A DNA stretch of 64,000 nucleotides. Source: Methanothermococcus thermolithotrophicus DSM 2095 (GTDB lineage: Archaea; AGJL01; Methanococci; Methanococcales; Methanococcaceae). The position numbers and the translations under genes were made by a program. Positions 1 through 64,000 of the stretch are shown piece by piece (position 1 is the stretch's first letter; the number at the start of each line of letters is the position of its first letter). Under the pieces are notes generated by a model. That model searched no databases. It had not been told where the DNA came from and saw only the letters and a program-made list of their open reading frames with translations. Location of the stretch: assembly GCF_946463545.1 (NCBI RefSeq), contig NZ_OX296583.1, positions 1,642,497 to 1,706,496 of the forward strand, in the 5' to 3' direction.

Positions 1-950
1 TAATAGGTCTCATCATATTTTCCTTCGAACCCTATTGAAAAAGTATGCAACTTACTTAAATCAGTATACTCTTTCATAATTCCAACAACCGCTGAGCTAT
101 CCAAACCACCACTTAAAAATGCTCCAACAGGTACGTCAGAACGCATTCTTATTTTTACAGCATCACAAAGTAGTTTTTTTCCTTCTTCAATTAACTTTTT
201 TTTATCATAAACTGGATTATAATCAGGGAGCTCCCAGTAATATTCTTTTTTAATTTCTTTCTTATTTAAGTCAAAAATCAAATTCTGCCTAGCTTCCAAT
301 TTAAAAACATTCTTATATATTGAATAGGGAGATGGAATAAAGCCCAATGAAAAGTACAAATCAACAGCATCTTTATTAATATTTTCTTTTTTATTTATTG
401 GTTTAACAGATATTATTCCCTTTAATTCAGAGGAAAAAATAAATTCTTTCCCGTCCCAATAGTAATAAAATGGTTTTTGCCCCAACCTATCTCTTGAGCA
501 AAAAATGATATTCTTTCTCTTGTCAAAAATACAAAAAGCCCACATTCCATTGAATTCTTTGACACAATCAAAGCCTAAATTATTATACAGTTTTAAAATA
601 ACCTCAGTATCTGTTCCAGTTTCAGTTTTTAAATTATATTTTTCCTTTAATTCTAAATAGTTATAAACTTCTCCGTTATAGGCAATGATTATATCGGCAT
701 TATCTAATCCACTATCTTCGTAGATAATTTTATCCTTTTCAATATTATATCCCATAGGTTGATGTCCTTTTTCACTTAAATCCAATATTGATAACCTAAC
801 ATGCCCTAAACCGATGGAATAATCTTTTTTAAAACTGGTGTATGTGCCATCATCATCAGGGCCTCTATGTTTTATGGATTTATTCATTAATTCGAGCTCT
901 TCCCTTAAAATATCTTCATTAAATCTAATTATCCCATTTATTCCGCACAT
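1..950 (-). CDS. asnB: asparagine synthase (glutamine-hydrolysing), partial at left edge
   Basis: Class II glutamine amidotransferase that moves ammonia from glutamine to aspartate, or to a sugar acid in a surface-polysaccharide cluster. About 316 N-terminal residues are visible; the C-terminus lies beyond the left edge. Met is followed directly by the nucleophile Cys2 (MCGINGI), then the glutaminase motifs KHRGPDDDG and AYNGEVYN, and near the edge the ATP-pyrophosphatase loop SGGLDSS. The start ATG at 948-950 lies one base after the stop of the upstream dehydrogenase gene, so the two are co-transcribed. In this setting it may amidate a uronic acid rather than supply asparagine; that is inference from context. 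The gene is not broken in the part seen. Confidence 0.9.
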   Translation of the reverse strand, partial: MCGINGIIRFNEDILREELELMNKSIKHRGPDDDGTYTSFKKDYSIGLGHVRLSILDLSEKGHQPMGYNIEKDKIIYEDSGLDNADIIIAYNGEVYNYLELKEKYNLKTETGTDTEVILKLYNNLGFDCVKEFNGMWAFCIFDKRKNIIFCSRDRLGQKPFYYYWDGKEFIFSSELKGIISVKPINKKENINKDAVDLYFSLGFIPSPYSIYKNVFKLEARQNLIFDLNKKEIKKEYYWELPDYNPVYDKKKLIEEGKKLLCDAVKIRMRSDVPVGAFLSGGLDSSAVVGIMKEYTDLSKLHTFSIGFEGKYDETY

Positions 951-951
951 T

Positions 952-2214
952 TCAAAGCCCCCAATATATAATTCCTCTGCTTTCAACACCTTTTTTATCA
1001 AATTTTCTTTTAATATCTATTAAAATGCCATTTTCATTTAAACAATTTAAAACATCATATTTGGAAAATTCATTATGGTCCACAGCATAAATGACTACAT
1101 CATATTTTCCTTTTGGTTTTTTAATGTTTTTAACTCCAAAAATTTCATCCTTATCTATTAATGGTTCAATTAAAACAATATTTTCAATACCAAAGTCTTT
1201 TAATTCATTGATTAATTCTTCAACCTTACTTTCCCTTAAATCTGGGACATTTTCCTTATATGTTCCACCAAATATGCAGATTTTTGTATCTTTAATTAAT
1301 TTGTTATTTTTAATTAATAGTTTTACGACTTTATTTGCCACAAACAAAGGAACATTTTCATTTATCCTTCGTCCTGCTAAAATCAACTCAGGAATGTATC
1401 CTGCTTCAATGGACTTCGTTGCCAAATAATAAGGGTCTTCGGGAATACAATGTCCACCTACAAATCCAGGGTAAAATCTTAAAAAATTCCATTTTGTAGA
1501 TGCCGCATCAAATACCTCTTTACTATCAATATTGAGTTTATCAAAAAGCATTGCTAGTTCATTAAATAATGCAATATTTATGTCCCTTTGGATATTTTCA
1601 ATAACCTTTGCAGATTCCGCAACTCTTATTGATGAAGCAGGATAAACATTTGTTATTTTTCCATATGTTTCTAATAGCACATCTGTTGTTTCTTTATCGC
1701 ATCCTGCAACAATTTTTGTGATTTTATCAATTGTATGGCTTAGGTCTCCAGGATTTATTCTCTCTGGACTGTATCCTATGTAAAATTCACCCAATTTCAT
1801 ACCACTTTCTTTTTCTAGTATTGGGAGGCAAAATTCCTCTGTGCATCCGGGATATGTCGTTGATTCATAAACTACAATTGCTCCCTTTTTCAAATTTCTA
1901 CCAACAATTTTTGATGCACTCTCCAAAAATCTTAAATCTGGTTTTTTATCTTTTGTTGTCGGTGTTGGGACGGTTATGATGATAACATTTCCTTCTTTAA
2001 TTCTTTTTTCATCATTTGTAAATATGATATTGTCATTAATTTTTTCAAAATCCTCTTTTTTAATTTCGCCAGTTCTGTCAATTCCGTTATTTAGTTCATT
2101 AATTCTTTTTTCACTTATATCAAATCCAATAACTTTAAAATGTTCTGCAAAACGAACTGCTAATGGTAATCCTACATATCCAAGTCCAATAACACATATT
2201 TTTGGATTTTTCAT
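952..2214 (-). CDS. UDP-N-acetylhexosamine / UDP-sugar 6-dehydrogenase (TviB/WbpO-like)
   Basis: NAD-dependent oxidation of the C6 hydroxyl of a UDP-hexose to a uronic acid for surface glycans. The 420 residues begin with the Rossmann motif GLGYVGLPLA. YESTTYPGCTEE and GYSPERINPGD are typical of the TviB/VipA/WbpO branch, which acts on UDP-GlcNAc or UDP-GalNAc. The catalytic Cys lies in GGHCIPEDPYYL, where most relatives read GGHCIGVDPYYL. It is 20 bases downstream of the epimerase gene, so the two probably act in sequence (oxidation, then C4 epimerisation), as in TviB/TviC. The exact substrate cannot be told from sequence. A separate UDP-glucose dehydrogenase of a different branch lies near 43 kb. 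Confidence 0.85.
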   Translation of the reverse strand: MKNPKICVIGLGYVGLPLAVRFAEHFKVIGFDISEKRINELNNGIDRTGEIKKEDFEKINDNIIFTNDEKRIKEGNVIIITVPTPTTKDKKPDLRFLESASKIVGRNLKKGAIVVYESTTYPGCTEEFCLPILEKESGMKLGEFYIGYSPERINPGDLSHTIDKITKIVAGCDKETTDVLLETYGKITNVYPASSIRVAESAKVIENIQRDINIALFNELAMLFDKLNIDSKEVFDAASTKWNFLRFYPGFVGGHCIPEDPYYLATKSIEAGYIPELILAGRRINENVPLFVANKVVKLLIKNNKLIKDTKICIFGGTYKENVPDLRESKVEELINELKDFGIENIVLIEPLIDKDEIFGVKNIKKPKGKYDVVIYAVDHNEFSKYDVLNCLNENGILIDIKRKFDKKGVESRGIIYWGL

Positions 2215-2234
2215 CGTTTTTCACCAATTTTATA

Positions 2235-3215
2235 TCAGATATTTTTAACCCAATCCCAATTATTTTTTATCCAATTACAAAATCTTTTTAATCCTTCTTC
2301 AATTTTAACTTCTGGATTGTACTTTAATAACTCTCTTGATTTTGTTAAATCTGCCCATGTTTTTTCAACATCTCCAGGTTGAATTGGCATATAATTTTTT
2401 ATCGCTTTTTTTCCAGTATATTTTTCAATCAAGCCTATGGCATATTCTAGCTCTGTTGGATTATCATTTCCTAAATTAAACACTTCATAATCAAAATCCT
2501 TTTCAATGGATGATAAAATACCGTTAACTATATCCGATACATAAGTAAAGTCCCTCATCATTTTTCCATAGTTATAAACGTCTATTGGTTTTTCCAGCAG
2601 GATATTTTTTGTAAATTTCCAGAACGCCATATCTGGCCTTCCCCATTCACCATACACTGTAAAAAATCTCAATCCAACCATTTTAGTACCATACAAATGA
2701 TGATAAGTATGTGCCATGAGCTCATTAGATTTTTTTGTTGCAGCATATAATGAAACAGGATTATCTACCTTATCGTCCTCGCTAAAAGGGACCTTTTTAT
2801 TCCCTCCATAGACCGATGAAGAAGATGCATAAACAACCTTTTCTATATCAAATCTTCTTGCAAGTTCAAAAATATTCAATGTCCCCAATAGGTTTGATTT
2901 TTCATAAGCCCAAGGATTCTCCAAGGAGTACCTCACTCCAGCCTGAGCTCCCAAATGAACTATTAAATCAATATTTTTGTCTTTTAAATTTTCAACTAAT
3001 TTATCGTATTCTGAAAAATCTAACTTTATAAAATTGTAATTATCATATTTTTTTAGAATTTCATTTCTCTTTTCTTTTAGTAGTGGGTTGTAGTAATCGT
3101 TTAGATTGTCTATTCCAATTATATTTATATCTTCATAATTATCCAATATCCTTTTACACAGGTGAAAGCCTATAAAACCCGCACTTCCAGTCACTAAAAT
3201 ATTATTGTATTTCAT
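2235..3215 (-). CDS. NAD-dependent UDP-sugar 4-epimerase (UDP-glucuronate epimerase type)
   Basis: Short-chain dehydrogenase-type epimerase of 326 residues, full length for the family. It has the NAD-binding motif GSAGFIGFHL, the marker DNLNDYYNPLLK typical of UDP-glucuronate 4-epimerases, the catalytic Ser/Tyr/Lys set (SSSSVYGG and YAATKK), and RFFTVYGEWGRPDMA. It should invert C4 of the uronic acid made by the neighbouring dehydrogenase. The 250-bp gap upstream, before rmlB, holds the inverted-repeat element at 3315-3464, so this part may have been joined to the rml genes by that insertion. Substrate identity (glucuronate or an N-acetylated form) is inferred only from subfamily motifs. Confidence 0.85.
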   Translation of the reverse strand: MKYNNILVTGSAGFIGFHLCKRILDNYEDINIIGIDNLNDYYNPLLKEKRNEILKKYDNYNFIKLDFSEYDKLVENLKDKNIDLIVHLGAQAGVRYSLENPWAYEKSNLLGTLNIFELARRFDIEKVVYASSSSVYGGNKKVPFSEDDKVDNPVSLYAATKKSNELMAHTYHHLYGTKMVGLRFFTVYGEWGRPDMAFWKFTKNILLEKPIDVYNYGKMMRDFTYVSDIVNGILSSIEKDFDYEVFNLGNDNPTELEYAIGLIEKYTGKKAIKNYMPIQPGDVEKTWADLTKSRELLKYNPEVKIEEGLKRFCNWIKNNWDWVKNI

Positions 3216-3314
3216 TTTTTCAACCTTTTTTATCCCTCAACCGATCATCATGGCTATTGTTGATAATTCTGATTTTCATTTATAAATATTTTCAACTTCA
3301 ACTTTCACCTAAGT

Positions 3315-3464
3315 TATAGTGGTGTGCAATTTTAACTAAACTTATTTCATACTATTTAAAATTAAATTGGGGTAAAAATTACTTTATTTAATTTAACGAA
3401 TAAAGAAATATTCATGATAAATATCTGTAATTATATAGTTCGATAAGTCATGCACACCACTATA
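3315..3464. mobile_element. MITE-like element, 150 bp, perfect 14-bp terminal inverted repeats
   Basis: TATAGTGGTGTGCA at 3315-3328 is exactly the reverse complement of TGCACACCACTATA at 3451-3464. The 122 bp between are AT-rich and non-coding. The element ends one base after the rmlB stop codon. A degraded relative in opposite orientation lies at 47415-47561, sharing AACTAAACTTA, TTAAAATTAAA and CAACGAATAAA-like blocks in the same order. Terminal inverted repeats, small size, no coding capacity and a second copy are the features of a miniature inverted-repeat transposable element. No parent transposase is in the window. Confidence 0.7.
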
Positions 3465-3465
3465 T

Positions 3466-4419
3466 TCAAAAACCTTTAACCAAGGGTTCCCACCACCATC
3501 TATTGTTGATATACCATTCAACGGTAGCTTTTAATCCTTCCTCAAAGTCCATACTTGGTTTCCAACCGAGCTCCCTAATTTTTTCAGTGTTTATTGAATA
3601 TCTAAAATCATGCCCTGGTCTGTCCTCAACAAAATTAATTAAGCTCTCTGGCTTATTCAGGTACTTTAAGATAAGTTTTACAACATCAATGTTTTTCCAT
3701 TCATCATTTGCCGCTATGTTGTAAACTTCCCCAATTTTTCCTTTTTTCGAAACTAAATCTATAGCTTCGCAATTATCCAGTACATAGGTCCAATCCCTAA
3801 TATTTGTACCATCGTTGTATATTGGCAATGGTTTATCGTGCATTGCTAAAAGAATCATCTTTGGAATAAGTTTCTCTGGAAAATGGTATGGCCCATAGTT
3901 GTTACTTGAACGGGTGACAATAACCGGAGCTCCGTATGTTTTATAATAACTCTTACAGAGCAAATCTCCAGAAGCCTTACTTGCCGAATAAGGTGATGAA
4001 GGATCCAATGGATCATCTTCCTTAAACGAGCCTTCAACAATACTCCCATAAACTTCATCGGTACTTATACTAACGAATTTATCTATATCATACTTTCTAA
4101 CGTATTCCAATAAATTATAAACTCCAAGGATATTTGATTTAATAAAAGGTTCTGGGTCTTTTATTGAGTTATCAACATGAGTTTCTGCCGCAAAATTGTA
4201 GAGTATATCGACCTTTCCTATATTTTCTAAGTCTTTTGGATTTGCAATATCTCCTTTGATAAAAGTTATTTTATCTTTAATATCCTTTAAATTCTCAATT
4301 CTACCGGAATAGGTTAAGTTATCAAAAACAATTATCTCATCATGGGGGTATTTGTTAACCATCATTCTAACAAAATTACAACCGATGAATCCGGCCCCGC
4401 CTGTAATCAGTATTCTCAC
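3466..4419 (-). CDS. rmlB: dTDP-glucose 4,6-dehydratase
   Basis: Second step of dTDP-L-rhamnose synthesis: dTDP-glucose to dTDP-4-keto-6-deoxyglucose, using bound NAD. The 317 residues carry GGAGFIG near the N-terminus, the diagnostic catalytic segment STDEVYG, YSASKASGD with the Tyr/Lys pair, and RSSNNYGPYHFPEKLIP, all characteristic of RmlB. Transcription order is rmlC, rmlA, rmlB, with gaps of about 30-40 bases. The fourth pathway gene, rmlD, is absent here and lies at 41.2-42.1 kb. A MITE-like element follows the stop codon directly. Length is slightly below bacterial RmlB (about 340-360) but no core motif is missing. Confidence 0.95.
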   Translation of the reverse strand: MRILITGGAGFIGCNFVRMMVNKYPHDEIIVFDNLTYSGRIENLKDIKDKITFIKGDIANPKDLENIGKVDILYNFAAETHVDNSIKDPEPFIKSNILGVYNLLEYVRKYDIDKFVSISTDEVYGSIVEGSFKEDDPLDPSSPYSASKASGDLLCKSYYKTYGAPVIVTRSSNNYGPYHFPEKLIPKMILLAMHDKPLPIYNDGTNIRDWTYVLDNCEAIDLVSKKGKIGEVYNIAANDEWKNIDVVKLILKYLNKPESLINFVEDRPGHDFRYSINTEKIRELGWKPSMDFEEGLKATVEWYINNRWWWEPLVKGF

Positions 4420-4460
4420 TGTTCCACCTTTTTCAATTATGTTATTTATTTATAATTTTA

Positions 4461-5333
4461 TTATTTAACTAATCTTTCCAAATATTTTCCATAATCTGTC
4501 TTTAATAGTGGTTTAGCAAGTTTTAAAAGTTGTTCCTCGGATATCCACCCATTACGATATGCAACTTCTTCCAAACATCCGATCATTAATCCCATTCTTT
4601 TCTCTATTGAATAGATAAAATTACTTGCCTCTAAAAAGCTATCGTGGGTTCCTGCATCAAACCATGCCGTTCCCCTTGGTAAAAGCTTTACTTTTAACTT
4701 TCCCTTCTTTAAATATTCATTATTTACATCGGTTATTTCCAGCTCCCCTCTCCAAGAAGGCTTTATTTGTTTGGCTATATCAACAACTTCATTATCATAG
4801 AAGTACAATCCAATTACTGCATAATTTGAAGGTGGATTTTTTGGTTTTTCTATGATTCCTTTTACATTTCCATTACTATCAAATTCAACAACACCGTATC
4901 TTTCTGGATCTTTAACATACTGACCAAAAACAATCCCTCCTTTTTCTTTTGAAAGTTCCTGTCTTGCGTTTAATAAAAATCCAGTTAATCCACTCCCATA
5001 TACGATATTGTCCCCAAGTATTAGGCACACATCATCATCGCCAATAAACTCCTCTCCGATTATAAATGCCTCTGCCAATCCTTTTGGTTCTAACTGTTCT
5101 TTATAGTGCAACCTTATTCCCAAATGTTCCCCGTTTCCCAATAATTTTTTATATTTTGGTAGCTCCTCTGGAGTACTTATAATTAGTATATCCCTTATTT
5201 TGGAAAGCATCAATATGGATAGTGAATAATATATCATCGGTTTATTATATATTGGCATTAGGTGCTTATTCCCAGCATAAGTTATAGGATAAAGTCTTGT
5301 TCCAGAACCTCCTGCTAAAATTATTCCCTTCAC
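4461..5333 (-). CDS. rmlA: glucose-1-phosphate thymidylyltransferase
   Basis: First step of dTDP-rhamnose synthesis: glucose-1-phosphate plus dTTP gives dTDP-glucose. The 290 residues match the usual RmlA length. Visible motifs are the nucleotide-binding [11 protein letters not shown], the KP pair in [24 protein letters not shown], and [12 protein letters not shown] with the sugar-phosphate and metal-binding Asp. It sits between rmlC and rmlB in one operon. The long form with a C-terminal allosteric helix region (about residues 240-290) is present, so product feedback by dTDP-rhamnose is plausible but is only inferred. Confidence 0.95.
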
Positions 5334-5362
5334 TGTTTCACCAACTATTTGGAGTTTTTTTA

Positions 5363-5932
5363 TTATTTATATTCAAAATTGTTATCGGCTTCTTTTAATG
5401 TAGGATGATTTTTATCCTTTTCTGAAAGTATAGGGTCCTTTATAGGCCAATTGATGTTTATATATTCATCATTCCAGATAATTCCTGCATCGTCATTTGG
5501 GGAATATTCTGCAGTACATTTATAGGTTACTTCTGCCTCATCACTTAAAACACAAAATCCATGGGCAAATCCTTCTGGAATATATAGCATTTTTTTGTTT
5601 TCTTCCGATAGAATAACTCCTACATATTTCCCATAGGTTGGAGAACCTTTCCTTATATCTACGGCTACATCAAATATTTCTCCCTTTAGACATGTAACCA
5701 ATTTTCCTTGAGCATTTGGATTTTTTTGATAATGCAGTCCTCTTAAGACTCCTTTTTTAGATTTGGAGCAATTATCTTGAACAAACATTTTATCTATTCC
5801 AATTTTAGAGAACTCACTATATTTGTAGGTTTCCATAAAAAACCCTCTATCGTCCTCAAAAACCTTTGGTTCTATCAATACAACCTCAGGGATTTCTAAT
5901 CTTTTAAAAATAAAAGGCATTTTTTTCACCAA
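5363..5932 (-). CDS. rmlC: dTDP-4-dehydrorhamnose 3,5-epimerase
   Basis: Third step of dTDP-rhamnose synthesis, double epimerisation at C3 and C5 of the keto sugar. The cupin-fold protein of 189 residues has the catalytic His in VLRGLHYQ, a conserved His in PEGFAHGF, and the Tyr region YKCTAEYSP. It is the first gene of the minus-strand sugar operon; the ORF opens with Met-Val-Lys-Lys-Met, so initiation at the fifth residue is possible. The 115 bp upstream, to the divergent plus-strand gene, should hold the promoters of both. Confidence 0.93.
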
Positions 5933-6047
5933 TGTTTAGTATTATCAATTCCTTTTCATCAAGCTTTAATATACAATAAACTACTTATTAACTATAAATA
6001 TAACTTTTTGCATTTTAATAAACACGTAATAAAAAAATGGTGAATAA

Positions 6048-6581
6048 ATGGACAAAAAAATAGAGAAATTTTTAACAATTATATTGTCAATTCTACTTAT
6101 TGCGTCCATTCTTACAACCGTATATCTTATTCACGCTCCAAAAGTGGGGGAAAGGTTTACAGAGTTTTATATATTGAATGAAAACCTAAAGGCATACGAT
6201 TATCCAACCAATTTAAAATATAACGAAAATGCCACAATAATTATAGGGATAAGAAACCTTGAATACCGACCTATGAACTACACTGTTTTGGTATTTTTAT
6301 CTAATAAAACATACGATTACAATGACACAGTATATTTGGATCAGGTGAATAATTGGAATGGATTTTTATCTTACAACTATGCCCTTTCAAAGAAAGTTCA
6401 TTTAATCCACCATAATGAAACAGTGTTGATACCTTTGAACTTCTCAATAAACAAGACGGGGGTTCATAAAATAGAGTTTATCCTACTGGACGAATCTTCT
6501 GAATTAGGTTTGAAAAAAGTATATAGGGAGTTACATCTTTGGACGAATGTATCAAAAGACGAAAATAAAAGTTTAATTTAA
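6048..6581 (+). CDS. DUF1616 family membrane-anchored protein
   Basis: A 177-residue protein with one N-terminal membrane segment (about residues 8-28) and an exported domain. The segments GERFTEFYILN and YPTNLKYNENATIIIGIRNLEYRPMNY are what I recognise as the DUF1616 family, seen in archaeal envelope proteins. No enzyme motif is visible; the beta-rich exterior with several N-x-S/T sites (for example NETV, NKT) fits a glycosylated surface protein. A palindromic element begins right after its stop codon. Function unknown; a role in surface glycan or envelope biology is suggested only by the flanking sugar and MoxR clusters. Confidence 0.7.
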   Translation: MDKKIEKFLTIILSILLIASILTTVYLIHAPKVGERFTEFYILNENLKAYDYPTNLKYNENATIIIGIRNLEYRPMNYTVLVFLSNKTYDYNDTVYLDQVNNWNGFLSYNYALSKKVHLIHHNETVLIPLNFSINKTGVHKIEFILLDESSELGLKKVYRELHLWTNVSKDENKSLI

Positions 6582-6582
6582 T

Positions 6583-6635
6583 CGGAGTGAGCGAAGCGAA
6601 CGAAGAGCTATGAAATTACGAAGTAATTTCATTTA
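6583..6635. repeat. palindromic element, type E
   Basis: Two stem-loops: GAGTGAGCGAAGCGAACG-like arms, then GAAATTACGAAGTAATTTC. A close relative in opposite orientation lies at 43622-43673. Both copies begin directly after the stop codon of a gene. Confidence 0.7.
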
Positions 6636-6722
6636 ACTACCAAAGCTTTTCAAAGCTTTCAAGATAAAAGTGGGGACTAGGTTTTGAGATACTTTTCTTA
6701 AAGGTTTCTAGGGGGCTTTCAT

Positions 6723-7487
6723 ATGGCTATTGATAGTTATTTAATAAAAAAAATAGTAGGTTTCCTAAGTGTAATGTTGGGCTTAGGGTTTTTAATAAAT
6801 GGATATTTAAACGATATATTTTATTTTATTAATCTTGGGATAGGTTCAATATTGATCGGAACGGTTATTTTAATATTTTCACATGAAAAATATTTAAAAT
6901 ACGATATAAGTTCAACCATCTTCAACGATTATATTGATTTAATAAGTAAACTAATAAAAAATTTGGAAATAAGTACAAAAGGTATTGTCATTCCTCCTCG
7001 ACATAATATAAAAAATGGGGCCATATTTCTTCCATTAAATGAAGATTTTAAAATAAATTTTGCAGTAATAGATGATAATATTCTATTTGTAAATTCAGAT
7101 AATAAGAAAGAAATGGGCATCGTGTTTTCTCCACTTGGAAAGGGATTTATCAACATGTTGGATAAACAGGGGGAAAGTATCGATGAAGTGTCAAAAGAAA
7201 TATTTGATGAACATCTATCCTACGCCTTAAGTTTATTTGATATGGGGGATGATGTTAATATAAAATATAAAGATAGGGATATAACAATATCATATAAAAT
7301 AAAAGAGAATGAAGCATGTAAGAAGCTTAAAAAAGAAAAATTATGCGAAAAGATTCCATGTCCCGTATGTGGTTTTGTAATTTTAGGTCTGGCGAGAAAT
7401 TTGAATAAAGTGTTAAAGATAAATGAAATAAAACAGGAGAATAATAATGTAATTATTAAGTTATCAGTGATTGAACAAACTCTTTAA
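6723..7487 (+). CDS. unrecognised membrane protein with Cys motif
   Basis: I do not recognise this 254-residue protein. Two membrane segments lie near the N-terminus (about residues 10-27 and 32-50). A soluble domain follows, with a conserved-looking CEKIPCPVCGFVILGLARN stretch near residues 210-230 holding three Cys, which could bind a metal. It stands alone between palindromic repeats. Its last residues IEQTL and the stop codon are encoded by a type A palindromic element (from 7473), so the C-terminus appears to have been replaced or trimmed by that insertion. Similar short membrane proteins often accompany archaeal surface clusters, but no function is claimed. Confidence 0.6.
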   Translation: MAIDSYLIKKIVGFLSVMLGLGFLINGYLNDIFYFINLGIGSILIGTVILIFSHEKYLKYDISSTIFNDYIDLISKLIKNLEISTKGIVIPPRHNIKNGAIFLPLNEDFKINFAVIDDNILFVNSDNKKEMGIVFSPLGKGFINMLDKQGESIDEVSKEIFDEHLSYALSLFDMGDDVNIKYKDRDITISYKIKENEACKKLKKEKLCEKIPCPVCGFVILGLARNLNKVLKINEIKQENNNVIIKLSVIEQTL

Positions 7488-7692
7488 GTTTGTAGCTTCT
7501 TGAGATCGAAGCAAATCTTCGATTTGCTGACTCACGAAACCTTCGGTTTCGTCGAGTCGAAGCAAATTTCTTTGGAATTGAACAAAAATTATTTCATAAT
7601 TTTTGTAGCTCCAACGAAGTTGGTGATTTGCTGAGAAACGAGAGAATTTAAAACCGAAGGTTTTAAGTCACCTTCGCTTTGCTCAGGTGATT
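7473..7692. repeat. array of palindromic hairpin elements
   Basis: About 220 bp of consecutive short hairpins: type A at 7473-7510 (ATTGAACAAACTC, loop, GTTTGTAGC), ACGAAACCTTCGGTTTCGT near 7546, a second type A at 7576-7612 (ATTGAACAAAAATTA then TAATTTTTGTAGCTCC), and type B at 7646-7692 ending TCAGGTGATTGAATGAA. The last copy supplies the ribosome binding site and start codon of the next gene. The units are not evenly spaced and have no unique spacers, so this is not a CRISPR array. Confidence 0.75.
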
Positions 7693-7694
7693 GA

Positions 7695-7934
7695 ATGAAG
7701 TATAAGTTGATATTTTTAATCCTATTGATTCCTTTTATAACTTTTATATCCATTTTTGTACGTGCAATTGATCTATATGTTACTTTGTTACTAATCGCTT
7801 TTCTTATTGGTTATGAACTATTTAGGCCTTACTTCTCTAAAAGAACACAGGAAAAACTCGAAGTAATAGTGTACTTGGGAATCATAATATTCATAATAAT
7901 TGTATTTAAAAAAGTAATGGAAATTCTTGGTTAA
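7695..7934 (+). CDS. small two-helix membrane protein
   Basis: A 79-residue protein that is almost wholly hydrophobic, with two predicted membrane helices (about residues 4-24 and 55-75) and a short charged loop (SKRTQEKLE). No family recognised. Its ATG lies in GGTGATTGAATG, which is the end of a type B palindromic element, so translation signals are provided by the repeat. The stop codon is one base from the 3' end of the convergent membrane-protein gene. It may be a remnant or a real small protein; the open frame and normal codon use favour a real gene. Confidence 0.5.
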   Translation: MKYKLIFLILLIPFITFISIFVRAIDLYVTLLLIAFLIGYELFRPYFSKRTQEKLEVIVYLGIIIFIIIVFKKVMEILG

Positions 7935-7935
7935 C

Positions 7936-8577
7936 TCAATCGTTAACTTTTTTCAAGTTATATATCAATAACATTATTCCAGAGAAACCTATAAGGATAG
8001 AACACTGAGATCTTGCATCACTTAATACATTGGGATATTGAACGTATAAAATGTAAAGAATTAATATTGGAATGGATACCATAGAAAATACCGTTAACAA
8101 TAAAGTTCTATTGACTTCCCTACCAAAATTGAATGAAAATCCTTGATTTTCATAGCTCACCTTCACTTCGTTCAGGTGATTTAAGTAAATTGCGTACATT
8201 AAAAATAAAACATACACCAAGGTTGTCGATTCAATGGATTCTATCCCCAAATACATAAGAAGGTATGCAAAAATTAAAGGAGCTAAAAATACCAAATATT
8301 TTGTTTCAAATGATGTATCCCTTTTTAAAATAAGATCTAAACCCAGAATTGAAGGAACTATTAGATAGATTATAATATAAAGAAAATCATAAGAAAACAA
8401 ATTTCCAATAACTATATTGTTTGAAGCATAAATTAAACATATTATATATGCCAATAATCCATAGACTTTTTTAAAATAGGAAATTAGAAAAGAAATTAGT
8501 AGGCCCAATAAAACATATTCGCTATTTAAAAAATTTAAAAATATAATGCCCTGAAAAAGCAAGAGAATCCTATACAT
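7936..8577 (-). CDS. polytopic membrane protein of the MoxR/DUF58 cluster
   Basis: A 213-residue protein with about six membrane helices and no recognised motif. Its start overlaps the end of the DUF58 gene by 8 bases, so it belongs to the same operon and probably works in the membrane with it. Unusual: 54 bases (8128-8181) form a type B palindromic element read in frame, adding the hydrophilic stretch NHLNEVKVSYENQGFSFN between hydrophobic segments. The reading frame stays open on both sides. If the element is a recent insertion, it lies in a loop between helices, which would explain why it is tolerated. Confidence 0.65.
   Translation of the reverse strand: MYRILLLFQGIIFLNFLNSEYVLLGLLISFLISYFKKVYGLLAYIICLIYASNNIVIGNLFSYDFLYIIIYLIVPSILGLDLILKRDTSFETKYLVFLAPLIFAYLLMYLGIESIESTTLVYVLFLMYAIYLNHLNEVKVSYENQGFSFNFGREVNRTLLLTVFSMVSIPILILYILYVQYPNVLSDARSQCSILIGFSGIMLLIYNLKKVND
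8128..8181. repeat. palindromic element, type B, inside a coding sequence
   Basis: 54 bp, exactly 18 codons. The plus strand runs ATTGAATGAAAATC to TTCAGGTGATT, with two hairpins. It matches the intergenic copies at 26995-27052 and 46741-46796 nearly base for base. It is in frame in the minus-strand membrane-protein gene. Confidence 0.8.
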
Positions 8578-9988
8578 GTTTTCTCCTTCTTAGTTTTTTA
8601 AGAATGTTATCTATTTTGTCATTACATGTTAAATCAACAACAGTAATGCCTTTATTTCTTAAGTTTTTAATGACTTTTTTCCTACTTAGGTAGTGATCAT
8701 AAAGTAGTTTTAAAATTTCTTCGTCTATCTCATGTTCTTTAATGTTTAGAGATGGGGAGTAAACAGCATACACTATTATCTTAAATCCCTTTCTAGTTAA
8801 CATATTTACACTTTTTAAAAAGGGAGATATATTTGTATCCAAATCTGTGAATATCATTACAGTCCCGGCGTTCATCTTGATAAGTCGTTTTGCACATTCA
8901 AAAATTCCAAAACATCCTTTTTTACTTTTAGATAAATATGAATGGAGTATAAAATCCTTGTTTTTATTGTCCTTGTATAGTGTTATAGGCGAAGGATAAT
9001 ACTTATCCAATAAAATAGGTTTGAGATTCAATAATTCCTTTTCCATTATATTTTTTAGCTTGTTTTTTTCCAAATATATTGACTTCAATATCCTGTAATC
9101 GTCGTGTATAAAAAGATGTTGATCGTTTTCGCTATCCGAGCTCTTTAAAAAACTCATCAAAATATCAGTTACATAGTTGATTTTATTTTTATTTTCATCA
9201 ACACTTTTTCTCATACTATATCCTGCGTCTAAAATATAGTAAATAGGACTATCCCCTCTGTAAGTCATCTTTCTTACAATTAACTCGTTGATACATATGG
9301 ATTTTTTCCAGTCTATTCTCTTAACATCCTCTCCAAATTCGTATTTCTTTAATTCGTCAATTTCAGGCTCTGTAATAAATTTAATTGTTGAATTTAACAT
9401 TGCCTCTTTTTCAATACTATGTTTTAATCCTTCAACTGATGGCATCACTTGAAATACAAATGATTTAGAATAATAGTGGGAGTTTAATTCCATTTTATCA
9501 AATATATTTCCTTCCAACAGGATATTTAACTCTCCTTTCCTGTGGGGTGTTACTTCAACAAAATACTCCATATATTCCATGTTTTCGTCAAGTTTTTCAT
9601 TTATCACCTTGATTGTTCCATTATTCGATTTAAATAACATGTATGGGATTATATTTTTTGAATATAGTTTAAAAAGAATAATTGAAGGATGATGTTCTTT
9701 TAATTTTATATTATTTGAAACCAAATCCCCTGAGAAAGGTCTTGATTTTTGGGATCCAACACTTTTAAAAAGGGTTGGGTCGTTAGGATTTTGCTCGATT
9801 AGGGAATATTTAACAGGAGAGGCTTTAAAAATCATGAGGTTTTTATGAAACATTTTTTCTGTAAAATAGGAGTATATAAATATAAATGCTCCCAGTAGGG
9901 TGGGGTATAGATTACTTAAAATATATCCATTGGCATAAAAAATTAATGCAGTTACCAAAAGTATTTTATTGTACAATGTTTTATCCAT
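8570..9988 (-). CDS. DUF58 domain protein
   Basis: A 472-residue protein with two N-terminal membrane helices, a beta-rich middle, and a C-terminal DUF58 / von Willebrand A-like domain starting near residue 215. The family signature EDVKRIDWKKS is followed by SPIYYILDAGYSM, a degenerate metal-site motif (usually DxSxS, here DAGYS). DUF58 proteins pair with MoxR-type AAA+ ATPases, and the MoxR gene lies directly upstream on the same strand. The pair is thought to assemble or mature a membrane or extracellular complex; which one here is not known. The gene is intact. Confidence 0.85.
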   Translation of the reverse strand: MDKTLYNKILLVTALIFYANGYILSNLYPTLLGAFIFIYSYFTEKMFHKNLMIFKASPVKYSLIEQNPNDPTLFKSVGSQKSRPFSGDLVSNNIKLKEHHPSIILFKLYSKNIIPYMLFKSNNGTIKVINEKLDENMEYMEYFVEVTPHRKGELNILLEGNIFDKMELNSHYYSKSFVFQVMPSVEGLKHSIEKEAMLNSTIKFITEPEIDELKKYEFGEDVKRIDWKKSICINELIVRKMTYRGDSPIYYILDAGYSMRKSVDENKNKINYVTDILMSFLKSSDSENDQHLFIHDDYRILKSIYLEKNKLKNIMEKELLNLKPILLDKYYPSPITLYKDNKNKDFILHSYLSKSKKGCFGIFECAKRLIKMNAGTVMIFTDLDTNISPFLKSVNMLTRKGFKIIVYAVYSPSLNIKEHEIDEEILKLLYDHYLSRKKVIKNLRNKGITVVDLTCNDKIDNILKKLRRRKHV

Positions 9989-10088
9989 TAAATCCCCTTG
10001 ATACCCTTATCTTGTTTATGGTATATATTGTTGGTTATTATGGTGCTTCCACAACCATATACTCGGTTTAAGCATAATTATCTATTAA

Positions 10089-11012
10089 TTATCTAAAATC
10101 ACCTTTTGGTACTTCTACATTGTTTACAATATCTTTTAATATTTCTTCTGTTGAACTCTCTTCCTCATAATCAACTACCAACCTATGAGAAAGAACTTTT
10201 AAAACATTGTTTTTTACATCATCTGGAATTACATATGTTCTACCATCCAAATAGGCATGAGCTCTTGCTACTTTTAATAAATGAACACCTGCCCTTGTAC
10301 TTGCCCCTAATGTTATTCTATCATCTTTTCTTGTTGCAACAACTATGTCCCTTATGTAGGTCAATATTGGTAAAGAAACATGAATTTTTTTCACTTCATC
10401 ACAAATACTATTCAATATTTCTTTGTTTACAATCGGTTTAACTTCTTCTTCGATTTCCATGGTTTTTAATTTTAGTACATTCAATTCATCCTCTTCATCC
10501 AAATAATCCAAGGATAATTTCATCATAAACCTATCCAATTGAGCAACTGGCAGTGAATAGGTACCTTCAAACTCTACAGGGTTTTGAGTGGCAATAACGA
10601 TAAAAGGTTTTGGTAAATTGTATGTTTTTTTACCGACCGTGATACTGTTCTCTTCCATACTTTCTAACAATGCAGATTGGGTTTTTGGAGACATTCTGTT
10701 TATTTCATCCACTAAAACAAGGTTAGCAAATAATGGACCTTCCATAAATTCGAATGTTCCAGATTGTAACTTATAAATATCCCCTCCGGTAAGATCTGAA
10801 GGAATTAAGTCAGGTGTCCCCTGTATTCTAGAAAACTTTAAATTTATACATTTTGCAAATGATTTTGCCATTGTGGTTTTTGCCAAACCTGGGAGCCCTT
10901 CAATTAATATATGCTCATTTGATATCAAACACATGAATAGATCGCGAATAACCCCATCCATTCCTACGATATTTTTTTTTAGTTCGTTTCTAATATTTTG
11001 GAACACATTCAT
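10089..11012 (-). CDS. MoxR family AAA+ ATPase
   Basis: A 307-residue MoxR-type ATPase and chaperone, full length. Walker A is GLPGLAKT (residues about 39-46), Walker B LVLVDEINRM, sensor 1 IATQNP, with the family segment RIQGTPDLIPSDLTGG and the Arg-rich sensor 2 region GASTRAGVHLLK. It is one of four consecutive minus-strand genes: DUF4350 protein, MoxR, DUF58 protein, membrane protein. In related archaea a DUF4129 membrane protein usually joins this set; here the tail of such a protein is found instead at 24.4 kb. Function as an ATP-driven assembly factor is inferred from the family. Confidence 0.92.
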   Translation of the reverse strand: MNVFQNIRNELKKNIVGMDGVIRDLFMCLISNEHILIEGLPGLAKTTMAKSFAKCINLKFSRIQGTPDLIPSDLTGGDIYKLQSGTFEFMEGPLFANLVLVDEINRMSPKTQSALLESMEENSITVGKKTYNLPKPFIVIATQNPVEFEGTYSLPVAQLDRFMMKLSLDYLDEEDELNVLKLKTMEIEEEVKPIVNKEILNSICDEVKKIHVSLPILTYIRDIVVATRKDDRITLGASTRAGVHLLKVARAHAYLDGRTYVIPDDVKNNVLKVLSHRLVVDYEEESSTEEILKDIVNNVEVPKGDFR

Positions 11013-11084
11013 AATTTCACTTTAAAAATCTTGTTGTTTTTTTTAACTATTTAGTTAATTCAATTTATAATACACTATTCTATT

Positions 11085-12071
11085 TTACTTTATTTTATCT
11101 AATATCTTATAAACTATATCCTTGCTCATATTATATTTTTCTGCCATTTTAAAAATTTCACTTTTTTTGTTAGATTTCATACTTGAGCTCTTCTCCTGTA
11201 TTTTAGATATGACCTTACGAAGGATCGAACTAGATAGGATTTTATTAAAGATATTGCCAATATTTTCTGTTATGGTACTAATTAACAATATGAATATCGA
11301 TAGATACATAATAGAAGTTGGAAGGATGTTATTTTTCACAGTTATTGTTACTATATTTTGAGGATTTACATCAGAATGATGAAACTCATCGATATATATT
11401 ATCTTATTTGTGTAGTTAAAGTACGATTTTAAAAACTCATTATTGTATGTAAATAAAGTATTTGTAAATAGATCAGGATCTGAAATTAAAATTATTTTTC
11501 CATTCCCGTATTTTTTCTCTATTATTATAGGATAAGATCTCTCACTTAATGGAATTGGGTACTTATTTACGTTACTTGAGGAACTTGAAGAGAGTATGGT
11601 CTTCCCATCCCCATCTATTGATGTTGGGTTATTTAACACTACATAACTATCAAATATATTACTATTCCCTATTGCAATAGGTCCGGCTAAATCGTAAAGT
11701 GGTTTTTTCAAGAATCTATTTGATACATTCATCGATTTCAAAAGGGAGTTTCCCTTGTTAAAGTCATCTGCGACAACAAGAATATTTCCGGCATATACGT
11801 AATTTCTTAAAAGGTGCCCTTCATCCTCAGAGAACTCCACATCTGGGCCTATTATAAACAAAATTGAATTATCCCTTAAATTAGAATATGGATATATTAA
11901 CGGTTTTATAGTATTGCTATTGTGCATTAATTTTAAAAAGTTAGAACACCCATTTTCTTGGGTGTTAAATATACTGTAAGTTTGGGTAGTTTTAATGGTA
12001 GGAATTAATAACGGCATAGTAACAAAACCAACCAATATCACCATTAAAATTATATAGTGTTCTATTTTCAT
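11085..12071 (-). CDS. DUF4350 domain membrane protein
   Basis: A 328-residue protein with one N-terminal membrane helix (residues about 5-24), a DUF4350 domain resembling the GATase-like fold (NSILFIIGPDVEFSEDEGHLLRNYV; IYIDEFHHSD is characteristic), a second helix near residues 247-270, and a cytoplasmic tail whose last 25 residues (IFKMAEKYNMSKDIVYKILDK) look like a helix-turn-helix. It is the first gene of the MoxR cluster and sits divergently from nifH. The 283-bp gap between the two holds the nif promoter and operators. No catalytic residue is evident and its role is unknown. Confidence 0.75.
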   Translation of the reverse strand: MKIEHYIILMVILVGFVTMPLLIPTIKTTQTYSIFNTQENGCSNFLKLMHNSNTIKPLIYPYSNLRDNSILFIIGPDVEFSEDEGHLLRNYVYAGNILVVADDFNKGNSLLKSMNVSNRFLKKPLYDLAGPIAIGNSNIFDSYVVLNNPTSIDGDGKTILSSSSSSNVNKYPIPLSERSYPIIIEKKYGNGKIILISDPDLFTNTLFTYNNEFLKSYFNYTNKIIYIDEFHHSDVNPQNIVTITVKNNILPTSIMYLSIFILLISTITENIGNIFNKILSSSILRKVISKIQEKSSSMKSNKKSEIFKMAEKYNMSKDIVYKILDKIK

Positions 12072-12232
12072 ATACGCACCCTAAAGTTTACTTCTAAAAT
12101 TTTTAAATGAAGTTTATAAAATAGTTTTTTATTGTTACACTTCTGGTATTTGCACTATTTATGGTTTGATATAGTTAAACTTAATTTTTTTATGGAAGTT
12201 AGTTTAATTTATTAATTTAAATTTTTAAAATA

Positions 12233-12249
12233 AAAAAGTTTATATATTA
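12233..12249 (+). promoter_or_regulatory. nifH promoter (BRE/TATA)
   Basis: A-rich BRE followed by GTTTATATATT. The same arrangement, GAAAAGTTTATATAA, precedes the molybdate operon at 20866. Transcription should begin about 25 bp downstream, just before the first operator. Confidence 0.65.
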
Positions 12250-12275
12250 TAAATACATATGTCTGCTTGTTGACA

Positions 12276-12289
12276 GGAAATATATTTCC
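12276..12289. promoter_or_regulatory. NrpR operator 1 of nifH
   Basis: GGAAATATATTTCC is a perfect palindrome that fits the methanococcal NrpR consensus GGAA-N6-TTCC. It lies just downstream of the expected transcription start, so binding would block transcription when nitrogen is plentiful. Confidence 0.85.
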
Positions 12290-12308
12290 GTGTAATTAGC
12301 ATAATATG

Positions 12309-12322
12309 GGAAATATATTTCC
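12309..12322. promoter_or_regulatory. NrpR operator 2 of nifH
   Basis: A second identical GGAAATATATTTCC, 33 bp from the first (start to start), about three helical turns. The paired sites fit cooperative binding by an NrpR dimer or tetramer, as known for M. maripaludis nif. Confidence 0.85.
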
Positions 12323-12333
12323 GAACTAAATAA

Positions 12334-13209
<876 letters not shown>

Positions 13210-13227
13210 TTTGTAAAAATGAAAATT

Positions 13228-13256
13228 AAATTAATTAATGACTCCGCTATTAATTT
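13228..13256 (+). terminator. hairpin between nifH and nifI1
   Basis: AAATTAAT (13228-13235) can pair with ATTAATTT (13249-13256), followed by TTAATA. It could act as a partial terminator or 3'-end stabiliser giving more nifH than downstream message; this is inferred. Confidence 0.45.
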
Positions 13257-13279
13257 TTAATAACTGATATGGTGACATA

Positions 13280-13597
13280 ATGAAGATGATAAAGGCAATT
13301 GTTAGGCCAGATAAAGTTGATGATATTGTAGATTCCTTAGAAAACGCTGGTTATCCAGCATTTACAAAAATAAACAGTGTGGGAAGAGGTAAGCAAGGAG
13401 GATTGAAGGTTGGTGAAATATTCTACGATGAATTGCCAAAAACCATATTATTAATTGCTGTAAATGACGACGAAGTAGATGAAGTTGTGGGATTGATAAA
13501 ATCTTCAGCCAGTACTGGAAACTTTGGAGATGGTAAAATCTTCATCCAACCTATTACTGAGGCATATACAATTAGAACCGGAGAAACAGGAATTTAA
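13280..13597 (+). CDS. nifI1: nitrogenase regulatory PII-like protein NifI1
   Basis: PII-family subunit that, with NifI2, binds the MoFe protein and shuts off nitrogenase after ammonium addition; 2-oxoglutarate and ATP relieve it. The 105 residues start MKMIKAIVRPDKVDDIV and end in the PII C-terminal signature TGNFGDGKIFI plus IRTGETG. The T-loop region (GRGKQGGLKVGEIFYDELPK) is shorter than in GlnB/GlnK and lacks the uridylylated Tyr context. Location between nifH and nifD is diagnostic of archaeal and some anaerobic bacterial nif operons. Confidence 0.95.
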   Translation: MKMIKAIVRPDKVDDIVDSLENAGYPAFTKINSVGRGKQGGLKVGEIFYDELPKTILLIAVNDDEVDEVVGLIKSSASTGNFGDGKIFIQPITEAYTIRTGETGI

Positions 13598-13611
13598 TAG
13601 TTGGTGAAGTT

Positions 13612-13998
13612 ATGAAGGAGGTTATAGCAATAATAAGGCCCAATACAGTTTCAAAAACTGTAAAAGCACTTGATGTAGTTGGTTTTCCAGCAGTAACAAT
13701 GGCCGAGTGCTTTGGAAGGGGAAAACAAAAAGGATATTTTTCAGCAAATCTACCTGAGATTGTTGATATCCAAAAGATCATAGAAGAAGGAGAAAAGGAA
13801 GGAAGATTTATCAAATACATTCCAAAGAGGCTGATATCCATAGTGGTGGACGATGCTGATGTTCCTTTGGTTGTTGGAATAATCTCAAAAGTAAACAGAA
13901 CAGGAAGTTTTGGAGATGGACGTATATTTGTTTTACCAGTGGAAGAGGCCATTAGAGTAAGGACCGGAGAAACTGGAGAAATAGCCATAGGAAACTAA
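13612..13998 (+). CDS. nifI2: nitrogenase regulatory PII-like protein NifI2
   Basis: Second subunit of the NifI1-NifI2 switch. The 128 residues open with MKEVIAIIRPNTVSKTV and end with the PII signature RTGSFGDGRIFVLPVEEAIRVRTGE. The T-loop segment (CFGRGKQKGYFSANLPEIVDIQKI, about residues 40-70) is longer than in NifI1, as expected for NifI2. The gene starts 14 bases after nifI1. The sensor of 2-oxoglutarate lies within this pair, so post-translational shut-off of nitrogenase by ammonium is predicted. Confidence 0.95.
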   Translation: MKEVIAIIRPNTVSKTVKALDVVGFPAVTMAECFGRGKQKGYFSANLPEIVDIQKIIEEGEKEGRFIKYIPKRLISIVVDDADVPLVVGIISKVNRTGSFGDGRIFVLPVEEAIRVRTGETGEIAIGN

Positions 13999-14034
13999 AT
14001 TAGTATAAAACGATCAGTGAATCAAAGAAACAGT

Positions 14035-14102
14035 GGGAAATCAAAAAAGTTATTTACGGGAGCGAAGCGGAGGTTATCCCTCCAAGAATTACTCGATTTC
14101 CC
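14035..14102 (+). promoter_or_regulatory. long stem-loop in the nifI2-nifD spacer
   Basis: The outer arms GGGAAATC (14035-14042) and GATTTCCC (14095-14102) are perfect complements and enclose a second hairpin, GGAGG-TTATC-CCTCC (14069-14083), with a GAGCGAAGCGG segment of palindromic-element type. It is a likely RNA structure in the nif transcript, perhaps a processing or attenuation site; function is inferred. Confidence 0.5.
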
Positions 14103-14187
14103 AATTTTCAGCCCATTTTAACATATTGGAAATCGAAGGTTCCCATATATCTTATGCTTCGCTAACGCTCAGAAAAGGTGAGAATAT

Positions 14188-15624
14188 ATGCCATACATAT
14201 TATTAGATTGTGATAAATTTATTCCAGAAAGAATGAAACACACGTATGTTTACGATCCTGAAGAAAATATTCTTCCAGCATGTAATACCAACACAGTTCC
14301 AGGAGACATGACTGAAAGAGGCTGTGCGTTTGCTGGATCAAGAGGTGTGGTTGGAGGGCCTATAAAAGATGCTATTCACATGGTTCACGGACCGATAGGA
14401 TGTGCCTACTACACCTGGGGAACAAGAAGGGCATTATCTGATAACGAATTCCACAGAAGATACTGCTTCTGTACTGATATGCAGGAATCAGATATCGTAT
14501 ACGGCGGTGAAAAAACACTGGAAAAAGCATGTCTTGAAGTCATGGAGGAATTCCCAGAAGCTAGCGGTACATTCATATATACAACATGTCCTACGGCATT
14601 AATCGGGGATAACGTAGATGCAATAGCAAGAAATATTGAAAAAGCTACAAAAAAACCTGCTATTGCTATTAACAGCCCTGGTTTCTGTGGTGTATCTCAG
14701 TCTAAGGGTCACCACGTTTTCAACATGACATTCTACAAATGGTTGAAATTAAAAAGAAAGGAATTCCCAGAAAAATGTATGCCTGAAGAGGAAAAAACCC
14801 CTTACGATGTAGCTCTGATCGGGGACTACAACATGGATTGGGATGTTGCAGTTATCAAGCCATTACTTGAAAAAATTGGATGCAGATATGTGACAACATT
14901 CACTGGAAATGCATCATTGGATGAGCTCTTCCAGTTAATGGATGTTAAATTAAACATAGTACACTGTCAAAGATCAGCTGAGTATATTGCCCAGATGATA
15001 AATGATGGATTTGATATACCATATACAAGAGCTACATTCTTTGGGCTGTCAGATATAGCTGAATCACTTTACGATGTTGCTAAAGCTCTGGATTTACCAA
15101 AAGAAAGAGTTGACCAGGTTATAAAAGAAGAAATGGAAGCCATACAACCTAAACTTGACTACTATAAGTCAAAATTGGAAGGAAAAACCTGTATGGTATA
15201 TGTCGGGGGACCAAGAACCTGGCACTGGATAAAAGCTATGAAAGATCTTGGGGTCGAATACGTTGCTGCATGCTGTACATTCTCCCACACAGATGATTAT
15301 GAAAAGATGAACAAGAACTTCAAAGAAGCTGGAATAAAAGACATATTAGTTATAGATGCACCAAATGAACCAGAACTTGAGGAAGCAGTAAAAACACTTG
15401 ATCCAGACTTTATGCTCGTAGGATTAAAAGAAAGATACTTATTCAGAAAATATGGAGTTCCAACAATTAATTCCCACTCTTACGAAGAAGGTCCATATGC
15501 AGGTTACAGAGGATTTGTGAACTTTGCAAGAGACGTTTACAAAGCGGTATGCCACCCAGTATGGAATGTGTTAAAAGAAGGTGAGGATAAATTCAAAAAC
15601 TTTAAAGGGGATTTAAATGAGTGA
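14188..15624 (+). CDS. nifD: nitrogenase MoFe protein alpha chain
   Basis: Alpha subunit of the alpha2-beta2 dinitrogenase; it holds FeMo-cofactor and half of each P-cluster. The 478 residues show the three P-cluster Cys in ERGCAFAG, GPIGCAYYTW and YTTCPTALIGDN, the cofactor Cys in IVHCQRSAEYI, and the cofactor His in NSHSYEEGPYAGYRGF. The length fits the archaeal form. A 190-bp spacer upstream contains a long hairpin, and the start ATG follows GGTGAGAATAT. The gene overlaps nifK by 8 bases, so alpha and beta chains should be translationally coupled. Confidence 0.97.
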   Translation: MPYILLDCDKFIPERMKHTYVYDPEENILPACNTNTVPGDMTERGCAFAGSRGVVGGPIKDAIHMVHGPIGCAYYTWGTRRALSDNEFHRRYCFCTDMQESDIVYGGEKTLEKACLEVMEEFPEASGTFIYTTCPTALIGDNVDAIARNIEKATKKPAIAINSPGFCGVSQSKGHHVFNMTFYKWLKLKRKEFPEKCMPEEEKTPYDVALIGDYNMDWDVAVIKPLLEKIGCRYVTTFTGNASLDELFQLMDVKLNIVHCQRSAEYIAQMINDGFDIPYTRATFFGLSDIAESLYDVAKALDLPKERVDQVIKEEMEAIQPKLDYYKSKLEGKTCMVYVGGPRTWHWIKAMKDLGVEYVAACCTFSHTDDYEKMNKNFKEAGIKDILVIDAPNEPELEEAVKTLDPDFMLVGLKERYLFRKYGVPTINSHSYEEGPYAGYRGFVNFARDVYKAVCHPVWNVLKEGEDKFKNFKGDLNE

Positions 15625-17023
15625 AGTCAACGCAGGCGAAATCTGTTACGTAAAAAAACAGAGAAAAGGAACAATTAATCCAAACAAAATATGCCAACCG
15701 ATAGGAGCAATGTGGGCAACAGTTGGTGTAAAAGGTACAATTCCATTTGTTCAAGGTTCCCAGGGGTGTACCACCTATGTTAGGTATGCATTCAACAGAC
15801 ACTTTAGGGAACCTGTATCTATAGCTACAGCATCTTTCCACGAACATGCTGCAGTATATGGTGGTATGAGCAACCTTGTTGATGGTTTGACTAACTTGGT
15901 AGCAAGGTATGATCCATATTCAATATCAGTAATTACAACGTGCTCCTCTGAAACCATTGGGGATGATATAGAATCATTCATAAGGGCGGCTAAAAAGAAT
16001 ATTGCCAAAAAATTAGGTGAGGAAAAGGCAGAACTACCAATCATTCCAATCCACTGTCCATCATACCAGGGGAGCCACGTCACAGGATATGACAATGCAG
16101 CAAAGGCTTTCATCAACTACCTTGCAAAAAAAGATGATGAGAAAGAACCCCATAAAATAAACATTATTCCAGGATTTGGTGTTAACCCTGGAGATATACT
16201 TGAGATAAAGAGAATGCTTGAAATGTTTGGATTAAAGGATCGTGAAGATTACTCAGTATTATTCGATATAAGTGAAACTCTCTACCAACCACTTAGAGAA
16301 CCGCTTGGTGAAATACCACACTTCCCAAGACTTGGAACTGAATTGGACGAATTCGTAGATTCTGCAAATGCAAAAGCTACCTTTGCCCTATGTAGAACTG
16401 CTGGAGGAGCTGGTGCAGAAATACTCAGAAGAAGATACAAAGTTGATGCATATTATGGATTGCCAATAGGCTTGAAGAACACCGATGACTTCGTAATAAA
16501 TGTTGCAAAGGTCACAGGGAAAAGTATTCCAGATAAGCTCCTTGATGAAAGAGGTAAACTTATAGATGCAATTGCTGATACCATACATTATACAATGGAT
16601 AAAAAAGTAGGTATATTCGGTGACCCGGACTTCGTAGTTGCAGTAGCAAGATTCTGCTGTGAAATTGGGATGAAACCGGTTGTTGTAAATACACAGACAC
16701 CTTCAAGAACATACCAAAAAGAAATGGAAGCTATTGCCAAAGAACACAATGTTGGCATTGAAGTGCAGTTCTCAGACCTTTGGGACTTTGAGAAGTCAGT
16801 TAAAGAGAAGGAAGTAGATTTACTCATAGGACACCCAAGAGGTGGAGTACCAATAGCCAAAGATATGGATATTGGACTTGTTAGAATGGGATTCCCAATA
16901 TACGATAGAGTTGGGCACTTTAGATGGCCTATGGTAGGATATATGGGAACTTTAAGATTCTTTGATGATATAGTAAACACAATACTTGATACGAAAGTCC
17001 CATGGGATCAAAAACAACAGTAA
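15617..17023 (+). CDS. nifK: nitrogenase MoFe protein beta chain
   Basis: Beta subunit of dinitrogenase. The 468 residues show the P-cluster Cys in QGSQGCTTYVRY and TTCSSETIGDD, plus NPNKICQPIGAMWATVGVKG, which contains the first Cys. The fold-defining regions HCPSYQGSHVTGYDNA and the C-terminal RMGFPIYDRVGHFRWPMVGYMG are intact. The N-terminus is short, lacking the roughly 50-residue extension of class I bacterial NifK, which is typical of the archaeal group. It overlaps nifD by 8 bases; the next gene follows after 21 bases. Confidence 0.97.
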   Translation: MSEVNAGEICYVKKQRKGTINPNKICQPIGAMWATVGVKGTIPFVQGSQGCTTYVRYAFNRHFREPVSIATASFHEHAAVYGGMSNLVDGLTNLVARYDPYSISVITTCSSETIGDDIESFIRAAKKNIAKKLGEEKAELPIIPIHCPSYQGSHVTGYDNAAKAFINYLAKKDDEKEPHKINIIPGFGVNPGDILEIKRMLEMFGLKDREDYSVLFDISETLYQPLREPLGEIPHFPRLGTELDEFVDSANAKATFALCRTAGGAGAEILRRRYKVDAYYGLPIGLKNTDDFVINVAKVTGKSIPDKLLDERGKLIDAIADTIHYTMDKKVGIFGDPDFVVAVARFCCEIGMKPVVVNTQTPSRTYQKEMEAIAKEHNVGIEVQFSDLWDFEKSVKEKEVDLLIGHPRGGVPIAKDMDIGLVRMGFPIYDRVGHFRWPMVGYMGTLRFFDDIVNTILDTKVPWDQKQQ

Positions 17024-17044
17024 TTAGTAAAAAAGGATGATATC

Positions 17045-17368
17045 ATGTCTGATATGAAGATTAGATTGGCGAAGTTCTATGACAAGATGGGGAGAGCAGT
17101 AAATGATGGCGATGAATTTGTGTATGCCACATTTCAGATAGGAAAAGAAGATAAACCAGTTGAAGGGGATGTACTCGTACAGGTAACCAACCTTAAAGGA
17201 ATTCCCATAATTGTAGCAAAATACATCATTGAGAAATACGGCTATGGTGGTTATGGAAAACCAAAAGATGTAGGTAGTCTTGATGATGTTAAAAAATTTG
17301 GAGTTCCAGAAGAAACCATAGAAGAAATAAGGAACATTTGTAAATCCAAAGGTATTGACTGGATCTAA
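17045..17368 (+). CDS. small protein of unknown function in the nif operon
   Basis: I do not recognise this 107-residue protein. It has no Cys, no signal peptide and no membrane segment, and looks like a compact alpha/beta domain: KIRLAKFYDKMGRAV, a beta-rich middle (FVYATFQIG, DVLVQVTNLKGIPIIVA), then YIIEKYGYGGYGKPKDV and a C-terminal helix. It begins 21 bases after nifK with a normal ribosome site, so it is made with the MoFe subunits. It is not NifX, which has a different cofactor-binding sequence; M. maripaludis, as I recall its operon, has nifE directly after nifK. Candidate MoFe-associated or protective subunit; this is inference from position only. Confidence 0.7.
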   Translation: MSDMKIRLAKFYDKMGRAVNDGDEFVYATFQIGKEDKPVEGDVLVQVTNLKGIPIIVAKYIIEKYGYGGYGKPKDVGSLDDVKKFGVPEETIEEIRNICKSKGIDWI

Positions 17369-17443
17369 TGCTTGGATATGCTACAATTACGATGTGCTGC
17401 AATAATTCATAACTGATTCATAACTGCCACTTTTTCCCTATTG

Positions 17444-17462
17444 GTGAAACCTCTGGTTTCAC
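17444..17462 (+). terminator. perfect hairpin upstream of nifE
   Basis: GTGAAACC-TCT-GGTTTCAC, an 8-bp stem with a 3-base loop, followed by ATTTTAAAT. It lies in the 218-bp gap before nifE. Probably an RNA processing or partial termination point separating the structural genes from nifEN. No NrpR-type site was seen in this gap. Confidence 0.5.
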
Positions 17463-17586
17463 ATTTTAAATATTAATATTATTGTGAGAATTTACCTGCG
17501 AGAAATGTTGGTTATTTGAGTATTATGTTTATCATGATTATTAATTAAAGATTATTTAAAAGGTTATTAATAAATCGTGTGATACT

Positions 17587-18909
17587 ATGCCTTACAAAGT
17601 ACTTAACTGTGACAAAGAAAGACCAGATCGAACTATGCACTGTACTGTTAAAAGTGAGGATGCTGTTATCCCAACCTGTTCTAAATTCACCTTACCGGGT
17701 GATTCTAGTGAAAGATCATGTGCATTTCATGGATGCAGGGTAGTAATATGTAACCAAATAAAAAACGTGGTTCATCTAGTACATTCTCCCATGAGCTGTG
17801 CATACCATTCATGGGATTACCGTTCCCAATCATACGGATACGGATTTACAACAGATCTTCAAGAAAGCGATATAATATTTGGTGGTGAAGAAAAGTTATT
17901 TGAAGCCATATTAAAGGCTGCAGAGGAGTTCAATCCTGATGCAGTTTTTGTATATGAAACATGCACTCCAGCACTAATAGGAAACGATATACAATCTGTA
18001 GCAAAAAAAGCCAGTGAAAAATTAGGGATACCAGTACTAGCTTTTAATTGTGCAGGTTTTAAAGGTGCAAATCAGAATGCTGGGCATAAAATAGCAAACG
18101 AACAGCTCTTTCAATTAATAGGTACCCGAGAGTGTGAAACCACACCTTACGATGTAAATCTTATAGGAGATTTTGGTGTAAAAGATGCAAAGGTTATAGA
18201 GGAAATGTTGGGTAAGATAGGAGTTAGAGTCTTATGCTCATTTACAGGTAATGCATCTATTGACAAAATAAGGGTCATGCACAAAGCAAAGGTCAACATC
18301 GTACACTGCATGAAAAGTTCAATGAATTTAGCCAAAATGATGAGGGAAAAATATGGAATTCCCTATGTGACTGCAAATTTCTTTGGTATTGAAAGCTGTT
18401 CAACTGCGCTGAGACGAATAGGCATGGTTCTTGGGATAGATGAAGAGAAAATTGAAAAGGTTATAAGTGAAAATCTAGAACAAGTGAAACCAAAATTGGA
18501 GTTCTTTAAGGAGAAACTTGAAGGTAAGAAGGTCTTTATATGTCACGGTGCTCAGAGGGTTCTTCACTATATCAATCCTCTTAAAAATGACCTTGGAATG
18601 GAAATAGTAGGAATAGCCACTTACTTTGGAAATGAAGAAAATTACGAGAAAATACTTAAGAGGGTTCCAGAGGGGACCATCATAATTGACAATCCAAATA
18701 CTCACGAGCTCGAAGAGATAATACTTGAATGTAAACCTGATATATTCGTATCCGACAATAAAACAAGGCAGCTCCTATACAAACTTGGAACTCCATTCAT
18801 ATACGGAAGGGGGATAAAAAGAAGTTATGTAGGATTTGATGGCTTTGTAAATTTTGCAGAGGAAGTTTATGGAACGGTTAACTCAAAGGTCTGGAAACTT
18901 ATACGATAA
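17587..18909 (+). CDS. nifE: FeMo-cofactor scaffold protein NifE
   Basis: Alpha-type subunit of the NifEN scaffold on which the NifB-co precursor is matured to FeMo-cofactor. The 440 residues parallel NifD: SERSCAFHGCRVV, HSPMSCAYHSWDYR and YETCTPALIGND supply cluster Cys, and NIVHCMKSSMNL replaces the NifD cofactor loop. The C-terminal region has GRGIKRSYVGFDGFVNFAEEVYG in place of the NifD His motif. Start ATG at 17587, 218 bp after the small nif gene, with a hairpin in the gap. nifB and nifV, also needed for cofactor synthesis, are not in the window. Confidence 0.95.
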   Translation: MPYKVLNCDKERPDRTMHCTVKSEDAVIPTCSKFTLPGDSSERSCAFHGCRVVICNQIKNVVHLVHSPMSCAYHSWDYRSQSYGYGFTTDLQESDIIFGGEEKLFEAILKAAEEFNPDAVFVYETCTPALIGNDIQSVAKKASEKLGIPVLAFNCAGFKGANQNAGHKIANEQLFQLIGTRECETTPYDVNLIGDFGVKDAKVIEEMLGKIGVRVLCSFTGNASIDKIRVMHKAKVNIVHCMKSSMNLAKMMREKYGIPYVTANFFGIESCSTALRRIGMVLGIDEEKIEKVISENLEQVKPKLEFFKEKLEGKKVFICHGAQRVLHYINPLKNDLGMEIVGIATYFGNEENYEKILKRVPEGTIIIDNPNTHELEEIILECKPDIFVSDNKTRQLLYKLGTPFIYGRGIKRSYVGFDGFVNFAEEVYGTVNSKVWKLIR

Positions 18910-19027
18910 TTTAGTGAGCCATAAAACTGTAGATTGTGAAATGATTAATGTGATTAATGTCGGGAAAGGGTTATGAGGTGAAATTATTTCAATCGAAGTT
19001 ATTAACGAAGAAAAAAGATCACTAACT

Positions 19028-20554
19028 GTGAATTCCCCAAAAATGGATCAGTTGTTGGGGGGAGTATTTGCAGCACTTGGCATATATAAAACCGTTCCAC
19101 TTATTCATGGTTCCCAAGGATGTGCCAGCTATGTAAAGAGTATAATAACAAAACACTTTAAAGAACCTGTTGAAATTGCCACTACGGGTTTTTATGAAGT
19201 TTCGGCAATATATGGGGGCAGAGATAACCTGATCTATGGTATTAAAAATATTGTAAAAAACAAACAGCCGGATTTAGTAGTGGTGATGACAACAGGTTTA
19301 AGTGAGACTATTGGTGAGGACATACAAGGTGGATTAAAAAAAGCCACTGAGGACCTTAGCAAGTGTCACGGTAAATCTACAGGTACTGCAAGCACTTCTA
19401 ATACGGCCAAGTTCTGTAAATACGATGAAACGAAACCATGCAACTGTTCAAATCAAAATCATAATGGACAGAGAGGCTGCGAACGTAGAAAATCACGTTG
19501 CGGTGAGACGCAGAAAAGATGTGAGGGTAAAAAATCAAAGTCTTCAGCCAACGTTGTTGCAGTAAGTACCCCATCTTATGTAGGCACCCACATAAATGGA
19601 TATGACAGTACCCTAAAAGAAATTATCAAGGCACTTGTAATGGAAGAAAAAAATAAAACTGGCAGATGTGGAAAGGGCAGTAGTGGCAAATGCAACCCTT
19701 CAGGACGTTCAAATAAAATAAATATAATACCTGGAGTGGTGAATCCAGGTGATGTTAGAGAAATAAAACACATATGCAGGGAAATGAACATATGTTACAC
19801 CCTGCTTACAGATATTACCTCACTTGACCGTCCATTGAGACGTCCAAAGGAAAAGTTTCCAGAATGTGAAACAACAGTTGATGCCATAAAAAGAGCTCCG
19901 AATTCAAAGGCCACAATATCATTTGGAATCGAAGGTATTAGTGGGGCAAAATATCTTGAAAACTTTGGGGTTACATCCTACAATCTAAAGTTCCCAATAG
20001 GAATTGAAAATACAGATAACTTTGTAAAGACATTATCTGAAATATCAGGTAAAGAAATTCCAGATTCCATATGGGACGAGAGAGGCTATGCAATAGATGC
20101 CATGGTAGATGCAAACGGTGTTTTGAGAAACAGAAAAGTTGCAATATTTGGTGATCCAGATAAAGTTATAGGTTTAACAGATTTTGCATTTGAAATGGGA
20201 ATGAAAGTCATAGCTGTCCTTTCTCCTACTAAAACTCCATATTTCACCTCTGAAATGGAAAGAATATCAAGGGAGAATGATGTAAAAATCACCGTATTTG
20301 AAAATGGCGATTTATATCAGCTCCATAAGTTCATAAAGAAAAATCCTATCGACCTGATTATCGGGGATTATAGGGGAAGATATATAGCAAATGAAGAAGA
20401 AATACCTTTGCTTAGGGTTGGATTCCCAGTTATCGATAGGTACGGATACCATAGGAAACCTATGTTAGGATATAGTGGAGCATTGAGAATTGCAGAAGAT
20501 GCTGCAAATCTCTTGGTAGGATCATCAGAAACCTATAAAACTTTACACATTTGA
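19028..20554 (+). CDS. nifN: FeMo-cofactor scaffold protein NifN with Cys-rich insertions
   Basis: Beta-type subunit of the NifEN scaffold, 508 residues from the GTG at 19028. NifK-like motifs are HGSQGCASYVK, STPSYVGTHINGYDS and the C-terminal VGFPVIDRYGYHRKPMLGYSGALR. Two hydrophilic insertions are unusual: residues about 113-172, with seven Cys (PCNC, GCER, RCGE and others) and many Lys/Ser, and about 205-231, with two more (GRCGKGSSGKC). The start is uncertain: GTG 19028 has no good ribosome site, while GAGGTGA at 18975 sits just before an in-frame ATT at 18986, which would add 14 residues (SIEVINEEKRS) resembling normal NifN N-termini. No nifX follows. Confidence 0.92.
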   Translation: MNSPKMDQLLGGVFAALGIYKTVPLIHGSQGCASYVKSIITKHFKEPVEIATTGFYEVSAIYGGRDNLIYGIKNIVKNKQPDLVVVMTTGLSETIGEDIQGGLKKATEDLSKCHGKSTGTASTSNTAKFCKYDETKPCNCSNQNHNGQRGCERRKSRCGETQKRCEGKKSKSSANVVAVSTPSYVGTHINGYDSTLKEIIKALVMEEKNKTGRCGKGSSGKCNPSGRSNKINIIPGVVNPGDVREIKHICREMNICYTLLTDITSLDRPLRRPKEKFPECETTVDAIKRAPNSKATISFGIEGISGAKYLENFGVTSYNLKFPIGIENTDNFVKTLSEISGKEIPDSIWDERGYAIDAMVDANGVLRNRKVAIFGDPDKVIGLTDFAFEMGMKVIAVLSPTKTPYFTSEMERISRENDVKITVFENGDLYQLHKFIKKNPIDLIIGDYRGRYIANEEEIPLLRVGFPVIDRYGYHRKPMLGYSGALRIAEDAANLLVGSSETYKTLHI

Positions 20555-20581
20555 GCCATTTGAGCAAAATTTATTTTTGCG

Positions 20582-20620
20582 AATATCTTTTATTTTAAGA
20601 TATTTTTACTTTTATTTTTT
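20582..20620 (+). terminator. nif operon terminator
   Basis: AATATCTT (20582-20589), a 7-base loop and AAGATATT (20597-20604), then several T-runs. It lies 27 bases after the nifN stop, ending the nif transcript before the separately promoted molybdate genes. Confidence 0.7.
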
Positions 20621-20865
20621 ATTTTTTAACAACTATATATTGTATTTAACAATATAAAAAGGTTTTTAACCGTTTTTTGGGGAAAACGACTAATCTTTGT
20701 ATTTTTCAGCTAAAATATGGAAAATAATATATACCAAAAAATATTAGTTAGCAATTATATTAAGTTAGTATCTGTATAAAATAGTAATTAATATTAATTA
20801 ACATATTGTAAAAATGATGAATTTTGAAAAAATAAACGATATCGACAATAAAATACCCCAGTATC

Positions 20866-20880
20866 GAAAAGTTTATATAA
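20866..20880 (+). promoter_or_regulatory. molybdate operon promoter (BRE/TATA)
   Basis: GAAAAGTTTATATAA closely matches the nifH promoter (AAAAAAGTTTATATATT). The first NrpR-type site begins about 30 bases later. Confidence 0.6.
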
Positions 20881-20902
20881 TATTATTATATATCATGTGA
20901 TA

Positions 20903-20916
20903 GGAAAGAGATTTCC
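20903..20916. promoter_or_regulatory. NrpR-type operator 1 of the molybdate operon
   Basis: GGAAAGAGATTTCC fits GGAA-N6-TTCC. It is the first of two sites between the TATA box and the modA start. Confidence 0.75.
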
Positions 20917-20935
20917 TTTATTATGTTATAAAGTA

Positions 20936-20949
20936 GGAAATATACTTCC
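20936..20949. promoter_or_regulatory. NrpR-type operator 2 of the molybdate operon
   Basis: GGAAATATACTTCC fits GGAA-N6-TTCC and lies 33 bp from the first site, the same spacing as the pair at nifH. Confidence 0.75.
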
Positions 20950-20958
20950 GATTAAAAT

Positions 20959-21786
20959 ATGGGGGATATTGTGAAAAAGGCATTATTGCTTATATTGGGT
21001 GTTATCGTAGCATTTTCTGGATGTGTTGATAATCAACCAGATGTAAAAATAACAAACTTTGAAGATCTAGGAAACGATGGAGTAACAATATCCATAGGAA
21101 ACCCAGATCACGTTCCAGCAGGAAAATATGCGGTCAAAGTCATAGATAACTTGAAAAGATCGAATCCAGAACTTGCAGATAAAATATTAAAAAACGTGGT
21201 TTCAAAAGATGCCAATGTTAGGGCAGTTTTGGATAAAGTAGTTTCAAAAGAAGTGGATGCAGGATTTGTTTATAGAACCGATGCGTTTATGGAAAAAGAT
21301 AAAGTAGAAATCATTACAATTCCAAAAGAAATTAATGTAGTCCCTGAATATCCTATTGCAGTATTAAAAGACAGTGATAATAAAAAAGAATCAAATGAGT
21401 TTGTGAAATTTGTTCTTTCAAAAGAAGGGCAGGAAATACTAACAAAATATGGGTTTGTAAGTCCAATAGATAACCCAAAACCTTACAGTCCTGAAAAAAT
21501 TGAAGGAACTATTGTAGTTTATGCTGCTGCGTCATTAACAGATGCATTTAAAGATATAGGAAATGAATTTGAAAAAGAGACAGGATGTAAAGTAAAATTA
21601 TTATTTGCGAGCTCAGGTTCTCTGAGGCAGAAAATAGAAGGTGGAGCAGTAGGTGGAGAAAGTGGAGCAGATGTATTTGCTTCAGCAAGTTTAAAACATA
21701 TGAATCTTCTTGAAAATGAAGGATCTGTAGAAGACCACACCATATTTGCAAAGAATGAACTTGTAGTTATAACTCCAAAACAATAA
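20959..21786 (+). CDS. modA: molybdate-binding lipoprotein ModA, circularly permuted
   Basis: Substrate-binding lipoprotein of a molybdate ABC importer, 275 residues. A lipoprotein signal (residues 1-21, lipobox FSGC, Cys22) leads directly into what is normally the C-terminal half of ModA (about residues 28-167: GNPDHVPAGKYA, NVRAVLDKVV, EVDAGFVYRTDA, EYPIAVLK, SKEGQEILTKYGF). A linker (about 168-183, IDNPKPYSPEKIEG) then joins to the normal N-terminal half (184-275: VVYAAASLTDAF, FASSGSLRQKI, GADVFASASLKHM, FAKNELVVITP), and the protein stops there. All ligand-contact regions known from ModA are present, only in rotated order. The frame is continuous. The motif VDN-P/IDN-P at both joints suggests tandem duplication followed by loss of the outer halves. 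NrpR-type control fits molybdenum supply for nitrogenase. Confidence 0.85.
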   Translation: MGDIVKKALLLILGVIVAFSGCVDNQPDVKITNFEDLGNDGVTISIGNPDHVPAGKYAVKVIDNLKRSNPELADKILKNVVSKDANVRAVLDKVVSKEVDAGFVYRTDAFMEKDKVEIITIPKEINVVPEYPIAVLKDSDNKKESNEFVKFVLSKEGQEILTKYGFVSPIDNPKPYSPEKIEGTIVVYAAASLTDAFKDIGNEFEKETGCKVKLLFASSGSLRQKIEGGAVGGESGADVFASASLKHMNLLENEGSVEDHTIFAKNELVVITPKQ

Positions 21787-21820
21787 TTCCAAAGAATATC
21801 CTGCAAAACAAGTGGTGGAC

Positions 21821-22591
21821 ATGCGACTAATAATCTTTAGATTTTTGATGGGGCTAAGTATTGGTGTATTTATTTTATTGGTAATCATGCCCTTTGTGGC
21901 ATTATTATTCAACATATTTTCAAGCCCTTTAGATATGACTATTGATTACCAATCAATACTACGTCCCTTAATTTTAAGTGTAACTACTTCTCTTGTATCA
22001 ACGTTAATCTCACTTTTTGTTGGGATTCCACTGGCATATATACTCACTTACAAAAAATTTCCACTGAAAGAAATATTTGATACCATTGTTAACCTCCCTC
22101 TCGTAGTACCTCCAACTGTTGCAGGATATTTGCTTTTAATAACTTTTGGAAGGTACGGATTGGTGGGATACCCACTACATGTATTGGGGATCACGATAAT
22201 GTTCACGACTTTTGCAATTGTTATGGCCCAGACGTTTGTAGCCCTTCCTTTTATGGTTAGAAGTATTAGGGCTTCTCTTCAAGATATATCTCCGTCATTA
22301 ATTGATGCTGCAAAAACACTTGGTGCAAGTGACTATGAAATATTTAAGGAGATAATTTTGCCTTTATCAAAAGCTGGAATTATATCTGGAATAATATTGA
22401 CTTATGCCAGAGCAATAGGAGAATTTGGGGCCACAGTGATGGTCTGTGGGCTTTTAGACACCCTACCTATAGCAATATTCAATAACGCATTGAGTGGAAA
22501 CAGAGACATTGCAAATATCCTATCATTAATTCTAATTGTTATATCGTTTGGAATTCTGGCGTTATTTAAAAGAATTGCAGCCAAAGATTGA
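21821..22591 (+). CDS. modB: molybdate ABC transporter permease
   Basis: Membrane subunit that forms the channel for molybdate, 256 residues from the ATG at 21821 (two upstream in-frame GTG codons are possible but sit inside the GTGGTGGAC ribosome-site region). It has five to six membrane helices and the cytoplasmic EAA loop, DAAKTLGASDYEIFKEIILPLSKAGIISG in part, which docks on ModC. The motif NLPLVVPPTVAGYLLL is typical of ModB. Near-complete identity of family features, no truncation. Follows modA by about 35 bases; same operon. Confidence 0.93.
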   Translation: MRLIIFRFLMGLSIGVFILLVIMPFVALLFNIFSSPLDMTIDYQSILRPLILSVTTSLVSTLISLFVGIPLAYILTYKKFPLKEIFDTIVNLPLVVPPTVAGYLLLITFGRYGLVGYPLHVLGITIMFTTFAIVMAQTFVALPFMVRSIRASLQDISPSLIDAAKTLGASDYEIFKEIILPLSKAGIISGIILTYARAIGEFGATVMVCGLLDTLPIAIFNNALSGNRDIANILSLILIVISFGILALFKRIAAKD

Positions 22592-22634
22592 GGTGGGATA
22601 TATTGGATATAAGTGGTAAAATACGGTGGAACTT

Positions 22635-23801
22635 ATGATAGAAATTAGTAATGTATCTAAAGGACTAAATGGGCAAGAAATTTTAAACGACATAAATTTA
22701 AGTGTAAATGATAACGAAATAATGGTTCTATTAGGACCAAGTGGTTGTGGAAAAACCACCCTTCTAAAAATTATAGCAGGATTGGTAAAACAGGATACTG
22801 GCAACATAATAGTTAACAATACAGTGATAAATAATCTCCTTCCGCAGAAAAGAAATATAGGGTTTGTTTTCCAGGAGTACGCCCTATTTCCACATAAGAA
22901 TGTTTTTGAAAATATAGCCTTTGGACTAAGAATAAGGAAGATGCCAGAACATGAGATTAAAAATAGAGTAAATGAAATAATGGGAGCTCTTGAAATTGAG
23001 CATCTAACGAATAAAAAAATATCTCAACTGAGTGGTGGACAGAAACAGAGGGTTGCACTAGCAAGGGCTTTGGTAATAAATCCCGATGTTTTACTATTGG
23101 ATGAGCCATTAAGTGCTTTAGATCCAGTTTTAAGGGAAAAGTTAAGGGAGGAATTAAAAATCACACTGAAAAAATTGGGGGTTACTGGAATCTATGTGAC
23201 CCACGATTTAACAGAAGCCATGTTGTTGGGGGATAATGTTGCAGTAATGAATAAAGGAATAATTCAACAGATTGGAAAGCCTGATGAAATATTTTATCAT
23301 CCAAAAAACGAATTTGTTGCAAAATTTGTTGGGGTAAAGAATATTTTGAAAGGAACAGTATTAAAATTAGAAAATGACACTGCAATAGTGGAAATAAATG
23401 GTAATAACAATTCAAAAACATCGTTTAAAATAAGAGTTAGGAAATATCCAATATTCGAAACCAGAAAAGAGATATCCCTATGCATTCATCCAGAGGATGT
23501 TGTATTGGATAGGGTTAAAACCGGAGATGTTGAAAATCAAAGAATTAGGGAGCTCCTTACATCATTTGGAAATAACACAATAAGGGGAAAGGTTATCGAC
23601 ATAGTTCCAAATGGTTCAGTATTAAAAGTTGCTGTAGATATAGGTAGTATGGAGATGTATGCAATTACCACAAGAAATTTATTGAAATACGATATAAATG
23701 ATGAAGTATGGGTTTCATTCAGTAAAGATGCCCCCCACCCAATGTGTGGTAAAAAGTGCAAATCTAAAAATCGAAAATCTTCATGTAAGTGTAAAAACTG
23801 A
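22635..23801 (+). CDS. modC: molybdate ABC transporter ATP-binding protein
   Basis: ATPase of the molybdate importer, 388 residues. Walker A GPSGCGKTT (about residues 33-41), Q-loop FVFQEYALFP, signature LSGGQKQRVALARAL, Walker B VLLLDEPLSALD and switch His in VTHDLTEAM are all intact. After about residue 235 comes a TOBE-like regulatory region. The extreme C-terminus is unusual: a Lys/Cys-rich tail with four Cys (MCGKKC, SCKCKN) that could bind metal. Start: the ATG at 22635 is preceded by GGTGG at 22625-22629; the GTG at 22626 overlaps that site and is unlikely. Confidence 0.93.
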   Translation: MIEISNVSKGLNGQEILNDINLSVNDNEIMVLLGPSGCGKTTLLKIIAGLVKQDTGNIIVNNTVINNLLPQKRNIGFVFQEYALFPHKNVFENIAFGLRIRKMPEHEIKNRVNEIMGALEIEHLTNKKISQLSGGQKQRVALARALVINPDVLLLDEPLSALDPVLREKLREELKITLKKLGVTGIYVTHDLTEAMLLGDNVAVMNKGIIQQIGKPDEIFYHPKNEFVAKFVGVKNILKGTVLKLENDTAIVEINGNNNSKTSFKIRVRKYPIFETRKEISLCIHPEDVVLDRVKTGDVENQRIRELLTSFGNNTIRGKVIDIVPNGSVLKVAVDIGSMEMYAITTRNLLKYDINDEVWVSFSKDAPHPMCGKKCKSKNRKSSCKCKN

Positions 23802-23860
23802 TTCAAAAATATTTTATATATGTTTTCATCTACCATAAATTAATATTTAGGAGGTATACA

Positions 23861-24355
23861 ATGTCAGCCATAACAATCAAAAAAGATATAGACGAGATTA
23901 AAAGGAAGCTAACTGAAAAAAATACTGAAGTTTTAATGGTAATAGGTTGCGGTAAATGTGCAAAGATCAGTAAAACTGGAGGTCCTGATGAAGTAAAAGA
24001 GATGAAGAAAATATTAGCTGAAAATGGGTTCAAAATATTTGAACATGATGAATTACCTGATTCCTTAGAAGATAGTTTATGCAAATACGATGCTGTTAAG
24101 GCATTGGCAGAAGATGTTGGAGGGAGCTCCTTTGATTCCATATTGGTACTTGCATGTGGGGCAGGTTTAAAATGTGTTGCAGATAATTTTGAAAATAAAA
24201 AAGTGATTTCAGGGTTAAACACCATAGGAGTGGGCATAAAAGACAAACTCACATGTATTGCATGCGGTGATTGTAGTTTTGATGACGGCATGTGTAAAAG
24301 ATTGGCAATACTTGAAGAGATAAATGAAAATTTGAAAAAATCATATTTTAATTAA
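23861..24355 (+). CDS. MetV-like / MTHFR C-terminal domain Cys-rich protein
   Basis: A 164-residue cytoplasmic protein with eight or more Cys in the pattern of the MTHFR C-terminal / MetV family: IGCGKCAKISKTGG near residue 28, LACGAGLKC near 109, and CIACGDCSFDDGMC near 140. MetV-type proteins carry a metal (zinc or iron-sulfur) site and partner with methylenetetrahydrofolate reductase-like MetF, but no metF is nearby. It follows modC after 59 bases with a strong GGAGG ribosome site, so it may be co-expressed with molybdate uptake under nitrogen limitation. Family assignment is from Cys spacing; role unknown. Confidence 0.65.
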   Translation: MSAITIKKDIDEIKRKLTEKNTEVLMVIGCGKCAKISKTGGPDEVKEMKKILAENGFKIFEHDELPDSLEDSLCKYDAVKALAEDVGGSSFDSILVLACGAGLKCVADNFENKKVISGLNTIGVGIKDKLTCIACGDCSFDDGMCKRLAILEEINENLKKSYFN

Positions 24356-24407
24356 TTTTATTTTAATATATTTCGCAAGAAGTCCCTTTCTATAAGAGAG
24401 ACGTAAT

Positions 24408-25199
24408 TCACAAGGACCTTTTAAAGAATTCATCATATTTATTGATATCATCTTTTTCAGGGCTTTTATTTCCATAATACACTTTTTCAAATATTTCTGT
24501 TATTGTTTCTATTCCCTTAATGTTACCATACCTATTGCATATCTCTCTTGGAGTTAGGGATTTATGGGCATTTAGTTTACTAATAAACCTGCAGTATGCT
24601 TTAATTATGCCCTCAACATATTTTTTATTGGTTATTAAACTTACAAACATGGGATAAATATCCACTATTTCTTTTTTAATGGCTTCAAATGTATTATTAT
24701 CATTTATACTATCTACTATTGTGTTACCTCTTTTATATCCTCTTTTAATGAATCCCGCAATCACAAACAAAATAAGTGATATGCTCAAAAGCCACATGTT
24801 GTTATTTTTACCGATTAATCTCGAATTTAAATCATACTCAAAAAATGTCCCTGTATTTATAAAATATTCAACAGAATGTAATCTCATCTGTTCAAGTATC
24901 TTCGTTGGAATGGTTATATTTGATTCCATCATCTCTTCAATGTCGTTATATTCATGTGTTTTTTTATAATAGGTTGCCAAATGCACAACATAGTTTATCT
25001 CATGATTGTCAAAAATATTTTCAATAGGGACTTTATCTATATCATAAAATGTTATATTATCTAACAAATGGTCTATTCTCCAAGTGTTGGAAAAACTTCT
25101 TTTAAGAATTATTACCTCATAATTTTGATTTATTAATTCCTCTAATAAATGACTTCCTATGAACCCAGTGGCTCCTGTCAGTAGTACTGTTTTGGACAT
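24408..25199 (-). CDS. chimeric ORF: sugar epimerase N-terminus fused to DUF4129 C-terminus
   Basis: Residues 1 to about 125 are the front of an NAD-dependent nucleotide-sugar epimerase/reductase (LLTGATGFIGSHL, ILKRSFSNTWRI, NYVVHLATYY, FINTGTFFEYD). The rest of that enzyme, including its Tyr-x3-Lys motif, is missing. At about residue 126-134 the sequence changes to a membrane helix (MWLLSISLILFVIAGF) and a C-terminal DUF4129-like domain (IIKAYCRFI, SLTPREICNRYG, EIFEKVYYG). DUF4129 proteins belong with MoxR/DUF58 clusters such as that at 8-12 kb, which lacks one. The epimerase part follows rfbF by 8 bases (GGTGG before ATG 25199). Probably a rearrangement junction near 24,800-24,825; enzymatic function unlikely. 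Confidence 0.75.
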   Translation of the reverse strand: MSKTVLLTGATGFIGSHLLEELINQNYEVIILKRSFSNTWRIDHLLDNITFYDIDKVPIENIFDNHEINYVVHLATYYKKTHEYNDIEEMMESNITIPTKILEQMRLHSVEYFINTGTFFEYDLNSRLIGKNNNMWLLSISLILFVIAGFIKRGYKRGNTIVDSINDNNTFEAIKKEIVDIYPMFVSLITNKKYVEGIIKAYCRFISKLNAHKSLTPREICNRYGNIKGIETITEIFEKVYYGNKSPEKDDINKYDEFFKRSL

Positions 25200-25207
25200 T
25201 ATCCCAC

Positions 25208-25981
25208 CTATTCTTTCCATATTTTCCATGGTGCATTGCCTGAGCTCCACATTTCTTCCAAGTCCATCTTATCTTTTAATTTATCCATAGGTTTCCAGAA
25301 ACCGTCATGGAAATAAGCCATTAATTCCCCATCTTTTGATAATTTTTCCAGAGGTTCTCTTTCCCATATTGTATTGTCGTCTTTTATGTAGTTAATTACT
25401 TCTGGCTCCAATACAAAAAACCCCCCATTTATCCAGCTATCTTTATTGTCCATTTTCTCAGCAAAACTTGTAACTTTATTGTTTTCCAATTTTAATGCCC
25501 CAAATCTTCCCTCAGGCTGTGTCGCAGTAACTGTTGCCAGCTTACCATGGCTTCTGTGAAATTCAATGAGCTCTTTTATGTTAATATTTCCTACTCCATC
25601 ACCATAAGTTAGCATAAATGTCTCATCATCTAAGTATTTGGCCACCCTCTTGAGTCTACCGCCAGTCATTGTATTGAGTCCAGTATCTACAAGAGTAACC
25701 TTCCATGGTTCAGAATAGTTGTTGTGTATTTCCATACTGTTATTTTTAATATCTATTGTTACATCACTATTATGCAAAAAGTAATTGGCAAAATACTCTT
25801 TTATAACATATCCTTTATATCCAAGGCATATCACAAAATCATTAAATCCATAAGTAGAATATATTTTCATAATATGCCATAAAATTGGTTTTCCCCCAAT
25901 TTCTACCATTGGCTTTGGTATGCTGTGAGTTTCTTCTGCCAATCTTGTTCCAAAGCCTCCTGCTAAAATTACTACTTTCAT
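25208..25981 (-). CDS. rfbF: glucose-1-phosphate cytidylyltransferase
   Basis: Makes CDP-glucose from CTP and glucose-1-phosphate, the entry to CDP-3,6-dideoxyhexoses. The 257 residues match RfbF length. Motifs are [42 protein letters not shown] and the C-terminal [12 protein letters not shown], all diagnostic of this enzyme. The normal partner, CDP-glucose 4,6-dehydratase (rfbG), is missing; only a truncated epimerase follows. The pathway is therefore probably not functional here unless the remaining genes lie elsewhere. Confidence 0.93.
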
Positions 25982-26475
25982 AGTTTCACCATTACACTTA
26001 ATTTAAAGTAATGTTACTAAAAAATTCATCATATTGTTAAATTCTAGTCCCCTTTTGTTAAAATGCCCCATATGGAAGATAAATTTAATAAAGAGTTATT
26101 AGCATATATAAATTACCCTCAGAGCTCCGTTAATCCCAACTAAACCAACACTCTAACAACCTTCCTAACTTTCATATTCTTAGAAGTCAGAGTATAGTAA
26201 CTAACTGTATAATAATTTATAACTTTATTATATCAATAAATTATAAATAATTATTCCTAATTTTCAAAATAAAAGGAAAAGCATGAAAGATATATTAAAT
26301 CAACGAATCCAGAAATAAAATTAATTTAATTACGCAATTAAAACATATAAAAAATTAACTGAAAAAATAGAAAAATCCCATAATTAAAATAAAACTACCA
26401 GTATTTTAAAACGAAACAAGACAGTAGAAGAGCAGACCTATGCAGATGATTAAATGATCATTCTTAACCACATGA
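25982..26475. other. AT-rich non-coding gap at the edge of an accessory island
   Basis: About 500 bp with no open frame that looks real. It contains one GAGCTC site at 26122, several A/T-rich short repeats and no recognisable RNA gene. The rfbF promoter should lie at its left end. Confidence 0.5.
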
Positions 26476-26535
26476 AATCAACTGAGCTCCCAAAATACAT
26501 AAAATATCGGAGCTCCCTAAATGAAAAATTATAGT
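26476..26535. repeat. GAGCTC intergenic repeat, copy 1
   Basis: ATCAACTGAGCTCCC (from 26477), then about 15 bases, then ATATCGGAGCTCC and CTAAATGAAAAATTA. Shares both boxes and the tail with copy 2 at 27538. Confidence 0.65.
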
Positions 26536-26994
26536 CATATTAAATTGAGGGCATAATTATAAAAACCTAATAAGTTGTATGTATTCTTTTTTTATTTCGT
26601 TACCTATATTATCTTTTTTAACATCCAATCTTTTTTGTAGTTGTTTAAACCTGTTTTTCTCATAGAACTTAATTAATTTTTCATTATTTAAGGTCTCAAT
26701 TAAAACAACTCTTCCACCAACAACTTCATGGGCATCATAAATATTGGAAATAGCACTTTCTAATAGATAACTCCCACTAATCTCATTCCAAAATATATCA
26801 TTTTTTCCCAACTGTCCGATTAAATAAATTGGAAACTCTGTTTTATCTTTTGAAATTCCATCTAATCTTTTCAACGTCTTCTTTGAAACTTCTTCAACAA
26901 TTTTTAAAATAGACGATGTTAAAGTAAAGTACCCTAAAATATTGGTGGTTCCTTTTTTCATAACCAAATATGTTCTGCTTTTGTTTTTTTATTC

Positions 26995-27052
26995 AATCAC
27001 CTGAACGAAGTGAAGGTGAGTTATAAAAATCACGAAGCGATTTTTATTCAAA
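26995..27052. repeat. palindromic element, type B
   Basis: AATCACCTGAACGAAG, GAAGGTGAGTTAT, then AAAAATCACGAAGCGATTTTT. Two stem-loops; same unit as 8128-8181 (in opposite orientation) and 46741-46796. It interrupts the GNAT toxin gene. Confidence 0.75.
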
Positions 27053-27130
27053 TAAAATAGAAGAATTTTTTAAAAAATTTTCCACATCTATATTTTTAGA
27101 GCATTTAAATGTATTGAGTAAGTTTTTAAC

Positions 27131-27180
27131 TTTTCGTAGCGAAGCGGAGAGCAACGAAATGCGAAACATTTCGTCTAATT
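27131..27180. repeat. palindromic element, type D, inside the GNAT gene
   Basis: On the minus strand it reads AATTAGACGAAATG, CATTTCG and TTGCTCTCCGCTTCGC. Relatives are at 30032-30085 and 61591-61640. It is in frame in the 5' part of the broken toxin gene. Confidence 0.65.
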
Positions 27181-27216
27181 CTTTACCATGGTTATTTAAT
27201 AGGATTTTTAAAGGAA

Positions 27217-27393
27217 TTATAACGGCATGTTCTTCGCCCATTTAACCCCCTCTTTTAATGCCGTCCTTGTTCTTATCCTGATCTCTTCTGATATTGGTGA
27301 TTCTTTTGAAGGTTTTTCCAATTCCTCCAATAACCATTTAGCAACTTTTTTATCTTTAATAATACAAACACCCTCTTCCAATAATGTTGCCAT
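27217..27393 (-). CDS. putative small antitoxin of the GNAT system
   Basis: A 58-residue acidic and helical protein (MATLLEEGVCIIKDKKVAKWLLEELEKPS in part) directly upstream of, and overlapping by 25 bases, the broken GNAT toxin gene. Start chosen at 27393, where GGTGAAATT precedes the ATG. It lacks the ribbon-helix-helix N-terminus of DUF1778 antitoxins, so the family is not certain; assignment as antitoxin rests on size, overlap and gene order. The motif KKVAKWLLEELEK may form the toxin-binding helix. Confidence 0.5.
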   Translation of the reverse strand: MATLLEEGVCIIKDKKVAKWLLEELEKPSKESPISEEIRIRTRTALKEGVKWAKNMPL

Positions 27394-27537
27394 AATTTCA
27401 CCCAATTATCACATTTATCAAATTATCAATATTTTATTTGCAACAACCCGTATCTACGTGTGAGTTACCATTTTATTATATTATATCCACAACAATATAT
27501 AAATTATTGGATATATTAGAGCTCACCTTAACCACTA

Positions 27538-27606
27538 AAATCAACTGAGCTCTGAACATATAAAGACACTTATCGGAGCTCCTCTAAATGAAAGATTATT
27601 AAAAGA
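27538..27606. repeat. GAGCTC intergenic repeat, copy 2
   Basis: ATCAACTGAGCTCTGAACATA, then TTATCGGAGCTCC and CTAAATGAAAGATTATTAAAA. Best match to copy 1. A further single box ATCAACTGAGCTCC lies at 27689-27701, just before the MntA start, and single GAGCTC sites at 27519 and 27605. Confidence 0.65.
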
Positions 27607-27716
27607 GCTCACCTGAATCCTCGTGACAGTTACTATCGAAATATTAAATAGTAATGGTTAATATATTATAATTATATTTTCTATAAAATCAACTGAGCTC
27701 CTATCATGGTGAAATT

Positions 27717-28133
27717 ATGGAATTATTCAAGCAATTAAAAGAAGATTTTAAAGAATATAAACATTCTTGCATGGGAATAATTCTCTTTGGTTCTTATGCA
27801 ACGGGGGATTTTACTAAAAAAAGCGATATTGATGTATGTATTGTAAATCCAAAAGATAATAATTACTATTTTGAAATATTGAGAAAATTAGGGGGAAAAT
27901 ACGATTTAAAAATTTTCGAGGAGCTCCCACTATATATTCAAATTAACATAATCAAAAACTTCAAAGGTAATGTAATATATGGTGATGAGTTAGAGCTCTC
28001 GGAGTATTTTTATAAGTTTAGAAAACTTTGGAGGGATATGGAACATAGGATTAAGGAAAATACTTTTTCAAGCGTTAGGGAAAAAATTCTTTTAAGGAGG
28101 AAATTCAATGAGCGAATCAAAGAATTCCAGTAG
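27717..28133 (+). CDS. mntA: MNT-type nucleotidyltransferase, MntA antitoxin
   Basis: Minimal nucleotidyltransferase of 138 residues that neutralises a HEPN toxin by adding AMP to it. The active-site motif is GSYATGDFTKKSDIDV (residues about 25-40) with the two metal-binding Asp, and a third acidic residue is expected near KIFEELP. The gene overlaps hepT by 26 bases, the classic MntA-HepT organisation. Start ATG 27717 follows GGTGAAATT. The promoter region holds a GAGCTC repeat box at 27689-27701 that could be an operator; that is speculative. Confidence 0.88.
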   Translation: MELFKQLKEDFKEYKHSCMGIILFGSYATGDFTKKSDIDVCIVNPKDNNYYFEILRKLGGKYDLKIFEELPLYIQINIIKNFKGNVIYGDELELSEYFYKFRKLWRDMEHRIKENTFSSVREKILLRRKFNERIKEFQ

Positions 28134-28575
28134 ATTGAATAGGTACTTTAAAAAACTTGAAAAGTTCGAAGAGGAATACGATATAATTCAAAAATATGAT
28201 ATTACAGATGAGATTACCCAAAGAGCTCTGATGTATTCCCTACAAATATGTGTGGAAGTTTCTATGGATATTGTAGCAATGATTGTAAAAGATATTGGGG
28301 CAGTAGTTGAAGATGATTACTCAAATATAAAAACACTTACTGACAAAAAAATATTATCTGAGGAAGATGCAGCCCTTTTAAAATTATACAATGGATTAAG
28401 GATTGAACAAAACTCTTCGAGTTTTGTAGCTCTCCGCTCCTTCGGAGCTCCGAATGCAATAGTTCATAAATACGATAATATTAATCTCGAGGTAGTTAAA
28501 GACGGCTTGCATGGGATTGATGAAGTGTATGAAATTATTATTAAGTTAATAGAAGCATTTGAGAAAATAGATTAA
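28108..28575 (+). CDS. hepT: HepT-like HEPN toxin with an element inserted in its active-site motif
   Basis: HEPN-domain RNase toxin (DUF86), 155 residues, about 15-20 more than usual. The helix bundle is normal up to LKLYNGLR98. The family motif RxxxxH should then read R-NAIVH-KYDN. Instead 17 residues (IEQNSSSFVALRSFGAP, 99-115) stand between R98 and N116-A-I-V-H120. They are encoded exactly by a 51-bp palindromic element (28402-28452) in frame. Catalysis needs Arg and His close together, so the toxin is probably weakened or inactive; the downstream YD of the AMPylation site (HKYDN) is intact. Start ATG 28108 has a strong GGAGG site within mntA. Confidence 0.85.
   Translation: MSESKNSSRLNRYFKKLEKFEEEYDIIQKYDITDEITQRALMYSLQICVEVSMDIVAMIVKDIGAVVEDDYSNIKTLTDKKILSEEDAALLKLYNGLRIEQNSSSFVALRSFGAPNAIVHKYDNINLEVVKDGLHGIDEVYEIIIKLIEAFEKID
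28402..28452. repeat. palindromic element, type A, inside hepT
   Basis: 51 bp, exactly 17 codons: ATTGAACAAAACTC-TTC-GAGTTTTGTAGC, then GCTCC-TTC-GGAGC. Shares its start and first hairpin with the copies at 7473, 7576 and 30199. Confidence 0.85.
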
Positions 28576-28663
28576 TTAAAAGATTTTTATATTTTTCTTC
28601 AAAAGCTTATTATTAAAAAAGAACTTATATCATAACCAATATATTTTTTTCAATTTATCCCAA

Positions 28664-28763
28664 ACATAAAAAATATCAGAACTCCCATAAATGAAAATTA
28701 TTAAAAATTCCATACTCCATATAAATAACTGAGCTCTGAAAACATAAACTAAATGAAAATTAA
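28664..28763. repeat. GAGCTC intergenic repeat, copy 3 (boxes in reverse order)
   Basis: AATATCAGAACTCCCATAAA with TGAAAATTATTAAAA comes first, then AATAACTGAGCTCTGAAAAC with a second CTAAATGAAAATTA tail. Fills the gap between hepT and the convergent ATPase gene. Confidence 0.55.
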
Positions 28764-29851
28764 ACCACCTTTTTAATAGCATTCCAAATTAAAAATGATT
28801 GTGGTTTTAATGTTCCTTCTTGTGGGTTTAGGAATAATATATTTTCTTTGATTAAATAAATATACACGAGGGTAGGAATTTCTTTTTTTGAAATGGTATA
28901 TTTATCTTTAAATAGGCTTAATGATTTTAAAATATCTTCTTTTTCAATTTCTACAATATTTTCCCCAATTTTTACCTTTGGTTTTAAATAATCCATAATT
29001 TCAAATTTCGCATCTAATTTTTGAATTTCATCATTCAGTAGGAACCCCAAAACTTCATTTAAATCTTTAAAACTACTTTCTTCAACTACATAAGCTATAT
29101 CCTTTGGTTTCCCCCCAACATATGAATATATTTTTTCTTTATCACTATCAGAGAGTGCGACCCCATTTTCTTTTGCTAAAAAGCCCATAAATGCTATTGC
29201 AGTTTCCTTATCAAAATCATCAACTAAAAGATGTTTTGCCCTACCTTCGAGCTCCCCAGTATTATACACATATTCAGCAAATAGACTATCAGAAGTTAAA
29301 CAAAACACATGGCATAAGTGCTGTTCCTTTGTTAGTGAGACTAAGAATTGAAATAGTTCTTTTAATAGGTATTTTTGACCATTTGTGGTTACTTCCTTTA
29401 TCATCTGAAGTTCGTCGAGAATTAAAATAGGGGTTCTACCACTCTTTTTAGTTTCTAAAACCACATCATTTAAATACTGAAAGGCATCGTTTATTTTTTC
29501 TTCAAATAGTTTGTTAAATTCTACTTCTGGAATGGGAATTCCTGTTAAAGTTTTTGTGGTTTTAGTGATTAGATTTATTACCTCTGATTTGTCCTTTATT
29601 TTTTCTAAGATTCCCTCTTTTTTTGTGGTAAATATCGCCTCTATGAAGTCTCTTTTTTCAGATATTAGGTAGGTTCTAAAATTTATATAAAATACTTTGT
29701 AATTATCGTCTAATTTGTTGTTTATTATATGGTTGATTAAAGTAGTTTTACCACTGTTTATGGAACCGTAGATGAAATAGATATCATTTGGCTCTTTGTT
29801 CAAAATGTGAAGGATTTCTTTAATTTCCTTTTCTCTGTTGAAGAATTTCAT
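28760..29851 (-). CDS. archaeal AAA-type ATPase
   Basis: A 363-residue member of the archaeal ATPase family (STAND/AAA-like, PF01637 type) expanded in methanogens. It begins [11 protein letters not shown], then Walker [10 protein letters not shown] (about residues 29-37), Walker [10 protein letters not shown], a sensor region FCLTSDSLF, and a winged-helix-like C-terminal part. Family members resemble regulators or mobile-element ATPases; the biological role is not known. It is intact, unlike the related DUF234-type ATPase 600 bp further on, and is flanked by GAGCTC repeats on both sides, so it may be part of the same mobile neighbourhood. Confidence 0.8.
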
Positions 29852-29916
29852 AGTTTCACCAATATAAAATGTGTGAAGAGCAGTATTTCAAACTTACCAC
29901 GGTAATAAAACAGTCT

Positions 29917-30029
29917 TAACTGAGCTCATCTTAACTCATTATATATAAAAAATAAAACTTAGATTTATATTCCTATTCAAATTTATGAATAAACTGATAA
30001 CTGCCGGAGCTCCCCTAAATTAAATCTAA
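29917..30029. repeat. GAGCTC intergenic repeat, copy 4 (wide spacing)
   Basis: TTAACTGAGCTCATC at 29917 and CTGCCGGAGCTCCCCTAAAT at 30001, separated by about 75 AT-rich bases. Diverged version of copies 1-2. Confidence 0.5.
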
Positions 30030-30031
30030 GT

Positions 30032-30085
30032 ATTAGACGAAATCACGAAGTGATTTCCTTGCTCTCTTGCCACACAAGAGAAAAG
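30032..30085. repeat. palindromic element, type D
   Basis: ATTAGACGAAATCACGAAGTGATTT, then CTTGCTCTCTTG-CCACA-CAAGAG. Lies just downstream of the broken gene at 30088-30280. Confidence 0.6.
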
Positions 30086-30087
30086 AA

Positions 30088-30280
30088 TTATTTATTATTT
30101 TTTTCCAGTAATTCTATAATTCTATCCAATTTTTCGTTCATCAATTCCATCTGCCCAACCTAAATTTTCTATTTTATCTCTAAATCCTACATGTTGAGTT
30201 TCCGAAGCGTAGCTTCGGGTTACAAAATCCGGAGGATTTTGTTCAATTCCGTATATCCTTAACTCATAAGTGGTTGCCAC
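30088..30280 (-). pseudogene. small coiled-coil gene with inserted element and frameshift
   Basis: The likely start is GTG at 30280 (after GGTGAGAAT), giving ATTYELRIYG. Sixteen residues follow (IEQNPPDFVTRSYASE) encoded by a type A palindromic element (30199-30248), then TQHVGFRDKIENLG. Here the frame must shift to continue as MELMNEKLDRIIELLEKNNK, a coiled coil ending at the TAA at 30088. Unshifted, the ORF ends early as WADGIDERKIG. The family is not recognised. The inserted peptide shares its IEQN start with the insertion in HepT. Confidence 0.6.
30199..30248. repeat. palindromic element, type A, inside a small gene
   Basis: On the minus strand: ATTGAACAAAATCC-TCC-GGATTTTGTAAC, then CCGAAGC-TAC-GCTTCGG. 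Same architecture as 28402-28452. Confidence 0.75.
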
Positions 30281-30448
30281 ATTCTCACCTGATAATCTAT
30301 TATTATATATCATTCACATTTTTAAACATACGGTTCAAATCCTATCTAACAGTAGTATCAAAGTTCAAAACCTGACTTTCAAATATCAATTATAACAATA
30401 ATAAACATTGATTTACTCATTTCATAAAATTTATTTTTAGGGGACGTA

Positions 30449-30466
30449 TTTATCGGAGCTCCCGTT
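30449..30466. repeat. GAGCTC repeat half-site
   Basis: ATTTATCGGAGCTCCCG, the right-hand box of the repeat family, overlapping the 3' end of the DUF234 pseudogene. Confidence 0.45.
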
Positions 30467-30467
30467 C

Positions 30468-31330
30468 TTATCTTCTAAAATCATCCAAATCATAAACCAA
30501 ATAATTCTCTTCTCGAAGCTCCTCCTTACCATCAATACTTTTTGCTATCAGACAAAAATAATAATTTTCAGATTTCAAATTAACAAGTTGTGATTTTCTT
30601 TCCAAATCCTTTAAAATCCCTCTCGCCTCTCGTAATGTCAATTTCTTCCATTTTACTTCTGCAAATAAAACCTTTTCATTATTCTTAGACATTGCCACAA
30701 TATCTATTTCTTCACCTTTATGCCACCATCTGCCTATTTTGGAAAATCTAAATGGGAGCTCCCCTTTTTTTGAAAGATTAAGTAAAAACTCTTTTGCAAT
30801 ATCTTCGAATATATGTCCTAAATACTGGTTAAATCGTAAAAAATCTATAGTATAAGTTTCAATTTCTATCTCTCCCTTATTAGGATATACAAAATTAAAC
30901 CAAAATCTAAAAAAATTGTCTTTTATTTTATACTGCCCCTTCTTACTCTTTGGACTATCAGTAATTGGAATTTCTCTTTCAACAAACTCCAAATTTATCA
31001 GTGTTTTTAAGTATTTGGGCAAATCATTTGCCCTAATTCCCGTAAAGTTAGATATTTCGCTGATTCTATTATATCCCAAAGCTATTGCTTCAAGTATAAA
31101 ATAATACCTATGGACATCCCCAACTCTTCCTCAAAATAAACTCTGGTTCTTCATACAATATAGAGGTCTTTTTAAAAACATTTTGTAGGAGCTTCTCTTC
31201 AAAATTCTTTCCAAAAAATAGTTGAAATATATTGGGGAAAACTCATCGGTTATCACTACGGTTCTTTTACATTTACACATATCAGAAATTCAAGGGCATT
31301 TCTAAAGTCTTTCACTGTTTTTCACTTCAA
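30468..31330 (-). pseudogene. DUF234-type archaeal ATPase, N-terminal part degraded
   Basis: The 3' 612 bases (30468-31079) encode 203 residues of the C-terminal half: a winged helix (GYNRISEISNFTGI), then the DUF234 nuclease-like domain (DNFFRFWFNFVYP, HKGEEIDIVA, LFAEVKWKK with E-x-K). Upstream, fragments of the ATPase half are readable only across several frame changes: KDFRNALEFL, VVITDEFPQYIS (Walker B region), and EEPEFILR. Walker A was not found. The gene therefore appears to be decaying, though the C-terminal ORF remains open and might still be translated. Confidence 0.65.
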
Positions 31331-31407
31331 CAGACGGTAGATCGTATTTTTTAGATATTGTTAAATTATATTTTTAAACCTAGTTCTGAAAAAAATAAAA
31401 AAATAAA

Positions 31408-31430
31408 AAATATATCGGAGCTCCAATAAT
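31408..31430. repeat. GAGCTC repeat half-site
   Basis: AAATATATCGGAGCTCCAATA, right-hand box of the repeat family, between the DUF234 pseudogene and the mrt terminator. Confidence 0.45.
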
Positions 31431-31441
31431 ACGTTATTTTT

Positions 31442-31466
31442 AAAATAGAATAAGACCTTCTATTTT
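31442..31466 (-). terminator. methyl-coenzyme M reductase operon terminator
   Basis: AAAATAGA (31442-31449) pairs with TCTATTTT (31459-31466) around a 9-base loop, 33 bases beyond the mrtA stop codon. Confidence 0.6.
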
Positions 31467-31498
31467 TATAAAAGCAATTCCAAAGGATTTACCTCGAT

Positions 31499-33157
31499 TT
31501 AATGATTTCCAGGAATGATTAAATCCCTTTCACCTGCAGGTTCAAATTCCCTCAGAGCTCCTTTTGCAATGCACTTTCTTGGCCATTTAAAGTCAAATAC
31601 CAAGTGCTTATCTGCAAATGCTACTTTAACAAGTGGGTTGAAGCAGAAAGCGTCTCCTCTTGCAGCGTGTGGTGCCTGGGCTATACCTGTATATTCTGGC
31701 TGATGCCCCACATTCATGGCATAGTTTGGATAGTTTGGACCTCTTGCTTCGTGCAATGCACCCTCGTCAGCTCTAATGGATACAGAGTTTGCAGAACCAC
31801 ACTGATCTTGTAAGTCGTATCCATAGAATCCCAATCTGCTGTGGTATTCTTTATGTAATAGCTGACTTAGATACCATCCATTAATTCCAGCATTTGAGTT
31901 TCCTGTGGCAAATGCAACTGAACAACCTGCCGCTGCTGCAACAACCCCAGTTCTTTGAGAACCTCCAAAGTGGTCTTCCAATAATGTAGGGTATTCATCA
32001 TACTGTTCCATACCATATAATGTTACTTCTGTTGTAATATCCCTCACAACATCCATTGAAGCTTCTACACCGCACAATCCATATTTGTCTTCCACATAGT
32101 CTTTACCATAATACACAAAATCATCCAAAATATCGTCTGTATAGGTTGCACTTGCATACTGTGTAAATCCTACCCCTCCTGACATGTAGGAGCCAAGCCA
32201 TACTTGGTCGTAGAATGTTGCAGCTGCACCAATTACTTCCAAAGTCACTTCCGCAGGGTCATCACACACCCTTGATGTTTGGATTATGTCGGCAAATATT
32301 CCAAATGGAACTCCCCCTGGCTCATTTGCCCCTCTTGCCCTTCTTGCAGGAAGTATTGTTCCCATCTGAATAACATCTGCGTGTTTTGCCGCATATGAGA
32401 AGTCAGCAATTGCGGCTTCCCCAGCACAGAGTTTGTATGCCGTAATGAATGACATTCCAATCTGCATGGCAGACCATCTTGAAACTGTTCCACCATCACA
32501 GCACCTTACAACTACTGTTGGAACCCTTGAAACCTGATATGTTTTATTTCCAATGTATTTTTTTAACATCTCTGCCTGCTCTTCTGGGAACTCTTTGTTT
32601 ATGTCGATTAAAAATCTTTTGTCGAGCTCATCTGCTAACTCATCATTTCCGGTAAATATCTTTGCATAGCAATCCCAAACTAAACCTGGATGAACCTCAA
32701 CCATGTGCTCCTGAACAACGGCACCTCCTGGCAGTGCGTGATTAACTGTTTCCATATATTCATTTATTGTTTCAGGCGTAACCTCTACACCAAGCCTTTT
32801 TTCAAGAACAGCATGTCCTGTATCCATACCTACAATAACTGTCCTTTTAATATCATCTACAAGCTGCTGAATTGCCGCATTGTTGCAGAAGTGCAAATCG
32901 TCCCCTTCTACATATTCGTCTGTTCCAGATATTTTATAGGTCATCAATGTTCTTTGCCCCAATGGAACCCCAATATCTGGGTTGTATCCAGGAATTCCCC
33001 TTTTTGATGTTATTTCCTGAGCTGCTTCATAGAACTCTCTTTTTCTTGCAGACTGTTTCCATCCTCCGAAGCAGTAAAAGCTCGTATATTTTTCTTTTGG
33101 GTCTTCTTCGAACTTTTCCTTCAACGCCTTTAAGAACAGTTTCTTTTCAGCATCCAT
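31499..33157 (-). CDS. mrtA: methyl-coenzyme M reductase alpha subunit (isoenzyme II type)
   Basis: Catalytic subunit that, with beta and gamma chains and Ni-F430, releases methane from methyl-CoM and CoB. The 552 residues carry the sites of known modifications: His in [10 protein letters not shown] (N-methyl-His), Arg in LPARRARG (methyl-Arg), Gln in FGGSQRTG (methyl-Gln), Gly in [13 protein letters not shown] (thioglycine), and the axial Gln region. The order B-D-G-A without mcrC is that of the mrt operon, and the sequence resembles M. jannaschii MrtA as I recall it. Start ATG overlaps the gamma-gene stop (TAATG). If the strain has a second mcrBDCGA operon, it lies elsewhere. Confidence 0.88.
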
Positions 33158-33960
33158 TATTCCTCACCTAATCTCTTTTTCAAATCCTTTTTAAATGAGT
33201 TCATACCAAATCCCCCCTCACTCCTTGCTACATGTATTGTTTCAACAACTTCCAATGCCTCTTTGTCTTCCCTCATTCCAATATTGTCCTTTCTATAAAT
33301 GGTCGTAATTTTTGCAAGATATTCCTGTGGAAGCGGTTCTCCAACATCTACTGGTTCATCCAAAGGTATTCCAACCTGTTCCTTTACATACAGAACATGC
33401 CCTGTTTTTTCATCATAGATGTATCTCTGTAACCCATCAAACATGAGCCCATTTTCATCAAGCCTCAATGAGTGCCCATGCACAGTAGCTCCCCTCATAC
33501 CACATGTTGCAGGGTCAAAGATTTCTGTTTCAACTAACCACTTTGAAATCTTTTCCAAGTCGAGCTCCCTTATTTCAATAACCTGCCTTCCTGAGAGTGT
33601 TCCAGTATCTACCCCTCTGAATCTCCACATGTAGGTTCTGGCCCTATCGTATGGCTGAGCAGGTGCGTTATACATGGAATCTGCAAACTGAATATACCTG
33701 ACCCTTATACCTTCTTTTGCTCCATCAATTGGTTCTACAAGGTCTTTGATAGCATCTTCCTCAAAGTCCATTTCTTCCAGTGGTGGATGAACTGTCCTAT
33801 AACTTTCTCCAGGGTTTCTATGCCCTAAAACCCTAACTAAATCATCATCTGAAATTTCCCTTAATTTTTTTAATTTAAAATTTGGGTTCATATGCCTTCT
33901 TCTATTTTCACCTATTATCGTTTCCCCAGGGTAAAACTGCGGTTTATAATTCCCTTTCAT
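33157..33960 (-). CDS. mrtG: methyl-coenzyme M reductase gamma subunit
   Basis: Gamma subunit of the (alpha-beta-gamma)2 enzyme, 267 residues, slightly longer than the roughly 250-residue McrG of the mcr type. It begins [21 protein letters not shown] and contains [25 protein letters not shown], typical of the family; the C-terminal tail ends [12 protein letters not shown]. It starts immediately after the mrtD stop (GGTGATTAAATG) and overlaps mrtA, so the three subunits are translationally coupled. Confidence 0.93.
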
Positions 33961-34455
33961 TTAATCACCTTTAATCATCTTAACTTTATCAGAAGTTCTT
34001 GCAGTAGGGTCAACCATTCCTATTAATCTAGGGTCTATTTTACCCTCAAATCCTTCTCCATACTTTAAATAGTCGGAAACCGTTGGTTTCACTTTTGTAA
34101 ATGCTCCCATATTCAAGCTGTAGCCAAATGGAAGTGCTTTTTTACATATTTCATCTAATTTTTTTGAGAGCTCTACACTTTTTTCGTATGGAACTGTAAT
34201 GATAAATTTCCCAACCTTAACGGTTAATTCAACGTCTTTTCCATTAACATTGATGACTTTCCTATCTGGATGATTTACTGGGGTACCTCTTGCAGGTCCG
34301 TAATAAACATATTTTGGTAAAGATTGGCCATGAATAATTACTCGTATTATATCCTCCCCAAGACTATAAACTGAATTTAATACCTTTTCAGTGGTTTCAG
34401 GCTTTAAATACCTGTAAGGGAATATCTGAATATCTACAGCTTTTATTTCTTCCAT
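33961..34455 (-). CDS. mrtD: methyl-coenzyme M reductase operon protein D
   Basis: Accessory protein of 164 residues encoded in mcr/mrt operons; McrD associates with MCR and is thought to help its assembly or activation but is not part of the mature enzyme. Motifs: QIFPYRYLKPETTEKVLN, GPARGTPVNHPDRK and FGYSLNMGAFTKVKPTVSDYLKYG. Start placed at 34455, where TAGGTGAAATT precedes the ATG; a longer in-frame ORF begins 39 bases upstream but has no ribosome site. No mcrC gene follows, which separates this operon from mcrBDCGA. Confidence 0.9.
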   Translation of the reverse strand: MEEIKAVDIQIFPYRYLKPETTEKVLNSVYSLGEDIIRVIIHGQSLPKYVYYGPARGTPVNHPDRKVINVNGKDVELTVKVGKFIITVPYEKSVELSKKLDEICKKALPFGYSLNMGAFTKVKPTVSDYLKYGEGFEGKIDPRLIGMVDPTARTSDKVKMIKGD

Positions 34456-34576
34456 AATTTCACCTACGAGTTTTGTATGAATAGAAGTATGCAATATACC
34501 GTATTTTTGATGATTATACCCTATCTCTAATTTATCTAAGGCATGAGCATGGATTTGTTAGTGAATATTTGTCAAA

Positions 34577-35911
34577 TTAGAGTGTATCTTTAACCTCTGA
34601 GGCCCCCAATGCAACGTGCTTTAACGGCTCTCTCAGATAGTCAATCGCACTATAAACCATACCTACCAATGAAGATGTTTTTTCAACGGAAAACATCTGA
34701 GTCCCTGCATCAAGGCACATGGCAGCAGCGGCACATGGAATGGCAAATCCTTTACTATGTCTTGTAACTACGTGGTTTCCATGGAATGTTCCTGGACCTC
34801 CACCACCATAAATAGAATGGCTGAAAAAGCTGAAACCTACTCCAGTTCCCTCTGTTCTACCGAAATCAACACCCGGCAGTCCGGTTTCATATTCGAGAAT
34901 ATCGTTGTAATAAAGCACCGTTGAAGCTACACCCTGTGCAGCTCTTGCTGCCCCAACATTTACCATGATAGATGCAACCAATCCTGCTGCTGCATAAGCA
35001 TTCCACAATGCCCAGTCAGCAGGTTCATAAACTACAAATCCTGATGGCATGGTTTTTACTGGTCTAATAACTTTGTCCTCCAGAGCTCTTTCAACAACTG
35101 ATGCTACAACAGTTCCCACTGTTCCGTTTTTACCATTTTCCTTAACAATCTCATAAACTAGGTTGTTTGCATTTAACCCCTGGAATGCCAAACCGAGTAG
35201 GTGATATCTTTCAAATGCACCTACTGCATCCCCTGTTTCAAACATTGCCGTTTGTTCTAAAATGGATGATAACGCCACGGCATTTAATGTCTTTTTTCTT
35301 GTGATTGCCACGACATGGTTTGCCATGATATTTCTCAACCCATATCCAAGACCTTCAAGCATTACAGGGGGACCAAGCAATGCCGCAATATTTGCACCAT
35401 GGAAATCTATTGATTGAGGATATCTTCCCAAAACTGCAGTTTTAATATTTGGTGCATTAAACATATTCACATCAAAAGTATCAACTATTGACTGAGTTAC
35501 CGCAGCTCCTGTGGCTAAGGTGGATATTGTATAATCAGCAGCTACTTTTAACCTCTTTGAAGGCATTTGAACAAGCATTTGATTTCCTTTGTTAATCAAT
35601 CTAACAACTGTGTCATCTCCATCATGTACTTGAATCAATTTTTTTACCTTTTCAGCAATAATTTCGGCATTTTCTACTATTGGCAAATCAAGTTCTCTTC
35701 CAGGGCAGACGCAAGCCTTACCTCCAATTGCCCCGTTTTTTAGTGCGTTCTGGATTCCAGATAGATTTACTGCAACAGACCTTTTAACATCACCAATTAT
35801 TTTCTCTACCGTTGGATTAATAATCGGGCTTATGGCATCCAATGGCACATTTTCTTCAAGAAGTTTTCCCTTTTCATCATACAAATCTATTTTATCTTCA
35901 TATATGGTCAT
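34577..35911 (-). CDS. mrtB: methyl-coenzyme M reductase beta subunit
   Basis: Beta subunit, 444 residues, full length. It starts with [21 protein letters not shown] and contains [22 protein letters not shown], the CoB-channel region, and the C-terminal [27 protein letters not shown] with conserved Tyr/His residues lining the active site. First gene of the operon; 121 bases separate it from mrtD. The promoter lies in the 785-bp gap upstream, where AT-rich TATA-like stretches occur at 35940-36000, but I could not pick one with confidence. Confidence 0.95.
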
Positions 35912-36696
35912 TCTAACACCTTATTTTATACTATACAATAATAACTTTCCATATAATTATAATATTTAGTATATAATATTTTTCATTAAATATTAAATAG
36001 ATAAGATTATATACTGAAAAAATATTAAAACTACCATACTGCAAAATAAAATTATAATATTATCCTAAATAAATACCTTAAAATACCTGCCAAATGACGT
36101 AAAAAGGGCATTTTGTGATTAAATATTACACAATATGCTGACTATTCTGGCCATCAATATTGCCTCAAAAATCTGTGGACGCACAACAAAAACTAAAAAA
36201 CTAAAATTATAGTATTTCCACCACACATGTTCTTCATCAGTCAAACAAGTAAAGGCAAATGGATATTCATTTCAAAACAATAATAATCATGCCCCTTTAC
36301 CATTTTGTTAAACATTAGATGAAATTCCAATAAATTTCAGCAGCTCTTGGATATTTATGAAAACCCATTCGGCTTTATTACATGGGCGAAGCGAGATGTC
36401 ATTTTATTTTTTTGATTTTCATTACTTTCCTTTGCTTAGCTTGAAAACTTCGTGGAAATACCATGCTAAGTTTTAACAGATTTACCGGAGTTATAGCGGT
36501 AAATTTAAGAGGGGTTTTATTTGTTAGATTTGTGGTTCCTATGGTTGTTTATGACCCCCCAAACTATCGTTTATAATAACTTATATATAATACTTTCTGT
36601 TTATTTTGTAATATTATTAATGAATTAATTATATAATAATAATATGAAATAATCAAAATAATAAAATAAATATTAAATGTAGAGCTAGGTGGTATA
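35912..36696. other. long intergenic region with several hairpins
   Basis: 785 bp between divergent mrtB and the cyclodeaminase gene. Both flanks are very AT-rich. The centre (about 36,320-36,510) contains consecutive potential stems: GAAATT/AAATTTC at 36329, CTTAGC/GCTAAG near 36436-36475, and the perfect ATTTACCG/CGGTAAAT at 36480-36504. No open frame is convincing. It may hold a small structured RNA or a long leader. Confidence 0.4.
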
Positions 36697-37911
36697 GTGA
36701 ATATTGAAGTTATTGAATTAAAAGGACATATAATAGATTCCAATATATTGTCAAAAACACTGGATAAAGTTACAATGATGGGCGGGGATTTTAATATCGA
36801 ACATCTTGATGTTGGAAAGACAAATAATGATGAGTCCTATGCAAAAATTCTTGTTAAGGGGAAAGACCATAAACATTTGGACGACATATTACGAGAAATT
36901 CAGCAAATCGGCGCCATAATCTCAACAAAGAATGTAAATACTAAAAAAGCTCCAAAGGATTGCGTCTTGCCAGATAATTTTTACGGTACCACAAATTTAC
37001 CGACATATGTTAAAATTGATGGAGTTTGGAAAAAAGTCAGGGATATAGAAATGGATTGTGTAATAGTAATCGAAACAATAAATGGGGAAAAAATCCCAGT
37101 ATGTAAAAGAATGGGACTTATAAAAGAAGGCGAAGAAGTAGTTGTTGGTTATGATGGAATAAGGGTGGTTCCACTGGAAAGGACGAGAGAAAAGGATGTA
37201 TTTGGATTTATGCAAAGTGAAGTATCTCCTGAAAAACCACTTGAATATTATTCAAAAACCATGATGGATGAAATGAGGGAAATTAAGAAAAATAATGGAA
37301 AAATCATATGGGTCGTTGGAACAGCAATAGCTCACACCCGAGCTCATACTATATTAGAGGAGCTCATAAGGAAGGGGTATGTTGATGCACTGTTTTGTGG
37401 AAATGGATTTGCCACAATGGATATAGAATATGCACTGTTCAATACAACCCTTGGTATGAACAATGAATGTAATGTGGTTAAAGGAGGATATAAAAGTCAT
37501 CTTGTGGCAATAAATGAGATGTGGAAACATGGTGGAATAAAAAACGCCGTAGAAAAGGGAATTTTAAAAAAAGGCGTATTATACGAGTGTGTGAAAAATA
37601 ACATCCCCTATGTGATTGGTGGCTCTTTAAGGGACGATGGACCTTTACCAGATACCATAAGGGATGTGGTAAAAGCACAGGATGAGATGAGGAAATACAT
37701 CCAAGAGGCCGATATGTGTGTTATATTGGCTACGATGCTTCATGGTATTGCCACCGGAAATATGCTGCCAGCATCGGTTAAAACCGTTTGTATTGATATG
37801 AACCCTTATGTCGTTACCAGATTGCAGGATAGGGGGACACATCAGGCACTTGGTATTGTATCTGACCCCTGTGCATTTATGCACATGTTAAAGGATTTGT
37901 TAAATGAATAA
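36697..37911 (+). CDS. archaeal ornithine cyclodeaminase (LOR/SDH-domain family)
   Basis: A 404-residue protein of the TIGR00300-type LOR/SDH family. The N-terminal alpha/beta domain (residues 1-100) and C-terminal Rossmann-like domain match the M. maripaludis ornithine cyclodeaminase, which turns ornithine into proline plus ammonia and is unrelated to bacterial ocd. Motifs: LPDNFYGTTNLPTYVKIDG, GTAIAHTRAHTILEEL, CGNGFATMDIE, and GGSLRDDGPLPD. It starts at a GTG after GGTGGTATA. It stands alone with its own promoter. Function comes from my recall of the family; substrate residues were not checked. Confidence 0.8.
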   Translation: MNIEVIELKGHIIDSNILSKTLDKVTMMGGDFNIEHLDVGKTNNDESYAKILVKGKDHKHLDDILREIQQIGAIISTKNVNTKKAPKDCVLPDNFYGTTNLPTYVKIDGVWKKVRDIEMDCVIVIETINGEKIPVCKRMGLIKEGEEVVVGYDGIRVVPLERTREKDVFGFMQSEVSPEKPLEYYSKTMMDEMREIKKNNGKIIWVVGTAIAHTRAHTILEELIRKGYVDALFCGNGFATMDIEYALFNTTLGMNNECNVVKGGYKSHLVAINEMWKHGGIKNAVEKGILKKGVLYECVKNNIPYVIGGSLRDDGPLPDTIRDVVKAQDEMRKYIQEADMCVILATMLHGIATGNMLPASVKTVCIDMNPYVVTRLQDRGTHQALGIVSDPCAFMHMLKDLLNE

Positions 37912-37957
37912 AAAATTAAAAATTAAATAAAATTAATAAACTAAAAACGGTAAAAAA

Positions 37958-39100
37958 ATGGATAACATGAATGCTATACAGAAAATAAGGAATGAATTGA
38001 ACAGTTATTTTTTAGAAAGGAAGGAAGAGATAGACATTGCCCTAACTTCAATTTTGGCAAATGAACACTGTATATTTTTGGGAAATCCAGGTGTTGCAAA
38101 ATCCCAGTTAATCAGAGCGATTTCTTCCCATATATCTGATGCAGATTACTTTGAAAAACTCATTACACGATTTTCAACAGAGGATGAGTTATTTGGTCCT
38201 TTAAGCATTAAAGAACTTAAAGATAATGATAGATTTATTAGAAAGACGGAAAATTATATGCCCGATGCAGAAATTGTATTTTTAGATGAGATTTTTAAGG
38301 CAAACAGTAGCATATTAAATGCACTGTTGTCCATAATAAACGAAAGAATATATCACAATGGTGATGAAGTCCAGAGAGCTCCGTTGATAAGTTTGTTTGG
38401 AGCATCCAATGAACTGCCAGAAGAAAATGGATTGTTTGCCTTTTATGACAGATTCTTGTTTAGGAAAATCGTTAAAAATATAAACAACCGTGAAAATTTA
38501 AAAAAATTGGTTTATTTAGATGAGGATTACAAACCAAAAACAAAGATTACTGTAGAAGACATTAAGAAATTACAAAAAGAGGTTGAAAAAGTTAATATCG
38601 ATGGTATTGTCGATTATCTGCTGGATATAAAAATGAAATTGAACCATCACAACATATTTATATCAGACAGGCGGCTTAAAAAATCCATTAAGGCAATAAA
38701 AAGCTATGCATTGTTAAATGGGAAAAAAGAAGCTGATGAAAATGATTTGGAAATACTAAGACATATATTTTGGGACGAAGTGGAGGACTACCTTACGGTA
38801 TCAAAGGTTATTTTTGAATGTTCAAACTCATATTCCCAGAAGGCATTGGAAAAAAAAGAGATTTTGGACAATCTAAAAAAGGAATTAAAATACATCAACA
38901 CTAAAAAAATCAAAAATTGTGGAAAGGATTATAACAAACTTATTGAAATGCTCTGCAAGGTTGGATATATAAAATTAGAACTAAAAAAAATGAGAAATGA
39001 GGCATTATCAAACGGCAAATCCTCGGAGGTTATAGATAACATATTAAATGACTGCAAAGAGTTTGATAAAATCATTGAGGGGTTGTTGAATGAATTATAA
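37958..39100 (+). CDS. MoxR/RavA-type AAA+ ATPase
   Basis: A 380-residue ATPase of the RavA branch of the MoxR family. Walker A GNPGVAKS (about residues 44-51), Walker B IVFLDEIFKANSS, sensor 1 LFGASNELPE, and Arg-finger FYDRFLFRKIV are intact. The C-terminal 150 residues are mostly helical and unlike the 10-kb MoxR. It overlaps the next gene by 11 bases. Together with the VWA protein two genes on it resembles the RavA-ViaA pair, which in bacteria acts on respiratory or Fe-S complexes; the archaeal role is unknown. Confidence 0.85.
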   Translation: MDNMNAIQKIRNELNSYFLERKEEIDIALTSILANEHCIFLGNPGVAKSQLIRAISSHISDADYFEKLITRFSTEDELFGPLSIKELKDNDRFIRKTENYMPDAEIVFLDEIFKANSSILNALLSIINERIYHNGDEVQRAPLISLFGASNELPEENGLFAFYDRFLFRKIVKNINNRENLKKLVYLDEDYKPKTKITVEDIKKLQKEVEKVNIDGIVDYLLDIKMKLNHHNIFISDRRLKKSIKAIKSYALLNGKKEADENDLEILRHIFWDEVEDYLTVSKVIFECSNSYSQKALEKKEILDNLKKELKYINTKKIKNCGKDYNKLIEMLCKVGYIKLELKKMRNEALSNGKSSEVIDNILNDCKEFDKIIEGLLNEL

Positions 39101-39755
39101 AAATAAGGATTATAATGAGTATAATTATTATAAAAAAATGTTTAGATTGGATAATATATCAAAATTAAAGGCATTAACTGAAATATACAATAAAGATGTA
39201 GATGATATAATAGGAATGAATATATTGGATGACATATTTGCACTAATTAGGGAAACGCGAGAAAGGGATTTTGCAGACATTGTTTATGAGTTTCAGACAT
39301 TAGATACTAAAAATAGGGAAATAATATCCCTTGGAATAAAAATCATTGGAAAGGTAGGAGAAAAGTATGCGGAAGAGGTTTATAACTACATACCTTATCT
39401 TATAAAATCACTTGATAGCGAATTCGATATAATAAGACATGCCAGTGCCGGAGCTCTGGCAAAAATTCCCTCAAAATTAACAATTTATTCCTACCCAAAA
39501 CTTATAAAAAATTTAAATAATGAAATTTATGCAGACGCCATTGTTTCTTTGATTTTTAAGACAGAGAATAAAGAAGCGTTATTGTTGGATTTGTATAAAA
39601 AATTTTGTGATAATTATTCCCCATGTATATTGTATATATTAAATAAAATTAAAGAAAGAGATGAGAGTTTAATAAATGATTTTATACCTTTGATTTTGAA
39701 ATATGAAGATAAATACAACAATGCAGATAAAGAATGCTTAGAAAATTTGATTTAA
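39090..39755 (+). CDS. HEAT-repeat-like helical protein
   Basis: A 221-residue all-helical protein with repeating helix pairs of about 37 residues (for example SLGIKIIGKVGEKYAEEVYNYIP and IIRHASAGALAKI), resembling HEAT repeats; such folds mediate protein contacts. It lies between the MoxR ATPase and the VWA protein, overlapping the former, so it is likely an adaptor for them. No catalytic motif or Cys cluster. Family name assigned from repeat pattern only. Confidence 0.6.
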   Translation: MNYKNKDYNEYNYYKKMFRLDNISKLKALTEIYNKDVDDIIGMNILDDIFALIRETRERDFADIVYEFQTLDTKNREIISLGIKIIGKVGEKYAEEVYNYIPYLIKSLDSEFDIIRHASAGALAKIPSKLTIYSYPKLIKNLNNEIYADAIVSLIFKTENKEALLLDLYKKFCDNYSPCILYILNKIKERDESLINDFIPLILKYEDKYNNADKECLENLI

Positions 39756-39955
39756 ATAAATATGATGCAGCCGTTGAGACTCTGTCTGTTTATATTTTTA
39801 TTTCTTTTTCATTTGGTAGTTAAGGATATCCATATTAATCTGTTTAATTTAAATTTAAATTTTTTAGGTCTTTTTATACAGAGCTCCGATATTGTTAATC
39901 TCATAATCTAAATATAACCAAAAAATTTATAAATTTTGAGTAATATTATTATAAA

Positions 39956-40017
39956 ATTAGTAATATAATTTATGATTTAATATAATATTAGTAATATAAT
40001 TTATGATTTAATATAAT
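39956..40017. repeat. 31-bp perfect tandem repeat, two units
   Basis: 39956-39986 and 39987-40017 are identical and begin ATTAGTAATATAATTTATG; a partial third unit follows. It sits 40 bases before the VWA gene, in its promoter region. A GAGCTC box in reverse orientation lies at 39881. Confidence 0.8.
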
Positions 40018-40056
40018 AATAGTATTACAATATATGTTAATATAGATTGTGATAAT

Positions 40057-41241
40057 ATGGAATGCAATGCAATAAAACACGATAAATATGACAAACTCGT
40101 CTGGAATGAAAATAAGCATAAACTATCCTATTGTGCCCAATATTTGGATGAAAACAGAATAGAAGATATATTTTATCTGTTTTTTAAATATCATGTGGAG
40201 GTTGTAAAACATGACCCGATTATAGACGCTATTATGAATAACAGGCATTACAAAAACATAAAGGTCATTACTAGTTTGGATGAGTCCTATTCCGCTATTG
40301 CCACATCCTACTTTTCTGAAAAATTCGATAAAAAAAAGAAAGAAGAAAAAGAGGATTATGACGAAAATATGGTAAATGATATAAGTGACATTATGGAGGA
40401 GCTCGGTAGTTATATGGAGGATATCTCGTCTTCAATAAATACCATCTGCGGCAAAGGTAATGGGGTAAAAAGCTATACAAATCCAAAGAAAAAAATGGAA
40501 TTGGCAGAAGAGCTCCTAAAAAATAGACGGTTAAATGAATTCATAGAAAAATTGGGAAAATTTAAAAAGATGGCATTGAGAAAGCAGAAAACAAAAATAA
40601 AACACTTCAATGGGGAAAAGCACGATATAAAATACGGTAGTGATTTGTCAAAATTGCTTATAACTGAAGTAAAAAACCTATCTGATGAATGTTTATATGT
40701 TGATTTTTTAAAAAGATTTTCAGAGCATAAATTGCTAAATTACGAGATTCTAAATCATGATGATACCAAAGGAGATTTTATCGTGTGTCTGGATTTAAGC
40801 GGTTCTATGAGGGGGGCGAAAGAAATCTGGGCTAAGGCAATTGCATTATCACTGTTGGAAATTCAGTTGAGGGACAAAAAAAGGTTTATCTGTATATTAT
40901 TCGATGATGATATCCGGGAAATAAGAATATTTGATAAAAAACCATGTTCAGAGGAGATTATTGAATTTGCATCTGTGTTTTTTGGAGGGGGAACAAATTT
41001 CGAGAAGCCTATTAAAAAGGCACTGACTTTCAATGGAGATATCGTTTTTATAACTGATGGGGAGTGTGATATGCATAGGGAGTTTATCATGTATGTTGAG
41101 GAAGTTAAAAAAGGAAAAATCTTCACATTCTGTATAAATACAAAACCTACTGTTAGTTTAAAAAGAATATCTGATAGTGTAATTACAATTCACCAGCTAA
41201 CTTCAAGGAGTGCAGAAGAATTATTTGATACTATTATTTAA
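40057..41241 (+). CDS. VWA-domain protein (ViaA/CoxE-like)
   Basis: A 394-residue protein with a helical, charged N-terminal part (residues 1-230) and a C-terminal von Willebrand A domain. The metal-binding MIDAS site is intact: DLSGSM (about residues 246-251), GGGTNFEKP, and FITDGECD. It pairs with the RavA-like ATPase 1 kb upstream, with a helical adaptor between, as MoxR-VWA partners do. About 300 bp with a tandem repeat separates it from the adaptor gene, so it may have its own promoter. Confidence 0.8.
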   Translation: MECNAIKHDKYDKLVWNENKHKLSYCAQYLDENRIEDIFYLFFKYHVEVVKHDPIIDAIMNNRHYKNIKVITSLDESYSAIATSYFSEKFDKKKKEEKEDYDENMVNDISDIMEELGSYMEDISSSINTICGKGNGVKSYTNPKKKMELAEELLKNRRLNEFIEKLGKFKKMALRKQKTKIKHFNGEKHDIKYGSDLSKLLITEVKNLSDECLYVDFLKRFSEHKLLNYEILNHDDTKGDFIVCLDLSGSMRGAKEIWAKAIALSLLEIQLRDKKRFICILFDDDIREIRIFDKKPCSEEIIEFASVFFGGGTNFEKPIKKALTFNGDIVFITDGECDMHREFIMYVEEVKKGKIFTFCINTKPTVSLKRISDSVITIHQLTSRSAEELFDTII

Positions 41242-41248
41242 TACAAAC

Positions 41249-42145
41249 TTAAATAATCTTTTTTAATTCATTTAAACATTCATCAACTTTCTTTAATTTA
41301 ATATTAAGTAATTTTTCAACCTTTTCACTATTCAAAGAAGTATTTTTTGGTCTATTCGCTTTCCATCCTAACTCAGAGCTCCTAATGGGATTAATTAAAT
41401 CACCATTTAAGTCAAAAACCTCGGCAACCTTCAAGGCAAATTCATACCTACTTAATCTCTCACTCCCTCCGAAATGAAGCAGTTTATTAACATCTTTTTC
41501 GTAAATCTTAACAATTCCATCAACGAGCTCATTAACATAGGTTGGAGTATTCCATTGGTCAACAACTACATTAATTGTTTCACCAGCTTTCAACTTCTCC
41601 AAAACCCACATAAGAAAATTAACTTTAACTGGGCTTATGCAGTAAGGAACAGATATTCTAACAATCGAAGTTAAATCATAATCTAATTCATTTAAAAGTC
41701 TCTCCCCTTCTGCCTTAGTATATCCATAGTAGTTAATGGGATTTATTTTATCTTCCTCAGTATATGATCTTTGATTTTCACGGTTGCCGTCAAAAACATA
41801 GTCAGTTGATATATGACATAGCGGAGCTCCGATTTCTTTGCAAGCTTCTCCAAGATATTTAACAGCAAGGGCGTTTGTCTTATATGCTAAATCCCTCTCA
41901 GTTTCACACAAATCTACATTGGTTATTGCAGCAGTATTTACAACAAAGTCGGGATTTATTTTTTTAATGGTTTCTTTAATTTTATTTTCATTGGTAATGT
42001 CTACAATGTATTTATCAACATCATCCTTAAAAAATTCCTTATTGCTCCTGGTTACAATATGAACCCTATAATCTTCCAGTCCTAAATACTTCTTAACCAT
42101 TTCATAGCCAACCATCCCCAAACCAATAATAGCCACATTTTCCAT
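41249..42145 (-). CDS. rmlD: dTDP-4-dehydrorhamnose reductase
   Basis: Last step of dTDP-L-rhamnose synthesis, NAD(P)H reduction of the 4-keto group. The 298 residues start with a Rossmann motif (GLGMVGYEMVKKYL, where most RmlD have GxxGxxG), and carry the Thr/Asp in STDYVFDG, the Tyr/Lys pair in YYGYTKAEGE, and TSIVRISVPYC. It completes the pathway whose other genes lie at 3.5-5.9 kb on the same strand, so rml genes are split into two loci. It precedes nothing on the left; the convergent VWA gene ends 7 bases away. Confidence 0.85.
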   Translation of the reverse strand: MENVAIIGLGMVGYEMVKKYLGLEDYRVHIVTRSNKEFFKDDVDKYIVDITNENKIKETIKKINPDFVVNTAAITNVDLCETERDLAYKTNALAVKYLGEACKEIGAPLCHISTDYVFDGNRENQRSYTEEDKINPINYYGYTKAEGERLLNELDYDLTSIVRISVPYCISPVKVNFLMWVLEKLKAGETINVVVDQWNTPTYVNELVDGIVKIYEKDVNKLLHFGGSERLSRYEFALKVAEVFDLNGDLINPIRSSELGWKANRPKNTSLNSEKVEKLLNIKLKKVDECLNELKKII

Positions 42146-42202
42146 ATTATAACCCCGAAGGTTTTATTCATCATTATCTAAAATTAAAAAGAAATTGCCA
42201 AT

Positions 42203-43531
42203 TTATTGTATCCCGACCCCCATATATTCAAATCCTAAACTTTTAACTTTTTCCTCGTTCAATATATTTCTCCCATCAAATATAACCCTTTCCTTAACTA
42301 AATCTCCAATTTTTTCCCAGTCTTCCTTATTGAAATCATACTCAGTTGCTATTATAATTCCATCAACATCTTTAACTGTCTCATAAACACTTTCAAACAC
42401 GTATAAATTGTAACCATAATGTGCTTTTGATTTATCTAGCTTGTAGCTGTTAATGGCATTTTCTCTAGCCTTCTCCACGTAATCAAACCCTTTAACAATG
42501 GCTCCATTCTCCAATAGTAGATCTATTAATTTTATAGCTCTGCTTTCCCTTAAATCATCAGTATTTGGTTTAAATGCTAATCCCAACACTGCAAAGGTTT
42601 TTTGGTCTAAATCATCTTTGTAGTGATTTTTAATTTTGTTAAAAAACCAGTTTATCTGTTCTTCATTTACTTCATCAGTGGCTTTAATTAATTTAGGGGA
42701 TAAATTGTGGTTTTCAAACTGTTTTATAAGTGCTTTAACGTCTTTCGGAAAACAGCTTCCCGCATAGCCGATACCAGCATTTAAAAACTTATCCCCTATT
42801 CTTTTATCCAATCCCATAGCTTTACTTATGGTTTTTATGTCTGCACCAACTTCATCGGACAGTTTTGAGAGCTCGTTTATAAACGATATCTTTGTTGCAA
42901 GGAATGCATTTGATGCATATTTTATCATTTCAGCACTTTCCCAATCGGTAATTATAAATGGGATGTTTTTATCCATGAAATATTTGTACATGTTTTTCAT
43001 TATTTCGATTGGCTTGTTGTTATTCAAATCCTCAAAACCCAAAACAATTCTTTCAGGACCAAAGAAGTCGTGAACTGCAATTCCTTCCCTTAAAAATTCT
43101 GGATTCGAAACCACATCAACATTATAATACTTTAAAAGCTCTTTAACCTTTCTATTGGTCCCTACTGGAACTGTAGATTTTATAACAACGACTTTATACA
43201 TTTTGTTCAAATAATCCTTCATCTTTTCAACAGCAGAGAACAAGAACCTTAAGTCTGCATTTCCTTCGTTATCCTGCGGAGTTCCCACACATACAAAAAT
43301 AACATCTGAATCTTTTATTGGTTCATAAGATGTGGTGAAGTTTAAATTGTTTCCTACATGCTTTTTTAAGAGCTCCTCTAAACCTTCCTCATACAATGGA
43401 CATTTTCCGTCGTTTAACTGTTTTACCTTACTCTCATCTATATCTATTCCAACAACATCAAATCCAAACTCTGCTAACCCGACAGACTGAATCAAACCAA
43501 CATAACCTGTTCCTATAACTGAGATTTTCAT
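42203..43531 (-). CDS. ugd: UDP-glucose 6-dehydrogenase
   Basis: Two-step NAD-dependent oxidation of UDP-glucose to UDP-glucuronate. The 442 residues begin KISVIGTGYVGLIQ with the Rossmann motif, then CPLYEEGLEELLKK, the catalytic Cys in GIGYAGSCFPKDVKAL (about residue 260), and the C-terminal UDP-binding part. Start set at 43531, where GAGAGGTATATAAC precedes the ATG; the longer ORF adds MIGEVYN from the ribosome site itself. Its product could feed the glucuronate epimerase at 2.2 kb. Operon with galE and galU is likely, although a 145-bp repeat-rich spacer separates it from galE. Confidence 0.93.
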   Translation of the reverse strand: MKISVIGTGYVGLIQSVGLAEFGFDVVGIDIDESKVKQLNDGKCPLYEEGLEELLKKHVGNNLNFTTSYEPIKDSDVIFVCVGTPQDNEGNADLRFLFSAVEKMKDYLNKMYKVVVIKSTVPVGTNRKVKELLKYYNVDVVSNPEFLREGIAVHDFFGPERIVLGFEDLNNNKPIEIMKNMYKYFMDKNIPFIITDWESAEMIKYASNAFLATKISFINELSKLSDEVGADIKTISKAMGLDKRIGDKFLNAGIGYAGSCFPKDVKALIKQFENHNLSPKLIKATDEVNEEQINWFFNKIKNHYKDDLDQKTFAVLGLAFKPNTDDLRESRAIKLIDLLLENGAIVKGFDYVEKARENAINSYKLDKSKAHYGYNLYVFESVYETVKDVDGIIIATEYDFNKEDWEKIGDLVKERVIFDGRNILNEEKVKSLGFEYMGVGIQ

Positions 43532-43578
43532 GTTATATACCTCTCCTATCATTTCATAAATCTAAAAAATAATATTAA

Positions 43579-43673
43579 ACGAAAACCTAAACGGTTTTCG
43601 TTGCATCGAACCAAAGGTTCGAAGTTAAAATTGCGAAGCAATTTTATACTCTTCGTTCGCTTCACTCACTCCG
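43579..43673. repeat. three palindromic hairpins, including type E
   Basis: AACGAAAACC...GGTTTTCGTT (43579-43601), TCGAACC-AAA-GGTTCGA (43606-43622) and a type E unit to 43673 that matches 6583-6635 in opposite orientation. The type E copy starts directly after the galE stop codon. Confidence 0.7.
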
Positions 43674-43676
43674 AAA

Positions 43677-44579
43677 TTATTCTTTATTCTTTATCCACTC
43701 AACAGTTCTTCTAATCCCTTCCTTCAAATCGTACTCAGAGCTCCACCCTAATTTTTTTGCCTTATCAATATTTAAGTAAATTTTTCTAACTTCTCCATCC
43801 CTTGGTTTGTCGTATATTGGATTATCGTTATAACCTAATTCACTGGATATTAAATTGAATAGCTCATTAACAGATATTTCTTTTCCAGTTCCTATATTTA
43901 CTATTTCATTTTTCCAGTTTAAAGCCATTAGATTTGCCTTAGCTACATCACCAACATATACAAAATCCCTTGTCTGGTTTCCATCTCCAAATATTACAGG
44001 TTGTTGGTTGTTTAAAATTTTATCTACAAAAATACTTATGACTCCAGCCTCCCCCATTGGATCCTGTCTCTCGCCATATACATTGGCATACCTTAAAATA
44101 CAGTATTCAATACCATATAACCGGTTGTACAGTTTTATATATTCCTCCCCACAGTACTTACTCAATCCATAAGGGGATAGTGGATTTATGGGATGATTTT
44201 CATCCACTGGTAAATATTTCGGTTCCCCATATACTGCACCACCGGATGAAGCATATATTATTTTTTTAACATCGTACTCCCTCATTTTTTCCAATAAATT
44301 CAATGTACCTAAAACATTGATATTTCCATCATAAACTGGTTTTTCAATAGATGTTCTTACATTTATCTGGGCGGCATGGTGTATAACCACGTCGATTCCT
44401 TCGAGATTTAAATCTTTATCCAAAAGGTCCCCATGCACAAATTCAGCATTCTTATTTATATTATTCAAATTTCCAGTAAGTAAGTTATCCAGTACAACAA
44501 CGTCATGGTTGTTTTTTACAAGTTTATCTACGACATGGCTGCCAATAAAACCAGCTCCCCCGGTTACAAGAATTTTCAA
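43677..44579 (-). CDS. galE: UDP-glucose 4-epimerase
   Basis: Interconverts UDP-glucose and UDP-galactose (or N-acetyl forms) with bound NAD. The 300 residues are on the short, archaeal/GalE-like side of the family. Motifs: VTGGAGFIGSHVVD, YASSGGAVYG, YGLSKYCGEEY with the Tyr/Lys pair, and RYANVYGERQDP. It starts 9 bases after galU ends, so both form one operon; together with ugd they supply UDP-glucose, UDP-galactose and UDP-glucuronate for surface glycans. Confidence 0.9.
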   Translation of the reverse strand: MKILVTGGAGFIGSHVVDKLVKNNHDVVVLDNLLTGNLNNINKNAEFVHGDLLDKDLNLEGIDVVIHHAAQINVRTSIEKPVYDGNINVLGTLNLLEKMREYDVKKIIYASSGGAVYGEPKYLPVDENHPINPLSPYGLSKYCGEEYIKLYNRLYGIEYCILRYANVYGERQDPMGEAGVISIFVDKILNNQQPVIFGDGNQTRDFVYVGDVAKANLMALNWKNEIVNIGTGKEISVNELFNLISSELGYNDNPIYDKPRDGEVRKIYLNIDKAKKLGWSSEYDLKEGIRRTVEWIKNKE

Positions 44580-44588
44580 TTTTTCACC

Positions 44589-45434
44589 TTATTTACATAG
44601 TTCTTTCAGGTAGTCCTTAAAGCCTTCGATATTTTCAATTCCCAATTCCACATTTGCCTTTAACCATCCTTCAATATCTCCAATATCGTATCTTTTGAAA
44701 TCCACTTCAACTCCTAATATTTTTTCTTCTTTTAACATTGATTTCATTGCATCGGTTAGTTGGATTTCTCCACCCCTTCCAGGTTTTGTATTTTTTAAGT
44801 GTTCAAATATCTTTGGAGAGAGCAGGTAAGCTCCGGTTATAATTAAGTTTGAAGGAGCTCTTTCTTTAGGTGGTTTTTCAACTAAATCTGTAATGTTAAA
44901 TATTCCTTCTTCTATCTCCTCCCCTGCTATAACTCCATATTTATGAACATCATCCATAGGTACCCTTTCAAGTGCTATAACAGAGCATTTGTACTTATTA
45001 TATGCATCTATCAACTTTTTAACAACATTTCCTGAATAGATGGTATCTCCAACCATTGCCACAAAGTACTCGTTCCCTATAAATTCACTTCCACAGAAAA
45101 TTGCATCTCCAAGACCTTTCTGGTCCCTCTGCCTGATATAAAATATACATGCAATATCGTCAATTTCTTTTAAGATCTCTAAAGCTTCGTTTTTTCCATC
45201 TTTTTTAAGTTTTTCCTCAAGTTCAAAGTTCTTATCAAAGTGATTTTCTATCGCCTGTTTTCCTTTTCCTGTTACCATGAGTATGTTGTCTATTCCAGCT
45301 TCAGCTAAATCTTCTACCACGTACTGTATGATTGGTTTGCCCACAACTGGAAGCATTTCCTTTGGCTGAGCTTTTGTAATTGGAAGTAATCTTGTACCAA
45401 ATCCTGCAGCAGGAATTATCGCTTTTTTTATCAT
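44589..45434 (-). CDS. galU: UTP-glucose-1-phosphate uridylyltransferase
   Basis: Makes UDP-glucose from UTP and glucose-1-phosphate. The 281 residues carry AAGFGTRLLPITKAQPKEMLPV, QYVVEDLAEAGI, VMVTGKGK-like ILMVTGKGKQAIENHFD, VAMVGDTIY and the C-terminal RYDIGDIEGWLKAN, all standard for GalU. Start set at 45434, where GGTGGAAAA precedes the ATG; the 15-residue longer ORF lacks a ribosome site. First gene of the galU-galE(-ugd-rmlD) unit. Confidence 0.95.
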   Translation of the reverse strand: MIKKAIIPAAGFGTRLLPITKAQPKEMLPVVGKPIIQYVVEDLAEAGIDNILMVTGKGKQAIENHFDKNFELEEKLKKDGKNEALEILKEIDDIACIFYIRQRDQKGLGDAIFCGSEFIGNEYFVAMVGDTIYSGNVVKKLIDAYNKYKCSVIALERVPMDDVHKYGVIAGEEIEEGIFNITDLVEKPPKERAPSNLIITGAYLLSPKIFEHLKNTKPGRGGEIQLTDAMKSMLKEEKILGVEVDFKRYDIGDIEGWLKANVELGIENIEGFKDYLKELCK

Positions 45435-45614
45435 TTTTCCACCTTGATAGTTAGTAGCCATATCTGTATTAATCTTCAATCACTATTTTCATTACCTCAA
45501 TATTATATTATTACTTCCTTTTTTATTTAATTTTAATCATTTTTTTTATGAAAATGAGGCAGTTTTAAAAATTATTTTTTAGAATTAAAACCTTATAAAG
45601 CATGGGCATGAGCT

Positions 45615-46529
45615 CTATAAAAAACTGTATATTAATGGCAGTATAAACAAAGAAACCACCGTAGTTATAAAGCATGCTGAAGCTACCAATTTTACATCTA
45701 ACTCATACATAACCGCAAATACAAGGGACATCATTGCAGAGGGCATTGCAGATTCAAGTATTAAAACATTCTTTTCCAATCCATCTATGAGAAATATGGT
45801 TGAAAGTGCAAATACGAGCAAAGGAGCAATTCCCATTCTAACCATCGATGCTATAACTCCATAAATGGCCCCAAATCTTGCAGATTTTGGAGATAACGAT
45901 AAACCAAGAGATAGCATAATCAAAGGAATTGTAGCATTTGATAAATAACCTAATGTTTTGATAATAAATCCTGGAAAGCTGTCAACATTAAATCCAAAAA
46001 ATACTAGTACTATACTTAATATCCCAGTAATCAATGGTGGAAACTTTAGGAGCTCGTATATAATTGAGTTATTGCTATTTTCATTTCCAAATTTCAATCC
46101 AACATAGGTCCCAAATAGCAAACTCGCAAAAACACTGCCTATGTCACAAAATATTGCCCTTGTAAGACCTTCTGTTCCATAAAATCCGTAAATTACTGGA
46201 TATCCTAAAAACCCAGTATTGCCCAGTGCACAAACTAATATAAGTCCCCCCAATGATTCCTTATTTAATTTTAAAAGTCTTCCAATTAAATAACCTATAA
46301 AACCGCAGATAACAAATGTTAAAAATATTAAAACAGGCAGTTTTAAAAATTGGGGTAAATCCGCAGGTGAAACGTTTTTCATGATGGTTAAAAAGATAGT
46401 TGATGGCATCGCAATGTGCACAACAATGTTATTGAGTGTTAACCTGTCGCTTTCTTTCAATATGCCAAAATATTTTGATAGATAACCAGTTAATATTAAG
46501 AGAACTATGATAATCATTATTTCCATCAT
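45615..46529 (-). CDS. AEC-family membrane transporter
   Basis: A 304-residue integral membrane protein with about ten helices in two halves, of the auxin efflux carrier (AEC/MleP-like) family. The family signatures GYLSKYFGILKESD, LGNTGFLGYPV (helix-break region of the first half) and SLGLSL/ESAMPSAMMSLVFA of the second half are present. Substrates in other organisms are small organic anions such as malate; the substrate here is unknown. It stands alone, with a repeat array and a terminator hairpin upstream. Confidence 0.88.
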   Translation of the reverse strand: MMEIMIIIVLLILTGYLSKYFGILKESDRLTLNNIVVHIAMPSTIFLTIMKNVSPADLPQFLKLPVLIFLTFVICGFIGYLIGRLLKLNKESLGGLILVCALGNTGFLGYPVIYGFYGTEGLTRAIFCDIGSVFASLLFGTYVGLKFGNENSNNSIIYELLKFPPLITGILSIVLVFFGFNVDSFPGFIIKTLGYLSNATIPLIMLSLGLSLSPKSARFGAIYGVIASMVRMGIAPLLVFALSTIFLIDGLEKNVLILESAMPSAMMSLVFAVMYELDVKLVASACFITTVVSLFILPLIYSFL

Positions 46530-46560
46530 AACACCAAGTTATTTTTATTTCCAAACCTTT

Positions 46561-46796
46561 TAAAAAATCGAAGCAAATCGAAGATTTGCTGATCGAGACA
46601 AATTCCTTTCGGAATTTGTCGATTCACGAAACTATGTTTCGTCGATCGAAGCAAATTTCAAAGAATTCGCTGACTCACGAAAATCTTTGATTTTCGTTGA
46701 TACTCACAAAAATTCGAAGAATTTTTGTCGAGAGGTTTGGATTGAATGAAAATCCGAAGGATTTTCATAACTCACCTTCGTTTCACTCAGGTGATT
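46561..46796. repeat. array of palindromic hairpins ending in a type B element
   Basis: About 235 bp of consecutive stem-loops, for example GAAGCAAATC-GAA-GATTTGCTGA at 46566, CGAAACTATGTTTCG near 46627, CGAAAATCTTTGATTTTCG near 46679, and a full type B unit at 46741-46796 (AATGAAAATCC-GAA-GGATTTTCAT, then CACCTTCG to CAGGTG). Related to the array at 7473-7692. Non-coding. Confidence 0.75.
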
Positions 46797-46807
46797 CCAA
46801 AAACAAT

Positions 46808-46839
46808 ACACTACCTCGCTTCGCTCGGTAGTGTTTTTT
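46808..46839 (-). terminator. stem-loop terminator downstream of coaD
   Basis: ACACTACC (46808-46815) and GGTAGTGT (46827-46834) around the loop TCGCTTCGCTC, with T-runs on both sides. It ends the minus-strand coaD transcript 47 bases after its stop codon. Confidence 0.65.
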
Positions 46840-46885
46840 AGTTGGAGACTTTGTAATACATTCAGTGCCTAAGTTCGTAGTATAA

Positions 46886-47344
46886 CTATGATTTTAACAG
46901 TCTGCCTTTATCATCTATTTCTTTATTTCTTATTCTTGTGGTTGATATCGGTTTTTTATCTTCACTTAAAACATAGCCGTAAACTTTAATTTCCAGTGGT
47001 TTTAAATTGTTTTTTATTCTTATCTCATTTATTTTTTCAGCATTTGGATATGTTTCAGGAGTTACAACAATTATATCATAGTCCTTTTCTATAGAGTCTC
47101 CGTATGGGTCGTTTATTATCTGTATCTCATAGTCAATTTTGTTTTCGTCTAAAAATTTTTCCAGATTTTTAATCCTGATATTTAAGGGATTTATATCGTG
47201 TTTTTTATATGTTTTGGCAAATTCATCGTTTGTTATCCCAATACAAAGTTTCCCATATTTTGAAGCATACTTAAATAGATTTTTATGCCCTTCATGAAGT
47301 ATATCAAAAGTTCCGCCAACAACTACTTTTGGCTTTTCAAACAT
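46886..47344 (-). CDS. coaD: archaeal phosphopantetheine adenylyltransferase
   Basis: Transfers AMP to 4'-phosphopantetheine to give dephospho-CoA, the penultimate step of CoA synthesis. The 152 residues belong to the archaeal (eukaryote-like) branch: [14 protein letters not shown] with the HxGH nucleotidyltransferase motif, then [23 protein letters not shown] and the C-terminal [10 protein letters not shown], equivalent to ISSTxIR. Single gene with a terminator behind it. Confidence 0.92.
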
Positions 47345-47414
47345 GATAATTCATCTCCGGTTTCCGTACTTTATATTATATTATTATTCTATAAAATTTA
47401 CAGTATGTGTGTGG

Positions 47415-47561
47415 TATGTAGGTGCATTGCTACTATACAATAATGATTGTAGTTAAATTTATGTGTATGCCATTTATTCGTTGAATTAAAGTTAAAGTAA
47501 TTTTTTATGTTTTAATTTTAACTGGTATGAAGTAAGTTTAGTTAAATTGCATATCCCTATA
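47415..47561. mobile_element. degraded copy of the MITE-like element
   Basis: In reverse orientation it aligns with 3315-3464 over its whole length: TATAGGGATATGCA (for TATAGTGGTGTGCA), AACTAAACTTACTTCATACC, TTAAAATTAAA, AAAAATTACTTTAA and CAACGAATAAA, ending near a diverged terminal repeat at 47415-47428. It fills most of the 365-bp gap between coaD and ppsA, which otherwise shows nothing recognisable. Confidence 0.6.
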
Positions 47562-47709
47562 ATTTAAATTTAACTAAAAAAATTAGTTCAATTCAATAAT
47601 TTCAAAAAACAGTTAATGTAAATAATGATTAAATAATAATGTTAATGCATCAAAATAGTAATCAAATAAATAAAAATAGTAAAATAATAGATATGGGCGG
47701 CAATATTAC

Positions 47710-50007
47710 TTACAATTCGCTGTTTTTGTTTCTTATTGCATCGAGTATTATCTTTTGTTCAGTTCTTGCTACAACATTTCTTATGGTTTCTACAGCATCG
47801 ATATTTGCAGATATGCTGGTTATACCCCATTCTACAAGTTTTTCTACGATCTGAGGTCTGCTTCCAGCCTGTCCACAGATTGAAGTTTTTATACCGTGTT
47901 TTTTACATGCTTTTATAACATGTTCAATAAGTTTCATAACCGCAGGGTGGTTTTCCATATAGTATTTTGAAACGAATTCGTTGTTCCTGTCTATTGCTAT
48001 GGTATACTGTGTTAAATCATTGGTTCCCAAGCTTATGAAATCTATACCTTCTTCTATTATATCCTCAATTATCAAGGCTGCAGCAGGGGTTTCAACCATT
48101 ACACCAAACTCAATATCCTTCTCAAGATTCAACCCAATTTCACAAGCAATTTTTTTAACTGCCTTAATTTCATCTGCATTGGTTACAAGAGGTATCATTA
48201 TACTTATATTTTTGTAGCCTTCTTCCCTTAACTTCTTAATAGCAAGGAGCTCACATTTTAAAATCTCTGATTGATCAAGTCCTCTTCTAATACCTCTCCA
48301 GCCCATCATTGGGTTGTGTTCTTCTGGTTCATCGTCTCCGCCTTGTAATCCTCTGAATTCATCTGTTGGAGCATCCAATGTTCTGTAGGTTATAGGTCTT
48401 GGGTAGAATGCATCTGCAACCTTTCTTATTCCCTCTGCAAATACATCAATCAAAGCCTCTTCCCCTTGTTCAGCTAAAATCTTACTTGGATGTACTCCAG
48501 TTCCTAAAATCATGTGTTCTGCCCTTAATAAACCTACACCATCGGCTCCAGTTGCAGCAGCTCTTTCAGCAACTTCTGGCATACTTACATTTACCTTTAT
48601 CTCTGTAGCAGTTATCACCGGAGCTCCCTGATATACTACCTGAGCTCCTGTTTCTTTCACTTCTTCTTTTTTCTTTATTTCTCCTTCATAGACTACTCCT
48701 TTTTCACCATCTACTGTAACAATCATGTTGTCCTTTAAAACATGGGTAGCGTTTTTTGTACCTACCACACATGGTGTTCCGAGCTCTCTTGAAATGATGG
48801 CTGCGTGACAGGTAAGGCCACCATCGCTTGTAACAATAGCACTTGCCCTTTTCATTGCAGGGACCATATCCGGAGTTGTCATTTTTGTGACTAAAATGTC
48901 TCCATCTTCAATTTTTCCTATTTCTTCAAGGTCCATGATTATTTTTACTTTTCCTGAAGCAACACCCGGTGATGCTCCAATACCTTTTACCAAAATTTTA
49001 GCTTCAACTTCTTCAGCTCCCTTTCTTTCCACTTCTTTTTTCTCCCCTAATGTTGTAATAGGCCTTGCTTGAAGCATGAATATTTCACCCTTTTCAATGG
49101 CCCATTCAATATCCATTGGTCTCTTGTAGTGCTGTTCAATTCTCATACCTATTTCTGCCAATTTTATTATTTCTTCTTCAGTTAAAACCTGTTTTTCCTT
49201 TAAATCGTCTGGAGTAGGTATTTCTTTTGTTTCCCCATTTTCATCCTTTATAAACATTGTATCCTTTTTTGCAACGTAAATATCAACCACTTTTAATGGG
49301 TCTTTTTCTACTATGTAGGTATCTGGGCTTACAGTTCCACTAACAACACCTTCACCTAATCCCCAGGCTCCTTCAATAACCATTTGATTGTAATCTTGAT
49401 TGATTGGGTTTACGGTAAACATTACACCGGCTTTGTCGGCATTTACCATTCTTTGAACAACTGCAGCTAGAGCTACTTTAAAGTGGTCAAATCCTTTCTG
49501 TTCTCTGTAAAATATTGCTCTTGGGGTAAACAATGATGAGAAACACTTTTGTACACTTTTAACAACTTCTTCGGCCCCTTTAATATTCAAATAGGTATCC
49601 TGCTGACCTGCAAAACTTGCATCAGGTAAATCTTCTGCAGTAGCTGAGCTCCTAACTGCAACAAATACTTCTTCTCCCCCGCTCATCTCACAGAGCCTAT
49701 GATAACTTTCAATAATGCTCAATCTCAAATCATCTGGCATTTTTGCAGTTTCAATGAGTTTTCTTATTTCTTTTGAAGCTTTAGTTAATTCTTTTGTGTC
49801 GTTAACATCCAATCCACTTAAGATATTTCTTATTTTTTCGTCCAATTTTGTCTCATTAATAAAGTACCTGTAAGCTTCTGAAGTAACAACAAATGCTGGA
49901 GGCACCGGTAATTTTGCATTCCACATTTCACCTAAAGAGGCTCCTTTTCCACCTGCTATATTAACATCTTCATTCCTTAGATCATCTAACCATGCTATTA
50001 GTTTCAT
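47710..50007 (-). CDS. ppsA: phosphoenolpyruvate synthase
   Basis: Converts pyruvate, ATP and water to PEP, AMP and phosphate, the entry to gluconeogenesis from fixed carbon in methanogens. The 765 residues have the three expected domains: ATP-grasp (start IAWLDDLRNEDVNIAGGKGASLGEM, RSSATAEDLPDASFAGQQDTYL), the swivelling phosphohistidine domain (SDGGLTCHAAIISREL with the catalytic His, about residue 400), and the PEP/pyruvate barrel with RTLDAPTDEFRGL and the C-terminal Cys in TSICGQAGSRP. Intact and alone. Confidence 0.96.
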   Translation of the reverse strand: MKLIAWLDDLRNEDVNIAGGKGASLGEMWNAKLPVPPAFVVTSEAYRYFINETKLDEKIRNILSGLDVNDTKELTKASKEIRKLIETAKMPDDLRLSIIESYHRLCEMSGGEEVFVAVRSSATAEDLPDASFAGQQDTYLNIKGAEEVVKSVQKCFSSLFTPRAIFYREQKGFDHFKVALAAVVQRMVNADKAGVMFTVNPINQDYNQMVIEGAWGLGEGVVSGTVSPDTYIVEKDPLKVVDIYVAKKDTMFIKDENGETKEIPTPDDLKEKQVLTEEEIIKLAEIGMRIEQHYKRPMDIEWAIEKGEIFMLQARPITTLGEKKEVERKGAEEVEAKILVKGIGASPGVASGKVKIIMDLEEIGKIEDGDILVTKMTTPDMVPAMKRASAIVTSDGGLTCHAAIISRELGTPCVVGTKNATHVLKDNMIVTVDGEKGVVYEGEIKKKEEVKETGAQVVYQGAPVITATEIKVNVSMPEVAERAAATGADGVGLLRAEHMILGTGVHPSKILAEQGEEALIDVFAEGIRKVADAFYPRPITYRTLDAPTDEFRGLQGGDDEPEEHNPMMGWRGIRRGLDQSEILKCELLAIKKLREEGYKNISIMIPLVTNADEIKAVKKIACEIGLNLEKDIEFGVMVETPAAALIIEDIIEEGIDFISLGTNDLTQYTIAIDRNNEFVSKYYMENHPAVMKLIEHVIKACKKHGIKTSICGQAGSRPQIVEKLVEWGITSISANIDAVETIRNVVARTEQKIILDAIRNKNSEL

Positions 50008-50851
50008 GTTATTCCTCCCTTATGATTGAGATATGGTATATTAGAAAAAGAGTTTATTAATATTTACTTTATATATACTACGTTAAGCCATAGACTCAGA
50101 ACAGGTTATAATATCTAACCATCATTCCAAACCTCAATATATGCATATTTCAAAGGTAATATCATGCCGGTGTAACCGCACCTCCTATTGTATCAGTATA
50201 TCGAATGCATGTACATCTGGAATCGCTTTTTTAATTTATATAATTAGTATTTATATGATAGCATATATATTAATTCTATTGTACTTTTAAATACTGTATA
50301 GTTTTCCAGCGTTCAATAGTGGTATAATATATGATGACTCGTTATCTATGCCAATATTTGCTTCTATCTTGATTGTATATTTTAATCTATTTTTCTTACT
50401 GAATTATTGGTTTATACTTTTTATCCCTTTGTCATACAATGATGAACGGTTGGTGTTCACGCCGTGATTGTATGTCTATATTCCCAAATTTCTCTTGTAA
50501 AGCCCTATGGAGTCATATTACAATATCGTTAAAATCTGCTCATCAGATATATGAAGTATGTGTCATTTTAGAGTTTCTTGCTTTTAGGATCCTCGTTAAT
50601 AGTTTTTAACTGTGTGATATAAAGAGAGAGACTGTTAAAATGAGCCAGTCATCAAATTTCAGTCATCATTAACATGGCTTCACCTACGATGTTACATTTG
50701 ATATTATCTCGTGATACTTTGTAAAGCTTTTGGTTGGATATTTTACTACATTATTCTGAGTTTAGACTTGTAACAGTTATTAATGATGAAGCGGTATATT
50801 CATTCATTATACCTATTAGTTCATATTTTATGAAATAAATGTAGCAAAATA
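50008..50851. other. long gap without a recognisable gene
   Basis: About 840 bp upstream of pstS. It has no credible open frame, is less AT-rich than other gaps and contains several TGATGA- and short-palindrome motifs (for example near 50331 and 50440). It may contain a small RNA or an old gene remnant, but no family was recognised. Confidence 0.35.
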
Positions 50852-50866
50852 GAAACATTTATATAT
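50852..50866 (+). promoter_or_regulatory. pst operon promoter (BRE/TATA)
   Basis: GAAACATTTATATAT, about 45-60 bases before the pstS start codon, the right place for an archaeal TATA box with a short leader. Confidence 0.5.
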
Positions 50867-50911
50867 TCGTAATGTAGAGGGATTATTATCAAAAAGTTTA
50901 GAGGTGATCCC

Positions 50912-51763
50912 TTGAAAAGGTATCTCGGCCTAATTTTTGGCCTATTGCTGATAAGTTCGTTTGTCAGTTTTAGTGGATGTATTGGTGGTGGTCCTGCCGA
51001 TTCAAACAGTGTAAGTGCCAATAATCAGCCAGTAACAATAAAAATCTCAGGTTCAACTACAGTATTACCAATTGCTAAAGAGGCTGCAAAAAAATTTATG
51101 ATGAAAAATCCAAACTACAACCTTGAAGTATCAGGTGGAGGTTCAGGTTTTGGTGTCAAACAAGTTGCTGAAGGCTTGGTTGACATTGGTATGGCTTCAA
51201 GAGACTTAAAAGCTGAAGAAAAAGAGAAATATCCTAATTTAATCACTCACAGCATAGCTCGCGATGGTGTGGCAGTTGTAGTTCACCCAGAAAACCCAGT
51301 TTCAGATTTAACACAAGAGCAAGTTAAAAAAATCTTCTCAGGAGAAATTACCAACTGGAAAGAAGTTGGAGGTCCTGACGCACCTATAAACGTTTACACA
51401 AGGGACGAAGAAAGTGGTACTAGAGAAGTATTCTGGGAAAAAGCACTTGGTAAAGGAAAAATTACTGAAAAAGCTACAGTAGTTAATTCAAATGGTGCAA
51501 TGAAAACTGCAGTTAAACAGGACAAGAACGGAATAGGCTACCTTTCAATTGGATATGTTGACAGCACTATTAAAGCTGTTAAGTTCAATGGTGTAGAACC
51601 TACAGAAGAAAATGTTAAAAAAGGAATTTATAAAGTTTCAAGAGCTCTAAACATGATTACAAATGGGGAACCATCTCCTGCAGTACAGGCTTACTTAGAC
51701 TATGTTTTAAGTCCTGAAGGTCAAGAAATAGTTAGAGAAAAAGGCTACCTACCTATTAAATAA
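50912..51763 (+). CDS. pstS: phosphate-binding lipoprotein
   Basis: Extracytoplasmic binding protein of the high-affinity phosphate importer, 283 residues. Lipoprotein signal with SFSGC (Cys about residue 23), then a Ser/Asn linker and the binding domain: ISGSTTVLPIAKEAA, SGGGSGFGVKQV, GMASRDLKAEE and RDEESGTREVFWEKA, which line the phosphate pocket. The start is a TTG at 50912 with GAGGTGATCCC in front. The 327-bp spacer after it contains a hairpin, which may keep pstS mRNA more abundant than the permease genes. Confidence 0.95.
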   Translation: MKRYLGLIFGLLLISSFVSFSGCIGGGPADSNSVSANNQPVTIKISGSTTVLPIAKEAAKKFMMKNPNYNLEVSGGGSGFGVKQVAEGLVDIGMASRDLKAEEKEKYPNLITHSIARDGVAVVVHPENPVSDLTQEQVKKIFSGEITNWKEVGGPDAPINVYTRDEESGTREVFWEKALGKGKITEKATVVNSNGAMKTAVKQDKNGIGYLSIGYVDSTIKAVKFNGVEPTEENVKKGIYKVSRALNMITNGEPSPAVQAYLDYVLSPEGQEIVREKGYLPIK

Positions 51764-51970
51764 ATAAAATATTCTTCTCAATTTTTTAGATTTATATATG
51801 TCAGTTAGATAAATTTACGAATATTTTGTGGTCAAATATAAATACAGCATACCTCAATAATATCCCCTGTTTACCACAAAACAATAAGTTTTTATGTAAG
51901 CCATTGAATGAACATATTAGTTAATATTAATTTACAACATTCAATAAGTTTTTGATTTCATCCACTTCAG

Positions 51971-51995
51971 TTCGGAAATTAAATAAAATTCCGAA
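51971..51995 (+). terminator. hairpin between pstS and pstC
   Basis: TTCGGAA (51971-51977) pairs with TTCCGAA (51989-51995) around an AT-rich loop. Probably a processing or partial termination point between the binding protein and permease genes. Confidence 0.45.
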
Positions 51996-52090
51996 GTAAT
52001 TTCTTATCCATTATCTAATACTGCAATTGAAGGTTGAAGGTTGTAATGGAGTAGCAACTTTTGTCCAAATCATTCGGAATGGTGAAAAAA

Positions 52091-52966
52091 ATGCATAAAA
52101 GGAACGTATTTGAATTTATTTTGGAAAATTTCTTAAAATTGTGCGCATTATTTTCGAGTATAATCATCTTAGCGATGATTTTGTTTTTAATATTCAATGG
52201 CATACCTGCATTTAATTTTATAAGTCCTGTAGATTTTGTTTTTGGGATGAAATGGAATCCAACTATGGGCTATTATGGAATATTTCCCATGATAGTTGGC
52301 TCTTTTGTCGTAACTATTTTGGCTCTTTTGTTTGCAGTTCCTCTAGGTGTAGGTTGTGCCATATTTTTGGCTGAAATGGCACCTAAAAGAGTACAAAGTA
52401 TTTTAAGACCAGCTATTGAAATTTTAACTGCAATACCATCTGTTGTTTATGGTTTCGTAGGTATGGTTTTGTTAGTTCCATTTCTCAGAGATTTTTTCAA
52501 TGTAAATCCGGGATTTAGTTGGCTGGCAGCTTCAATAATACTGGCAGTTATGATATTACCTACAATAACCGTCCTATCAGAAGATGCGATAAATTCAGTT
52601 CCACGTGAGTTAAAAGAAGGTAGTTTAGCACTCGGATCCACAAAATGGCAGACTATTAAGAAGGTAATTCTTCCAGCAGCATTAAGTGGTATTCTATCAA
52701 GTATAGTGCTGGGAATGGGAAGAGCTATTGGGGAAACCATGGCAGTTTTAATGGTTGCAGGAAACTGGGCCCTTATACCAAGATCAGTATTTGATCCCGT
52801 TAGACCGTTAACTTCACATATAGTTTTAAACATTAAGGAAGCGGCTTCAGGAAGTGTGGTATACTATGCAATGTTTGCAACAGGCATAGTTTTGTTTGTA
52901 ATGGTTATTGGATTAAATCTAATTTCGCAATATTTAGATAAGAAATATAGAATAAAATGGGATTAA
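52091..52966 (+). CDS. pstC: phosphate ABC transporter permease PstC
   Basis: One of two membrane subunits, 291 residues with six helices. Contains VPLGVGCAIFLAEMAP and the cytoplasmic EAA loop ELKEGSLALGSTKWQTIKKVILPAALSGI, which contacts PstB, and GRAIGETMAVLMVAG. Start set at 52091, where GGTGAAAAAA precedes the ATG; an in-frame upstream ATG adds ten residues without a ribosome site. Operon order pstS-pstC-pstA-pstB-phoU. Confidence 0.94.
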   Translation: MHKRNVFEFILENFLKLCALFSSIIILAMILFLIFNGIPAFNFISPVDFVFGMKWNPTMGYYGIFPMIVGSFVVTILALLFAVPLGVGCAIFLAEMAPKRVQSILRPAIEILTAIPSVVYGFVGMVLLVPFLRDFFNVNPGFSWLAASIILAVMILPTITVLSEDAINSVPRELKEGSLALGSTKWQTIKKVILPAALSGILSSIVLGMGRAIGETMAVLMVAGNWALIPRSVFDPVRPLTSHIVLNIKEAASGSVVYYAMFATGIVLFVMVIGLNLISQYLDKKYRIKWD

Positions 52967-53039
52967 ATAAAGTTAAGTACATTGGATCATTATAATACTA
53001 AACAATGTCAGAATCACTTAACGTTTAAAAGGTGGGATT

Positions 53040-53909
53040 TTGAACCATTCGCAAAGAGCCAGATTAGAAGAAAAAATTGCATTTTTCACACTGTACCTCT
53101 TTGGGTTTACAGTAATTGGTATATTATTTGTAATAGTGGGTTATATCTTTGTCAATGGAATAGGCGCAATAAACATGGAATTCTTCTTTGGAGAAAGTAA
53201 CCCAATTAACGTTATACTTGGAACAGAACGAACATTTGATGGAATATGGAATTCCATTCTCGGAACTTTTGCCTTGGTTGTACTGTCGGTATTATTCTCC
53301 ATACCTTTTGGTGTACTGGGGGCCATATATCTACATGAATATGCATCAGATAATATCCTAACAAGAATAATTAGATTCTCATCTGACTGTTTGGCAGGAT
53401 TTCCTTCAATCGTCTTTGGTCTCTTTGGTTATGCCATAGCAATTAAAACAGTTGGACCATGTCTCCTAATTGGGGCTTTAACTCTATCATTTATGGTACT
53501 TCCCACCATAATTAGGGCTACTGAAGAAGGTCTTAAAGCAGTACCTCCAGGATTAAGGGAAGGTAGTTTGGCACTTGGAGCTACAAAATGGCAAACCATT
53601 AGAAAAGTCGTAGTTCCGACCGCACTGCCTCAAATTATAACTGGAATAATATTATCCATGGGGAGAAGTGCAGAAGAAACCGCTGCAATTATGTTCACAG
53701 CTGCAACTGCCTTTTCGTTTGGTATAGGTTTATTTAATAGGGTAGAAGCACTACCTTTTAGCTTATATGTACTTGCTACAGAATATTCAACAGCTGAAGA
53801 ACTACAGATGGCCTACGGTATTGCCTTAGTCCTTATATTAATGATGTTCATCTTATTTGGTTTAGCAAATATACTCAAAAACAGATTTAAAATGACATCA
53901 TCTCAATAA
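53040..53909 (+). CDS. pstA: phosphate ABC transporter permease PstA
   Basis: Second membrane subunit, 289 residues, six helices. Contains IPFGVLGAIYLHEYA, FSSDCLAGFPSIVFGLFG, and the EAA loop GLREGSLALGATKWQTIRKVVVPTALPQII. The start is a TTG at 53040 following GGTGGGATT. GRSAEETAAIMFTAA is the PstA version of the GxxxGET motif in PstC. Follows pstC by 73 bases. Confidence 0.94.
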   Translation: MNHSQRARLEEKIAFFTLYLFGFTVIGILFVIVGYIFVNGIGAINMEFFFGESNPINVILGTERTFDGIWNSILGTFALVVLSVLFSIPFGVLGAIYLHEYASDNILTRIIRFSSDCLAGFPSIVFGLFGYAIAIKTVGPCLLIGALTLSFMVLPTIIRATEEGLKAVPPGLREGSLALGATKWQTIRKVVVPTALPQIITGIILSMGRSAEETAAIMFTAATAFSFGIGLFNRVEALPFSLYVLATEYSTAEELQMAYGIALVLILMMFILFGLANILKNRFKMTSSQ

Positions 53910-53984
53910 TGAAATAAATTATGTAGAACTTTTAAAATAAGATTCAATGACGCAAAATAACAACTAAATAAGTAGGTGGGTCAG

Positions 53985-54740
53985 ATGGATTTAAAAATGA
54001 ATACAAAGAATGTAAATTTGTGGTATGGTGAAAAGCGAGCTTTAAAGGGCATTAATTTACCAATCTATGAAAAAAAAATTACTGCATTAATTGGACCGAG
54101 TGGTTGCGGTAAATCTACGTTCTTAAGATGCTTAAACAGGATGAACGATTTAATCCCCACTGTAAAAATAGAAGGCGAAATTTTACTTGATGGAAAAAAT
54201 ATCTATGACAAAGATGTGGATGTTGTGGAACTAAGAAAGAGAGTAGGAATGGTATTCCAAAAACCAAATCCATTTCCAATGAGTATTTATGACAATGTCG
54301 CCTACGGCCCAAGAATACATGGAATAACCGACAAAAAAACATTGGATGAAATCGTGGAGTGGGCTTTGAAAAAGGCCGCACTATGGGACGAAGTTAAAGA
54401 TGACTTAAAAAAATCAGCTTTAGGTCTTTCAGGGGGGCAGCAGCAAAGATTATGTATTGCAAGAACCATCGCTGTGAAACCAGAAGTTATATTGATGGAT
54501 GAGCCTACTTCCGCACTTGATCCAATTTCCACTTTAAAAATTGAAGATCTAATGGCTGAGCTCAAAAAAGATTATACGATTGTTATAGTTACTCACAACA
54601 TGCAACAGGCAAGTAGGATCTCAGACTACACTGGATTCTTTTTAATGGGGAGACTCATAGAATTTAACAAAACTGAGAAAATATTCCTTGAACCTGAGAA
54701 AAAAGAAACTGAAAACTACATAAGGGGTTTATTTGGATAA
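53985..54740 (+). CDS. pstB: phosphate ABC transporter ATP-binding protein
   Basis: ATPase of the phosphate importer, 251 residues. Walker [10 protein letters not shown] (about residues 35-43), Q-loop [21 protein letters not shown] (diagnostic PstB wording), signature [15 protein letters not shown], Walker [13 protein letters not shown] and switch His in VTHNMQQA. Start set at 53985, after GGTGGGTCAG; the ORF's earlier GTG lies inside that site. Intact. Confidence 0.96.
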
Positions 54741-54781
54741 ATGCCTAAAGTTTAGAATATTAATTAAGGGGGGTGAACTAT

Positions 54782-56125
54782 ATGGGGGGAAAAGTTCCTA
54801 GAGAAGCATTTCTTAAAAAAATTCAAAAGATAGAAGATAATGTATTGGATATGAGTATCCTATGTTTGGGCATTCTGAGAAAATCTATGGTCGCATTTTT
54901 AAATTCCGATAAAAAACTTGCCAAAGAGGTAATTAAATGTGATAGTTCGCTGGATAAAAAAGTAAGAGAACTTGAAGAAAAATGTGTTTCAATTATTGCA
55001 CTTCAGCAACCTGTTGCAACCGACTTGAAGACTGTAATGACAATTATTAAAATAATCTCCAAACTGGAGATAATTGGAAACTATACCATAAAAATAGCGC
55101 AAATAACTTTGAAATCCAAATCTAATATCAAAAGAGATAATAAACTGTTGAATTTAATGATGGAAAAAATTGAAGCTATGTCCATAGATTCTTTGATAGC
55201 ATTTAAAACTGGAAACGAAAAGTTAGCAATGGATGTTCACGAGAGAAACAAGGAGATAAAAGAACTATGCTATGAAATTTATATGGATATGGTAAATTTA
55301 AGTATGCAAAGTCCAGAAAAGTGGAGAGCTAATTTTAACTGCAAAGTATTTAGAGGGATGTGGAGATATAATTGCACTTGGTCTGGAAAGTACTTAGGGG
55401 AAGAAAAATTACTCAATAGAGCCCAATGGACAACATCAGGTGATAAAATGACTAGGGAAGCATTCTATGTAAAAATTGAAGAAATAGAAAGTGATGTAAT
55501 AGATATGGGCAACCTTTGTATGGATGCTTTAAGAAAATCAGTTGATTCATTTTTAAACTGCAATAAAGAACTTGCAAAAGAAGTCAGAGAGGGAGATGAT
55601 TTAATAGATAGAAAGGAAATGGAAATTGAAGAAAAATGTGTTTCAATTATTGCACTTCAGCAACCTGTTGCAACCGATTTAAGGGAGATACTAACAGTTA
55701 TTAAAACAATATCAAAACTAGAGAAAATAGGAGATAGTGCTTCAAAAATAGCCAAAATAGTTCTAAAATCTGAATTAAATGCCGAAAGAGAAAATGAGAT
55801 ATTAAATGTAATGCTAGATTATCTTGAAAGCATGTTAAAAGATGCATTAATTGCATTTAAAACAAAAAACGAGGAATTGGCAAGAGAAGTATATGACCGA
55901 GATAGAAAAGTAGACCGATTATATGAACAGCTCTATAGGGAGATGATGAGCTACGTAATTGAAAATCCTAAAAACATTACCATGGCCACAGAGACTATCT
56001 TTGCTGCAAAGTATTTGGAAAGAATCGGTGATTTAATAGCATCCATTGGAGATAGGATAGTTTATATGATAACTGGAGAGCGTATAAAAGAAGAGGAATT
56101 TGATTTTAAACATTATGAAAGTTAG
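54782..56125 (+). CDS. phoU: fused double PhoU phosphate-uptake regulator
   Basis: Two complete PhoU-like halves in one 447-residue frame; a normal PhoU is about 220 residues. Each half binds metal ions through its helix bundles and signals phosphate status to Pst. The first half is normal until about residue 180, then the frame shifts: the usual ending is readable only one frame over ([18 protein letters not shown] and stop TAG at 55395). As a result the stop is bypassed and the frame runs into the second phoU, whose own ATG (55448) still has GGTGATAAA before it. The second half is intact ([22 protein letters not shown]). A 52-bp identity between halves (54972-55023 and 55626-55677) points to recent duplication or gene conversion. 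Start ATG 54782 after GGGGTGA. Confidence 0.85.
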
Positions 56126-56220
56126 ATATGCTTCTTCTATCCAACATTTTTTTAAAAGGATAATAGCAAACTTTTCGATCCAACATTTTAAACATTATGA
56201 AAGCTAATAAGTTTTATTTT

Positions 56221-57711
56221 TTACTGACTTAATTTTTTCTTCCACTCTTCAATAGGTATCGAATATTTTTCTTCTATTTCTTTTCTATAAAGTGTGTTGT
56301 ACGTGCAAAATGGTATGATTCTTCCATCAGGTGTGGCATAATGAATTACGCATCTCTGAGCTCTTCTTGTATCAAAGTTGTATGGGTCCATGAAATGCAT
56401 ACATCCAACTAAAATACTGTTGTAATGGAATTTTGCAAGGGCATTGTTGTCCCCTTTTAGAATTCTTATTATTGTTTCGATTAGTTTCACGTTTGAAGGG
56501 GCCTTTGAGTGCTCCACCAAACTTGGAAGTCTTTTCGTAATTTTCAAAATTATTTTTGCCCGTTCTGTTTTTGTTAGTTTATGGGGTTCTTTTATCTCTT
56601 GGCTAATCTCATTCAACAATTCTATAAATCCTTCAACATCAAAAAACCTTGTTATTGGAATCAGCTTTTCATTTTCAACAAAAACATAGGTTGCAGCACC
56701 ACAGTGCTGATGGGAACTTAACTTTACTGTAGGTCTATTTCCCCAGAGCTCAACAAATAATGACATAGGTACTACCGAAGGTACTGGATAAAAATCTTCC
56801 TTTAAGATCTCTCCGTTGGTCTGTTCTTCAACCAATTCAACAAAATCAGGAATTGTTATTCTCTGCTCAAATCTTTTATTTTCATCTATTCGTCCAGTAA
56901 ATGAAACAGGTTGAACATTTACATTTCTTACAACATCCACATTTTTTGCAGCAAATCTTATTATATCCCCTATCTGGTCATCATTAACCCCCTTAACAAG
57001 TGTGGGCACTAAAACTATACTTCTAAAATCTGCCTTTCTACAGCTCTCGATAACTTTTAGTTTTACAGGAAGTAGATTTTTACCCCTTGCAGTTAAATAG
57101 GACTTTTCAGTTAAACCGTCAAATTGCAAATAAATTGTTGATAAACCTGCCTCTCTCAGCTTCTTTATGTATTCAACATTTTGAAGTTTAATTCCATTTG
57201 TGGCTATCTGTATATGGATAAAACCGAGCTCCTTGGCAGTTCTTATAATTTCAGGTAAATCTTCCCTAAGTGTGGGCTCCCCTCCTGCAAATTGTATTGC
57301 AGGACATGGTATATTTTCATTCCTCAAATTAACCATCATGTGTTTTATCTCTTCAAGGGATGGTTCGTATATCATCTTGGTACGGTTTGCATTTGCAAAG
57401 CATATTGGGCAGTTTAGATTACATCTATTTGTAACATCCAAATTCGCTAGTACTGTTGTAGATACGTGGCTTGGACACAGTCCACAGTCAAATGGACATC
57501 CATATTTTCTTTCAGTATTTGTATTCTTCAACTTGTCTCCTATGTATTCATATTTCTTGTATTTCTCGTATAGTTCACTATCACTCCAGTATATGTCCCT
57601 AAATTTACCATGTTCCTCACATTCCTTTTTTATTATAACCTCGCCATCTTCTTCAAATACTTCAGCTTCGACTTTCTTTAAACATGTGGGGCATAAGGAT
57701 AAGGTCTTCAA
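56221..57711 (-). CDS. tes: radical SAM protein, tetraether lipid synthase (Tes)-like
   Basis: A 496-residue radical SAM enzyme closely resembling M. jannaschii MJ0619, which joins archaeol tails into membrane-spanning tetraether lipids and was earlier proposed as a methanopterin methylase. N-terminal Cys-rich region (LCPTCLKK, CPFDCGLCPSH), the radical SAM motif CNLNCPIC (about residue 105), FAGGEPTLREDLP, and further Cys near the C-terminus (GCMHF, RCVIHYA, PFCTYN) for extra clusters. The start is TTG 57711 after GGGTGGTATTT; the longer ORF is unlikely. Which of the two proposed reactions applies is not settled by sequence. Confidence 0.8.
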   Translation of the reverse strand: MKTLSLCPTCLKKVEAEVFEEDGEVIIKKECEEHGKFRDIYWSDSELYEKYKKYEYIGDKLKNTNTERKYGCPFDCGLCPSHVSTTVLANLDVTNRCNLNCPICFANANRTKMIYEPSLEEIKHMMVNLRNENIPCPAIQFAGGEPTLREDLPEIIRTAKELGFIHIQIATNGIKLQNVEYIKKLREAGLSTIYLQFDGLTEKSYLTARGKNLLPVKLKVIESCRKADFRSIVLVPTLVKGVNDDQIGDIIRFAAKNVDVVRNVNVQPVSFTGRIDENKRFEQRITIPDFVELVEEQTNGEILKEDFYPVPSVVPMSLFVELWGNRPTVKLSSHQHCGAATYVFVENEKLIPITRFFDVEGFIELLNEISQEIKEPHKLTKTERAKIILKITKRLPSLVEHSKAPSNVKLIETIIRILKGDNNALAKFHYNSILVGCMHFMDPYNFDTRRAQRCVIHYATPDGRIIPFCTYNTLYRKEIEEKYSIPIEEWKKKLSQ

Positions 57712-57807
57712 AAATACCACCCAACGATATATATTTTCATTATTGAACATGACCCTTTAAAAATTTTTAAAAAGTTTTGGGAGCTCCTAAACTACGATGT
57801 GAAGATT

Positions 57808-58380
57808 TCAATTCTCAGTATTCTCAGTATTTTCATCTATGACTATCTTCACAGGTAAAAATGGTACTTTAATTTCTTTCTTTTTGATTTTTTTATCTAC
57901 CATCATTAAATCATTTAACTTCTTTTGAAGGGACTTTGAAATTTTTTTCACGATCTCTGATGGAGGTATTGCTGAATAAACATACGGTTTTTTACCTGAC
58001 CCCTCTTTATCTAGCTTACCTCTAGTTACAATCCCCTCTCTGTACATTTCTAAAATTGCCTCTCTAACTGTTGAAGGATATATCCCAGTCCCATGAGCTA
58101 TTTCTTCCACTGTACTGTTTTCATACTTTCTAAGATAAATGTAAATTTTTGCCTTAACTTCACTTGACAGCAAGTTTGCCAAACTGTCAATTAAAGATTT
58201 ATCCACATTTTTAATTGTTTTATTAACGGTATTATCATCATCTTTTTCTTTCTCATTGTGTGATGCAGCTTTTACATTCTCTATAATTTCATCGATCTCC
58301 TTTTTTATTTCCCCTTCGTTCTGTTTATTTATATCAACGCCCTCCATATTTATCCCCTCAGTAATTTTGTCCTCAATCAT
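57808..58380 (-). CDS. winged-helix transcriptional regulator
   Basis: A 190-residue DNA-binding protein. The first 65 residues are acidic and low-complexity, followed by a winged helix (residues about 70-145): LANLLSSEVKAKIYIYL, STVEEIAHGTGIYPSTVREAILEM, IVTRGKLDKEGSGKKPYVYSAIP, similar to TrmB/GntR-like archaeal regulators. The C-terminus is basic then acidic. The gene is monocistronic; the targets are unknown. A GAGCTC site lies between it and the Tes-like gene. Confidence 0.75.
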   Translation of the reverse strand: MIEDKITEGINMEGVDINKQNEGEIKKEIDEIIENVKAASHNEKEKDDDNTVNKTIKNVDKSLIDSLANLLSSEVKAKIYIYLRKYENSTVEEIAHGTGIYPSTVREAILEMYREGIVTRGKLDKEGSGKKPYVYSAIPPSEIVKKISKSLQKKLNDLMMVDKKIKKKEIKVPFLPVKIVIDENTENTEN

Positions 58381-58480
58381 ACAACATAATATTTATCAAT
58401 TAAGGTTTATATATTTTTTTAAATCCAAATTCAGTAATAACTTAAAAAGAATATTGATTATATCAATTGAAGTTTAACTA

Positions 58481-58813
58481 CTAACCCCTTATTATTTTAA
58501 CTCCTTTCTTTTTAGCCAATTCTTGAGCTGGTTTTGTAAATTTAACCCTTTTACTAACATGAAATACTGGTTTTGCCCTTATTTTATTTGATTTTTTAAT
58601 ATGTTTTTCTATGTCGGTACTTGTTAATGTTTGTTTTCCACTTTTAACTTCAATAGAGTATTTTTTATTACCTCTTTTTGTTATTATATCGTATTCTGCT
58701 TTTTTGTGTTGATTTAATCTTTTAACTGAATTTCTTTCCAATATCTTGTGCCCTGATTTTTTTAGTTTATTAGCTACAATAGTTTCTTTTTTACTTCCTT
58801 TTCTTTTTGCCAT
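58481..58813 (-). CDS. small PD-(D/E)xK nuclease, Hjc/restriction-like
   Basis: A 110-residue basic protein with the nuclease core KAEYDIITKRGNKKYSIEVKSGK: Asp in EYDII, and E-x-K in SIEVKSG, with an upstream acidic residue in KKETIVANKL. The pattern is that of Holliday-junction resolvase Hjc and short Mrr-like nucleases. It lies next to a TIR/deoxyribosyltransferase-like gene, but their strands and spacing give no proof of a joint system. Archaeal Hjc is usually 120-150 residues, so this could be a divergent or accessory version. Confidence 0.65.
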   Translation of the reverse strand: MAKRKGSKKETIVANKLKKSGHKILERNSVKRLNQHKKAEYDIITKRGNKKYSIEVKSGKQTLTSTDIEKHIKKSNKIRAKPVFHVSKRVKFTKPAQELAKKKGVKIIRG

Positions 58814-59152
58814 TATATCTCCACTAAAAAGTTAAAAAGTAAATTATAATTAAATATATATGGAAAACTTAATTTATAGTTATCTTAAAACCTAGCGGCG
58901 TTGTAGTGACGACCTTTTGAATAATACCATTATTCAAATTTATCACTGATGGCAATTAATTTTAAAGGAAATTCTAAATAAAAAAGAGATATTTGCACTG
59001 GGACTTGCTTACATATACAGTTTAAACACTCATGAGTTGTATATACTTAAGAGCTGAGGAAATCAGAAAAGCTAAAAAGAAAATCGAATTATTAAAAGTG
59101 TAATTATTGAATAGTATAGTAGTTTAGAGTATTGTATTTTTTATTAAAATCA
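58814..59152. other. gap with a possible gene remnant
   Basis: No intact gene. On the plus strand 58990-59102 reads as EIFALGLAYIYSLNTHELYI, then after a frame change LRAEEIRKAKKKIELLKV and a stop, which looks like the decayed end of an unidentified gene. The rest is AT-rich. Confidence 0.35.
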
Positions 59153-60049
59153 TTAAGGTATTGCTGTAGGTTCGAGTATGGACGTTATTGTTTCCTTAAT
59201 ATCTACTTCTAGTTTTTTACCGCCCGTGGCAGTATTTTCATATTCTATCCTTCGAATATGAGCAATGTCGAAAGGAAATTTAACCTCTTCCTTATTTTTT
59301 TGGTAGATCATAATTGTTTCTTTACCAACTGTATGTGCAATCCCTAATTCATACATTACATTAGAATTTAAATTTGTAAGGTCTGCAATGATGAGTCTTG
59401 CTTCACAGATGCCCTTCCATATGTCTTGAATTATTGCTTTATTTGTTTTGTAGTCATCAGCACGTCGACAAACCATCTCCATAGATTCAACTGTGGGTTT
59501 GATAATGGTCTCATATATTGTAGTGAGTTCATCATCAAAAGGCATAAGGACAAAAACCAACTGTTTGTCCATACTATAAGATGCAGGTCCAAAAATTGGG
59601 TTTATTTGAATAAGATTGGTCATTTTTATAACCCTCTGAACTTCTGATTCAATATGTGTTAATGCTATTGCATTCAATAACTTTTGGCGGCATTCCTTAC
59701 TTTGATCAAGCAATGAAGCTGGAAATCTTATAAGGAATGGGTCGTGAAATCCAAAGTCAAAACGGGATATATTTATTGCCTGTTCTGGTGATAATCGTAT
59801 ATCACGGTCATAAATATATAAAGTACTGGGCATACCAAAATGATTTTGAGCTATAATATACAAATTTTGAACATCTAATAAGGCTATTATGCTACATGGC
59901 AATCTGCTTCTCACCATAGCTTTTCTAAGTTCTCGGCTTTGGGAAATGTTTTCTACAATCTTTCCGAATTCATCTAAAAGATTATCTACTTTTTTTTGAA
60001 TATCTTGAGGCATATTGCCTCCAATACATCTTGCACCACTTTGCATCAT
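59153..60049 (-). CDS. nucleoside 2-deoxyribosyltransferase/TIR-like domain protein
   Basis: A 298-residue protein in two parts. The N-terminal 160 residues are helical and unrecognised. The C-terminal part (about 165-298) has VFVLMPFDDELTTIYETIIKP, then IWKGICEARLIIADLTNLNSNVMYELGIAHTVGK, and ends FPFDIAHIRRIEY. This pattern belongs to the deoxyribosyltransferase/TIR-like superfamily, many members of which are NAD- or nucleotide-cleaving effectors in prokaryotic defence; Glu in YELGIAH is the expected catalytic residue. Flanked by gene remnants, toxin genes and a small nuclease. A defence role is an inference. The start could be the second Met, or MPQDIQKK 13 residues in. Confidence 0.65.
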   Translation of the reverse strand: MMQSGARCIGGNMPQDIQKKVDNLLDEFGKIVENISQSRELRKAMVRSRLPCSIIALLDVQNLYIIAQNHFGMPSTLYIYDRDIRLSPEQAINISRFDFGFHDPFLIRFPASLLDQSKECRQKLLNAIALTHIESEVQRVIKMTNLIQINPIFGPASYSMDKQLVFVLMPFDDELTTIYETIIKPTVESMEMVCRRADDYKTNKAIIQDIWKGICEARLIIADLTNLNSNVMYELGIAHTVGKETIMIYQKNKEEVKFPFDIAHIRRIEYENTATGGKKLEVDIKETITSILEPTAIP

Positions 60050-60723
60050 TGTTTATCACCCATTCTGCAAGATATTCTTTATTTGTTTTTATGTGAATTA
60101 TAGTGTATGAATTTTTAAATTAGTGTGGAATAATACCTTTTATCTGCATTAACCAACTTTAGACTGAAGACTGGTTTCATATAGATAAGGAAAATATTGT
60201 TACATATTACAACAAAACTTATTGGGGAGTTAAGAGAGTATAGTAATCATATATTCTCACTTAACGAGGAGGAGATGTGTGGGCAAAGATAAAAAAGTAA
60301 TTATTTTCATGTGGGAGCTCATTTATAGTATTCACAAAGTTAATAATTGAAAGCATTTTTTGTTGGACATTTATTATTAAGGTCTTTCCGTGCCTTAACT
60401 TCCGAGAAATAATTATTGTTTCAGTATTTACTCTCATTTCTATCTGAATGGCCGCCTAAAATTTCTGAGCTTCTTTTTTCCATTCCTTAACAATTTTAGG
60501 TAATTCATCTATAATGAAACCAATAATACACCCTACGAATTTATTTTATAGATTATAATGACTTTTGCAACTACTTAATAATTATTATAATTTACATGGT
60601 GAAGTATCATTAAAACTTTATATATAATGATTTATAAATATAAGTATGCGGATAGGGGGTTAATAAAGACACGAGAACTTAAAAAAGCATTTAAATAATA
60701 ATTAGAATAATAAAATAGAATTA
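60050..60723. other. gap with a methyltransferase-like fragment
   Basis: About 670 bp with no intact gene. On the minus strand, 60460-60520 reads DELPKIVKEWKKEAQK, a near match to the start of the methyltransferase pseudogene at 61728-61995 (RLPKIVREGKKEAQKIL), followed by stops. One GAGCTC site at 60315. TATA-like sequences near 60620-60640. Confidence 0.45.
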
Positions 60724-60993
60724 TCATGGAAAATACTTATAAATGCTTTTTCTATGCAACACTCTACAAAAAATAACCGTATCGTCATTCCATTCAATCC
60801 CAACCCTATATTGTCCCACTCTAAAACGATAATAATTACCATATCCTTTTATTTTTTTAACATCCAAATTCATGCTAAAAAAATTATCAGTATTTTGGAG
60901 ATCTACAATAATATTTTTTATTTTTTTCCTCACATTCATCGGAACTTTCTCCAAATCCTTTGCAAATGAATTTCTAAATAGAACCTTCATCAT
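60724..60993 (-). CDS. RelE/ParE-type toxin
   Basis: An 89-residue protein of the RelE/ParE fold: KVLFRNSFAKDLEKVP (first strand and helix), KKIKGYGNYYRFRVGQYRVGIEWNDDTVIFCRVLHRKSIYKYFP. The basic residues in YRFRVGQYRVG and RVLHRKSIY match ribosome-dependent mRNA endonucleases rather than gyrase poisons, so RelE-like is favoured. It overlaps the upstream antitoxin gene by 20 bases. The frame is intact and the system is probably functional. Confidence 0.85.
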   Translation of the reverse strand: MMKVLFRNSFAKDLEKVPMNVRKKIKNIIVDLQNTDNFFSMNLDVKKIKGYGNYYRFRVGQYRVGIEWNDDTVIFCRVLHRKSIYKYFP

Positions 60994-61165
60994 CCCCCAA
61001 TAAATGCTTTATTTTATCATACGAAATTAATTTATCATTTTTTGCTTCATCCATAGCCTTTGCTAAACCAATATCTAAAAGTTCCTCAATTTTCTCATAT
61101 TCGTCATATTCAATAATTACTCCTTTTATTTTCCCATCCTTTACAATAAAAGTATCTGTTGCCAT
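60974..61165 (-). CDS. antitoxin of the RelE system
   Basis: A 63-residue acidic protein (TFIVKDGKIKGVIIEYDEYEKIEELLD in part) with a Phd/RelB-like N-terminal beta hairpin and a helix, immediately upstream of and overlapping the RelE-type toxin by 20 bases. The KGVIIEYDEYEKIEELL segment is the usual dimerisation and DNA-binding part of short archaeal antitoxins. The pair should be autoregulated from the promoter upstream of 61165. Confidence 0.8.
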   Translation of the reverse strand: MATDTFIVKDGKIKGVIIEYDEYEKIEELLDIGLAKAMDEAKNDKLISYDKIKHLLGDDEGSI

Positions 61166-61408
61166 GATAACACCATATACTGTTTAATTATAATTAATGT
61201 ATTAATCCCATAAATAATTATGCCTTTTATACATATAAATCATATTTCACTAAAATATTTTTCGTTCTAAGAGATAAAAAAGGGTTCAAAAAATACTTAC
61301 CAACTATTGCTTTATAAAACAAAAGGTAAAATTCTCTTTTAGACTTTCAAAAAAATACTTAATTCACTTTTTAATAATTCTATAAATTTATATATAATGT
61401 TATATAAA

Positions 61409-61995
61409 TTATATATTAAGACATATCATAATCGTGATAATTATGCAATTATGACTTAAAAGAAGGATTAAAAAGTTCTGGATACAGATGGAATCGATCA
61501 GAAGCCTATTAGGAATATTCATTGGATAATAAATAGGGAATTTATGCTTATTAAATACTGTATTTGTTAAATAGTTAAAGTATCTACCACATCGCTTACG
61601 AAGTAAGCGAACAACAAAAACCGAAGGTTTTTGTCTAATTCTAAGCAATGGTATTCCTGTGTTCCTTACTGGTTTTTCCATTTCTATGGATTTTACTACT
61701 TCACAATAGACACACTTTATAAATTAAGTCAATTTTCCTCTCATCGATGGAGTATATTCACCTCCTGCAAGGAGTGCCTGCATGACTAATAAATTATCTC
61801 CATCATACCTATTTCTCCATCCTTCTTCGGATTCTTTTAACTCCTGTCCAAAATATCCTTCCCCTACTGCCTTTGTAGGAATTACGCATTCATTGGTTTG
61901 AAGTGTAATTCTATTTTTATCTGAAAGATTATCTAATATTTTCTGAGCTTCCTTTTTCCCTTCCCTAACAATTTTAGGTAATCTTTTAAAGAAAT
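61409..61995 (-). pseudogene. site-specific DNA (adenine) methyltransferase remnant, type III Mod-like
   Basis: The first part (61995 to about 61712) reads FFKRLPKIVREGKKEAQKILDNL, GEGYFGQELKESEEGW and NRYDGDNLLVMQALLAGGEYTPSMRGK, then a one-base deletion hides IDLIY; in intact enzymes GKIDLIYIDPPF follows. The centre, including the catalytic DPPF motif, has been deleted. The sequence resumes with KPVRNTGIPLLRIRQKPS and, after a type D palindromic element (61591-61640), DVVDT/FNYL across a frameshift. The 90-residue ORF at 61409-61681 is therefore debris, not a gene. Confidence 0.65.
61591..61640. repeat. palindromic element, type D, in the methyltransferase remnant
   Basis: Minus strand: AATTAGACAAAAACC-TTC-GGTTTTTGTTG, then CGCTTAC-TTC-GTAAGCG. 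Related to 27131-27180 and 30032-30085. Confidence 0.7.
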
Positions 61996-62116
61996 CATGA
62001 TGATATCTATTAACTTATTTTATAGGATATAATTTACTTTTTGACAATACTAAGTTTTTTATATCTATACACCTATTGTTAGTTAATAAGATATGAATCC
62101 ACGAGGGGGGAAGAAC

Positions 62117-62422
62117 ATGTATAATAAAATAATCACTGCAATCAATGAAAAAAGAAAATTAAAAATAATATATAATGGAGGGGATGCGAGAACAATAGAA
62201 CCACACTGTTATGGTAATGATACTTACGATCAAAAAAAGTTGAGAGCATATCAAATAAAAGGAGATAGCAATAGTGGAGAAGCTAGCGGGTGGAAACTTT
62301 TTATTGTGGAAAATATTTCATCAGTTAATTTACTCGATGAACGATTTGAAAAACCAAGACCGGGATATAATCCACAGGGGGATACTCAGATACCACACAT
62401 AATTTGCAAAATAATAGAATAG
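62117..62422 (+). CDS. small WYL-like domain protein
   Basis: A 101-residue protein resembling stand-alone WYL domains: ITAINEKRKLKIIYNGGDARTIEPHCYG, LRAYQIKGDSNSGEASGWKLFIVENISSV, and FEKPRPGYNP. WYL domains bind nucleic acid or nucleotides and often regulate restriction, CRISPR or other defence genes. Start set at 62117 after GAGGGGGGAAGAAC; the longer ORF starts in the ribosome site. It sits beside the methyltransferase remnant, so it may be a survivor of a lost restriction locus. Confidence 0.65.
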   Translation: MYNKIITAINEKRKLKIIYNGGDARTIEPHCYGNDTYDQKKLRAYQIKGDSNSGEASGWKLFIVENISSVNLLDERFEKPRPGYNPQGDTQIPHIICKIIE

Positions 62423-62533
62423 TTAATTTTAATTACTTTTCACTATTTTAAATGGCTTAACATTTTCACAAAATTTATTTAAATAAATTCACTTTTAATG
62501 AAAAAAAGAAAAAAAGAAGTTTAAATTATAGAA

Positions 62534-63733
62534 TTAGATTATTTTCGAGAATACATCATCTAAAGCTTCAATCATACCGTTTATGTGGTCTTTTTCAACC
62601 ATTAACGGTGGCAAAAATCTTAAAACTGTATCTGAGGTACAGTTTATTAAATAACCTTTTTCAAGCATTTTATTAACGATGTCTCCACCGTTAAATGTTA
62701 ACTCAGCTCCTATCATTAACCCCATTCCCCTAACTTCTTTAATAAAGTCGTACTTTTCCATGAGCTCCTTTAACCTACTGGTTAGGTAGTCTCCCATTTT
62801 TTGAGTATTTTCTAAGAGACCTTCTATAACATCAACTGAAGCTAGTGCAGCTGAACATGCAAGAGGATTTCCTCCAAAAGTGGTTCCATGACTTCCAGGT
62901 GTAAATACCTTTGCAATTTCTTCTTTAGCAAGGGTTGCACCAATAGGTACTCCTCCACCAAGTGCCTTTGCAAGGGTCATTATATCAGGTTTAACCCCAT
63001 AGTGTTCATAGGCAAACATCTTTCCAGTCCTACCTGCCCCACACTGGATTTCATCAAATATTAAAATTATATTCTCGTCATCACATAAATCCCTAACCGC
63101 TCTTAAATATTCCTTATCTGCAACATGTATTCCCCCTTCCCCCTGTATAGGTTCTATCATTATAGCGACGGTTTTATTAGATACACTCTCCTTTAAAGCT
63201 TCTATATCATTAAATGGAATGTATTTAAATCCTTGTGGAAGGGGCTCATATCCTTCCTGATACTTTGGTTTTGCAGTTGCAGTTATTGTTGTTAAAGTCC
63301 TACCATGGAAACAGTTTTCCATTGTGATTATTTCTCCACCATCCTTTCCTATACTCTTACCATACTTTCTTGCAAGTTTTATTGCAGCTTCATTGGCCTC
63401 AGCTCCACTGTTGCAAAAGAAAGCTTTATCCAAACCACTTAAATTTACAAGTTTCTTTGCGAGCTCTACTTGAGGTATATTGTAGTATATGTTTGAAACA
63501 TGGATTAATTTTTCAGCCTGATTTTTAATAGCTTCAACTACCCTTGGATTGCAGTGACCAACATTATTTACTGCAATTCCTGCAAGGAAGTCAATATATT
63601 TTTTTCCGTTTATATCATAAACATAAATCCCTTTACCTTCAACAAGAACAACAGGTAACCTTCCATATGTTCTCATTACATATTTACTTTCTTCTTCAAT
63701 TATGTCACTTTCAACATCATAGGTGGTATTCAT
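62534..63733 (-). CDS. argD: acetylornithine aminotransferase
   Basis: PLP-dependent transfer of the amino group from glutamate to N-acetylglutamate semialdehyde, in arginine synthesis (it may also serve lysine/diaminopimelate). The 399 residues contain FLAGIAVNNVGHCNP, FFCNSGAEANEAAIKLARKYG, CFHGRTLTT, IFDEIQCGAGRTGKMFA and the PLP Lys in TLAKALGGGVPIG. Complete and standard length. Together with the ornithine cyclodeaminase at 36.7 kb it bears on ornithine balance, though they are far apart. Confidence 0.95.
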   Translation of the reverse strand: MNTTYDVESDIIEEESKYVMRTYGRLPVVLVEGKGIYVYDINGKKYIDFLAGIAVNNVGHCNPRVVEAIKNQAEKLIHVSNIYYNIPQVELAKKLVNLSGLDKAFFCNSGAEANEAAIKLARKYGKSIGKDGGEIITMENCFHGRTLTTITATAKPKYQEGYEPLPQGFKYIPFNDIEALKESVSNKTVAIMIEPIQGEGGIHVADKEYLRAVRDLCDDENIILIFDEIQCGAGRTGKMFAYEHYGVKPDIMTLAKALGGGVPIGATLAKEEIAKVFTPGSHGTTFGGNPLACSAALASVDVIEGLLENTQKMGDYLTSRLKELMEKYDFIKEVRGMGLMIGAELTFNGGDIVNKMLEKGYLINCTSDTVLRFLPPLMVEKDHINGMIEALDDVFSKII

Positions 63734-63879
63734 TTAATCACCAATTTAGTATCTTATTGAGTTTATGGTGTTTTTATGAAATATTGTTTTATTGTATTTA
63801 TAATTTAATCCATATAGGTAATTATACATCAAAGATAAAAAGATAAAATAAATATTTGTTTGTAAATAGGAATGATAAT

Positions 63880-64000
63880 ATGATAAATTTTACCAATTTA
63901 TTGAATTATATATTAATTATCTACACTATACTATTAGTCCTGATGATATACTTGATTTTTGTCCTTTCAAAAATGATACAAGATCTTAAGAATCTCAGAT
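63880..64000 (+). CDS. membrane protein, partial at right edge
   Basis: The first 40 residues (MINFTNLLNYILIIYTILL in part) form one hydrophobic helix followed by LSKMIQDLKNLR. The frame runs off the right edge. Start ATG 63880 follows AGGAATGATA. Possibly a subunit of an ion antiporter or hydrogenase, or any membrane-anchored protein; too little is visible to say. Confidence 0.5.
   Translation, partial: MINFTNLLNYILIIYTILLVLMIYLIFVLSKMIQDLKNLR

Follow-up and report, generated by a model that had tools for sequence, protein, structure and literature searches.

Identification of a Circularly Permuted ModA

The gene cpmodA (circularly permuted modA), located on the forward strand at positions 20959–21786 of the window, the whole stretch of 64,000 nucleotides analysed here, very likely codes for a molybdate receptor held by a lipid anchor. 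This protein, a natural circular permutant of ModA, would feed the adjacent ModBC and serve mainly the molybdenum supply of nitrogenase. The permuted ModA is a real and old variant, and very probably a working one. It had been proposed in the initial annotation that the segments which normally end ModA come first, and those which normally begin it come last, in one unbroken frame of 275 codons. Every segment quoted there is present in this open frame and in the quoted order, and the circular permutation is borne out by the sequence, by a structural model and by relatives in other genomes.

The TIGR01256 (modA) profile matches the protein with 167.6 bits (cut-off 62.5) in two stretches of swapped order, profile positions 84–217 corresponding to residues 22–165. 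Unlike this protein, normal-order ModAs from the genome of a relative and from Dictyobacter give a single TIGR01256 stretch; the two swapped stretches therefore mark a permuted variant and not ModA in the strict sense. Chance as the source of the swapped matches is out of the question. In pairwise alignment, residues 2–91 of the ModA of Escherichia coli (1amf) pair with residues 182–274 of the query and residues 104–231 with residues 32–167, and these blocks place the cut between ModA residues 91 and 104, with the old ends joined. The gene is intact in its own genome (one contig, 1.71 Mb). No second modA piece was detected within the window at a meaningful E-value, neither a remnant nor the overlooked adjacent intact copy that the initial annotation had considered.

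The frame begins with a signal peptide with a lipobox (FSGC; 20959–21024), at the end of which Cys22 is the predicted lipid-anchor residue; this cysteine is invariant in all 14 permuted proteins of one alignment (A2). The start codon is probably the GTG at 20971, because relatives start at that position, and the finding is unaffected by this choice. The normally terminal ModA segment follows at 21049–21462 (residues 31–168, about residues 104–231 of E. coli ModA) and comprises lobe II and the C-terminal part of lobe I, with the contact residues Ala54, Val87 and Tyr105 inside it. A new linker then leads from the old C-terminus to the old N-terminus (21463–21507, residues 169–183); it is 15 residues long in the branch of Methanococcaceae and Desulforudis and 16–30 residues long elsewhere. 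The normally initial segment (21508–21783, residues 184–275, about residues 2–91 of E. coli ModA) makes up the N-terminal part of lobe I, contains the contact residues Ser192 and Ser219 and carries the first hinge strand at its C-terminus.

Predicted Structure and Chain Path

The AlphaFold (AF2) model of the permuted protein (pLDDT 90.7, pTM 0.81) was compared with an AF2 prediction of a normal-order ModA (L054) as control, in line with the structural check that the initial annotation had suggested. The elements H144–H276 of the control correspond to H34–H163 of the permuted model, and E49–E135 to E184–E273. The model thus recovers the two-lobed type II binding-protein fold with the elements of the control rotated by one cut, placed where the hinge strand gives way to the first helix of lobe II. 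Solved ModAs align with the control from end to end (Z 22–29, about 220 residues), but with the permuted model only across roughly residues 29–170 (Z 11–13, about 132 residues, 19–39% identity), because the aligner follows chain order; for this reason the normal-order control was used instead. From end to end, the permuted model is matched best by the structure of PstS2 (4h1x; Z 16.7, 213 residues, 15% identity), which is absent from the top 50 matches of the control, and the glycine betaine receptor OpuAC (2b4l, 2b4m) comes next (Z 10.7–11.5, 13–15% identity).

The chain is cut directly behind the first hinge strand (between positions 91 and 104 of E. coli ModA), a linker of about 15 residues joins the old ends, and the path runs from lobe II through the second hinge to the C-terminal part of lobe I and then to the rest of lobe I. 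In the prediction, the two lobes and the pocket for molybdate are rebuilt in this way, but a single unbroken strand would cross between the lobes where normal ModA has two, the other strand ending at the C-terminus. The lipid anchor on Cys22 would hold lobe II near the hinge instead of lobe I, and the receptor would close on molybdate with contacts from both lobes and dock on ModBC. The suggestion that the lobes could still close since both joints lie near the original ends needs correction: only the fusion joint of the C- and N-termini is found there, and the new termini are at the first inter-lobe hinge.

Distribution of the Permuted Order

A genome scan with the single protein gave no matches, and relatives were found by an alignment-based scan followed by a check of segment order. 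The permuted order with the same cut was found in 22 genomes, which are seven of Methanococcaceae, twelve represented by L042–L053 and three more. What had been treated as a single oddity is thus a family in at least 22 genomes, and the suggested search of related genomes yielded the same order in at least 21 others. Collinear relatives with 61–82% identity occur in five other Methanococcaceae genomes, and also in G035, which is probably the same genome as that of L041 (Methanothermococcus SCGC AD-155-M21), as contig and coordinates agree. Identity is 60–63% to proteins from Desulforudis, Desulfotomaculum and Nitrospirota MAGs (Desulfotomaculum and Desulforudis, L042 and L044–L046; Thermodesulfovibrionales, L043), 42–46% to those from three other archaea (L047–L049) and 34–36% to those from four deltaproteobacterial or Tharpella-type MAGs (L050–L053). 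The host labels of L042 and L043 are less sure because the contigs are short (5.9 and 5.5 kb). In every permuted protein aligned, the cut is at the identical place.

The permuted form is rare, being present in one of 249 genomes sampled from the phylum of Desulforudis, in three of 23 from that of L047 and in six of 247 from that of L050. None was found in the genomes searched of another genus of the same family (g3), and in a tblastn search of plasmids, among the matches listed, ModA appeared in two pieces each, as the normal order gives. In one draft genome (G003), the permuted modA has stop codons in the region of the gene start and signal peptide (L035:12450–12640), either a draft error or a frameshift. 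Between the window gene and three relatives, dN/dS is about 0.16–0.19, which indicates purifying selection across cpmodA; the swapped order thus occurs in independent genomes and under selection, as is expected of a natural permutant.

An artefact of assembly, cloning or binning, or a rearrangement private to one strain, has a negligible chance of explaining the order and is rejected. The short MAG contigs of a few relatives (L042, L043) and the stops upstream of the conserved part in G003 could be taken in its favour, but order and cut are shared by the 22 genomes at 34–82% identity, single-contig assemblies among them (G000, G001, G004, G006), and therefore no artefact is involved. It is hardly more credible that cpmodA is a decaying or non-functional gene inside a working mod operon. 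Two other ModA-like genes of the genome could in principle substitute for it, but they are without the canonical contact residues, and the purifying selection, the frames intact in nearly all genomes and the conserved operators speak against decay. The pseudogene reading is thus rejected on the relatives and on selection.

Operon Context and Regulation

Directly downstream of cpmodA on the same strand are modB, a permease of 259 amino acids with an N-terminus longer than in most ModB (21812–22591), and a modC-type ATPase gene (22626–23801, 391 amino acids); modB and modC follow the permuted modA at every relative locus read. The next gene on this strand (23861–24355) encodes a small Cys-containing protein (MVIGCGKCAK...ACGDCSFDDG) that matches no Pfam family above the cut-off; most methanococcal cpmodABC operons have this gene behind modC. 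Within the L050–L053 group, the gene ahead of the permuted modABC is yebG in L050, and L051 and L053 have a small gene resembling it there.

Upstream of cpmodA, also on the forward strand, lies the nifH-I1-I2-D-K-X-E-N operon (12346–20554), and nif-type genes precede cpmodA likewise in G001, G017, L041, L044, L045 and L046. An HMGL-like gene, probably nifV, directly precedes cpmodA in L042 and L045. The NifN of the window contains a Cys/Lys-rich insert of about 54 residues (19391–19552; TASTSNTAKFCKYDETKPCNCSNQ...GKKSKSS), which is absent from the NifN of G001, G017 and L041. The order nifHI1I2DKXEN-modABC and the three modA genes of the genome match Methanothermococcus thermolithotrophicus (PMC9765008). 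Among the modA genes of this methanogen, only the nif-adjacent one was strongly upregulated under N2 fixation, with a log2FC of 5.5 (PMC9765008); this rise would apply to cpmodA if the genome belongs to this species or a close one.

Two copies of the NrpR-type operator pattern GGAAN6TTCC were recognized before cpmodA on the forward strand, a distal one at 20903–20916 and a proximal one, 33 bp from it, at 20936–20949. In M. maripaludis, this pattern is the consensus of the NrpR operator (PMC2723118). The same pair with the same spacing precedes nifH (12276 and 12309) and occurs nowhere else in the window, nor in any of 100 shuffles. At least one such site is present before each methanococcal cpmodA examined, and none before the other archaeal and bacterial cpmodA genes examined. 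Judging from these sites, NrpR probably represses the cpmod operon when ammonia is available.

The two further ModA-like genes of the genome (G000 positions 1391302–1391988 and 93742–94449; L039:7237–8211 and L040:5668–6444) score weakly against TIGR01256, with 64.8 and 27.4 bits. In both, SCGGPTEAL replaces AAASL, and no modB was found beside either gene (L039, L040).

Molybdate Contact Residues and Ligand

In the ModA of E. coli, molybdate is contacted by S12, S39, A125, V152 and Y170 (PMC8895017). All five are kept in the window protein, as S192, S219, A54, V87 and Y105, respectively. Across the 19 permuted proteins compared, only the position of S192 varies, with Gly in G001, G017 and L041 and Val in L050–L053, and the other four are retained throughout; the ligand may therefore differ where S192 is replaced. 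TIGR01256 is the best family for every permuted protein scanned, including the remote member L050 (95.1 bits). In three permuted ModAs (L037:7035–7853, L038:8072–8890 and L041:4007–4825), YGGAGM replaces YAAASL, the first contact Ser thereby becoming Gly. This motif resembles the YVGAGM of a separate normal-order group of the same order (L011, L014, L018).

Origin of the Permutation

In a tree of de-permuted ModA sequences, the permuted set forms one side of a branch with a weak support of 66, and the ModB proteins that accompany permuted ModAs group as a single clade with an SH-aLRT of 96. Trees of the separate halves (120–140 columns) are too short for a branching order and do not reject one clade (p-AU 0.25 and 0.93). 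Because the ModBs of the permuted operons form one clade, the simplest reading of the sequences is that one ancient permutation was then spread by transfer of whole operons. All 17 permuted operons have a ModB of 257–274 amino acids, compared with mostly 220–239 amino acids beside normal ModA, although kinship confounds this comparison.

Circular permutation usually arises when a gene is duplicated in tandem and the outer halves are then lost. Such a duplication with trimming, as put forward in the initial annotation, is a plausible origin of the permuted ModA, and tandem normal-order modA genes do exist (L057, L104), but neither a fused modA-modA intermediate nor a remnant turned up. The VDN-P and IDN-P motifs, which had been regarded as scars of the duplication at the joints, must be given up in this role, since they are not conserved at the joints of the relatives and the permutation is far older than the genome. 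It is also conceivable, albeit rather unlikely, that the permutation is adaptive, in that the shifted anchor and the cut hinge strand would alter closing and docking, would have co-evolved with the longer ModB and would help the transport system to select molybdate (the unusual tolerance of M. thermolithotrophicus to tungstate during N2 fixation being one example).

Two alternatives concern what the receptor binds and where its chain order came from. Pockets of the ModA type commonly accept tungstate as well as molybdate, as 1wod, a ModA with tungstate, illustrates, and a permuted receptor for tungstate or another oxyanion is a reading to which a low probability is given. The ModC scores best against WtpC, Ser192 is absent in some relatives, and the operon of G006 is near formylmethanofuran dehydrogenase-like and moeA-like genes (named from sequence reading) and not near nif. 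Against this stand the five retained contact positions of the window protein, the first rank of TIGR01256 throughout the permuted proteins scanned, the nif neighbours and NrpR-type operators, and the N2 fixation of M. thermolithotrophicus, which requires Mo and suffers no inhibition by tungstate (PMC9765008). Lower still is the probability that the order was shared by descent with another permuted family of solute-binding proteins, such as PstS2, and that the lobes became ModA-like later. Besides being the best end-to-end match and missing from the top matches of the control, 4h1x is the sole PDB chain whose sequence match covers a good part of both flanks of the new joint, a weak match with E from 1.6e-4 to 5e-8. 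Nevertheless, both halves are ModA by profile, the identity to 4h1x is only 15%, against the 19–39% reached with ModA structures over residues 29–170, and no phosphate-binding family matches at E 1e-3. A molybdate receptor derived from ModA itself is accordingly preferred on both counts.

Comparison With Known Receptors and Implications

With ModA (TIGR01256; E. coli 1amf, Clostridium difficile 4kd5), cpModA shares two halves that both score as ModA, the five contacts and the following modB and modC. It differs in its swapped segments, in its termini at the first hinge, in the joined old ends and in the predicted anchor on lobe II. The normal-order ModA of genus g3 (L013, L020) belongs to the same organism family and is likewise followed by modB, but retains the normal order and has a shorter ModB of 221 amino acids. 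TpMglB-2 (Tp0684) of Treponema is a natural lipid-anchored permuted ABC receptor as well, which binds its ligand, closes and is present in a clade of species (PMC4990184). This receptor, for which a "Type Ic/Cluster Bc" was proposed, has a type I fold, a sugar ligand and another cut site, and it needs a fourth hinge crossing (PMC4990184), where the permutation of cpModA removes one; cpModA has a type II, ModA-like sequence and model and does not belong to Type Ic. A circular-permutation relation between OpuAC and ModA was detected by CPSARST (PMC2395249), but OpuAC has another family and ligand, and its relation is an old one between families and not a permutation within ModA. The PstS2 of the Gram-positive Streptococcus pneumoniae (SP_2084, 4h1x) apparently has the same permuted topology, although it is of the phosphate family; from the end-to-end alignment and the match across the joint, we infer that 4h1x itself is permuted with the lobe order of cpModA. 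No paper describing 4h1x as permuted was found in the literature searched.

Permuted receptors are thus already known in other families (TpMglB-2, OpuAC and apparently PstS2), and the ModA case appears undescribed. Beyond TpMglB-2 and the CPSARST work, no permuted ModA, permuted PstS or permuted lipid-anchored binding protein was met in the literature searched, a body outside which most subscription journals lie; within this incomplete coverage, the view that no natural ModA permutant had been described holds. Natural circular permutation within a family of transporter receptors is a rare event that mostly goes unnoticed until a structure has been solved, and here family-level annotation hid the rearrangement, the gene being called plain modA. 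The permutation has been kept in two domains of life. It affects a well-studied family and, in a methanogen that fixes N2, what is probably the principal receptor for molybdate. In cpModA, nature provides a test case for two questions: whether both hinge strands are required for the Venus flytrap to close and dock, and whether anchoring is a driver of permutation, as proposed for TpMglB-2.
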